Below are positions 1-43,379 of a DNA stretch of 43,379 nucleotides, in pieces. Positions within the stretch are counted from its first letter, which is position 1, and each line of letters starts with the position of its first letter. A model generated the notes under the pieces. It did not search any database and was not told the origin of the DNA. It saw only the letters and a program-made list of their open reading frames with translations. This stretch comes from Flavobacteriales bacterium (lineage in GTDB: Bacteria > Bacteroidota > Bacteroidia > Flavobacteriales_D > Crocinitomicaceae). The stretch is taken from contig CANHSA010000003.1 of the NCBI GenBank assembly GCA_947463345.1, positions 1-43,379 of the forward strand, read 5' to 3'. The translations under genes and the position numbers were made by a program.

Positions 1-108
1 CCTACAATGAAAGCAGGAGCCTTGGAAACTTCCAAAAAGTTCAGTTTGTTGGAAATCTTACCACAATACGAAGAATTATACCGTAAATTAGTTCAAAAAA
101 AGGCATGA
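1..108 (+). CDS. C-terminal fragment of a protein truncated by the window edge; possibly a GT4-type glycosyltransferase (BshA-like)
   Basis: Open frame from base 1: PTMKAGALETSKKFSLLEILPQYEELYRKLVQKKA*, stop TGA 106-108 overlapping the next ATG (ATGA). The tail resembles GT4/BshA C-termini; only 35 aa visible. Confidence 0.4.
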   Translation, partial: PTMKAGALETSKKFSLLEILPQYEELYRKLVQKKA

Positions 109-791
109 AAATCGGTGTTTTATTATCCGGAGCAGGCGTCTACGATGGCGCAGAAATTCACGAATCTGTCTTAACGCTGCTCGAAATTGAAAAGCTAGGT
201 TATGAGGCGGTTTGTATTGGCATAGATGCACCACAGTATCATGTCATCAATCACCTCAACGGCGAAGAACAAGCAGCACCACGCAACATGCTCGAAGAAG
301 CGGCGCGCATCGCAAGAGGCAAAATACAAGAGATACGAACAGTAGTTCCGGCAGACATCGACGCGCTCGTCATTCCAGGCGGCTTTGGTAGTGCCAAGAA
401 TTTTTCTACCTGGGCCTTTGATGGCCCTAGCGGGCAAATACGCCCCGACGTCAAACTTTTGTTGGTCAATATGTATAATGTGGGCAAGCCCATTGTTGCC
501 TTGTGTGTGAGCCCAGTGCTTTTGGCGCTTGCATTTGAAGACATGCCCATTGGTCAGCAACTAACGATAGGTAGTGCTACAGCACCTTCTCCATATAGCA
601 TATCCGATTTTCAAGCGGGATTACAAGCTAAAGGGGTGCAAACACCTGAGTGCAACATACAAGAAATCTGTGTGGATACTCCAAACCGCATCATTACCGC
701 TCCGTGCTACATGCTAGAGGCCAGTTTGCCGCAATTGCAGCACAACATTCAACAAGCAATGTCAGCCCTCCAACAACTCCTTGAAGCCTGA
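105..791 (+). CDS. elbB: ElbB-like glyoxalase / DJ-1/PfpI superfamily protein
   Basis: 228 aa; MKIGVLLSGAGVYDGAEIHESVLTLL..., PGGFGSAKNFSTWAFDG, KPIVALCVSP nucleophile-elbow region typical of ElbB. Confidence 0.88.
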   Translation: MKIGVLLSGAGVYDGAEIHESVLTLLEIEKLGYEAVCIGIDAPQYHVINHLNGEEQAAPRNMLEEAARIARGKIQEIRTVVPADIDALVIPGGFGSAKNFSTWAFDGPSGQIRPDVKLLLVNMYNVGKPIVALCVSPVLLALAFEDMPIGQQLTIGSATAPSPYSISDFQAGLQAKGVQTPECNIQEICVDTPNRIITAPCYMLEASLPQLQHNIQQAMSALQQLLEA

Positions 792-1809
792 TCAAACACA
801 TATAAATAGCTGGCTCGAAGCGCGCAAGTCTCAACGTGCAGAGCGTAATGAAACCTCCTTGCTAGAAGGCCTTCAAAATGGTTCGCGTGCAGCCCTTGGC
901 CAGGCCATTACACTTATTGAGAGCAGCAAGCCTGCTGATCAACTCATCGCTCAACAACTTTTGCGCGCCTTACCACAGCCGGCTCAGATAGCCAAACGCA
1001 TTGGCATTACCGGTGTTCCAGGTGTCGGTAAAAGCACCTTTATTGAAAATTTAGGTTTGCAATTGGTTGCGCGAGGTCATAAAGTTGCGGTGTTAGCCAT
1101 TGATCCATCTTCTTCGCGCACCGGTGGCAGCATCCTCGGCGACAAAACCAGAATGGAACGCCTTTCTCAAGAACTCAACGTTTTTATCAGACCCAGCGCT
1201 GCCGGTCGTACCCTTGGGGGTGTAGCCAAGCATACCCGCGAAGCCATAGCACTTTGCGAAGCGGCTGGTTATGACATCATTTTAGTTGAAACAGTAGGGG
1301 TGGGGCAGTCCGAAACGCTGGTGCATGGTATGGTCGATTTCTTTTTGCTTTTGATGTTGGCCGGTGCCGGCGACGAACTGCAAGGCATCAAGCGTGGCAT
1401 CATGGAACTTGCCGACACAATTGTTATCAATAAGGCAGATGGTCAAAACGAAGCGGCTGCCAAAGCAGCGCGTTCCGAATATGCAGGAGCGCTTCACGTA
1501 TTTAGCCAACGCCCCGACAACTGGCAGCCACGCGTGTTGTGTACCTCCGGAATCAACGGAACAGGCCTCACCGAACTTTGGTCCCAGATTGAGTCCTTTT
1601 TTGTTCATATGCAGCTCAATGGCGCCTTAAAAATTAAGCGCAAAGACCAAGAGTTATTGTTATTTGAACAATTACTTAGCGATAGCTTGCAACAGCAATT
1701 TTTAGCAGATCCGGATAAAAGAGCTAGCTATCAGCAGCTCAAACAAGAATTGAGTCAGGGTAAGTTGCTTGCCTATGAAGCCATTACGGCCTTTCTTGTT
1801 GGCGCTTAA
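781..1809 (+). CDS. meaB: Methylmalonyl-CoA mutase-associated GTPase MeaB (ArgK family)
   Basis: GITGVPGVGKST Walker A, AIDPSSSRTGGSILGDKTRM, VETVGVGQSE, NKADG. Predicted start is TTG overlapping the elbB stop; exact start uncertain. Confidence 0.93.
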   Translation: MKPDQTHINSWLEARKSQRAERNETSLLEGLQNGSRAALGQAITLIESSKPADQLIAQQLLRALPQPAQIAKRIGITGVPGVGKSTFIENLGLQLVARGHKVAVLAIDPSSSRTGGSILGDKTRMERLSQELNVFIRPSAAGRTLGGVAKHTREAIALCEAAGYDIILVETVGVGQSETLVHGMVDFFLLLMLAGAGDELQGIKRGIMELADTIVINKADGQNEAAAKAARSEYAGALHVFSQRPDNWQPRVLCTSGINGTGLTELWSQIESFFVHMQLNGALKIKRKDQELLLFEQLLSDSLQQQFLADPDKRASYQQLKQELSQGKLLAYEAITAFLVGA

Positions 1810-4805
1810 TACTTCAGGATTTTCAGGTTATCTAAGCGTTCCTCTCCTTTGTAAATACTGACCCAGTAGATGCCCGCTCGTTGTGAGGTGAGGTCTAAGG
1901 TGGTTTCGTTACTTTCTGAAACTTGACCTTTCTGAATGAGTCTTCCTTGTAGGTCAAACACCTCAAACTTACATGATTTAGCAATTGTTTTATTGTCGCT
2001 CATGATAGAGAATAGGCCATTACTCGGGTTGGGCTGAACGCTAAAATGAATGTCGGGGCCATCAGGAGGCAGCGGTACAACCTTAAAAACAGCCGTAAAT
2101 GTTTGCGTATTTTGTGTCACAAAAACATTCAAACTATCAGAAAGGCTATCTATAATATTGCTAGCCGGTAACCAATGAGAAAAGACATAGCCAGGTTTTG
2201 CAATAGGATGTAAGTCAATTGGTACGCCATCAAAGTAAGTTCCGGTCCAAGGATAGTTCGTTGGCTGAATGGTGTTTAAGTGTATTTCGCCAGCTAATGG
2301 AGGTTCAACGGCTAAGTTAACCTGTACTTTTTTAGTAAGCTCAAATTGCAAGCGCAGTTGATTGAAGACAAAAGTAGAGCGACACAAAAGTGATTGTTGA
2401 AATTGCTCGTGGTTGTCTTCGAATGCAGCCATTTGCCCGGCAATATTATTAGGGTCTCCCCAACGTGCAAATTGGAGTGGCATTTCGGGGAGCATAGATT
2501 CATAAAAGGCCTGTTCGGTAGCAATCAGTTGTTCTTGACGGTAGCTGGTGTTCATCTGATCGGCAAACCGATTGATAAAATAGTTGCGGTAAGCCAAATT
2601 TTGGATGCTCTGTTTCCAAATATTAATATACGGATTGTCTTCGGATTGCCCCATCATATAAGCTATGTGGTTGTCGGTGCAGTTGGTCCAGCCGTTGGGT
2701 TGCATAGAGAGTTCGAGATCGATGAGTGCAAAGCGCCAACGTTTCTGACTTGCGTCTGAGCGGTAAATTTTGATGTTGTTACCGGGCCAATCCACATTGC
2801 CCATCCACGATTCAGCAATAATATAGTCTGTATAGTGCTTGAGGTCAAAATATTGATCGGCGTCTTGCCAGTAAGTTGGAGAGGAAGGGTCGAGGTTATT
2901 AAAAAGGCTGTAATCTGTCCAAAAATTGTCGACATCGCCTTCGACAGCGCGCAAGATGAGGTTGTACCAATAACTCAAGGAAAGGAGCTCGATGGAATCG
3001 CGCGTAGCACCATCGTGTTGTTCAAAATATTCTTGATTGAATTTTTCACGCAATTCATAGAGCCCAAAATAAGAGCCATTGATGTATACACTAACTGGTC
3101 TGAAGCTCGAATAATAATTGTCAGATCCCTCGCTCATCATGCGCACCTGACTAGCATCTTTATAGGGCAATGTGAGGTACTGATTGGAGCCATTTCTGAG
3201 ATAAATATCACTGTATAAAGATCTGTTAGGTCTGTCTGGCAAGATAGGAAACTCAATTGCTTTATCTCCGAAAGTACCGTGCGTAAAACTCAGCCTGAAT
3301 GAATGTTGCGGATGTGAGCGGCTGCCACCTGCTCCGCCATCCATGCGCATACCTGTTTTACTTTGATGTAAAATTGGATGTGTTTGTCCTGTATCTAAGA
3401 TGATGGCATAAGCAGGTTTAACCCAATCGGTCCACCAGTTGTCAAAAATTCCATTGGCACCATATAAATTTTGATTGGGCGTATTGACAAGAAGAATGGG
3501 TGTGGTGTGAGATACATTAAATAGGTAAGTTTCAACGGCTTGTTCACTGGCTAATAACGTTGGGTTTCCGAGCGGAAAAACTTTCGCCCTAAGGACTTTA
3601 TTTGCATTTATATTGACGGGGCCTGTGTAGCTTGTTGAATTGAAAGTGGGGTCCTCGCCGTTTGTTGTGTAGACAAGTTTGCCTATGTTGTTGGGAACAG
3701 TGGTGCTGATACTTACGCTAAAATTGGAGTTGTACACGCCGCTTGGCATTTGTATTTGTGGGCGTGGGAGGGTATCGGTAAAAACTTGGCTTGCGTTGTT
3801 ACTAAGGCCAGGGGTAGGATTCATCCAGGTAAGCGTTGTGTTGCCATTCGGAAAACGACCTATAGAAATATCGGCCTGAGGGCTAGTGATCTCTAATTGA
3901 TCTTGCAGTTGATTGGCGGCGTTGAATAGGTAGACCTGCTCTCCATTGCCGTCTAATTTGAAATCGGTATGAAACTGCTGTCCTTGCAGTGGTGTAAAAT
4001 TAGCGTCCAGTGAGGCAAGCGAGGTATGATTGAGGGCAATGTCAATGTAGTCGTAAAATTCTCCGTTGGTACTGGCCACCTGAAAAGAAAGCGATGAAAT
4101 TGGACCAGCACTTAAGCCCGCCGCTTGTAACTCACTTGCCAATATCAAAAATTGATGACGAGCCCCCCAATACCAATTGCCATATGGTGCAGGATAGTCA
4201 GTGTTGCCATTTGTAATGGTGCCATTACCAATTACAGCATTATTGAGTTTCATGTTAGGTCTTTGGCTGTAAGTTTGCCCCATATTATTGCTACATGCCG
4301 CAGCCGAGCCATCTACAAAACTACCAAGAGATGAAACAAACGGTGTGGCGCTCTGATAAAATACGGAATTTTCGGTATAACCCGAATTATTGTAAGAACA
4401 GACATTCACGAGGATATTCGAGCTGCCATCCCAAATAAAATTTTGTGAAAACGGGTGTGTGTTCCAGCCTGCAGTAGGATTGAAATTGGTGGTGTTATTG
4501 GTGGCAATAAATGGAACACTCGCATAGCGGTCTTTGCCACTGCAAAAAATGCGTAAATACGACTGTGCCGATAAGTTTACGTTGGGAAAAACCCAAGCAT
4601 TGATACCATTTAATTGATCGCCTAATTTCCAATTCTCAAGATTGATGGCACTTGAACTATTGTTGTAAAGTTCTATCCAGTCCGGTGCGTCTCCGTTTTC
4701 ATCTTGCACAGCAATTGCATTTTTATTGCAGCCTTCATTGATCAAAATTTGACCATTCACAAGGACACAACTGAGCAAGAAGAAGCATAATTTGATGATT
4801 CTCAT
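1806..4805 (-). CDS. Secreted CotH-kinase family protein with lamin-tail-like N-terminus and T9SS type A C-terminal sorting domain
   Basis: Signal peptide; ILINEGCNKNA...PDWIELYNNSSSAINLENWKLGD (lamin-tail-like); LRNGSNQY...YELREKFNQEYFEQHDG and WMGNVDWPGNNIKIYRSD (CotH); C-terminal VQPNPSNGLFSI...KILKY sorting tail. Confidence 0.85.
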   Translation of the reverse strand: MRIIKLCFFLLSCVLVNGQILINEGCNKNAIAVQDENGDAPDWIELYNNSSSAINLENWKLGDQLNGINAWVFPNVNLSAQSYLRIFCSGKDRYASVPFIATNNTTNFNPTAGWNTHPFSQNFIWDGSSNILVNVCSYNNSGYTENSVFYQSATPFVSSLGSFVDGSAAACSNNMGQTYSQRPNMKLNNAVIGNGTITNGNTDYPAPYGNWYWGARHQFLILASELQAAGLSAGPISSLSFQVASTNGEFYDYIDIALNHTSLASLDANFTPLQGQQFHTDFKLDGNGEQVYLFNAANQLQDQLEITSPQADISIGRFPNGNTTLTWMNPTPGLSNNASQVFTDTLPRPQIQMPSGVYNSNFSVSISTTVPNNIGKLVYTTNGEDPTFNSTSYTGPVNINANKVLRAKVFPLGNPTLLASEQAVETYLFNVSHTTPILLVNTPNQNLYGANGIFDNWWTDWVKPAYAIILDTGQTHPILHQSKTGMRMDGGAGGSRSHPQHSFRLSFTHGTFGDKAIEFPILPDRPNRSLYSDIYLRNGSNQYLTLPYKDASQVRMMSEGSDNYYSSFRPVSVYINGSYFGLYELREKFNQEYFEQHDGATRDSIELLSLSYWYNLILRAVEGDVDNFWTDYSLFNNLDPSSPTYWQDADQYFDLKHYTDYIIAESWMGNVDWPGNNIKIYRSDASQKRWRFALIDLELSMQPNGWTNCTDNHIAYMMGQSEDNPYINIWKQSIQNLAYRNYFINRFADQMNTSYRQEQLIATEQAFYESMLPEMPLQFARWGDPNNIAGQMAAFEDNHEQFQQSLLCRSTFVFNQLRLQFELTKKVQVNLAVEPPLAGEIHLNTIQPTNYPWTGTYFDGVPIDLHPIAKPGYVFSHWLPASNIIDSLSDSLNVFVTQNTQTFTAVFKVVPLPPDGPDIHFSVQPNPSNGLFSIMSDNKTIAKSCKFEVFDLQGRLIQKGQVSESNETTLDLTSQRAGIYWVSIYKGEERLDNLKILKY

Positions 4806-4809
4806 AGAG

Positions 4810-4817
4810 CGAATTTA
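4810..4817 (-). promoter_or_regulatory. Near-consensus Bacteroidota -7 box (TAAATTCG) 4 nt before the CotH-like gene ATG
   Basis: Minus strand TAAATTCG-ctct-ATG; 1 mismatch from TAnnTTTG. Confidence 0.4.
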
Positions 4818-4818
4818 C

Positions 4819-4849
4819 AAAAAAAAAAGCCCGGGTTTAACCGGGCTTT
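4819..4849 (-). terminator. Intrinsic terminator of the SprB-repeat gene (4871-8416)
   Basis: Stem AAAGCCCGG (4826-4834) / CCGGGCTTT (4841-4849), loop GTTTAA, followed on the minus strand by a 10-T tract (A-run 4819-4828). Confidence 0.9.
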
Positions 4850-4870
4850 AAATAGAGAACTTTTGTCTTA

Positions 4871-7800
4871 TTAGCGGATAACCTGCAATGCTTTGCGCAC
4901 TAAAGCATCTTCGCTTTGGAGTTCAAGGATATAAGAGCCATTTGCAAGTTCTTGGGTCAATACTTGGTATTTACCCTCTCCGATGGTGCTCAATTCAATT
5001 GTTACTTTTTGTCCAAAAGAATTGTAAAGAATTACTGAGCTCAGGGCAGGACTTACAATAAAGAAGTTGCCATTGCTTGGATTCGGGAATACTTGAGCAG
5101 CATTGAGGTCGTTGATGTCTAGGCCTACAATTGAGTTCACAACGATAGAATCTGAGAAAGTACATCCTAAAGAATCTGTAATTGTTACTACGTAAGTTCC
5201 ACCATCGATATTATTGAGGTCTTGAGTAGTGGCGTTGTTGTCCCAGCTGTACGTGTAAGAACCAGTTGCACCACTAACCGTTAGGTCAATTGCGCCATCT
5301 GTTCCAAAAACGGCAGGGGTTACGGCAGCACTTACTGACCATGCTGTTGGCTCGTTTACTGTTGCAGAAGCAGAAGTGCTACAGCCGTAAGCATCTGTAA
5401 CTACGACTGAATAGCTTCCTTCGCCAAGACCAGAGAGGACAGTATTGCTAGCTGTTGAACCAGCCCAGTCGTAAGCGTAAGGGCCTGTACCACCGCTTGC
5501 AACAACGGTAACACTACCTGTGTTGGTGCCAGAGCAAAGTGGGTTTGAAGCACTCGCAGTTGCAGAAAGGTTGCTCACTGCAAGCACTGTTACAACTGTA
5601 TCGGTACAACCTAAGCCGTCGGTAACTACACAAGTGTAAGTACCCGGACCTACTGAGGTAACGTATGTACTGGTATTGGCAGTGCCCAACCATTGGTAGG
5701 CATATGGAGCTACACCATTTGAAGCACTAATTTCTAAGTTACCTGTCTGAGCGCTATTACACAAAACATCTGTTCCATTTGCAACTGCGGCAAGGTTGGA
5801 TAACTCTAGAAGAGTGTTGGAGATGATCACAATACAGCCCGTCGCATCGGTTACCGTACACTCATAAGTGCCAGCAGGGATGTTGTTGAGAGCAGCTGTA
5901 GTGCCTTGGTTGTTGGCCCAACTATAAGTATATGGTTCAATACCTTGGCTTGCAGTAAGTGCAACTGATCCTGTAGCTTGTCCACCGCAGGTTACGTTTT
6001 GAGCCGTAGCAGTTACAGTTAAGTTAGAAAGACTCGGTACAATAACGCTAACAGTTGCAGGGCAACCATTGATGTCTGTGAGTACGCAAGGGTATTGTCC
6101 TGCGCCAACGCCTGAAATAGCATTTGTAGTAGCGCCATTTGACCATAAGTAATTAACTGTTCCTGTACCACCTGTTGTTGTAATGCTAGCACCACCATCG
6201 TTAGCTCCACAAGAAGCAGCAGTGGTTGTTACAGTTTGGTTGTAGGCAACACAAGACTTAAATATTGGATTGACTACAAAAGAGTAGTTGATGGACGCTG
6301 GTGATTGCCAGTTACCTGTGTTTGCTTGATCCCAACGGTAGTAGGTCATGCCCGCGCTAAAATAATCAGTTGAGGTAGCCAAGCGAATATTGCCATTGGC
6401 AGAAGAAGCTTGATAAACTCCAAAGAAGTATGTGCCTGGGCTTAAGTTTAATGTTCCACCTGAAATTGGAACTTTAACTGTAACGCCATTTAAGTTGTCG
6501 GCCGCTGTAGTTGTGTAGGTCACAGTAGATGCAATAGGCGTAAGATTTGGTACCATTGCGCCTGTTGTGGTGTTTAGTGTGGTACCATAAATATTCACAC
6601 TTGCAACATAACCGGTAGGCGTTCCTGGATTGAGTACAAACAGAACGGAGTCCAAGAAATCGTTTTGAGTGATCGCATAGTTATTACCAAAAACGATGTT
6701 ATTAGCAACAGTGGTTGCGTTCAATCCTAATGAACCTGTTACGCCAACAGTGCGCGACATTTCACCAGTTGTTCTTGTGAAGGTAGTCGTTTTGCTGTTG
6801 TTTTGTGGGATTTGATCACCTGCGTTGTTGAACACATAATCGATGGTATATGCGCCCAATGCAGTAACCGTAAAGTTAGCTACGGTAAAGGTATCTATTT
6901 GTCCAGCAATGAGGTCTTGTGGAGCACTTGTTGCTGTATAAATAACCGCATTAGATGGGTCTTTTACCGTTACGGTCATAGTAACACCTGTTGTTGTAGC
7001 TGTGCCTGTATTAATAGCACGTGCCCAAAATTGTAGGTCGTTACCAGTCAAAGACTGACGGGTGTGTATTTTGGTGTTCTCGCCACCAGGGTTGCGGTTG
7101 TTTAAGAAAGCAATTTCATCGCTCGGATCTGCTCCAAATTTCGGGCGAATCATAAATGCTGGGCTCACCCCAAAAGCTTCTACGGGAGTCCATGCTCCTG
7201 CTGCTCCTGTTCTAACTAGGTTTTTGCCAGGGGTAAAGATGCTGAGGTCTGCGCCAATAGGAAAAGAGGTTGTTCCAGTTTTTTTGATGGCGATAAGGTA
7301 TTCGCCTGCTGTAACAGGAATTGGCGTAGGGAAGTTATGGAGTCTAAAACCAGCACCGTTAGCTGTAATATTGGCAGAGGTGTAAAGTGGGGTAGTAGCT
7401 ACCACACCGTTGGTCACTTGAAAAACTTGTACGTTGTAAACTTGTGTTGTGGAGGTACTTTGTACAAAATACACTGCTCCTGTCATGTTGTCGGCACCAT
7501 AAACGGTATGTACAACACCTTGAGTGTATTCTAAAGTCGAAGACCAATTGTAAGCAACTTGGTATACGTTGTTATCTCTTGCAGTATAGTTGTAGTCAAG
7601 AATGAGGTTTTGGGTGCTTTGGTCATTGCTAATTACACCATCTAGTTGCGTCTGCGTTTTAATGTACTTGATGAGGTAAGATTTGGAAGATGTTAAAACA
7701 GGTGCCCAAGTTCCGGATGTAAGTACTTGTTCAGCACCAATACCGAGCGAAACAGGTGTGCTAGCATAAGTCTGAACTGGAGTTGTTGTATTTGGCAATT

Positions 7801-8416
7801 CGTAGATTTCAGTAGTTAATACCACATTTGTAAGCGTTGCGCCACTGAAGTTTTTAACGGTTGCGCCCAAAGGAATGCCATAACTCGCTTGCGAAATTGG
7901 AATGCGCGTGTTGCGATTGGTAACATAAGTAATACCGGCATCGTTGTTATTTGGCAGGGCGGCAAAAGTAAAGCTCCAAGTAAAGCCCGTGGCTTCCCAT
8001 TGGTTGTCCCACTCAAAATAATAAGTGGTACCTGCCATTAAAATGATGTTTTCAATTTTTGATGCGTAAGCAGTAGTACCAGTTGAAATACAACCTGCAA
8101 AGTCATCGTTGTTGGCTACTGCAACCAGTGCAGTACAACTGCCGGACCAAATCCAGAGTCTGGTGTCGGCGCCGCCCCCACAAGAATTGATATTTAAAAT
8201 ACCGTTAGAAGTTGGGGTGTAAGCATACCAACCTGCCGTTAAGGCTACGCCGTTGCCATTGAGCCCGGGTGTGGAGGGTGTGCCAATTAGGGTGGTAGCC
8301 GTAAAAGTACCTGGGGTAACAGGTGAAGCCGTGGCACAAGTGAGGGCTTGCGCGTGGCCTTTAAGACCAACACCGATGAGCAGTATACTGCACAATAAGT
8401 GTAGAATTTTTTTCAT
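4871..8416 (-). CDS. Large secreted surface protein with about five SprB-type repeats and T9SS type A sorting domain
   Basis: Signal peptide; repeated units of the form 'G.Y...W....t....l..g.Y.v.vtD..GC'; C-terminal VFPNPSNGNFFIVS...ALQVIR. Confidence 0.9.
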   Translation of the reverse strand: MKKILHLLCSILLIGVGLKGHAQALTCATASPVTPGTFTATTLIGTPSTPGLNGNGVALTAGWYAYTPTSNGILNINSCGGGADTRLWIWSGSCTALVAVANNDDFAGCISTGTTAYASKIENIILMAGTTYYFEWDNQWEATGFTWSFTFAALPNNNDAGITYVTNRNTRIPISQASYGIPLGATVKNFSGATLTNVVLTTEIYELPNTTTPVQTYASTPVSLGIGAEQVLTSGTWAPVLTSSKSYLIKYIKTQTQLDGVISNDQSTQNLILDYNYTARDNNVYQVAYNWSSTLEYTQGVVHTVYGADNMTGAVYFVQSTSTTQVYNVQVFQVTNGVVATTPLYTSANITANGAGFRLHNFPTPIPVTAGEYLIAIKKTGTTSFPIGADLSIFTPGKNLVRTGAAGAWTPVEAFGVSPAFMIRPKFGADPSDEIAFLNNRNPGGENTKIHTRQSLTGNDLQFWARAINTGTATTTGVTMTVTVKDPSNAVIYTATSAPQDLIAGQIDTFTVANFTVTALGAYTIDYVFNNAGDQIPQNNSKTTTFTRTTGEMSRTVGVTGSLGLNATTVANNIVFGNNYAITQNDFLDSVLFVLNPGTPTGYVASVNIYGTTLNTTTGAMVPNLTPIASTVTYTTTAADNLNGVTVKVPISGGTLNLSPGTYFFGVYQASSANGNIRLATSTDYFSAGMTYYRWDQANTGNWQSPASINYSFVVNPIFKSCVAYNQTVTTTAASCGANDGGASITTTGGTGTVNYLWSNGATTNAISGVGAGQYPCVLTDINGCPATVSVIVPSLSNLTVTATAQNVTCGGQATGSVALTASQGIEPYTYSWANNQGTTAALNNIPAGTYECTVTDATGCIVIISNTLLELSNLAAVANGTDVLCNSAQTGNLEISASNGVAPYAYQWLGTANTSTYVTSVGPGTYTCVVTDGLGCTDTVVTVLAVSNLSATASASNPLCSGTNTGSVTVVASGGTGPYAYDWAGSTASNTVLSGLGEGSYSVVVTDAYGCSTSASATVNEPTAWSVSAAVTPAVFGTDGAIDLTVSGATGSYTYSWDNNATTQDLNNIDGGTYVVTITDSLGCTFSDSIVVNSIVGLDINDLNAAQVFPNPSNGNFFIVSPALSSVILYNSFGQKVTIELSTIGEGKYQVLTQELANGSYILELQSEDALVRKALQVIR
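5125..6245 (-). repeat. Protein-level tandem SprB-like repeats (about 5 units, diverged at DNA level)
   Basis: Recurring GTYxCxVTDxxGC / YxYxWxxxxxTxxLxxxxxGxY units visible in the translation. Confidence 0.75.
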
Positions 8417-8471
8417 AAAAGCTTGTTTTAATGGTTAATTGGCCACAAGTTAACAAATTATTATCAATAAT

Positions 8472-9122
8472 CTAAAAATTCTTGAGGATGATTTTGTTGC
8501 GCAGTAATTTTATTTCTCCTTTTGTTTCAAGTTGCTTGAGTAGTCTTGAAATAACAACCCTCGAAGAGTGGAGGTCATCTGCAACTTGCTGGTGGGTATG
8601 GTTGATTTCAACGCTACCTAAAATCTTGGCCTGATCAGAAAGGTATTTGAGTAAGCGTTGATCTAGATTCATAAAAGCGATGGCATCGATAGACTCCATG
8701 AGTTCGAGCATGCGGGTATGGTAGCTATCTAAAATAAATTGTCGCCATGTTTTGTATTGATCGAGCCAGCGCTCCATGTATTCGGAAGGAAACATCAATA
8801 GAAGCGAAGGCTCCATAGAGGTGGCTTTGATCTGAGAGTCGATTCTTCTGGTGCAACATTGCAAGGACATGGCGCAGGTGTCGCCGCCTTCCATATAATA
8901 AAGCAGTAATTCGTCGCCACTTTCGTTTTCTCTCGAAATTTTGATAGACCCTTCGATGACAATTGGTATCATTTGAAGTTGGTCTCCTACGTTGACGATA
9001 ATTTCATCCGTGGCGGTCTCTCTAATTTTGGCGACCTGTGCCATTTCTTCAAGAAGTGCATCTTCGAGCAAATACCCTAAATGGGCCTGAAGCATTTCGA
9101 GCTTATTTTCTGACTTGAGCAT
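8472..9122 (-). CDS. Crp/Fnr family transcriptional regulator
   Basis: Cyclic-nucleotide-binding-like beta-roll plus C-terminal HTH: QQVADDLHSSRVVISRLLKQLETKGEIKLLRNKIILKNF. Start placed at MLKSENKLEML (9122); the 9194 extension in the ORF track lies inside the upstream DUF983 gene. Confidence 0.92.
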   Translation of the reverse strand: MLKSENKLEMLQAHLGYLLEDALLEEMAQVAKIRETATDEIIVNVGDQLQMIPIVIEGSIKISRENESGDELLLYYMEGGDTCAMSLQCCTRRIDSQIKATSMEPSLLLMFPSEYMERWLDQYKTWRQFILDSYHTRMLELMESIDAIAFMNLDQRLLKYLSDQAKILGSVEINHTHQQVADDLHSSRVVISRLLKQLETKGEIKLLRNKIILKNF

Positions 9123-9492
9123 CTGCGTCGTAGGAGATAAAGAAATTGGCCCAAATGATTTTAGAGAGCGCAAATAAATAGGGTGACAATACAAGTGTGA
9201 AAAAGACCACTAAACCAATTTGACTCCAGGCGCTCAGCCAGGGAAACCAAAGGTTACAAGAGGCCCACACCGTCACAAAAAGCGCAACGCCTAAAGCGTA
9301 TGAAACGTACATCGCACCATAATAAAAACCGGGCTCGCGCTCGTATTTTAAATGACATACATCGCATTCTGTTTTGACATCTCCAATATTTTTTAGGTCG
9401 TATGGGTGTGAGACTAAGAATTGACCTTCATGGCACTGCGGACATTTCATCTTGGCAATGCTGTACATTTTTGTTCCTTTTCCTACTATCAT
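9103..9492 (-). CDS. DUF983 family membrane protein with N-terminal zinc-ribbon-like CxxC pairs
   Basis: MKCPQCHEGQF...CDVCHLKYEREPGFYYGAMYVSYALGVALFV; 20-nt overlap with the downstream crp/fnr start. Confidence 0.85.
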   Translation of the reverse strand: MIVGKGTKMYSIAKMKCPQCHEGQFLVSHPYDLKNIGDVKTECDVCHLKYEREPGFYYGAMYVSYALGVALFVTVWASCNLWFPWLSAWSQIGLVVFFTLVLSPYLFALSKIIWANFFISYDADAQVRK

Positions 9493-9496
9493 ACAC

Positions 9497-9504
9497 CAAA
9501 GTTA
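9497..9504 (-). promoter_or_regulatory. Consensus -7 box TAACTTTG, 4 nt before the DUF983 ATG
   Basis: Minus strand: TTG-N17-TAACTTTG-gtgt-ATG. Confidence 0.7.
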
Positions 9505-9525
9505 CTTTCTTTATGGCTTGGCAAC

Positions 9526-9539
9526 GTAACTTAAGTTAC
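9526..9539. promoter_or_regulatory. Perfect 14-bp palindrome GTAACTTAAGTTAC; candidate Crp/Fnr operator
   Basis: Exactly self-complementary; reads GTAA-N6-TTAC. Centre 9532.5 lies about 40.5 bp upstream of the DUF983 ATG/predicted TSS. Confidence 0.65.
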
Positions 9540-9542
9540 CAA

Positions 9543-9598
9543 TGTCAGCAAAACTGACAAAAAGACATTTGATTGCGGGAAATACCGATCAAAATGTC
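9543..9598. promoter_or_regulatory. Two further inverted repeats upstream of dnaK
   Basis: TGTCAG-CAAAA-CTGACA (9543-9559) and GACATTTGAT-N14-ATCAAAATGTC (9564-9598, one-nt bulge). Confidence 0.5.
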
Positions 9599-9666
9599 AT
9601 AAATCACTGCTGATTTTCGGATGGCACAATCATTGACTCAAGCAGACTATCAAAATTTAATTCAAA

Positions 9667-11571
9667 ATGGGAAAAATAATCGGAATCGACCTCGGAACAA
9701 CAAACTCTTGTGTTTCGGTCATGGAGGGTAATGAGCCAGTGGTCATTGCCAATGCTGAAGGAAAACGCACCACGCCTTCAGTTGTTGCATTTGTTGAGGG
9801 TGGCGAACGCAAAGTTGGTGACCCTGCAAAAAGACAAGCCATCACCAATCCTACAAAAACGATTTCTTCAATCAAGCGTTTCATGGGCTCTAGCTTCGAC
9901 GAATCTGCAAAAGAAGTATCGCGCATGCCATACCAAGTTGTCAAAGGCGACAACAACACGCCGCGTGTCAAAATAGACGACAGACTATACTCACCACAAG
10001 AAATCTCTGCCATGATTCTTCAAAAAATGAAGAAAACAGCCGAAGACTACCTTGGTCAAGAAGTGACTGAAGCAGTTGTAACTGTTCCGGCTTATTTCAA
10101 CGATGCGCAGCGTCAAGCCACTAAAGAAGCTGGTGAAATCGCAGGTTTAACCATCAAACGCATCATCAACGAGCCAACTGCAGCAGCACTTGCTTATGGC
10201 CTAGATAAAAAAGGTATCGACCAAAAAATCGTTGTATTCGACTTCGGTGGCGGAACCCACGACGTTTCCGTGCTCGAGCTCGGCGATGGCGTATTCGAAG
10301 TATTGTCTACAGACGGAGACACCCACCTCGGTGGCGACGACGTCGATGAAGCAATCATCTCTTGGTTAGCCGAAGAATTCAAGTCAGAAGAAGGTCTTGA
10401 TCTTCGTCAAGACCCAATGGCACTTCAGCGCTTGAAAGAAGCTGCTGAAAAAGCAAAAATCGAGTTGTCTTCTACAACAACTACAGAAATCAACTTGCCG
10501 TACATCATGCCAGTAAACGGCATTCCAAAACACCTTGTGCGCACCCTCCAACGCGCCAAGTTTGAACAGCTCATCTCTAGCATCGTCGAGCGCACAATTG
10601 CACCTTGCCGTTCTGCACTCTCCAATGCAAACTTGCAGCCTTCAGACATCGACGAAGTCATCTTAGTTGGTGGTTCTACGCGTATTCCAGTTATTCAAGA
10701 AGCTGTGGAGCGTTTCTTCGGAAAAGCGCCTTCTAAAGGTGTCAATCCAGATGAGGTGGTTGCCGTTGGTGCTGCTATTCAAGGTGGCGTACTTACAGGT
10801 GAAGTCAAAGACGTTCTTCTTTTAGATGTCATTCCACTTTCTTTAGGTATCGAAACAATGGGCGGCGTGTTCACCAAATTAATAGACGCGAACACTACCA
10901 TTCCTACCAAAAAATCAGAAGTATTCTCTACCGCTGCCGACAACCAGCCTTCTGTAGAAATTCACGTGTTGCAAGGTGAACGCGCAATGGCCAACGACAA
11001 CAAAACATTGGGTCGTTTCCAACTTACCGATATTCCGCCAGCGCAACGCGGTGTGCCACAAATCGAGGTTACTTTCGACATCGATGCGAACGGCATCATG
11101 AATATCTCTGCCAAAGACAAGGGAACTGGCAAGCAACAATCTATCAAAATTGAAGCTTCTAGCGGTTTGTCCGACGAAGAAATCCAACGCATGAAAGCAG
11201 AGGCAGAAGCCAATGCAGATGCCGACAACAAGCGCAGAGAAGAAGCAGAACTCATCAATAAAGCCGACTCACTCATCTTCCAGACAGAGCGTCAGTTGAA
11301 AGAATACGGTGATAAAATCCCTGCCGACAAAAAACAACCAATCGAAGATGCACTTGCTGCCTTGAAAACTGAATTCGAAGCCAAAAACATGGCCAATCTT
11401 CAGCCTGCCATGGACAAGCTCAACGAAGTATTCGGTTCTGCATCGCAAGATATGTACAATGCTGCAAACGCAGACGGCGCAAATGCTGGTGCTGCTGATG
11501 CAGATCAAAGTTCAGGCGCTGCTCACGACGAAGTAACCGACGTAGATTTCGAAGAAGTAAAGGATAAATAA
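9667..11571 (+). CDS. dnaK: Molecular chaperone DnaK (Hsp70)
   Basis: [27 protein letters not shown]..., full-length 634 aa, acidic C-terminus [14 protein letters not shown]. Confidence 0.99.
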
Positions 11572-11596
11572 TCCAAACCTTCAAAAGTTTATATGA

Positions 11597-11627
11597 AAAC
11601 ACCCGTTGAAAAACGGGTGTTTTTTTT
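11597..11627 (+). terminator. Intrinsic terminator after dnaK
   Basis: AAAACACCCGTT-GAAA-AACGGGTGTTTT followed by a T-tract. Confidence 0.92.
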
Positions 11628-11634
11628 ATTTTTG
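11627..11634 (+). promoter_or_regulatory. -7 box TATTTTTG, 3 nt before ATG 11638
   Basis: TTG (11606-11608)-N18-TATTTTTG-ccc-ATG; the -33-like TTG falls in the dnaK terminator loop. Confidence 0.55.
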
Positions 11635-11637
11635 CCC

Positions 11638-12417
11638 ATGCTCTACTCCAAATCCTTTTTACACCGAGATGCCACCGAATGGGTGGTGTTTGTCCATGGG
11701 GCAGGAGGGAGCTCTTCTATTTGGCACAAGCAGCTCAAAGATTTCTGTGAAAAACACAACGTGTTGGTGCTCGATTTACGCGGGCATGGCAAAAGCCAAA
11801 AAACAAGCGCTGAAACCAAGAAGTATTCCTTTGAACTTATTGCCAAAGACGTCATCGAACTCCTCGATCAAAAAGGCATTCACCAGGCACATTTTGTGGG
11901 GGTATCCTTAGGTTCTATCGTCATCAAAGCTTTGCGCACGCAGCGCCCCGATTTAGTCAAAAGCATGATTTTTGCTGGCGCCGTTACCAAACTCAATGTG
12001 CGTTCACGCGCCATTTTACGCGCTGGCCGCATACTTTACAGCGTGTTGCCACAAATGTCTTTGTACCGTTTAATGGCCCGCATCATGATGCCGCGCGCCA
12101 ATCACAAAGCATCGCGCCATTTATTTGTCAATGAAGCCAAAAAAGTGGTCGACAAAGAATTTCAGCGCTGGTTCAAGCTTACTGCGCGCTTAACGGCTTA
12201 TCTCACCCGCATCAATTCAACGCCCGAAACCATCCCCACTTTGTATGTCATGGGCGAACAAGACCACATGTTTTTGAATCCTGTACGCATTATCGTCAGT
12301 CAAGACATGGCCTCTGAGCTCCGCGTGGTGCCGGAATGCGGCCACGTGGTCAACTACGAGCAAGCCGAGACCTTCAATAGTTTGGCTTTGCAATTTATAT
12401 CGCGCCACTGCGCTTGA
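11638..12417 (+). CDS. Alpha/beta-fold hydrolase
   Basis: VVFVHGAGGSSSIWHKQL, LDLRGHGKS, GVSLGS nucleophile elbow, C-terminal VPECGHVVNYEQ. Start moved from 11593 to MLYSKSF because 11593-11637 is terminator and promoter. Confidence 0.88.
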   Translation: MLYSKSFLHRDATEWVVFVHGAGGSSSIWHKQLKDFCEKHNVLVLDLRGHGKSQKTSAETKKYSFELIAKDVIELLDQKGIHQAHFVGVSLGSIVIKALRTQRPDLVKSMIFAGAVTKLNVRSRAILRAGRILYSVLPQMSLYRLMARIMMPRANHKASRHLFVNEAKKVVDKEFQRWFKLTARLTAYLTRINSTPETIPTLYVMGEQDHMFLNPVRIIVSQDMASELRVVPECGHVVNYEQAETFNSLALQFISRHCA

Positions 12418-12496
12418 TTTTCATTTAATTAACATTCGACTTTCATTTTGTTAAAAAACAATCGGCCATACATGCCGCTGTCGACTGAATTTAACT

Positions 12497-12504
12497 TAAA
12501 TTTG
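12497..12504 (+). promoter_or_regulatory. -7 box TAAATTTG upstream of carB
   Basis: Consensus TAnnTTTG about 55 nt before the carB ATG. Confidence 0.5.
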
Positions 12505-12558
12505 TGCTCAATTTGCAGCGAAGGTTTCGCTCAAAGAAACTAGTAAATTGAAGCCCCT

Positions 12559-15375
12559 ATGCCTAAAGATCATTCGATCAAATCCGTCCTCATTATTGGT
12601 AGTGGTCCTATTGTAATTGGTCAAGCCTGTGAATTCGACTACTCTGGTTCTCAAGCAGCACGATCGCTGCGCGAAGAAGGAATCGAAGTTACGCTCATCA
12701 ATTCTAACCCGGCTACCATCATGACCGACAAGGTCGTTGCCGACAACGTCTATCTTCAGCCTTTAGAGCCAGAGAGCATTGTTAAAATTCTCGAAAACCA
12801 CCAAATAGATGCCGTTTTGCCAACCATGGGCGGTCAAACTGCGCTCAATCTTTGCATTCAATGCGACGAAATGGGCATTTGGGAGAAACACAATGTGCGC
12901 ATTATTGGTGTCGATATCAACGCCATTGAAATCACCGAAAACCGCGAGGCATTTCGCGAACTTATGCTCAAAATTGGCGTGCCAATGGCACCACAAAAAA
13001 CAGCTAAGTCCTTTTTAGAAGGCAAGGAAATTGCCCAAGAATTTGGTTTTCCGCTTTGTATCCGCCCTTCCTATACTTTAGGTGGTTCCGGAGCAAGTAT
13101 CTTACACGAACCCAAAGAATTCGATAACCTCTTAGAGCGCGGCTTGCAGTTGTCACCGATCCACGAGGTCATGATCGATAAAGCGCTTTTGGGCTGGAAA
13201 GAATACGAACTCGAGCTCTTGCGCGATGCCAACGACAACGTCGTGATCATCTGCTCGATCGAAAACTTCGACCCAATGGGTATACACACCGGCGACTCCA
13301 TCACGGTGGCGCCCGCCATGACCCTCTCCGATACCACCTTCCAAAAAATGCGCGATATGGCCATCAACATGATGCGCTCTATCGGTAATTTTGCCGGCGG
13401 ATGCAACGTGCAGTTTGCCGTTTCTCCCGATGCCAACGAAGACATCATCGCTATTGAAATCAATCCGCGCGTTTCTCGCTCTTCTGCATTGGCTTCCAAA
13501 GCAACGGGTTATCCAATTGCCAAAATTGCTTCCAAACTCGCCATTGGTTACCACCTCAACGAGCTCAGCAACCAAATTACCAAAACAACCTCCGCGCTTT
13601 TCGAACCAACCCTCGACTACGTCATTGTCAAAATTCCACGTTGGAATTTCAATAAATTCCCAGGTACCAATCGCCAACTTGGTCTTCAAATGAAGTCAGT
13701 AGGTGAGGTCATGGGTATTGGGCGTAGTTTTCAAGAAGCCTTGCAAAAAGCCTGTCAGTCCTTAGAAATCAACCGCAATGGTTTGGGTGCCGACGGCAAA
13801 GAGCTCACCAATCAAAACGAAATCCTTCATTCCTTAGAATTTGCGAGCTGGAATCGCTTGTTCCATATTTACGATGCGATCAAATTAGGTATTCCCTTCA
13901 AAACCATCGTCGAAAAAACCAAAATCGACATCTGGTTCTTGAAGCAAATCGAAGACCTCATCAAGCTCGAACGCAAAATCGAGAAATTTCATTTAGAAAA
14001 CCTCCCGCAAGAGCTCCTTTTCGAAGCCAAGCAAAAAGGCTACGCAGACCGTCAAATTGCACACCTCTTGCGTTGCCTAGAGTCCGAAGTCGCTATCAAG
14101 CGCAAAGACCTCGGCATCAACCGCGTTTACAAACTTGTAGACACCTGCGCAGCTGAGTTTGAAGCCCTCACGCCCTACTATTATTCTACCTTCGAATACG
14201 AAAACGAAAGTGTAGTCAGTGAGCGTCCAAAAGTAGTAGTATTGGGTTCGGGCCCTAACCGCATTGGCCAAGGTATCGAATTCGATTATTCTTGTGTGCA
14301 CGGCGTTCTAGCTGCCAAAGAATGCGGCTACGAAACCATCATGATCAACTGCAACCCCGAGACCGTCTCCACCGACTTCGACACCGCCGACAAACTCTAC
14401 TTCGAGCCGGTGTTCTGGGAGCACATCTACGACATCATCCAACACGAAAAGCCAATTGGCGTTATTGTACAGCTCGGTGGTCAAACCGCACTCAAACTCG
14501 CCGAAAAACTCCAACGCTACGGCATTCCAATTCTCGGTACTTCTTACGAGGCCCTAGATTTAGCCGAAGACCGCGGACGTTTCTCTAAATTACTCGAGAA
14601 AAACAATGTTCCGTTCCCAAAATACGGCGTTGTAGAAAGCGCAGAACAAGCCATCGAACTTTCAGAAGAACTTGGCTTTCCGCTTCTAGTGCGTCCTTCG
14701 TATGTATTGGGTGGGCAAAAAATGAAAATCGTCATCAACAAAGAGGAGCTAGAGCACCACGTCGTGGACATCCTCAACGAAATGGGCAACAACCAAATCT
14801 TATTAGACCATTTTATTGGTGGCGCAATTGAGGCCGAGGCCGATGCCATCTGCGACGGTGAAAACGTCTACATCATTGGCATCATGCAGCATATCGAGCC
14901 GGCAGGTATCCACTCCGGCGATTCCTATGCGGTTTTACCTCCCTACAATCTTGGCGACTTCGTGATCACTCAAATCGAAGACATCACCAAAAAAATTGCC
15001 GTAGAGCTCAGAACAGTCGGCTTGCTCAATATCCAATTTGCCATCAAAGACGACAAAGTCTACGTCATTGAAGCCAATCCAAGAGCTTCGCGTACGGTTC
15101 CGTTCATTGCCAAAGCCTACGACGAACCCTACGTCAACTACGCTACTAAAGTCATGCTCGGCCACAACAAAGTCACTGACTTTAACTTCCAGCCGCGCAA
15201 AGAAGGCTACGCCATCAAAATACCCGTTTTCTCTTACGAGAAATTCCCTGATGTAAAGAAAGAATTAGGTCCAGAAATGAAATCTACCGGTGAGGCCATT
15301 CGCTTTATCAAAGATTTAAAAGATCCGTTCTTTACCAAAATATACTCAGAGCGAAATATGCACCTTTCGCGTTAA
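12559..15375 (+). CDS. carB: Carbamoyl-phosphate synthase large subunit
   Basis: Duplicated ATP-grasp halves; SVLIIGSGPIVIGQACEFDYSG and VVVLGSGPNRIGQGIEFDYSCVH. Confidence 0.99.
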   Translation: MPKDHSIKSVLIIGSGPIVIGQACEFDYSGSQAARSLREEGIEVTLINSNPATIMTDKVVADNVYLQPLEPESIVKILENHQIDAVLPTMGGQTALNLCIQCDEMGIWEKHNVRIIGVDINAIEITENREAFRELMLKIGVPMAPQKTAKSFLEGKEIAQEFGFPLCIRPSYTLGGSGASILHEPKEFDNLLERGLQLSPIHEVMIDKALLGWKEYELELLRDANDNVVIICSIENFDPMGIHTGDSITVAPAMTLSDTTFQKMRDMAINMMRSIGNFAGGCNVQFAVSPDANEDIIAIEINPRVSRSSALASKATGYPIAKIASKLAIGYHLNELSNQITKTTSALFEPTLDYVIVKIPRWNFNKFPGTNRQLGLQMKSVGEVMGIGRSFQEALQKACQSLEINRNGLGADGKELTNQNEILHSLEFASWNRLFHIYDAIKLGIPFKTIVEKTKIDIWFLKQIEDLIKLERKIEKFHLENLPQELLFEAKQKGYADRQIAHLLRCLESEVAIKRKDLGINRVYKLVDTCAAEFEALTPYYYSTFEYENESVVSERPKVVVLGSGPNRIGQGIEFDYSCVHGVLAAKECGYETIMINCNPETVSTDFDTADKLYFEPVFWEHIYDIIQHEKPIGVIVQLGGQTALKLAEKLQRYGIPILGTSYEALDLAEDRGRFSKLLEKNNVPFPKYGVVESAEQAIELSEELGFPLLVRPSYVLGGQKMKIVINKEELEHHVVDILNEMGNNQILLDHFIGGAIEAEADAICDGENVYIIGIMQHIEPAGIHSGDSYAVLPPYNLGDFVITQIEDITKKIAVELRTVGLLNIQFAIKDDKVYVIEANPRASRTVPFIAKAYDEPYVNYATKVMLGHNKVTDFNFQPRKEGYAIKIPVFSYEKFPDVKKELGPEMKSTGEAIRFIKDLKDPFFTKIYSERNMHLSR

Positions 15376-15382
15376 GTTTCCT

Positions 15383-15412
15383 GCCGTGGTCTTTTATTAG
15401 GCCACGGCTTTT
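15383..15412 (+). terminator. Intrinsic terminator after carB
   Basis: GCCGTGG (15383-15389) / CCACGGC (15402-15408) followed by TTTT. Confidence 0.75.
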
Positions 15413-15414
15413 CG

Positions 15415-15422
15415 TATATTTG
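15415..15422 (+). promoter_or_regulatory. -7 box TATATTTG, 4 nt before ATG 15427
   Basis: TATATTTG-ttag-ATG. Confidence 0.6.
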
Positions 15423-15426
15423 TTAG

Positions 15427-16398
15427 ATGCAGCGCCTAGACGACATCACCGCACCCATTCAGCAAGAATTACTCGATTTTGAAATCCACTTTCAAAACGC
15501 GATGCACGCCGATGTCGCCCTGCTAGACAAAGTCACCAGCTATATCGTCAAACGCAAGGGCAAGCAGTTGCGTCCTATGTTCGTTTTTCTGAGCGCCAAA
15601 ATGCTCGGCGATATCAACCCCATTACTTTTGACGCCACTACACTTGTAGAGCTTTTACACACTGCCACCCTTGTCCACGACGACGTCGTCGACGACGCTG
15701 CTGAACGCCGCGGTTTTTTCTCTGTCAATGCACTCTGGAAAAACAAAATCGCGGTGCTTGTTGGCGACTACATGCTCTCGCGTATTTTGCTTATTTCCAT
15801 TGAAAAGCGCAACCTTGACCTCCTTGAAATTGTTGCGCGTGCTGTCCAAGAAATGTCAGAAGGCGAGCTGCTTCAAATTGAAAAAGCCCGTCACCTCGAC
15901 ATCACCGAAGAGGTCTATTACGAGGTCATCCGCAAAAAAACTGCATCGCTCATTGCCACTTGCTGCGAGGCCGGTGCCCTTAGTGTGGGCGCACAGGCAG
16001 AACGTGCTCGAATGCGCGAGTTTGGCGAACTCATAGGCCTCGCTTTTCAAATCAAAGACGACATCTTTGACTACGGCACCGGTGAGCATATCGGCAAGCC
16101 AACCGGCATCGATATCCGCGAGCAAAAAATGACACTCCCGCTCATCTATGCCTTGCAAAATGCCCCAGTTGCTATTCAAAAAGAACTGCGTTACATCATC
16201 AAAAACGAATACGACGTGAGTCACCGCGTACAGCGTGCCATTCAACTAGTTTGGGAATCCGGTGGGGTACAATACGCACAAAAACGCATGGAGACTTTAG
16301 CTGCTCAGGCCTTAGAAATTTTAAGTGCTTACCCCGATAGCCCTGCAAAAGCTTCGTTAATAGGCTTGGTGGCCTACACCATGAACCGCGAAAAATAA
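15427..16398 (+). CDS. Polyprenyl (trans-isoprenyl) diphosphate synthase
   Basis: KGKQLRPMFVFLSAK, LVHDDVVDDAAERRG first DDxxD, IKDDIFDY second motif. Confidence 0.95.
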   Translation: MQRLDDITAPIQQELLDFEIHFQNAMHADVALLDKVTSYIVKRKGKQLRPMFVFLSAKMLGDINPITFDATTLVELLHTATLVHDDVVDDAAERRGFFSVNALWKNKIAVLVGDYMLSRILLISIEKRNLDLLEIVARAVQEMSEGELLQIEKARHLDITEEVYYEVIRKKTASLIATCCEAGALSVGAQAERARMREFGELIGLAFQIKDDIFDYGTGEHIGKPTGIDIREQKMTLPLIYALQNAPVAIQKELRYIIKNEYDVSHRVQRAIQLVWESGGVQYAQKRMETLAAQALEILSAYPDSPAKASLIGLVAYTMNREK

Positions 16399-16402
16399 TT
16401 CC

Positions 16403-16807
16403 ATGAAATACTTTCTAACCCTACTTCTTGTCCTTTTAACCATTACCTTGCCTTCTTGCACAGACAAAAAAAGCAAAGAAACCACCAAGCAAGTGGCTCC
16501 AGAAGACCTCGTCGAAATCAAAGATGGCCACTACAAAGAATGGTATCCCGGTAAAAAACAAATGAAATACCAAGGTGAACTCAACCAAAAAGGAGACCGC
16601 GAAGGCAAATGGAATTTCTACAGTGAAAAAGGAACCTTGCTTTCTTTTACATTTTACGCTGCAGGCAAGAAGAACGGCTATTCAGTAGTGAAATATCCAA
16701 ACGGTAAAATTCACTACTACGGCGCTTACAAAGACGATCAAATGGTCGGTGAATGGATTACCTACGACCAACAAGGACAGAAAACCATTAAAAACTTCAA
16801 TCCTTAA
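16403..16807 (+). CDS. MORN-like/YwqK-type repeat lipoprotein
   Basis: Lipobox-like LPSC; repeats KEWYPGKKQMKYQGELNQKGDREGKWNFYSEKG, GEWITYDQQGQ. Confidence 0.7.
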   Translation: MKYFLTLLLVLLTITLPSCTDKKSKETTKQVAPEDLVEIKDGHYKEWYPGKKQMKYQGELNQKGDREGKWNFYSEKGTLLSFTFYAAGKKNGYSVVKYPNGKIHYYGAYKDDQMVGEWITYDQQGQKTIKNFNP

Positions 16808-18766
16808 ATGAGTAAAATTCCGCCGCATATTGTTGATCAAATTCTACAGACCGCCCGCATTGAAGAGGTGATCGGAGAATTTGTGCAACTCAAGCGCGCG
16901 GGTTCTAACCTCAAAGGCCTTAGCCCCTTCACCGACGAAAAAACACCGTCTTTTGTCGTTTCTCCTGCCAAGCAAATCTTTAAATGTTTTTCTACAGGAA
17001 AGGGCGGTAACGCTGCGAGTTTTTTAATGGAAAAAGAGCACTTCAGCTACCCCGAAGCACTTCGATGGTTGGCCAAGCGCTACAACATCGAAGTACCAGA
17101 AGAGCGCGAAGCCACCGCCGAGGAACTCGCTGCACTCAATGAACGCGAGAGCTTCCTGATCATCAATGAGTTTGCCAAAAACACTTTTTCCGAAATGCTG
17201 CTCAACTCGCAAGAGGGAAAGGCCATCGGTTTATCGTATTTTGAAGAACGCGGTTTTACGCGCGCTACCATCGACAAATTCCAACTCGGCTACTGCCTCA
17301 ACACGGGCTCTGCTTTTACCGACCTCGCACTAGATAAAGGATACAATAAAGATTACCTCGAGGCCATTGGCCTCACCAAATCAAAAGACGAACGCACCTT
17401 CGACTTCTTCAAAGGCCGCGTTATGTTCCCAATTCACAGCGTTTCAGGCCGTGTCTTAGGCTTCGGAGGCCGCACCTTGCTTTCCGATAAGAAAGTTGCC
17501 AAATACTTTAACTCTCCCGAGAGTATCATTTACAATAAGAGCGAGATCCTCTATGGCTTGTATTTTGCCAAAGGAGATATCGTCAAATACAACGAATGTT
17601 TGCTTTGTGAGGGCTATACCGACGTTATTAGCATGCACCAAGCGGGCATCCAAAACGTCGTTTCTTCTTCGGGTACATCATTAACAAAAGAACAAGTCAA
17701 ATTAGTCAGTCGCTACACCAAGAACCTCACCATTCTCTACGATGGCGATGCAGCAGGTATCAAAGCCAGTTTCCGCGGTATCGATCTCATTTTAGAAGAA
17801 GGCCTCAATGTAAAAGTGGTACTTTTTCCCGATGGCGAAGACCCCGACTCCTTTTCTAAATCGAGGTCCTCGGCCGAATTAAGCGCTTACATCGCTAGTC
17901 ACAAACAAGATTTCATTTCTTTCAAGGCCAGCATCTTACTTGCCGATGGCGGCAACGACCCAATTCTCAGGGCCGGGCTCATCAAAGACATCGTGCATTC
18001 TGTTTCACTCATTCCAGATCAAATCACGCGCTCTGTCTACGTACAACAGCTCGCGCAACAATTCGATATATCGGAGTCTATTGTGCAGTCTGAATTGCTC
18101 AATTTGCGCAAGTCTGCTATGGCCAAAACCTATCAGGACCCTGCAATTGGCGCAATTGAACTCCCCAAAAACCCTGCTCCACAATCCCTAGAAGCGTCCT
18201 CAGAAACAGCGCTTGACCACACCATTTTTGAAGCCGAACTCATTCGGGTACTCATCAAATACGGAACCCGAGCCCTCATTTGGCAAGAACCAGGACAGCC
18301 CGAAACACAAACGAGCGTCATCGAACTCATTGTCCATGAACTTCAAAAAGACGAACTCTTTTTTGAAACACCGCTCTACGAAGAAATATACCGCATCTTT
18401 GAAAAAGGAGCTTTAGAAGAGCAGACACTCTATGAATCAAGTTACTTTTTGCGTCACGAAAACCAGCAAATTGTCCAATTTGTAGCCGACATCGAAGCCC
18501 ACGAACAAGAACTGAGTCATAACTGGGTGGCGCGCTACAAAATCCAAACGAAGTCTGAATCCGACGACCTCTATCAAACGGTTGTTCAGGTCATCTACCG
18601 CTTTAAACTCGCCTTTGTCGAGCAAAAAATCAATAAAATCCGCACTGAATTAGCGCAAGACACCTTAAAAGAAGACGACCTTCTTTTGGCCCTTGGCGAA
18701 CTCGTGAGCTTAGAAAAGGTCAAGATGCTGCTCTCAGAACAAATCGGTATTACCTTAATTCGCTAA
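16808..18766 (+). CDS. dnaG: DNA primase DnaG
   Basis: CHC2-like N-terminus (degenerate ligands), LLCEGYTDVISMHQAG and YDGDAAGIKAS TOPRIM motifs. Confidence 0.97.
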   Translation: MSKIPPHIVDQILQTARIEEVIGEFVQLKRAGSNLKGLSPFTDEKTPSFVVSPAKQIFKCFSTGKGGNAASFLMEKEHFSYPEALRWLAKRYNIEVPEEREATAEELAALNERESFLIINEFAKNTFSEMLLNSQEGKAIGLSYFEERGFTRATIDKFQLGYCLNTGSAFTDLALDKGYNKDYLEAIGLTKSKDERTFDFFKGRVMFPIHSVSGRVLGFGGRTLLSDKKVAKYFNSPESIIYNKSEILYGLYFAKGDIVKYNECLLCEGYTDVISMHQAGIQNVVSSSGTSLTKEQVKLVSRYTKNLTILYDGDAAGIKASFRGIDLILEEGLNVKVVLFPDGEDPDSFSKSRSSAELSAYIASHKQDFISFKASILLADGGNDPILRAGLIKDIVHSVSLIPDQITRSVYVQQLAQQFDISESIVQSELLNLRKSAMAKTYQDPAIGAIELPKNPAPQSLEASSETALDHTIFEAELIRVLIKYGTRALIWQEPGQPETQTSVIELIVHELQKDELFFETPLYEEIYRIFEKGALEEQTLYESSYFLRHENQQIVQFVADIEAHEQELSHNWVARYKIQTKSESDDLYQTVVQVIYRFKLAFVEQKINKIRTELAQDTLKEDDLLLALGELVSLEKVKMLLSEQIGITLIR

Positions 18767-18767
18767 T

Positions 18768-19892
18768 ATGTTTGCAGAAACTCTTTTTTATATTGGCCCT
18801 TACAAGATTTGTTTCTGGAATCTCATTTTTTTATTACTTATTTTTTTAACGGCAGCTATTTTGCGTCGTTTGGTTCATAAAGCCTTAAAGGGCTATGTGA
18901 AAAGCGCCAATCTTCAGCTAGAAGCCAAACAAATGGCTCGCTTAAGGCTCGTGAGTCAGAGCGTTTATTTATTGGCAATTTATGTCGCTATCTTAAGTTT
19001 TCGCTACAACAACGGACACGTTACTTTCAATGATTTTCTGCGCTTTAAACTCCTTTCTTTTGACAGCTTTAAAATAGATTTTGCAGACATCTTAATTGTT
19101 ATTTCTGTTTTTTTTGGTACCAAAATCGCAACCAACCTTACCAAACTCTATTTTGCGCGCCGCTTCAAAAACAACCCCAACATCGATGCCGGCACTGAAT
19201 TTGTCTACAATCAGCTGGCCAAATACTTCATTTACGTCAGTTCCATCCTGCTTTGTTTCAAGCTGCTCGGCATCGACCTCATGATTTTACTGACCAGCTC
19301 TGTTGGTTTATTGGTTGGATTAGGTTTAGGCTTGCAAGACGTTTTCAAAGACATGATAGCTGGTATTGTCTTGCTTTTCGAGGGTAATTTAAGGGTTGGT
19401 GATATCGTCGAGATCAACGGGAAAACCAAAACAGCTGCACACAGCAACGAGTCAATGGTCGCCAAAATTGTCAAGATCAATGTGCGCACCACTCAAATCC
19501 AGACACGCGAGGGAAACGTGCTTATTATTCCCAATACGCACCTCACCCAAGACCGCATCGAAAATTGGAGTCATGGCTCAGAACTGACCCGCTTTACGAT
19601 CAAATTGGCGGTGGCCTATGGTGCCGACCTCTCCTTAATTGAACGTTTGCTCAAGCAGGCAGCCTTAGCACATCCGAAAGTCAAAAAAAACAACCCTGTC
19701 ATGGTGAGGCTCGCCGATTTTGGCGATGCCGGCCTAGAGCTCGAACTCGTCTTTTGGGCAGATCAAAGCTGGGATATCAACAATTATAAGTCTGAAATCA
19801 GGTTTGAAATTGACCGTCTTTTTAGAGCGTATTCCATTGAAATTCCGTTTCCGCAGCGCGTGCTGCATCAGGCGCCTCAGCGCAATTCGTAG
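18768..19892 (+). CDS. MscS-family mechanosensitive ion channel
   Basis: Multi-TM N-terminus; [43 protein letters not shown]. Confidence 0.92.
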
Positions 19893-20590
19893 AGATATCT
19901 TTGGATGGTATTTTCTATGCCAAGATAAAGCGCATCAGAAATTAATGCGTGCCCGATAGACACTTCGTCGAGCGCACAAAGTTCAGCTTTCAAAAATGCT
20001 AAATTTTCCAAACTGAGGTCATGCCCAGCATTGATACCAAGGCCTAAATTCAGGGCGTGTTGTGCCGCCAGTTTATAGGGCGCAACAGCTGCCGTTTTGT
20101 CAGCGCTGTAATTTTCTGCGTAAGGACCAGTATAAAACTCAATGCGTTCTGCCCCGAGCGCTTTTGCTTGGTCAAGCTGAGCGAGGTCGGTTTCCATAAA
20201 CAACGAAACGCGTACGCCTAAAGCCTGAATTTGAGCCATAATTGGCGCAAGGAATTTGGCTTGGCTAATACAATCCCAACCTGCGTTGGAGGTGAGTACG
20301 CCCGGTGGGTCAGGCACCAAAGTGGCCTGAGCAGGACGCAGGTCTTTGATCAGCTGTAAATAACGCGCATCGGGGTAACCTTCGATGTTGAATTCGGTTT
20401 GAATGCGGTTGTGTAGGTCGTAGCAATCTTGTGTCGTGATGTGGCGTTCATCGGGTCTTGGATGTACGGTAATTCCCTGCGCACCGAATCTTTCGGCGTC
20501 GAGCGCAAATTGCAATACATTTGGAGTTTGACCTCCCCGTGCATTGCGCAAGGTTGCGATTTTATTGATATTCACGCTGAGTCTGGTCAT
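19877..20590 (-). CDS. pdxJ: Pyridoxine 5'-phosphate synthase
   Basis: [51 protein letters not shown]. Start set at 20590, not the ORF-track 20647. Confidence 0.97.
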
Positions 20591-20610
20591 GGCACAATAA
20601 TTGAGTTGCA

Positions 20611-20618
20611 AAAGTACG
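20611..20618 (-). promoter_or_regulatory. -7 box TACTTTTG upstream of pdxJ
   Basis: Minus-strand consensus TAnnTTTG about 20 nt before the ATG. Confidence 0.5.
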
Positions 20619-20652
20619 AAACATTCAAGGAATTTAGTATTTTGCACCCACT

Positions 20653-21315
20653 ATGAGAGCTTCTAACATACTTTCAGATCAAATCCCTCCATTATTGCAT
20701 TCAGATACCGGCGAAAAAGCGTTGTTCTGGATGGATGAATTCCAAGTCAATCACCTGCCCGTCCTTAAAAATGGCAATTTTGTGGGTCTTGTCTCCGAAT
20801 CCGAATTACTAGATCAATCCGATCTCGACCATAGCCTAGATCAGTTGTTTCAGCACCTCCCGCGTCCTTTTGCTTTTGCCGATGCACACTTATTTGATTT
20901 ACTCCAGCATTTCGCGCTCTTCAAATTAACAGTATTGCCCGTCCTAGACCGCCAGGAAAATTACTTAGGTGTCATTAGCGCGCAAGAATTACTACAATTA
21001 TTAGCCGAAACGAGCGGGCTCAATGAGTCCGGATCCGTTTTGGTACTCGAAATGAATGCCAATGACTACACGCTGGCGCAAATTGCACAGATTGTCGAAA
21101 GCAACCATGCCAAAATTCTTAATTTGTTTGTGAGTAATATTCCGGATAGCACCAAAATTCAAATCAATTTGCGCATCAATCAACAAAACCTAAGTGCAAT
21201 TATCCGTACCTTTGAGCGCTATGATTACCAAGTGCTAGCGAGCTTTCAAGACAGTCAACAACCCGACGAACTTCAAGATCGCTACCAAGAACTCATGCAT
21301 TATTTAAGCATGTAA
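20653..21315 (+). CDS. CBS-domain protein
   Basis: Two CBS-like modules: HLPVLKNGNFVGLVSESEL and LTVLPVLDRQENYLGVISAQEL; ACT-like C-terminus. Confidence 0.85.
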   Translation: MRASNILSDQIPPLLHSDTGEKALFWMDEFQVNHLPVLKNGNFVGLVSESELLDQSDLDHSLDQLFQHLPRPFAFADAHLFDLLQHFALFKLTVLPVLDRQENYLGVISAQELLQLLAETSGLNESGSVLVLEMNANDYTLAQIAQIVESNHAKILNLFVSNIPDSTKIQINLRINQQNLSAIIRTFERYDYQVLASFQDSQQPDELQDRYQELMHYLSM

Positions 21316-22202
21316 TGAAACAAATCGCCATATACGCCAAAAAAATATCCAAGCAAGACCTCAGTGTTTTTGAAAACCTACTGAACGGAATTGTAGCGTT
21401 AGGATGGAAACCAGTGCTCGAGCTTGAACTCGCTCAGCAGCTCCATACTAAATTTCAATGGCCCCTCACTTATCAAACTTTTACAAATCACCTCGATCTC
21501 AAAAGTGGTTATGACCTCATGATCAGTTTGGGTGGAGACGGCACCTTTTTGAAAGCTGTTTCCTTCATCCGCGATTCCGGTGTGCCAATTCTAGGCATCA
21601 ACACAGGGCGTTTGGGCTTTTTATCGAATCTTTCCAAATTGCAAATTGCTCAAACACTCCAACGTTTCAACGACGGTCAATACGAATTTCAAAAGCGCTC
21701 ACTACTGCGCGTTCATACCGACAACGATCTATTCGCCGACGAAAATTTCGCCCTCAACGAGCTCACCCTTCAGAAAAAAGACACCTCCTCCATGATCAAA
21801 GTGCATGCGTATATTGGAGACAAATTCTTAAATACCTATTGGGCCGACGGCTTAATTGTAGCTACCCCAACAGGTTCAACTGCCTATAGTCTCAGCTGTG
21901 GTGGGCCCATCATTACGCCAGGTTGCCAAGTGCATATCCTCACGCCAATTGCACCACACAACCTCAATGTTCGCCCAGTTGTAGTACCTGACCATATGCC
22001 AATTTCTTTGCAGGTAGAAGGCCGCGACCGCACTTATTTGCTATCTTTAGACGGTCATTCACAGCACATCAAACAAGGTGAAAAAGTCACCATCACCAAA
22101 GCCGAATTTATGATCAACGTCGTCAAATTCGAAGACAACAACTTTTTAGATACCATCCGAAACAAAATGTTTTGGGGCTCTGACACCCGAAACGAAATTT
22201 AA
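21315..22202 (+). CDS. nadK: NAD kinase
   Basis: MISLGGDGTFLKAV, GINTGRLGFLSN, ATPTGSTAYSLSCGGPI. Overlaps the CBS gene by 1 nt. Confidence 0.97.
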   Translation: MKQIAIYAKKISKQDLSVFENLLNGIVALGWKPVLELELAQQLHTKFQWPLTYQTFTNHLDLKSGYDLMISLGGDGTFLKAVSFIRDSGVPILGINTGRLGFLSNLSKLQIAQTLQRFNDGQYEFQKRSLLRVHTDNDLFADENFALNELTLQKKDTSSMIKVHAYIGDKFLNTYWADGLIVATPTGSTAYSLSCGGPIITPGCQVHILTPIAPHNLNVRPVVVPDHMPISLQVEGRDRTYLLSLDGHSQHIKQGEKVTITKAEFMINVVKFEDNNFLDTIRNKMFWGSDTRNEI

Positions 22203-22207
22203 ACATT

Positions 22208-22921
22208 ATGAAAAAAATACTCTTCTCGTTCAGCATTTTGTTTGCTATACAAACCCAAGCCCAAACCCCACAGGTCATTTCCAGAATAGACTCCGTGAGT
22301 TATTTGGCAGGTCAAAATATTGCCAAAAGTGTCCTTAAAGATTTCCCTGAAGCCAATGTATCACTTTTGCTGCAAGGGCTCAGCGATGCCATGATGAAAC
22401 GCGAAAGTTTGCTTCAAGACCCGAGCAACCAATGCGTGATGTCTTATTTTCAAGAAAAAATGCAAGCCATTGAAAGCGCCGAACAAGCCGTTAATCAAGA
22501 GGCTTTAGCTGCAGAAAAAGAAGCAGGCCGAGTCAATCGCGAAAAAGGAGAGGCTTTCCTAATAGAAAATGCAAAGAAAAAAGACATGCAAGTTACAGCC
22601 AGTGGTTTGCAATACGAGGTCTTAAAAAAGGGCAAAGGTCCAAAACCAACGGCGAGTTCAACAGTTAAGGTACATTATACCGGCACCAACATTGACGGTC
22701 AAATATTTGACAGTTCGGTAGAACGCAAAGAACCAATATCCTTTCCACTCAATGCGGTAATCCCTGGTTGGACAGAAGGCGTACAGCTCATGAATGTAGG
22801 TGCAAAATACCGTTTTTATATTCCTCAAGAAATGGCATACGGCCCAGGTTCGCCAACAGAACTCATCCCGCCTTATTCTGTACTTATATTTGAAGTTGAA
22901 TTACTAGATATCGAAAAATAA
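22208..22921 (+). CDS. FKBP-type peptidyl-prolyl isomerase
   Basis: Signal peptide; [43 protein letters not shown]...[15 protein letters not shown]. Confidence 0.95.
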
Positions 22922-22925
22922 CACC

Positions 22926-24017
22926 ATGAAAAAATTACTTTTTACCTTACTTTTCTTGCCATTTACAGGCTTATTACATGCCCAAAAAGTTGAAGAAATT
23001 CAAGATGGCATCTATGCACGTTTCATCACCAACAAAGGCATTATCGTTTGTCAGCTTGAATATGATAAAACGCCTATGACCGTTGGTAACTTCGTAGGTT
23101 TAGCCGAAGGTAATTTCAAGGTTGGCGACAAATCTTTTTCCAAACCATTTTTTGATGGCCTGATCTTTCATCGCGTGATCGCCGATTTTATGATCCAAGG
23201 TGGAGACCCGCAAGGCACTGGCATGGGCGATCCCGGCTACAAATTTTACGATGAAATTGACCCAACGCTCAAACATATTGGCCCGGGTATCCTTTCCATG
23301 GCAAATTCAGGGCCGAACACCAACGGTTCGCAGTTTTTCATCACCCACAAAGCTACACCTTGGCTCGATGGAAAGCACACGGTTTTTGGCCACGTCATTT
23401 CTGGGCAAGACGTCGTTAATGCAATTGCTCAAAACGATACTATGCGCAAGGTTGAAATCATACGCGTCGGTAGAGAAGCCAACAAATGGAATGCCCAAGC
23501 AGCATTTGATCAAGTTTATTTGGCCAAAAAGGCCCAAGATGAATTAGAACAGGCCGAGCTTTCCAAAATTGCTGCTATGTCACAAGATGACTACAAAGTA
23601 TTTATGTACAACGAAGTCAAAAAGAATTATCCGAATGCGCAGCAAAGTGCCACTGGTTTGGTATATGTCATTCTTGATAACGGTAAATCTAACGAGGTCA
23701 AGGAAGGCAAAAAGGTAAGTTTGCATTATACCGGAACCTTGCGTCGCGGCGGTAAAAAGTTCGATTCTTCCAAGGACCGCAATGCACCATTAGAATTTGA
23801 ATACAAAGTGCAGCGCATGATTCCTGGCTTCGAAGAAGGAATCACTTACATCAAAGAAGGCGGAAAAATTTTGTTGTTTATCCCTTACTATAATGCCTAC
23901 GGCAAACAAGGGCGCCCAGGCTCTATCCCAGCATATGCCGATTTAGTTTTCGAAATCGAACTCTTGCAAGTTACCGATGCTGCTCCTCATAATGAGCACG
24001 ACGGTCATCAGCACTAA
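22926..24017 (+). CDS. Dual-domain peptidyl-prolyl isomerase: N-terminal cyclophilin plus C-terminal FKBP
   Basis: Cyclophilin: [70 protein letters not shown]...MIPGFEEGI...[14 protein letters not shown]. His-rich tail HNEHDGHQH. Confidence 0.96.
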
Positions 24018-24664
24018 TTCGAAAAAGCATAAGAAATGATATTGGCGCCCATCTGCAAAGCTTGGCGCCTTTTTTCTGTTGGGTCGTTATGAACTTGTGG
24101 GTCTTCCCAACCGTCTGAAAGATCGGTTTCATAGGTGTACAAACAAACCAAACGGCCTTCTATGACAATACCAAATGCTTGTGGTCTTTTGCCGTCGTGT
24201 TCGTGAATTTTAGGTAGCCCGTTTGGAAAGCTATAGCGCTGTCTGAAAATCGGGTGGTCGGAGGGGAGCTCAGTAAGGGAAGCTTCTGGAAATACTTTTT
24301 TAAGTTCGGCACGTACAAAACCGTCCATGCCGTAGTTGTCGTCGATGTGTAAAAAGCCTCCAGAAAGCAAGTAAGTACGTAGGTTTTGGGCTTCTGCTTT
24401 GGAGAATACGACATTGCCGTGTCCGGTCATGTGTAGGAGTGGGTATTGAAATAAGTCAGTACTACCAACCTCTACATACGGTACTTCCTTTGAGATACTC
24501 ATGCCGAGTTCTGTATTGCAAAACTTAATGAGGTTGGGCAAGGCAGTAGGGTTAGCGTAGTAATCTCCGCCGCCATTGTATTTCAAAACAGCCATTTGAT
24601 AGCTTTGCGCACTCAGGCTTAGCGCCGTTAAGAGTAGGGCAGTAAGTAAGCTGGTTTTTCTCAC
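24014..24664 (-). CDS. DUF4159-family exported protein
   Basis: Signal peptide; [57 protein letters not shown]. Confidence 0.85.
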
Positions 24665-25695
24665 GTTCGTCGTTTAAAATAATAAATTTGGTCGCTGCCG
24701 AATGCATGTACGTTCGTGGGTACCCGATTCAAAACCGGTGCCTTGACTCCTTCACCATAAAGTAAATCCCCTACCAAAACATACGCTTCGTCCCAAACAT
24801 TGTCAATAATAAAATACTGTAGGGTGCGGCTGCCTCCTTCTACCATCACCGAATGAATACCGCGTTTGTAGAGTTCGTCTAAAATGTGCTTAGTGGCAGT
24901 TTCTTGAATTTTGATCCATTCTATATTTCCTTTTTTCTCGTTTTTTAGTCGATTGAAAATGAGGGTAGGGGCATCTTCGGAGAAAAGGCTGATGTCGTTT
25001 TGAACTTGAAGCTGGCTGTCAATGAGGATGCGGATTGGGTTCTTGCCACTTACGTCTCTAACAGTAAGCGAGGGATTGTCGTTGAGGGCTGTGTGTTTAC
25101 CTACCAAGATACTCATTTCCTGACTGCGCCAATGATGCACCAAGGATCTGGACTCTTCTGAGGAAATCCAGTTGATTCCTTTTTGTGCATCGGTACGCAA
25201 GCGGTCTAGAAAACCGTCTTTGGTTTGCGCCCACTTGAGCACCACATGAGGTCTTTGTTTTTGATGGAAGCAAAAAAAGCGCTTATTGAGCTGCTTGGCG
25301 GCTGTTTCTAATATGCCAACCTCTACGTTAATGCCTGCTTTTTGCAAGCGCTCTATGCCTTTTCCGGCAACTTTCGGATTTGGATCTTTGCACGCGACAA
25401 CTACTTGTGCTACCTTTTTCTCAATCAAGAGGTTGCTGCAGGGCGGTGTTTTGCCAAAATGAGAGCAGGGTTCTAAGCTGACGTAAACCGTTGCGCCTTC
25501 TAGTTCATTTTGATCTTTGACAGCTGCAATAGCTACAACTTCGGCATGTGGTCCGCCAAATTCTTGGTGGTAACCCTCGCCAATGACTTTGCCTTTTTTG
25601 ACAATAACACAACCAACCATTGGATTGGGCGATACTGCTCCTTGACCTAAAATAGCTAGATCAAGGCAACGTTGCATGTAGTCTTGAGGCTTCAT
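24661..25695 (-). CDS. ribD: Bifunctional diaminohydroxyphosphoribosylaminopyrimidine deaminase / reductase
   Basis: GAVSPNPMVGCVIV, GGPHAEVVA, LEPCSHFGKTPPCSNLLI, C-terminal VEGGSRTLQYFI. Confidence 0.97.
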   Translation of the reverse strand: MKPQDYMQRCLDLAILGQGAVSPNPMVGCVIVKKGKVIGEGYHQEFGGPHAEVVAIAAVKDQNELEGATVYVSLEPCSHFGKTPPCSNLLIEKKVAQVVVACKDPNPKVAGKGIERLQKAGINVEVGILETAAKQLNKRFFCFHQKQRPHVVLKWAQTKDGFLDRLRTDAQKGINWISSEESRSLVHHWRSQEMSILVGKHTALNDNPSLTVRDVSGKNPIRILIDSQLQVQNDISLFSEDAPTLIFNRLKNEKKGNIEWIKIQETATKHILDELYKRGIHSVMVEGGSRTLQYFIIDNVWDEAYVLVGDLLYGEGVKAPVLNRVPTNVHAFGSDQIYYFKRRT

Positions 25696-25714
25696 TTATC
25701 CAAAGTTACTGATT

Positions 25715-26326
25715 TCAGGTTGAAGGCTGCACCCAACGAAAGGTTAAATTGAGCCGAGCTTGTGACAATCCTGTCATTTTTGGCAATTGGTGTTTGTAAT
25801 GATGTTGAAGAGCTCCGTGCATATGCAATAAGCTTCCGTCGGTTAATAGCATTTTTTTGTGTGTACCATTGGTCAGGTGCTTTAACTCAAAACGCCTCTC
25901 TGCACCAAGACTCAGGGACGCAATGCTCGGATTTTTACCAAGCGATTTTTCGTTGTCTGCATGCCAACCGTTTGAATCTTTGCCATCTCGGTAATGGTTG
26001 ATCAACAAGGCGTTGTAGGTTTGCCCGGTTTGTTGTTCTACGCGTATTCTCAATTCATTCAGATAGTTTGGGAAGGGCTTGGCGCTTAGCTCCTGCCCTG
26101 AATAGCCATAGACTTCTCCGTTTAAAGCATAATAAGCTTCTAGCCTCGGGACCTTCATCCTTTTTCCAAAAAGTACAATTTCATTCTGATCAAAATTCTC
26201 AGCCACATGGATGCGCTCAAAAAGGGCTTGACTTTCAATTTTCGATAAAAATTGAGGGTAAAAGTCGACAAGGCCATCTGTGGCAATGAGCTGAATTTGA
26301 TCTGAATTTTCGAACTCGCTAAACAT
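25715..26326 (-). CDS. AlkB-family alpha-ketoglutarate-dependent dioxygenase
   Basis: Fe(II) motif WHADNE ... H, C-terminal RLNLTFR. Confidence 0.93.
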   Translation of the reverse strand: MFSEFENSDQIQLIATDGLVDFYPQFLSKIESQALFERIHVAENFDQNEIVLFGKRMKVPRLEAYYALNGEVYGYSGQELSAKPFPNYLNELRIRVEQQTGQTYNALLINHYRDGKDSNGWHADNEKSLGKNPSIASLSLGAERRFELKHLTNGTHKKMLLTDGSLLHMHGALQHHYKHQLPKMTGLSQARLNLTFRWVQPST

Positions 26327-26329
26327 TCC

Positions 26330-26337
26330 TATTTTTG
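26330..26337 (+). promoter_or_regulatory. -7 box TATTTTTG for the small MscS gene
   Basis: Consensus TAnnTTTG in the 26-nt divergent gap. Confidence 0.5.
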
Positions 26338-26352
26338 TGGTAAAAATACGAT

Positions 26353-27153
26353 ATGCACTTCATCGAAACGCTATTTGACCTCAAATCTGGAGATTTTAGT
26401 AAAGTCATCTTTTCCTTACTCACCAACGTGATCCTCGCCATAGTAATTGCGGTAGTGGGTTTTTGGCTTACGGGCGTTCTTACGCGCTTGGTCAATCGTA
26501 TTTTGCGCAAGAGCGATACCGATGCTGGGCTCATTTCTTTTCTGACAAGTTTCTTGTCTATGGCCTTGAAAATCATGGTGGTCATTTCTGCCATTACTCA
26601 ATTAGGCGTCGAAATGACTTCTTTTCTTACCTTGCTTGGTGCAGCTGGAATTGCTGTGGGTATGGCATTTTCCGGAACGCTATCCAATTTTGCTGGCGGC
26701 ATCATGATTCTTGTTTTAAAGCCTTTTAAAGTTGGCGACGACATCATGGCCTTAGGCGAACAGGGTGTTGTGTCAGAAATCCAAATTTTCAATACCTATC
26801 TCAAAACTGCAGATCATAAAGTTTTGGTTTTTCCGAACGGTCCTCTTGCCAACGGCACTATCGTCAATTACACCAAAGAATCAACGCGTCGCATCGAATG
26901 GACCTTTATTTTTGAGCATGCTGTACAAATCAGCGACATTCAGCAAGTCATTGGCGCGGCTTTAAAAACAGATAAACGGGTGCTCCAAAAGCCAGAACCT
27001 ATTATTGGTGTCCAACAACTCACGGAAGCAGGTTTGCAAATCAAAGTCAAGTGTTGGGTCAAAAATGCTGATCACGCAACTGTTTTTTATCAAGTGCAGC
27101 AATTAATTATAGAAGCGGCGCGTGCAGCAGCCCTTCCATTTGCAAAATCTTAA
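26353..27153 (+). CDS. Small MscS-family mechanosensitive channel
   Basis: TSFLTLLGAAGIAVGMAFSGTLSNFAGGIMILVLKPFKVGDDIMALGEQG. Confidence 0.95.
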   Translation: MHFIETLFDLKSGDFSKVIFSLLTNVILAIVIAVVGFWLTGVLTRLVNRILRKSDTDAGLISFLTSFLSMALKIMVVISAITQLGVEMTSFLTLLGAAGIAVGMAFSGTLSNFAGGIMILVLKPFKVGDDIMALGEQGVVSEIQIFNTYLKTADHKVLVFPNGPLANGTIVNYTKESTRRIEWTFIFEHAVQISDIQQVIGAALKTDKRVLQKPEPIIGVQQLTEAGLQIKVKCWVKNADHATVFYQVQQLIIEAARAAALPFAKS

Positions 27154-27187
27154 AAGTTTTTTATTAAATTCGAAACCTAACCTAGCT

Positions 27188-27205
27188 TCACATTTCAAAA
27201 TGTGA
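27188..27205. promoter_or_regulatory. Inverted repeat TCACATTT-CA-AAATGTGA just upstream of the DUF1295 gene
   Basis: 8-bp arms with 2-nt spacer immediately upstream of a TAAATTTA box (27209-27216). Confidence 0.5.
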
Positions 27206-27223
27206 TCCTAAATTTACGTAAAC

Positions 27224-28153
27224 ATGCTACTCACTATTCTACTTTTGATCTTTACCGTCGTGGTTGCGCCACTCATCTGTCTCAATTTTGGTTATACACC
27301 CAGTGAGTTGCAATATGATATCTTAGCACAAATGTACTTACCTGTTGGTATTGTCATCGCTTATTGTTTTGTGGTCGGAGAAATCTCTCGCAATAACTCA
27401 CAGGTCGACAAACTTTGGAGTATCGTGCCCATTTACTACGTTTGGCACATGGTATTTTTAGCGCCAGAGTTATCAGAACGCATGGTTCTTATGGCCATAT
27501 TAGTAACCATTTGGGGTGCGCGCTTGACCTTTAATTTTGCCCGCCGCGGTGCTTACACTTTGCGCTTTTGGGCTGGTGAAGAAGACTATCGCTGGGAAGC
27601 ATTGCGCAATCGACCTGGTTTCAATAATAAGTTTATTTGGGGACTTTTCAATTTGTTCTTTATTTCGGCTTATCAAAACATCCTGATATTTTCATTTACA
27701 GTACCCATTTTAGCCACGTTATCTACCACTGCTGATCCGCAACTCAACATGATTGACTATTTACTTGCTGCACTCATGTTGCTAGCAGTGGTCATTGAAT
27801 ATATTGCTGACCAACAGCAATATGACTTCCAAACAGAAAAGCACCGCCGCATCAAAGCAGGTGAGCCTTTAGGCGAATACGAAGTTGGTTTTGTATCTAC
27901 AGGCTTGTGGAGTATTGTTCGCCACCCTAACTACGCCATGGAACAAAGTATTTGGGTTATTTTCTATTTGTTCAGCGTCAATGCGACAGGGCAATGGATC
28001 AATTGGACAATTGGTGGTTGTATTTTGCTACTCATTCTCTTTAAAGGCAGTTCTGATTTCTCTGAAGAACTCTCTGCCAATAAGTATTCCGCCTACAAAG
28101 ATTACCAAAAACGCGTTCCGAGGTTTATTCCTGGTTTCAAATTCGGAAAGTAA
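27224..28153 (+). CDS. DUF1295 / steroid 5-alpha-reductase-like membrane protein
   Basis: Multi-TM; VDKLWSIVPIYYVW, WGARLTFNFARRGAY, FVSTGLWSIVRHPNYAMEQ. Confidence 0.9.
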   Translation: MLLTILLLIFTVVVAPLICLNFGYTPSELQYDILAQMYLPVGIVIAYCFVVGEISRNNSQVDKLWSIVPIYYVWHMVFLAPELSERMVLMAILVTIWGARLTFNFARRGAYTLRFWAGEEDYRWEALRNRPGFNNKFIWGLFNLFFISAYQNILIFSFTVPILATLSTTADPQLNMIDYLLAALMLLAVVIEYIADQQQYDFQTEKHRRIKAGEPLGEYEVGFVSTGLWSIVRHPNYAMEQSIWVIFYLFSVNATGQWINWTIGGCILLLILFKGSSDFSEELSANKYSAYKDYQKRVPRFIPGFKFGK

Positions 28154-28157
28154 TTTT

Positions 28158-28319
28158 TTACTTCAAGAACTTCAATACACTAAAGGCTAAAGCAAAAAAC
28201 ACCACAATTTGCATGAACCATTGTGCACTACCTTGATGCCCTTTTGATTTGAGGTAAAAGTGATTGAGGGTGCCCAGTGTAAAGCCAATAGCTAAAGCAA
28301 GTAAGAGCGGATGACGCAT
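28158..28319 (-). CDS. 53-aa small membrane protein (absent from the supplied ORF track)
   Basis: ATG-to-TAA translation MRHPLLLALAIGFTLGTLNHFYLKSKGHQGSAQWFMQIVVFFALAFSVLKFLK; two hydrophobic segments; co-directional with the DUF1569 gene 43 nt upstream. Confidence 0.65.
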   Translation of the reverse strand: MRHPLLLALAIGFTLGTLNHFYLKSKGHQGSAQWFMQIVVFFALAFSVLKFLK

Positions 28320-28362
28320 CTGAAAGTTCTTTTGATGGGAAAGAAGCGAAAGGAATAGAGGC

Positions 28363-28818
28363 TTAAATTAGGCCAAATTGTTCAAAATGGTGGGCAAAAT
28401 GCTTGGTGTGCAAGCGCTGCCATTGCGAATAATTGAGCTCTCCGTAAAAAGGGTGGAGGGCTGTTCGGCTGGCATCTTCCTCGTACCATTCTTCAAAAGA
28501 CAAAAAGGCATCAGTGAACTCATCAATTGCGGTTTCGAGTTCGTCGTTGCGCAATGGGGTTTCTGGTGTAGCAAACGAAACCTGAACGTCTTTGGCCATG
28601 GGTTTGTCAGATTCTAACCATGCTTGCATGCGCTCAATGCGGTCTGTGGGAACTTCTAATTGGTAGTCGCCTTTACCTACTGACATATAGAGTGCATCGG
28701 CAAGATGCTCTACCATGCGTTGGGCATTCATTTGACCCCAAGAAGGTGTTGTGTTTTTGTTGAGTTGAGCAAGTTGGGCCAACATGGCCTCGAGTTCTAG
28801 TTGAAAGGAAATAGCCAT
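28363..28818 (-). CDS. DUF1569/DinB-like protein
   Basis: TPSWGQMNAQRMVEHLADALYMSVGKGD...KHFAHHFEQFGLI. Confidence 0.65.
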   Translation of the reverse strand: MAISFQLELEAMLAQLAQLNKNTTPSWGQMNAQRMVEHLADALYMSVGKGDYQLEVPTDRIERMQAWLESDKPMAKDVQVSFATPETPLRNDELETAIDEFTDAFLSFEEWYEEDASRTALHPFYGELNYSQWQRLHTKHFAHHFEQFGLI

Positions 28819-29696
28819 TATTTTTGACCTACAATGATGTGAAGTGAGTGTGGTACAACGCGCACGTTGAGTTCGCGCATAACGGTAATTGGTTCGCCGT
28901 CGTGATGTGCAACGCCATTTGGTAAGGAAATTTTGGCGTTTTTAAAGGAGATGACCTCTGCATAAAAGGATTGATCTGAACGACCCGTAAAAAACTGAAA
29001 AATCATTTTTGGAATGCCAAACAATGAGAAAGGCTTGAGCAAGAAAAGTTCTAGCTTGCCGTCGGTGGCATCTGATTTTGGCGATACTTTAAAACCGTTA
29101 CCGAACTCAGAGGTATTGGCAATGGTACAAAGTACGACCGGAAGTTTTTTGATTTGCCCGTTGGTATCTATGGAGATGTTCATGGGGTTATAGCGGAAGA
29201 ATTCTTTGAAGACATGCTTAACGTAGGTCCAAAAACCGCGTTTATGGTCTTCGTCGAACTTTTTGGCGATAACGGCATCTAGCCCGTATCCTCCAACACC
29301 AAGGAAGGGTTGGTCATTGACCATGACGGTATCCATGATGATTTGTTGGTTGAGGTTGATGGTTTGGATCGCTTTTTTGATGTTGCGTGGAATGAACATG
29401 TGGCGTGCTAGCCCATTGCCCGAACCAATTGGAATAACGGCAAGGCTTGTGTTGGTACCGATGAGTGTGGTGCCGACTTCGTGAACGGAGCCATCGCCGC
29501 CTACAGCGCAAACGATGTCGATGCCAAGTTGAACGGCTTCTTGTGCAATTTCAATGGCGTGCCCTTTATATTTGGTGTATTGTATTTCGAAGGTGTAGGT
29601 GTCGTGGTCTAGAAAACGACGGATAAGCGCAGGGATGTCGTCTTTGCGACGCACACCAGAAATGGGATTGATAATAAACCAAATGCGCTTTTTCAT
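28818..29696 (-). CDS. YegS/DAGK-family lipid kinase
   Basis: MKKRIWFIINPISGVRRKDDIP, CAVGGDGSVHEVGTTLIGTNTSLAVIPIGSGNGLARH. Start at 29696, not 29738. Confidence 0.95.
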   Translation of the reverse strand: MKKRIWFIINPISGVRRKDDIPALIRRFLDHDTYTFEIQYTKYKGHAIEIAQEAVQLGIDIVCAVGGDGSVHEVGTTLIGTNTSLAVIPIGSGNGLARHMFIPRNIKKAIQTINLNQQIIMDTVMVNDQPFLGVGGYGLDAVIAKKFDEDHKRGFWTYVKHVFKEFFRYNPMNISIDTNGQIKKLPVVLCTIANTSEFGNGFKVSPKSDATDGKLELFLLKPFSLFGIPKMIFQFFTGRSDQSFYAEVISFKNAKISLPNGVAHHDGEPITVMRELNVRVVPHSLHIIVGQK

Positions 29697-29725
29697 AGTT
29701 GGGGCGCAGTAAAATGCGCTTTTCT

Positions 29726-29733
29726 CAAAATTA
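29726..29733 (-). promoter_or_regulatory. -7 box TAATTTTG upstream of the lipid kinase
   Basis: Minus-strand consensus TAnnTTTG about 29 nt before the ATG. Confidence 0.4.
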
Positions 29734-29823
29734 AACATTTTTTGGCAATACAGCTGAAAGTTTTATAGACTTTTACGCCTAAATTCCTGCATTTGCGGTA
29801 TTTTTAACAACAAAAATAGTGCC

Positions 29824-30531
29824 ATGAAGAAAAAAGCCGCCAACGACCCTATCGCTACCAACCGACAACACCTCATCGATATTTTATTGCACAAATCAGC
29901 GCTCAAACAAGATATCGCCGACGACATCGAACTTGTGTTTGCGCAACTCCGCACTCTAATTGACCAAGAGTTGGCAGCGCTTAAAACAGTAATTACAGAT
30001 GAACGTGTGCGTCTTTGGGTAAAAGACAGAGGCGATCACGAATTTCACGTTTACATCGGAAGCGATGTGCTTGTTTTCAATCTTCACCACAACGTTTTTC
30101 GCCTCCCAGATTCCAATCCTCTTTGGGGTACTGCCTATTTCAAGGCCAATCCAAACAATGGCTATTTTGGCACCATTCATATCTACAATTTTCTGGCGGA
30201 GTCTATGCAGCAAAATCGCCTAGACGACATGGGTAATTTAATTGCGCGTATTTTTATCAATCATGAAAGACATTTCTTTATTGAAGGAAAAGGTTCTTTG
30301 GGTGCCACTTTTAGCGATCCTCAGCACATGCTGTTGTCCGAACAACTATTGCAGCTAATTGCACAAATGGCCTTTGCTTATGCCTTGCAATTTGATCTTT
30401 ACATTCCACCATTTGAATATATGGATAATGTGAGCGTCGGTCAGATTTTCATGATGGGCGAACAGCTCAAACTCAAAACAGGTAAGCGCCTGGGTTTTAA
30501 AATGAGTTCTGACGACCCAGATTTTTCTTAA
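29824..30531 (+). CDS. Conserved hypothetical protein
   Basis: 235 aa intact ORF; no motif I recognise. Confidence 0.8.
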   Translation: MKKKAANDPIATNRQHLIDILLHKSALKQDIADDIELVFAQLRTLIDQELAALKTVITDERVRLWVKDRGDHEFHVYIGSDVLVFNLHHNVFRLPDSNPLWGTAYFKANPNNGYFGTIHIYNFLAESMQQNRLDDMGNLIARIFINHERHFFIEGKGSLGATFSDPQHMLLSEQLLQLIAQMAFAYALQFDLYIPPFEYMDNVSVGQIFMMGEQLKLKTGKRLGFKMSSDDPDFS

Positions 30532-30571
30532 AAAAAATGGTTGGCGCCCTTGCGCTTCAAGAAATTCCTAC

Positions 30572-30579
30572 TATATTTG
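30572..30579 (+). promoter_or_regulatory. -7 box TATATTTG for the tRNA-Glu operon
   Basis: Consensus TAnnTTTG about 30 nt before the first tRNA. Confidence 0.6.
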
Positions 30580-30609
30580 CAATCCCAAATTCTGGGGTTT
30601 TGACATTTT

Positions 30610-30684
30610 GGCCCATTCGTCTAGTGGTTAGGACGCAAGGTTTTCATCCTTGAAACAGGAGTTCGATTCTCCTATGGGCTGCCA
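30610..30684 (+). tRNA. tRNA-Glu(TTC), copy 1, CCA encoded
   Basis: Cloverleaf: acceptor GGCCCAT/ATGGGCT, D-arm GTC...GAC, anticodon arm CAAGG-TTTTCAT-CCTTG, T-arm AGGAG-TTCGATT-CTCCT, then G73-CCA. Confidence 0.98.
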
Positions 30685-30690
30685 ATTTTT

Positions 30691-30762
30691 GGCCCATTCG
30701 TCTAGTGGTTAGGACGCAAGGTTTTCATCCTTGAAACAGGAGTTCGATTCTCCTATGGGCTG
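30691..30762 (+). tRNA. tRNA-Glu(TTC), copy 2, CCA not encoded
   Basis: Identical 72-nt body to copy 1; followed by CTTTTTTA instead of CCA. Confidence 0.98.
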
Positions 30763-30794
30763 CTTTTTTAACGAGATTAATTATATAAACAGCT

Positions 30795-31046
30795 ATGGCA
30801 AACCATAAATCATCCATCAAGCGCATTCGTTCAAATGAGTCTAAGCGCGTATTGAATAAATACCAGCACAAAACCACTCGTAACGCGATGCGTAAATTGC
30901 GTGCAACCAAAGACCGCAAAGAAGCTGAAGGTTTATTTCCTGCAGTTGTAGCTATGTTGGACAAATTGGCAAAACGCAACATCATTCACAAAAACAAAGC
31001 TGCCAACCTTAAGTCTGGTTTGCAATTGCGCATCAACGCGCTCTAA
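30795..31046 (+). CDS. rpsT: 30S ribosomal protein S20
   Basis: [35 protein letters not shown]...[19 protein letters not shown]. Confidence 0.98.
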
Positions 31047-31070
31047 GCTCCTTTTTTTGTATTGAATTTG

Positions 31071-31106
31071 AAGGGCTACCTCTATGGGGTGGCCCTTGTT
31101 TTTTTA
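31071..31106 (+). terminator. Intrinsic terminator after rpsT
   Basis: AAGGGCTACC (31071-31080) / GGTGGCCCTT (31088-31097), then GTTTTTTT. Confidence 0.85.
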
Positions 31107-31107
31107 T

Positions 31108-31115
31108 TAAGTTTG
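31108..31115 (+). promoter_or_regulatory. -7 box TAAGTTTG, 4 nt before ATG 31120
   Basis: TAAGTTTG-catc-ATG directly behind the rpsT terminator. Confidence 0.55.
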
Positions 31116-31119
31116 CATC

Positions 31120-32859
31120 ATGCGCCATTGTTTTTTGCTGCTTTTTATTTTTAGCTTTTTTCACCTGACAAGAGCGCAACTTTTGGTGGCGCCAGACACC
31201 CTGCGTTCTGCCGATCGCGTCATAGGGCCAGCAGATTCCTTGCTGCAATTTATGGAAGGTTTTTCTTCTCCATTTTTTATTAGTACAGGGCAAAATCACC
31301 CCAGTCTTTGGTCCGTTTTTAAGCCAGGATTAGCGCCGTTATCTACGGCTAATTTTAGTCACAAAAACCTCATCTTCAGCGCGTTGCCGCATATCGGGTT
31401 TGCTTATGGTTTTGGGGCGCAAGGTTCACAACGTTTGCGCCTAGATTACGAACAATTGTTTGCCAAGCGCACCTTATTGAACTTGCGCTATGACCGCCAT
31501 CAGCAAGCGGGTTTCATCAGGGCAAGCGAATTGCGCATGAGCTCATTGGAGGTTCAGCTCGCCCAATATGGCAAGCGCTACCAAGTACTTGCCTCATTTT
31601 CGAATTTGAGCAATGACCGGCAATGGTCAGGTGGTTTGGCCAATTGGTCTCAAATTGGGCTGGTTTCTCCCGAACTACTTCCTGTGGTCAAAACAACGGC
31701 CTACACCTTTCAAAATAGCTATCAGGCCAAACTTGATGCTGCCTATTTGTTAGGTTCGGATAGCCTCAGCGGTTTTAGAATCATCACCAGAAATACCTAT
31801 AACAACCAACTTCGTCGCTACGAAGAGACCGACTCATTAGAACTGTATTATTCCCAACTCAATTTCAATACAGACTCCTGTAGAGATGTCTTTGCCACCC
31901 AAATTTGGCAGCATCAAATAGGCTTGGCTTATGTGCAGAAGAAACTCCTCTTGAGCTCTGCAATGGAATTGCGCAGGTTGTTTTGGCAAGACAACCAATT
32001 TAGTTACGACACCACAGAACTCAACTTAGTCAATGAGGCTAAATATCAATTCAAAGTAGGTTTTTTGAAGCACAATAGCACCATCAATTTCTTTGGAGCA
32101 GGGGGCGGCATACACGCCAACACTCGCTTTGAGTCAAAATTACCTTTTGGAAAATTCCAATTGCAGCACCTCTTTTTGCGCGCTTGGCCCGAGTTAATGC
32201 AACGAACCTATTTTAGCAATTTGACGAGTTATCAATTTGTTCAACCACAATTGCAGCAAAGCATGTTACTAGATGCCAAATGCACAGCCCAACTGGGGTC
32301 TCTTGAAACCCGTTTCTCAATGGCATACATGCGCAATCAAAAGGTATATCGCTTTAACAGTCAACTGATGAATTGGCAACTTGTTGGACCGCAAAGTGCG
32401 TATCAAGCCACACTTGATTTAGTATACAATACTAAAGGATGGCGTTTTTCAACGCAAACAAGTTATACCAACTGGGAGTTGGCAAGCCAAAACGTATTGC
32501 CACCGCTTTCTTCTGAGTTCCATGTACAATGGAGCGGAGGCGTTTTGAAAAACAAACAATTGAAGTTAGTGGCTGGCGCAGCGGTTCAGGCGCTGTATGG
32601 CGGTACATTTACTCGGCTGTCTTACTTGCCCTATTTAGAAACGCTCGATTGGCAGGTCTATGAAAACTCAGCGTTGTATCCTGTTGAGCGCATCTTTAAT
32701 GCAAAAGCAGATTTAATGCTAGAAGTAAAGACCTTTCGATTTTTTGTTCAGGCCACCAATATGCTTGGTTTTATAGATCCAAGCGCAAGTATGTTCCAAG
32801 GAATTCCGTATCCGAGTATGCAAATCAGGATAGGACTTACCTGGGACTTCTGGAATTAA
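31120..32859 (+). CDS. Putative outer-membrane beta-barrel/porin (Bacteroidota 'putative porin' type)
   Basis: Signal peptide, long alternating amphipathic beta pattern, C-terminal SMQIRIGLTWDFWN typical of an OM barrel. Confidence 0.7.
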   Translation: MRHCFLLLFIFSFFHLTRAQLLVAPDTLRSADRVIGPADSLLQFMEGFSSPFFISTGQNHPSLWSVFKPGLAPLSTANFSHKNLIFSALPHIGFAYGFGAQGSQRLRLDYEQLFAKRTLLNLRYDRHQQAGFIRASELRMSSLEVQLAQYGKRYQVLASFSNLSNDRQWSGGLANWSQIGLVSPELLPVVKTTAYTFQNSYQAKLDAAYLLGSDSLSGFRIITRNTYNNQLRRYEETDSLELYYSQLNFNTDSCRDVFATQIWQHQIGLAYVQKKLLLSSAMELRRLFWQDNQFSYDTTELNLVNEAKYQFKVGFLKHNSTINFFGAGGGIHANTRFESKLPFGKFQLQHLFLRAWPELMQRTYFSNLTSYQFVQPQLQQSMLLDAKCTAQLGSLETRFSMAYMRNQKVYRFNSQLMNWQLVGPQSAYQATLDLVYNTKGWRFSTQTSYTNWELASQNVLPPLSSEFHVQWSGGVLKNKQLKLVAGAAVQALYGGTFTRLSYLPYLETLDWQVYENSALYPVERIFNAKADLMLEVKTFRFFVQATNMLGFIDPSASMFQGIPYPSMQIRIGLTWDFWN

Positions 32860-32894
32860 GCCTGCTCTAAATTAAACTTAAAGGAATGAAGTGC

Positions 32895-33767
32895 TTATTG
32901 AGCAAGTACTTCTGCCATTTTTGCACCAATTTGTGCTGGAGAATCTACCACGTGAATACCACATTCGCGCATGATGCGTTTTTTAGCTTCAGCGGTGTCG
33001 TCGGCGCCGCCAACAATTGCACCAGCATGACCCATTGTGCGGCCTTTTGGAGCGGTTTCACCAGCGATAAAGCCAACTACAGGCTTGGTGCCGTTTTCTT
33101 TGATCCAGCGTGCTGCGATTGCTTCTAGGTTACCTCCGATTTCGCCAATCATGACAATTCCTTCGGTTTCTGGGTCGTTCATGAGGAGCTCAACGGCTTC
33201 GCGAGTGGTGGTTCCGATAATTGGGTCGCCACCAATACCAATTGCGGTAGTAATGCCCATACCGGCTTTGGCGACTTGGTCGGCAGCTTCGTAAGTAAGC
33301 GTACCAGATTTTGATACGATGCCTATTTTACCTTTTTTGAAGACGAAACCTGGCATGATACCTACTTTTGCTTCGCCTGCAGTAATGACACCTGGGCAGT
33401 TAGGACCAATTAGACGTGTGTTGAATGCTTTGATGTATTCTTTGGCGGTTACCATGTCGTTGACAGGAATACCTTCTGTGATACAAACAATTACCTTGAT
33501 GCCAGCTTGTGCTGCTTCCATAATGGCGTCGGCAGCAAAGGCAGGCGGTACAAAAATAATAGAGGTATCGGCTCCGGTTTGGGTAACTGCGTCAGAAACG
33601 GTATTAAATACGGGGCGCTCTAAATGTGATGTGCCACCTTTTCCTGGTGTAACACCACCAACCACGTTTGTGCCAAATTCGATCATTTGGGTGGCGTGAA
33701 AGGTGCCTTCGCTACCTGTAAAACCTTGTACAATTACTTTGGAGTTTTTATTTACCAATACACTCAT
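32895..33767 (-). CDS. sucD: Succinyl-CoA synthetase (ADP-forming) alpha subunit
   Basis: [53 protein letters not shown] phospho-His region. Confidence 0.98.
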
Positions 33768-33789
33768 AATATCTTGTTTTTTTGCGTGT

Positions 33790-33797
33790 CAAAAATA
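33790..33797 (-). promoter_or_regulatory. -7 box TATTTTTG upstream of sucD
   Basis: Minus-strand consensus TAnnTTTG about 22 nt before the ATG. Confidence 0.45.
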
Positions 33798-33802
33798 AGC
33801 AT

Positions 33803-34246
33803 TTATTTGGCATCAATGACCTTCATTTTAAAATAGAGGATTTTATCTTTGCCAATTTTGTCGGTACCGCCCTGACCATAACCTAGTTGCGGTGGCACAA
33901 TACAATGTAACTGACTTCCTACTGGCAGGCTATAAAGTGCTTCTTGCCAACCTTTAATGAGTCCGCTGAGGGGAAGGCCAATACCTTGATCTTGCACTTC
34001 AATGATTTTACCGGATAACAATTTGAGGGTGTAACTTACCCAAACGCTGTCTTGAACTTGAATAGGCCGACCAGAACCCAGTGAATCAATTTTTAAATAA
34101 AGACCACTTCCCGTGGGCTTCAGGTCAAGTTTGTATTTTTTGTTGTAGGCCTTGATCTGTGTTTCAAATTTGTTGAGATCTGTATTTGAATAGCCACAAG
34201 CATTGAGCAAGGCAAATAGAGCGCATATTGCTAAAAACGATTTCAT
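33803..34246 (-). CDS. FKBP-type peptidyl-prolyl isomerase, short lipoprotein form
   Basis: Lipobox LLNAC; VWVSYTLKLLSGKIIEV...GLIKGWQEALYSLPVGSQLHCIVPPQLGYG. Confidence 0.85.
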   Translation of the reverse strand: MKSFLAICALFALLNACGYSNTDLNKFETQIKAYNKKYKLDLKPTGSGLYLKIDSLGSGRPIQVQDSVWVSYTLKLLSGKIIEVQDQGIGLPLSGLIKGWQEALYSLPVGSQLHCIVPPQLGYGQGGTDKIGKDKILYFKMKVIDAK

Positions 34247-34968
34247 ATTTTTTCTAATACTGCCAAGAAGTTTTCTTCAATAGTGTAGGCGCGTCGGCAT
34301 TTGAATCCGCAGGCGGTGGCGTGTTCGTGAAGGGTGTCGTAATCTACGTACAACCATTCGAATTCGGGTCCGCTGATTTTTTTGTACTGCATTTGGAACT
34401 TGAAGTTACCGTAGTAGGCCGAGTTTAAATCGAGCCAATAACTGCCGTCTTCGTCTTCATAGAGGTATTTTACATCTGTGGAGTCTGCAATGAAGCGGCC
34501 GCCAGGAAGTAAAAGATCATGAATTTTTTTAAGAAATTCGGGCAGATTTGCCAAGTTTTTTGCCAAACCAACCCCGTTCATAAGGGATAAAATGGTGTCG
34601 TATTGCGTTTGGTCTGACAACTTGTAAAAGTCTATTTTTTGTGCACTAATTCCGTTTTGAGACATGTAAGTGACCGCGCCTTCGGAAACATCGATGGCGC
34701 TTACTTTGTGACCGCGGTCTTGCAAGGCAAGTGCATGCACTCCCGCACCTGCACCGATGTCTAAAACATGTCCACGACAAAGATCGAGCGCTGTTAATTC
34801 GAGCTCGGGCATATCTTCTTCTTTACGGAAAAGTACTTCTATTGGAATGATGTCGTCGTCGCAGAGGTCTGAGCTGACAATGATGTCGAAAGGTTTTTTG
34901 AATTGAGCGTAGTCTAAAATGGCTTGCCCAATTGGATCACCTATTTCTTGTTTGGTCTTAGTATTCAT
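34243..34968 (-). CDS. Class I SAM-dependent methyltransferase
   Basis: GHVLDIGAGAGVHALALQDRGHKVSAIDVSEGAV. Start at MNTKTKQ (34968); the ORF-track extension to 35079 is poly-Thr from the shifted acidic-tail repeat. Confidence 0.88.
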   Translation of the reverse strand: MNTKTKQEIGDPIGQAILDYAQFKKPFDIIVSSDLCDDDIIPIEVLFRKEEDMPELELTALDLCRGHVLDIGAGAGVHALALQDRGHKVSAIDVSEGAVTYMSQNGISAQKIDFYKLSDQTQYDTILSLMNGVGLAKNLANLPEFLKKIHDLLLPGGRFIADSTDVKYLYEDEDGSYWLDLNSAYYGNFKFQMQYKKISGPEFEWLYVDYDTLHEHATACGFKCRRAYTIEENFLAVLEKI

Positions 34969-35524
34969 ATTCGCTGTAATCATTGAGGTCGTCGTCGGCG
35001 TAGTCGTCGTCGTAATCTTGGAAGCCAAATTCGTCGTCGTCGTCAGAGGCTGTATCGGCAATTTGGTTTTCGGGGCCAAATAAATTTTCGTCTAGCATTG
35101 ATTTGGTGCTTTCTTGCGGTGCTTTACCAATTGCAAGAGCCATTATTGGAGCTTCAGGAGCTTCTTTTTCATAGGCGATGAGTTCGATCAAGAAGATCCA
35201 CATGCGCATAAAGTCATAGACTAAAATAAAGCGTTGATCTGGCTCAGACAAGAAATCTTGTATGCGCGCCTGTTTCATGACCGATGCGGGCTCGTCGATG
35301 GCGTCGTCGTCGTAGGACATATCTAGTAAGGAGAGTTCATGGCCTTTGTCCCAGCTGTCGTTGGAGACATAAAAACTTGCCATTTGGTCGCCTTGAAAGC
35401 CGAAAGCCGACATGATAGCGTGGTAAAAGGTTTCAAAATCAGCTTCATTAGAAATAATGATATCTCTAAAGACCTCCTCATTTTTGTCGCTGTCGAGTAA
35501 TACGCGAAATTTTAAACCTGGCAT
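34958..35524 (-). CDS. Plasmid pRiA4b ORF-3 / IS1096 'TnpR'-like family protein with acidic C-terminal tail
   Basis: KFRVLLDSDKNEEVFRDIIISNEADFETFYHAIMSAFGFQGDQMASFYVSNDSWDKG; tail SDDDDEFGFQDYDDDYADDDLNDYSEYEY. Confidence 0.75.
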   Translation of the reverse strand: MPGLKFRVLLDSDKNEEVFRDIIISNEADFETFYHAIMSAFGFQGDQMASFYVSNDSWDKGHELSLLDMSYDDDAIDEPASVMKQARIQDFLSEPDQRFILVYDFMRMWIFLIELIAYEKEAPEAPIMALAIGKAPQESTKSMLDENLFGPENQIADTASDDDDEFGFQDYDDDYADDDLNDYSEYEY

Positions 35525-35552
35525 GTGTTGGGATTTACGATAAAGATAAGTA

Positions 35553-36989
35553 TTATTCAGGCTCTTGTGTTGTTCCCACAGCTATTAAACCAAGTTCTGC
35601 ACCAAAACGCAGCATTTCGGCATGTGCTTCGACGAAGTCATTGGCGATGTGTCCTTCTAATATGGCATCTTTAATGTGTGATTTGATGATGCCGATTGCC
35701 GAACAAGGACCAATTTGAAAGGTATCCATGATAAGTTGCCCTGAAACGGGAGGCTGAAAATTGCGAACACGGTCTTTTTCTTCGACGAGTTTGAGTTTTT
35801 CGGAAACGAGCTCAAAATTTTGCTTGTAGCGCTTGACCTTGAATTCGTTTTTGCTAGTGATATCTGCATTGCAGAGCAGCATGAGGTCGTCGATGTCGTC
35901 GCCAGCTTCGTGAAGGAGTCTGCGGATGGCTGCATCGGTTACCGAACCTTTCACAAGTGCAATTGGTCGCAAATGTAACCTGACCAACTTTTGAACATAT
36001 TTCATTTGGTGGTCGAGCGGAAGACGCAAGCGTTTAAAAAGACGTGGAACCATTTTTGCGCCGAGTTCTTCGTGTCCGTGGAAAGTCCAGCCGACTTCAG
36101 GATCGAAGCGCTTGGTAGGGGCTTTGGCGATGTCGTGGAGAATGGCAGCCCAACGCAACCAAAGATTGTCCGTGTGCTGCGCTAAATTGTCCAGGACTTC
36201 AAGGGTATGCAGAAAGTTATCTTTGTGCGCTTTTCCGTTGCGTGTCTCGATGCCTTGTAGCGCAAGGAGCTCCTCAAAAAAGTGGTTTAAAAGCCCTGTG
36301 GCTTGCATCAGTTTGAAGCCTCTTGAAGGTTGCTTTGTTAGGATAATTTTGTTGAGTTCATCTGTAATGCGTTCCTGCGAAAGAATTTGAAGTCGGGCAG
36401 CGTTGGCTTTCATGGCCTCGAGGCAAGGCGCAGTAATTTGGAAATCGAAGCGCGTGGCAAAGCGAATGGCACGCAGCATTCGAAGTGGATCGTCGCTAAA
36501 AGTGATGTTCGGCTCAAGTGGGGTTCTGATAATGCCATTTTGAAGATCGGTTTGGCCATTGAACGGATCGATAAGCTGGCCGAGTGTTTCTTGACGTAGA
36601 CTTATGGCCATCGAATTGATGGTGAAATCTCTGCGATTTTGGTCGTCTTGAAGGGTGCCAGCGGAGGTACTTGGCTTGCGCGACTCCGGGCTGTAAGATT
36701 CTTTGCGCGCGCCAACAAATTCGATGTCGAGGTCTTTGTATTTGAAGTGTGCGGTACCGAAATTCTTGAAAATACTGACCTTTTTAACCCTTAGAATTTC
36801 GGCAGTTGCTTTGGCCAAATCTGGCCCGTCGCCAAGTACGAGGATGTCGATGTCCTTACTGGGGCGGTCCATAAGTAAGTCGCGTACCCAACCGCCAATG
36901 ACATATACGTCCAGTTGATGGGCGGTAGCGTATTGAGATAAGACCTTAAATACGGGGTGTTTGAGTTGACTTGCGTAAGAAACATCCAT
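35553..36989 (-). CDS. tRNA nucleotidyltransferase / poly(A) polymerase-family CCA-adding enzyme with HD domain
   Basis: YVIGGWVRDLLMDRPSKDIDILVLGDG, RRDFTINSMAISL, DDPLRMLRAIRFATRF, HD motif ILHDIAKAPTKRF. Confidence 0.93.
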   Translation of the reverse strand: MDVSYASQLKHPVFKVLSQYATAHQLDVYVIGGWVRDLLMDRPSKDIDILVLGDGPDLAKATAEILRVKKVSIFKNFGTAHFKYKDLDIEFVGARKESYSPESRKPSTSAGTLQDDQNRRDFTINSMAISLRQETLGQLIDPFNGQTDLQNGIIRTPLEPNITFSDDPLRMLRAIRFATRFDFQITAPCLEAMKANAARLQILSQERITDELNKIILTKQPSRGFKLMQATGLLNHFFEELLALQGIETRNGKAHKDNFLHTLEVLDNLAQHTDNLWLRWAAILHDIAKAPTKRFDPEVGWTFHGHEELGAKMVPRLFKRLRLPLDHQMKYVQKLVRLHLRPIALVKGSVTDAAIRRLLHEAGDDIDDLMLLCNADITSKNEFKVKRYKQNFELVSEKLKLVEEKDRVRNFQPPVSGQLIMDTFQIGPCSAIGIIKSHIKDAILEGHIANDFVEAHAEMLRFGAELGLIAVGTTQEPE

Positions 36990-36995
36990 GGGGCG

Positions 36996-37003
36996 CAAAG
37001 TTA
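36996..37003 (-). promoter_or_regulatory. -7 box TAACTTTG, 6 nt before the CCA-enzyme ATG
   Basis: TAACTTTG-cgcccc-ATG on the minus strand; overlaps the ORF-track TTG start. Confidence 0.6.
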
Positions 37004-37036
37004 AGCGTAATCGCTGAATTTTGAACCCAGAAAACT

Positions 37037-37642
37037 TTAGAAATCGTCGTCTTCGTCTTCGTCGTCGAAGAAATCGTCGTCGTCAGGCTTTTTGTAATTG
37101 AGCAAATCGTCGTCGAGGTCGTCTTCGTCATCTTCAAAAAAACGCGGATTTTTGCCACTTTTCTTGTAGGCATCCATTTTCGGTTTTTTGTTGCGATTAT
37201 CGTCTTCAGCCTTGCGCTCTTTTTCTTTGGCTTTTTTGCGGGGCTCTACTTTTGGAAGTATGAACGATGAATCAGCGCTGCTGTCTATGCTGTCATTTGT
37301 GCGCGCTTCTGGCCGCGGCGCCGTCGGGTCCGAAGTTCGTGTCGGGCCAGCATTTTCTCTAGGAGGGAAAGCTGGTCTAGGATTTGGTCGGTTGTCGGTG
37401 CGTTGTTCGGCTTCTTTCACTGCCAAGGCACGACCATTAATGACATGTCCGTCTAATGCTTCTATGGCACGTAAAGCTTCTTGGCGATCTGCCATTTCAA
37501 CAAAGGCAAAGCCTCTTGGTTTACCAGTTTCACGGTCCGTGGCTACAGTGGCTTTTAAAACCGTACCGTAGTTTTCGAAAAGTTGGCGCAACTCCTGATT
37601 GCTGACACCAAAATCAAGTTTGGCAACAAAAATACTTGTCAT
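37037..37642 (-). CDS. RRM-type RNA-binding protein with long disordered, strongly acidic C-terminus
   Basis: SIFVAKLDFGVSNQELRQLFENYGTVLKATVATDRETGKPRGFAFVEMAD (RNP2/RNP1); tail EDDEDDLDDDLLNYKKPDDDDFFDDEDEDDDF. Confidence 0.95.
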   Translation of the reverse strand: MTSIFVAKLDFGVSNQELRQLFENYGTVLKATVATDRETGKPRGFAFVEMADRQEALRAIEALDGHVINGRALAVKEAEQRTDNRPNPRPAFPPRENAGPTRTSDPTAPRPEARTNDSIDSSADSSFILPKVEPRKKAKEKERKAEDDNRNKKPKMDAYKKSGKNPRFFEDDEDDLDDDLLNYKKPDDDDFFDDEDEDDDF

Positions 37643-37789
37643 AATGAAATTTAAACAACACAGATTTAGGTAAATACTAATCGTTCTTGCTCCGAAATTA
37701 GAATAAAAATGAAAAACTGCCTACTTTTTGAAAAAAAAATATTCAATCAATCCTGTTGTGGGTTAGCAAGGGGCTTGCTCGAAAAGAAT

Positions 37790-37797
37790 TATATTTG
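37790..37797 (+). promoter_or_regulatory. -7 box TATATTTG, 4 nt before ATG 37802
   Basis: TATATTTG-caac-ATG; places the start at 37802, not the ORF-track 37709. Confidence 0.6.
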
Positions 37798-37801
37798 CAA
37801 C

Positions 37802-38050
37802 ATGCGATTGGTCCGTCAAATTCCACACGAGCATTTTTTAGTCTCGCTTCATCAGTATAATGACAAATATATGCTCAGCATTACCCTCGACGACTACGAA
37901 CAACATTTCAAAGTTCCGGTGGCTAATATAACTGATATTCAACAACTTGACCAACAACTTAGTCCAGCATTTTATTCCGCTTGCCTACAAGACTTTATCC
38001 GAATGCGCGAACGCTGGCTTCAACTTTTAAAACCTTTGCAACATGACTAA
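37802..38050 (+). CDS. Small conserved hypothetical protein (82 aa)
   Basis: MRLVRQIPHEHFLVSLHQYNDKYMLSITLDDYEQHFKV...; overlaps the next gene by 8 nt. Confidence 0.75.
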   Translation: MRLVRQIPHEHFLVSLHQYNDKYMLSITLDDYEQHFKVPVANITDIQQLDQQLSPAFYSACLQDFIRMRERWLQLLKPLQHD

Positions 38051-38630
38051 AACCCTGTTTTCTCTTTTTCTATTGTTCGTTATTGCAGCTTGTTCATCTC
38101 CGGCTCCTGTCAAAAAAGATTCTACACCAAAAGTTCCAATTACGCGTTTAGATGGACTCAAAATAGCTTATTATGCTAATGATAGCATCAAAAAGTACTT
38201 CGATTATTTCAAGCGTGAAGAAGCCGTGGCCGAAAAAAATCAAAAGCGTTTTGAAAACGAGCTCAAAAAACGCAATAAAGTTTACGAAGAGTATATCATT
38301 AAGAAAGACCAAGAAGCGCGCTCTGGTTTGTTGTCGCAAAACGAAATTGCAATGGTTCAACAAAAAGCCCAGCAAATGCAAAACGAATTAATGCAATACC
38401 AGCAAACCGAAGGTCAGCGCATAGAAGAACAAACCATGAAATCTTTAGAAGCCATCAATAAAAAAGTTGAGTTGTGGGGTAAAAAATACTGCGAGAAACA
38501 CCACATCGACCTCCTCCTTATTCAAGGGCAAGGGGGTCAAATCAATTACATCAATAAAGAAATGGATGTCACCAAAGCATTTATTAACTTCTTGAATGAA
38601 AACCAAAGCCAGATCGAAAAAGAACTTTAA
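38043..38630 (+). CDS. OmpH/Skp-like periplasmic chaperone, lipoprotein form
   Basis: Lipobox VIAACSS; coiled-coil core; C-terminal YCEKHHIDLLLIQGQGGQINYINKEMDVTKAFINFLN. Confidence 0.8.
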   Translation: MTKTLFSLFLLFVIAACSSPAPVKKDSTPKVPITRLDGLKIAYYANDSIKKYFDYFKREEAVAEKNQKRFENELKKRNKVYEEYIIKKDQEARSGLLSQNEIAMVQQKAQQMQNELMQYQQTEGQRIEEQTMKSLEAINKKVELWGKKYCEKHHIDLLLIQGQGGQINYINKEMDVTKAFINFLNENQSQIEKEL

Positions 38631-38635
38631 TTCAG

Positions 38636-39187
38636 ATGCGTCCCAATCCAAATCTACAAAATGAAAATGTTGCCGAATATTTGCTTTATATTTTTCAAAT
38701 AGAAGCACTTATCCGCACCCTAGACCTCGATATCAACCGATTAGAAACCGAGCTTTTAGCACCGGCTTTTCCGGATCCCACTCAATTGCAATATCAGCTT
38801 TCTTGGTACAACGAGATTGTTCTAGAAATGCGCCAGCGCGGTCTTCAAAAAGAAGGGCATCTCGATCAAGTGGAGGAAATTCTACTCGAATTGATTTATT
38901 TGCACAACACCCTACTTACTATTCTCAACGACGAAAAGTACAAAGGACTCTGCGACCACGCAACTGAGGCGTTGCAAGCTTTCAAAACGAAGTCAAATAT
39001 GGCCAACAGACACGACATCGAAGCGCTCTTGCATGCCATGTTCATGAAGTTGCAACTCAAAATGAAAAAACAAGACATCAGTCCGGAAACCGAGGCTGCG
39101 TTTGATTTATTTCGCATTCAACTGGCCTATCTCTCTCAAAACTATCAGCGCATGAAAGCCGGCGAACTCAATTTTATTCAAAATTAG
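38636..39187 (+). CDS. DUF4924-family protein
   Basis: NVAEYLLYIFQIEALIRTLDLDINRLE...WYNEIVLEMRQRGLQKEGHLDQV. Confidence 0.75.
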   Translation: MRPNPNLQNENVAEYLLYIFQIEALIRTLDLDINRLETELLAPAFPDPTQLQYQLSWYNEIVLEMRQRGLQKEGHLDQVEEILLELIYLHNTLLTILNDEKYKGLCDHATEALQAFKTKSNMANRHDIEALLHAMFMKLQLKMKKQDISPETEAAFDLFRIQLAYLSQNYQRMKAGELNFIQN

Positions 39188-39196
39188 ATAGACGCG

Positions 39197-39649
39197 CTAG
39201 CTGTGCTTCGGAAAGTGTTCCATTACAAGTAGCTGCTTTTCTTTTGTATCAATTCCGTACACCAAATGGTTATCTCCATTGCTTAAAATGAGGAAGTTGG
39301 CGCCCAATTTTTGTTGATACGTAGAAATTTGCATGAAAACTTCATGGGTGAGCTTTATTTCTGGAGCTTTGCATTCCACCAACACTTCGGCTTCAAATTG
39401 CGCGTTGTAAATCACGATATCCCAGCGCCGCGTAAAACCATTGTACTGAATTTGTTTTTCTACGGCTATTTTTTCAAGCGGATACCCCTGGTGTAAGTGA
39501 AAGAAGGCAATGAGGTGCTGCCTGACCCATTCTTCGGGTGTCAGGATAATTTGTTTTTTGCGTACCAAACAATTGACATAGATGCGACCAGCACGACTGC
39601 TTAATTTCAAAGGTGCTTTTGGTAAATTTAAAGGACGCAATAGAGACAT
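39197..39649 (-). CDS. Stand-alone HsdR-N-like (type I restriction N-terminal) nuclease-fold protein
   Basis: LTPEEWVRQHLIAFFHLHQGYPLEKIAVEKQI...RRWDIVIYN...VLVECKAPEIKL (PD-(D/E)xK-like D...ExK). Confidence 0.8.
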   Translation of the reverse strand: MSLLRPLNLPKAPLKLSSRAGRIYVNCLVRKKQIILTPEEWVRQHLIAFFHLHQGYPLEKIAVEKQIQYNGFTRRWDIVIYNAQFEAEVLVECKAPEIKLTHEVFMQISTYQQKLGANFLILSNGDNHLVYGIDTKEKQLLVMEHFPKHS

Positions 39650-40869
39650 CAGATGCCCGGTAGAATAAGGTGAATGTCTTTGTACTGAAGGTCGAATACC
39701 TTGCCAAGAACTTCGTTAGTCAAGATTCCTCTGAACATATAAACACCGTTGCGGAAACCCGGATGGCTGCGAATAAGGTCTGGAACACCACCGCGTTCGC
39801 CCATTTCTAAAAGCAAAGGTGAAAGCGTGTTGGAAAGTGCAAAAGAAGCTGTTCTCGAGACTCTAGATGCGATGTTAGGGACACAATAGTGGGTCACTTC
39901 ATGCTTTACAAACGTTGGCTCGCTATGATTGGTAATGCGCGAAGTTTCGAAACAACCTCCTTGATCGATACTTACGTCGAGTACAACTGAACCTGGTTTC
40001 ATTTGAGCGATCATTTCTTCGGTCACGACGCAGGGTGTTCTGCCAATGGTAGAACGCAGCGCACCAATCACGACATCGGCTCTTTTCACCGCTTTTGCCA
40101 ACACTTTCGGCTGTAATACGGAGGTGTAAACGCGTTGACCGAGGTCGTTTTGAAGACGTCTGAGTCTGGACAACGAGTTGTCAAAAATCTTAACAGATGC
40201 ACCAAGTCCTAATGCGGCACGGGTTGCGAATTCTCCAACGGTTCCGGCGCCAAGCACGACAATTTCTGTTGGCTGAACACCTGCAATGCCGCCGAGCATG
40301 AGTCCTTTACCTTCTGAAAAAGAAGAAAGGAGCTCACCTGCAACAAGTACCGATGTTGTTCCGGCGATTTCGCTCATGGTGCGTACTATGGAAAAAACGC
40401 CTTCTTCGTCGCGGATGTAGTCCCAGGCGATGGCCGTAATTTTTTTAGCACTGAGTTGCTGCAAGATTTCTTTGGGTTGCGTGGCTAATTGCAGTGCTGA
40501 AATAAAGGTTTGATTGCCTGGCATGTAGGCAATTTCTTCTTCTGAAGGCGGCGCTACTTTTAAAATGATGTCAGACTGATAAATCGCTTTGCGGTCATAA
40601 ATGATTTGTGCACCTGCCTCGCTGTATTCGTTGTCTGTGAAATGTGCACCTTCGCCGGCGTTGCTTTCGAGCAGTACTTGGTGTCCGTTGGCAACAAGTA
40701 AACTCACGGCCTCTGGAACTAATGCAACTCTCCTTTCTTGGAAAGAGGTTTCTTTAGGAATACCAATCAGGAGGTTGCCTTTCTTGCGACGGACCTCCAA
40801 TAAATCCTCTTTAGGCAGGAGTGCTCCTTGTTGGATTAACGTTTTGAGCAAATGTGGATCAGTGGTCAT
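39649..40869 (-). CDS. ald: Alanine dehydrogenase
   Basis: IGIPKETSFQERRVALVPEAV, VLGAGTVGEFATRAALGLGASVKIFDNSLSRLRRLQ, VLDVSIDQGGCFETS. Start at MTTDPHLL (40869). Confidence 0.93.
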   Translation of the reverse strand: MTTDPHLLKTLIQQGALLPKEDLLEVRRKKGNLLIGIPKETSFQERRVALVPEAVSLLVANGHQVLLESNAGEGAHFTDNEYSEAGAQIIYDRKAIYQSDIILKVAPPSEEEIAYMPGNQTFISALQLATQPKEILQQLSAKKITAIAWDYIRDEEGVFSIVRTMSEIAGTTSVLVAGELLSSFSEGKGLMLGGIAGVQPTEIVVLGAGTVGEFATRAALGLGASVKIFDNSLSRLRRLQNDLGQRVYTSVLQPKVLAKAVKRADVVIGALRSTIGRTPCVVTEEMIAQMKPGSVVLDVSIDQGGCFETSRITNHSEPTFVKHEVTHYCVPNIASRVSRTASFALSNTLSPLLLEMGERGGVPDLIRSHPGFRNGVYMFRGILTNEVLGKVFDLQYKDIHLILPGI

Positions 40870-41299
40870 AGTGCAGCGTGATTTCTCGACTGAGGTCAGA
40901 TTCAATACGAATATACAGTCTAAAGTGGGGTTTTGGAAGGATTCTCTCGATTTTTTGTGGCCATTCAATAAAAAAATAGGCGTTTGAATCTAGGAGTTCT
41001 TCCAGTCCTAAGTTAAGCAGTTCATTTTCATTTTCAATGCGATAGCAGTCGAGGTGATAAACTTGACCTTTCGAAGGACTCTCATAATTTTGAACGATTG
41101 CAAAGGTCGGGGAGCCTTCAAAATGCGCAATTTGTGCTTCTTGCAGCAGTGCACGCACTAATGTCGTTTTGCCGCTGCCCATTTCGGCATCTAGCGCGAG
41201 TAAACCTGGTTTGGGGAGTAAAGTCCAAATTTCCTTGGCTATAGAATCGAGATCTTCTAGCCTGATCTTCGTCCAAGATCTAATGATTTCAGTCGGCAT
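40859..41299 (-). CDS. tsaE: tRNA threonylcarbamoyladenosine biosynthesis ATPase TsaE
   Basis: GLLALDAEMGSGKTTLVRALLQE, GSPTFAIVQNYES, VYHLDCYRI. Start at MPTEIIRS. Confidence 0.95.
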   Translation of the reverse strand: MPTEIIRSWTKIRLEDLDSIAKEIWTLLPKPGLLALDAEMGSGKTTLVRALLQEAQIAHFEGSPTFAIVQNYESPSKGQVYHLDCYRIENENELLNLGLEELLDSNAYFFIEWPQKIERILPKPHFRLYIRIESDLSREITLHYDH

Positions 41300-42068
41300 T
41301 GTAGGGTAAAACTTGATGGTCAGCCCATTGAAGTAGCTCGAGTTGCTCGTTGGAAAAACGGGCAAAAGTTTGGTATTTTATCCAATCGCCTGTATTGATA
41401 TATAAGGCCTTATCACAAGGTAAATACAAAGGAAGGTGGCGGTGGCCAAAAAGATAGTAGTTGTGGTGCTGCTTGCTTTGCATTTGCTGTACATAAGCAT
41501 AGAGCCATTCTTGTTCGGCCCCGTTGTAAATAGCGTCTTTTGCGCCCCCATTGGCTCGGCTTCTTTTAGATAGCAAACCGGCAAGCTGTAGGCCGAAATT
41601 AGGATGCAAGCGCGCAAAAAGCCATTGGCAAAGAGCGCTTCTGAAAAATTGTTTCAGAAACTTGTATTTGTAATCGCCAGGGCCCAGGCCGTCGCCATGG
41701 TGGAGATAAAATTGTTTGCCAGCGTGTTCAAAAGTGTATTCATTGCTGTGGATGCGCATGCCTAGTTCTTTTTCAAAGTAGTCAAATACCCACATGTCGT
41801 GGTTTCCTTTGAAAAAATGTATCTCAATACCAGCGTCGGTGAGTTCTGCTATTTTGCCTAAAAGGCGGGTATAGCCTTTTGGTACAACAGTTTTGTATTC
41901 GTACCAAAAATCAAAAACATCGCCGAGTAAAAAAATGGCTTTAGCAGTTGGGCGGATATGATCGAGCCAAGCAATAAAAGCCCTTTCTCGGTCGGCACTT
42001 TTTTGTGCATTGGGAGCCCCAAGATGTAAATCAGAGGCAAAATAGAGGTATTTAGTGTCTAGGGCCAT
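41289..42068 (-). CDS. lpxH: UDP-2,3-diacylglucosamine diphosphatase (LpxH-like metallophosphatase)
   Basis: YFASDLHLGAP, FLLGDVFDFWYEY, FKGNHDMW, LHHGDGLGPGD, FGHRHLP. Confidence 0.92.
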   Translation of the reverse strand: MALDTKYLYFASDLHLGAPNAQKSADRERAFIAWLDHIRPTAKAIFLLGDVFDFWYEYKTVVPKGYTRLLGKIAELTDAGIEIHFFKGNHDMWVFDYFEKELGMRIHSNEYTFEHAGKQFYLHHGDGLGPGDYKYKFLKQFFRSALCQWLFARLHPNFGLQLAGLLSKRSRANGGAKDAIYNGAEQEWLYAYVQQMQSKQHHNYYLFGHRHLPLYLPCDKALYINTGDWIKYQTFARFSNEQLELLQWADHQVLPYNAD

Positions 42069-43174
42069 TAAAAACCAAAAATTTGCTGAAGCGTTTGTTC
42101 GAGGGCAGCTCCTCTTAGATTGGTAGCAATGACACGTCCTTCTTTATCAAGTAGAACCGTAAATGGAATTGAATTGACGCCATATTGTTGGGCTACTTTG
42201 CTTTTCCAGCCGCCGAGGTCACTAACGTGGTTGGGCCAGCTTAATTGGTCTGCAGCAATTGCGGCCAACCATTTGTCTTTGTTAGAGTCTAGAGAGACGC
42301 TCATGACGGTGAAGCCTGCATCTTTGTATTTTTGGTAATTCTTGACCACATTTGGGTTTTCGGCTCGGCAAGGACCACACCAAGAGGCCCAGAAGTCTAG
42401 CAAGACCACCTGACCTTGAAGGTCAGATAATTTCATTTTCTTTTTGCCGTCGGTGCGCAATTCTTCAAAATCTGGAACAGCTTTGCCGCGGGCAAAAGGG
42501 TTGGCTGCATCTTTAGCCTGCTTTGTGGCAAGGTAATTTTTGTAGAGATTTTGCACAATGGCACTCTGATTGAAACTTTGGTAAAGCGGGACAATCAACT
42601 TTTCGTAGGATTCAAAATCTTGTTCGATCTGGATACCGCTGAGCGGTAAGATGAGCGCAGCTGAGTTGGCATACATGCCGACAAAACTTTGCAATGCAGT
42701 CTGAAATTGACTGTATTCTTGAGTCATGTATGCATTGATTTGCGCTTCTTTGGTGGCATCTAGCTTGATTGCATTTAGGGCGGAGTCTGCCTTTGCCCGC
42801 CAATTGGAATTCAGCACCACATACTCGTGCATTTGTCTGGATTCTTCGGCATTGACAAAGTTGCAGAATTGAAGCAAATTGCGTCCGTCGCCGAAAATTT
42901 GAATGGGTGTGGAGTCTCGGATAACGAGATTGAGGTTGTTTTGGCCTACCCGCAAAACATAGTAGTCAGGGCCGGAAAGAGTGCCCTTAAGTTCAAAATT
43001 ACCTTTTGCACTTATGGGGCTTGCATAATAATTTTTGAAGGTGCTGCCAAATTGTTGTGATAGGTATACTGAATCTACGCCACTCGAAAATATTTGCCCA
43101 CTCACTTTGAATTGTTGGCCTTGACCCCAACAAAACAAAGGAAACAGTATAAAGAAGGTAAAGCTAAGTTTCAT
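42068..43174 (-). CDS. TlpA/ResA-like thioredoxin with N-terminal DUF4369-like domain
   Basis: FKVSGQIFSSGVDSVYLSQQ...; VVLLDFWASWCGPCRAENPNVVKNYQKY; GVNSIPFTVLLDKEGRVIATNLRG. Confidence 0.92.
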   Translation of the reverse strand: MKLSFTFFILFPLFCWGQGQQFKVSGQIFSSGVDSVYLSQQFGSTFKNYYASPISAKGNFELKGTLSGPDYYVLRVGQNNLNLVIRDSTPIQIFGDGRNLLQFCNFVNAEESRQMHEYVVLNSNWRAKADSALNAIKLDATKEAQINAYMTQEYSQFQTALQSFVGMYANSAALILPLSGIQIEQDFESYEKLIVPLYQSFNQSAIVQNLYKNYLATKQAKDAANPFARGKAVPDFEELRTDGKKKMKLSDLQGQVVLLDFWASWCGPCRAENPNVVKNYQKYKDAGFTVMSVSLDSNKDKWLAAIAADQLSWPNHVSDLGGWKSKVAQQYGVNSIPFTVLLDKEGRVIATNLRGAALEQTLQQIFGF

Positions 43175-43175
43175 G

Positions 43176-43379
43176 TTACTTAAAAATTTGAGCCAGTTTA
43201 TCTTGTAATTTTTGACCGCGGAGGTTGGTGCCTATGATTTTTCCTTCTGGGTTCAGCAGGACTGTATACGGAATGCCATCAAATTGATACAATTGTGGAA
43301 GCTGCGATTTCCAACCTAATTGTTCGTTGACTTGGTCTGGCCAGGGCATGCCGAAGGTTTTGATGCCTTTTTGCCACTC
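43176..43379 (-). CDS. Second TlpA-like thioredoxin, C-terminal 67 aa (truncated by window edge)
   Basis: EWQKGIKTFGMPWPDQVNEQLGWKSQLPQLYQFDGIPYTVLLNPEGKIIGTNLRGQKLQDKLAQIFK*, clearly paralogous to the 42068-43174 C-terminus. Confidence 0.85.
   Translation of the reverse strand, partial: EWQKGIKTFGMPWPDQVNEQLGWKSQLPQLYQFDGIPYTVLLNPEGKIIGTNLRGQKLQDKLAQIFK

Follow-up and report, generated by a model that had tools for sequence, protein, structure and literature searches.

Substitutions of Glu181 in E. coli CRP, Val included, shift the preference of this regulator at base pair 7 of its operator from G:C towards A:T. A second well-described relative, the cyanobacterial nitrogen regulator NtcA, utilizes a GTAN8TAC site located at about -41.5 (PMC3898017). 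Genes for the handling of sulfide and persulfide are controlled by CstR and SqrR/BigR, regulators with paired cysteines (PMC9774590, PMC5823870), and the persulfide-responsive regulators named in a review are repressors of the CsoR and ArsR types (PMC9774590). In the Bacteroidota, the levels of pdo and sqr transcripts rise upon addition of sulfide (PMC12345210), and no report of a sulfide regulator of the Crp/Fnr type in this phylum was found in the open-access literature. A Crp/Fnr-family regulator and its operon were examined in a window (i.e. the whole stretch of DNA that was analysed) of 43,379 nucleotides from a Flavobacteriales bacterium. Comparison with relatives indicates that this locus looks like a sulfide/persulfide switch and not one protein with an odd mutation. 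A previous interpretation of the DNA (hereafter the sequence-only reading) missed what we regard as the main point, i.e. a candidate sulfide regulon in relatives, and likewise made no mention of the cysteines that are conserved in the regulator.

The regulator, its cysteines and its operator

The regulator is a protein of 216 amino acids encoded on the minus strand (8472..9122). Two Pfam domains, HTH_Crp_2 and cNMP_binding (PF13545 and PF00027), scored above their cutoffs, as found for members of the Crp/Fnr superfamily, and the predicted structure matched the CRP, NtcA and DNR folds. By curated cutoffs, the regulator is neither CRP nor NtcA, with the NtcA equivalog being the best NCBIfam match at 44.9 bits against a cutoff of 245 and the CRP equivalog scoring 38.8 bits against a cutoff of 266. 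Alignment to E. coli CRP (NP_417816) was gapless across the recognition helix, SSRVVISRLLKQLE (residues 186-199; 8526..8567, minus strand), with R180 and R185 retained as R188 and R193 and E181 replaced by V189, exactly as the sequence-only reading had described. In the effector domain, the residues of CRP that contact cAMP (i.e. E72 and R82) were replaced by M85 and D95, indicating that cAMP is unlikely to be the ligand.

A whole-protein search was used to gather homologues in the family, and the regulator was detected in 151/200 family genomes (E<=1e-20). The effector domain contains a cysteine motif, C83-x5-C89-C90 (8853..8876, minus strand), in which C83 and C89 were conserved in 150/150 regulator homologues and C90 in 147/150. 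Persulfide-sensing regulators are characterized by a conserved pair of cysteines, and C83/C89 constitute such a pair. From this conservation we infer that the regulator is a cysteine-based sensor of sulfide or persulfide. The AlphaFold model had a mean pLDDT of 85.8 but a value of about 62 for the cysteine segment, so that the geometry of these cysteines is not settled by the model.

The first gene of the operon encodes a DUF983 protein of 129 amino acids (Pfam PF06170; 9103..9492, minus strand) and overlaps with the regulator gene by 20 bp at its end. DUF983 is a membrane protein with zinc-ribbon-like CPQC/CDVC motifs, and across many genomes its gene is retained in one operon with that of the regulator. 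A start at a downstream ATG near 9468 was considered for this gene and was weakened by retention of the M-x-x-GKG start in two relatives (L195 and L199). The operon is preceded by a palindrome, GTAACTTAAGTTAC (i.e. GTAAC-TTAA-GTTAC; 9526..9539, without strand), which is in the CRP register with each half-site reading G5 T6 A7 A8 C9. The palindrome precedes the DUF983 ATG (9492) by 40.5 bp, measured from its centre (9532.5), as previously claimed, and a Bacteroidota -7 promoter box, TAACTTTG (9497..9504, minus strand), follows after 21 nt. A transcription start site near 9492 is expected from this box only, and placement of the start by the box would make the DUF983-crp mRNA nearly leaderless, if the ATG at 9492 is the start codon.

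Conservation of the palindrome was scored as a match of at least 13/14 positions with base 7 left free. The palindrome was present in 46/49 DUF983-crp loci of the family, giving a positive outcome to the comparison of orthologous loci advocated in the sequence-only reading, and exact copies of GTAAC-N4-GTTAC were found in 29/49. The gap between the palindrome and the TAnnTTTG box was 21-22 nt in 47/49 of these loci; the site scan mildly favoured a box at 17-26 nt, such that the range of gaps was imposed but the peak was not. The N4 core drifted among orthologues while the half-sites were constant, which is the pattern expected of a protein-binding site, and the combination of constant half-sites, a drifting core and a gap fixed at 21-22 nt is far beyond chance.

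Residue 181 and operator base 7

The equivalent of V181 (i.e. V189) was found in all 149/149 rows of the subfamily alignment with a letter at this position, and Val181 is by this measure a trait of the family. Homologues with E181 exist phylum-wide, and their sites partly precede the same PDO and TauE genes as the V181 sites. For the counts of residue and base, any letter was allowed at base 7 and a box had to be located at 20-24 nt. At base 7, half-sites of V181 regulators (n = 102) had A in 95 cases and G in 5, with C and T occurring once each, as compared to 8 A and 8 G in half-sites of E181 regulators (n = 16), with 7/8 of the E181 sites having a G7 half. The Fisher p for this difference was about 7e-6, in a sample of few genera and with kinship ignored. 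Asymmetric GTAAC-N4-GTCAC sites were observed near the E181 homologues of L239, L240, L242, L243, L245, L249 and L295, several of them before PDO/TauE.

These counts bear on an explanation in which an E181V substitution in this protein converted a GTGA specificity into one for GTAA, with the operator evolving in step. The excess of A7 among V181 sites and of G7 halves among E181 sites is in keeping with such a history, but the invariance of V181 across the subfamily indicates that there was no recent change in this residue. Furthermore, four V181 loci of genus g19 (L053, L056, L058 and L059) have an unchanged helix and a GTGAC-N4-GTCAC operator, and one E181 locus (L296) has GTAAC in both halves. 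We consider this explanation to be possible but doubtful. The fit between Val181 and A7 put forward in the sequence-only reading appears real as a tendency across homologues but is not strict, and the proposal that a residue change in this one protein explains its operator was not supported.

Predicted targets in relatives and the candidate signal

The regulon of the genome that contains the window was sampled by searches of a draft of 1.96 Mb that is about 85% complete. In this draft, GTAACTTAAGTTAC occurred as one exact copy, at DUF983-crp, and convincing sites were present at the crp operon and nuoA only. Other, looser GTRAC-N4-GTYAC sites (two intragenic and one at the 3' end of a small ORF) were taken as chance occurrences. 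A search for the palindrome before other genes, as previously envisaged, was successful for nuoA and for many targets in relatives, but produced no second exact copy in the draft itself. Searches of this 85%-complete draft for PDO and SQR were negative, such that a role in sulfide handling is carried over from relatives. SQR was absent from 2/3 congeners searched, and a congener with a 98% identical regulator (G193) has a PDO gene with a site (L120).

Among 12 congeners, sites were observed before nuoA, a cydA-like gene and genes encoding a PDO-type metallo-beta-lactamase/rhodanese protein, an SQR-like protein and a rhodanese lipoprotein. Congener clusters with the palindrome also hold a gene for a PF03601 (YeiH-type) membrane protein. 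The PDO gene had a site 22 nt before its box in 6/6 congeners where this gene was seen. The 497 kb of loci from named relatives, mostly Flavobacteriaceae and retrieved in part by a pattern containing RVVISRLLK, had 67 sites at intergenic positions and 4 inside genes, as compared to a mean of 0.3 expected from shuffled sequence. The gap between site and box was 22 nt in 36/43 and 21 nt in 4/43 boxes. Genes behind these class II sites encoded TauE/SafE (19), PDO-rhodanese (15), SulP sulfate permease (7), DUF983 (2) and the regulator (2), and single class II sites preceded genes for one cytochrome c and one YgaP-like protein. The regulator gene often adjoined target genes of the persulfide/sulfide type in the named relatives; DUF983, crp and PDO are combined in one locus of a Dokdonia MAG (L199), with sites before both DUF983 and PDO. 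In a phylum-wide sample, class II sites were found at 10/31 loci encoding a regulator with C83 and C89 as compared to 1/29 loci whose regulator lacks C89 (kinship ignored).

The signal for the same self-controlling activator and operator could instead be low oxygen, NO or the redox state, in which case the sulfur genes would be one component of a regulon for respiration (nuo, cyd). The FNR, DNR and HcpR relatives are sensors of oxygen or NO, and this kinship favours such a signal, as do the sites at nuoA and the cydA-like gene and the proximity of cytochrome c and CydA genes to the regulator in several relatives. The conserved cysteines could hold a cofactor and could, more generally, be sensing something else, i.e. 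oxygen, NO or a metal. However, TauE, PDO and SulP genes were the commonest class II targets, and the invariant cysteines consist of two or three residues close together in the effector domain and not of an FNR-type set of four. A respiratory signal is accordingly judged to be unlikely, and sulfide or persulfide is the signal that we favour.

Mode of control and relation to known regulators

With positions predicted from the -7 box, the 21-22 nt gap in both data sets (47/49 and 40/43) centres the site near -41.5, i.e. at a class II position. This activator spacing makes it most likely that transcription of the DUF983-crp operon and of the sulfur genes is activated by the regulator. Repression of its own operon from the palindrome would be within the repertoire of Crp/Fnr proteins, which are capable of both modes. 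A repressor position is indeed occupied at nuoA, where the site, GTAACGAGTGTTAC (L074:1501-1514, contig C26 of the same draft), is downstream of the TAAATTTG box and before the nuoA ATG; this site was kept, at about 18 nt before the ATG, in 7/13 genomes searched, and complex I may possibly be repressed by the same regulator. The spacing at DUF983-crp is nevertheless that of a class II activator and is common to the sulfur genes, making self-repression quite improbable.

The divergent neighbour of the operon is dnaK (from 9667 onward, plus strand). An inverted repeat, TGTCAGCAAAACTGACA (9543-9559), adjoins the operator and is kept beside dnaK in the closest relatives (L002-L009). This TGTCAG-N5-CTGACA repeat is possibly a control element of dnaK; it occurred as a single exact copy genome-wide, giving no sign of a regulon. 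The palindrome is within the common dnaK/DUF983 intergenic region of the closest relatives, but a reading of it as part of a heat-shock promoter for dnaK, unrelated to the regulator, is barely credible as it recurs at PDO and TauE genes and is found upstream of DUF983, with the same gap to the box, in L142, L144, L147 and L148, where searches gave no dnaK match nearby. Persistence of the site with DUF983 where dnaK is not adjacent indicates that the palindrome belongs to the DUF983-crp operon. This independence from dnaK, combined with conservation of the palindrome and of its gap, lends support to the class II placement and self-control advanced in the sequence-only reading, and class II self-activation of DUF983-crp is a well-supported prediction.

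The explanation that we regard as likely draws on the sites, spacing, conservation, target genes and conserved cysteines visible in these sequences. The regulator is predicted to bind GTRAC-N4-GTYAC palindromes and, where these are about 41.5 bp upstream of the transcription start, would act as a class II activator of Bacteroidota promoters with a TAnnTTTG box. Its targets would include its own DUF983-crp operon, resulting in self-activation, and, in relatives, genes for detoxification of sulfide and persulfide (e.g. persulfide dioxygenase-rhodanese, TauE sulfite exporter, rhodanese and SulP permease), while the site downstream of the promoter box at nuoA would lead to repression. The signal would probably be sulfide or persulfide, perceived through C83 and C89, within a cNMP fold whose capacity for cAMP binding would be lost. 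A more general proposal, to which we give an even chance, is that of a cAMP-independent activator of the Crp/Fnr type that senses persulfide (C83/C89) and turns on genes for sulfide detoxification via GTRAC-N4-GTYAC sites across the Bacteroidota, with residue 181 and base 7 co-varying among homologues.

The best solved homologue is a Crp/Fnr protein of Eubacterium rectale (3dv8), which has Cys at both positions but differs in having Glu at the 181 position (HREVITRM); we know of no function or regulon for this protein. NtcA, the second-best solved homologue, is a class II activator for which a DNA complex has been solved (9gui). Its helix (STRVTVTR) has Val at the same position as V189, and the regulator has the NtcA trait of an R-V-x-x-x-R helix combined with a GTA-N8-TAC site near -41.5. 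The Val/A7 pairing is therefore not new in kind, with NtcA, on this comparison, as the precedent. The targets of NtcA are nitrogen genes, whereas sulfur genes were found here, and the conserved pair of cysteines is a feature of the regulator. E. coli CRP has in common with the regulator the fold, R180/R185, the operator register and the class II placement; it differs in having Glu181 instead of Val, cAMP residues E72/R82 that are lost here, and a TGTGA operator as compared to GTAAC. The combinations of V181 with A7 and E181 with G7, and the exception of V181 with G7, amount to a natural data set for a classic question of protein-DNA recognition. CstR and SqrR/BigR are repressors of the CsoR and ArsR families, whereas the regulator described here would be an activator of the Crp/Fnr family and, if this is true, a Crp/Fnr persulfide activator would fill a gap in the understanding of sulfide handling by the Bacteroidota.
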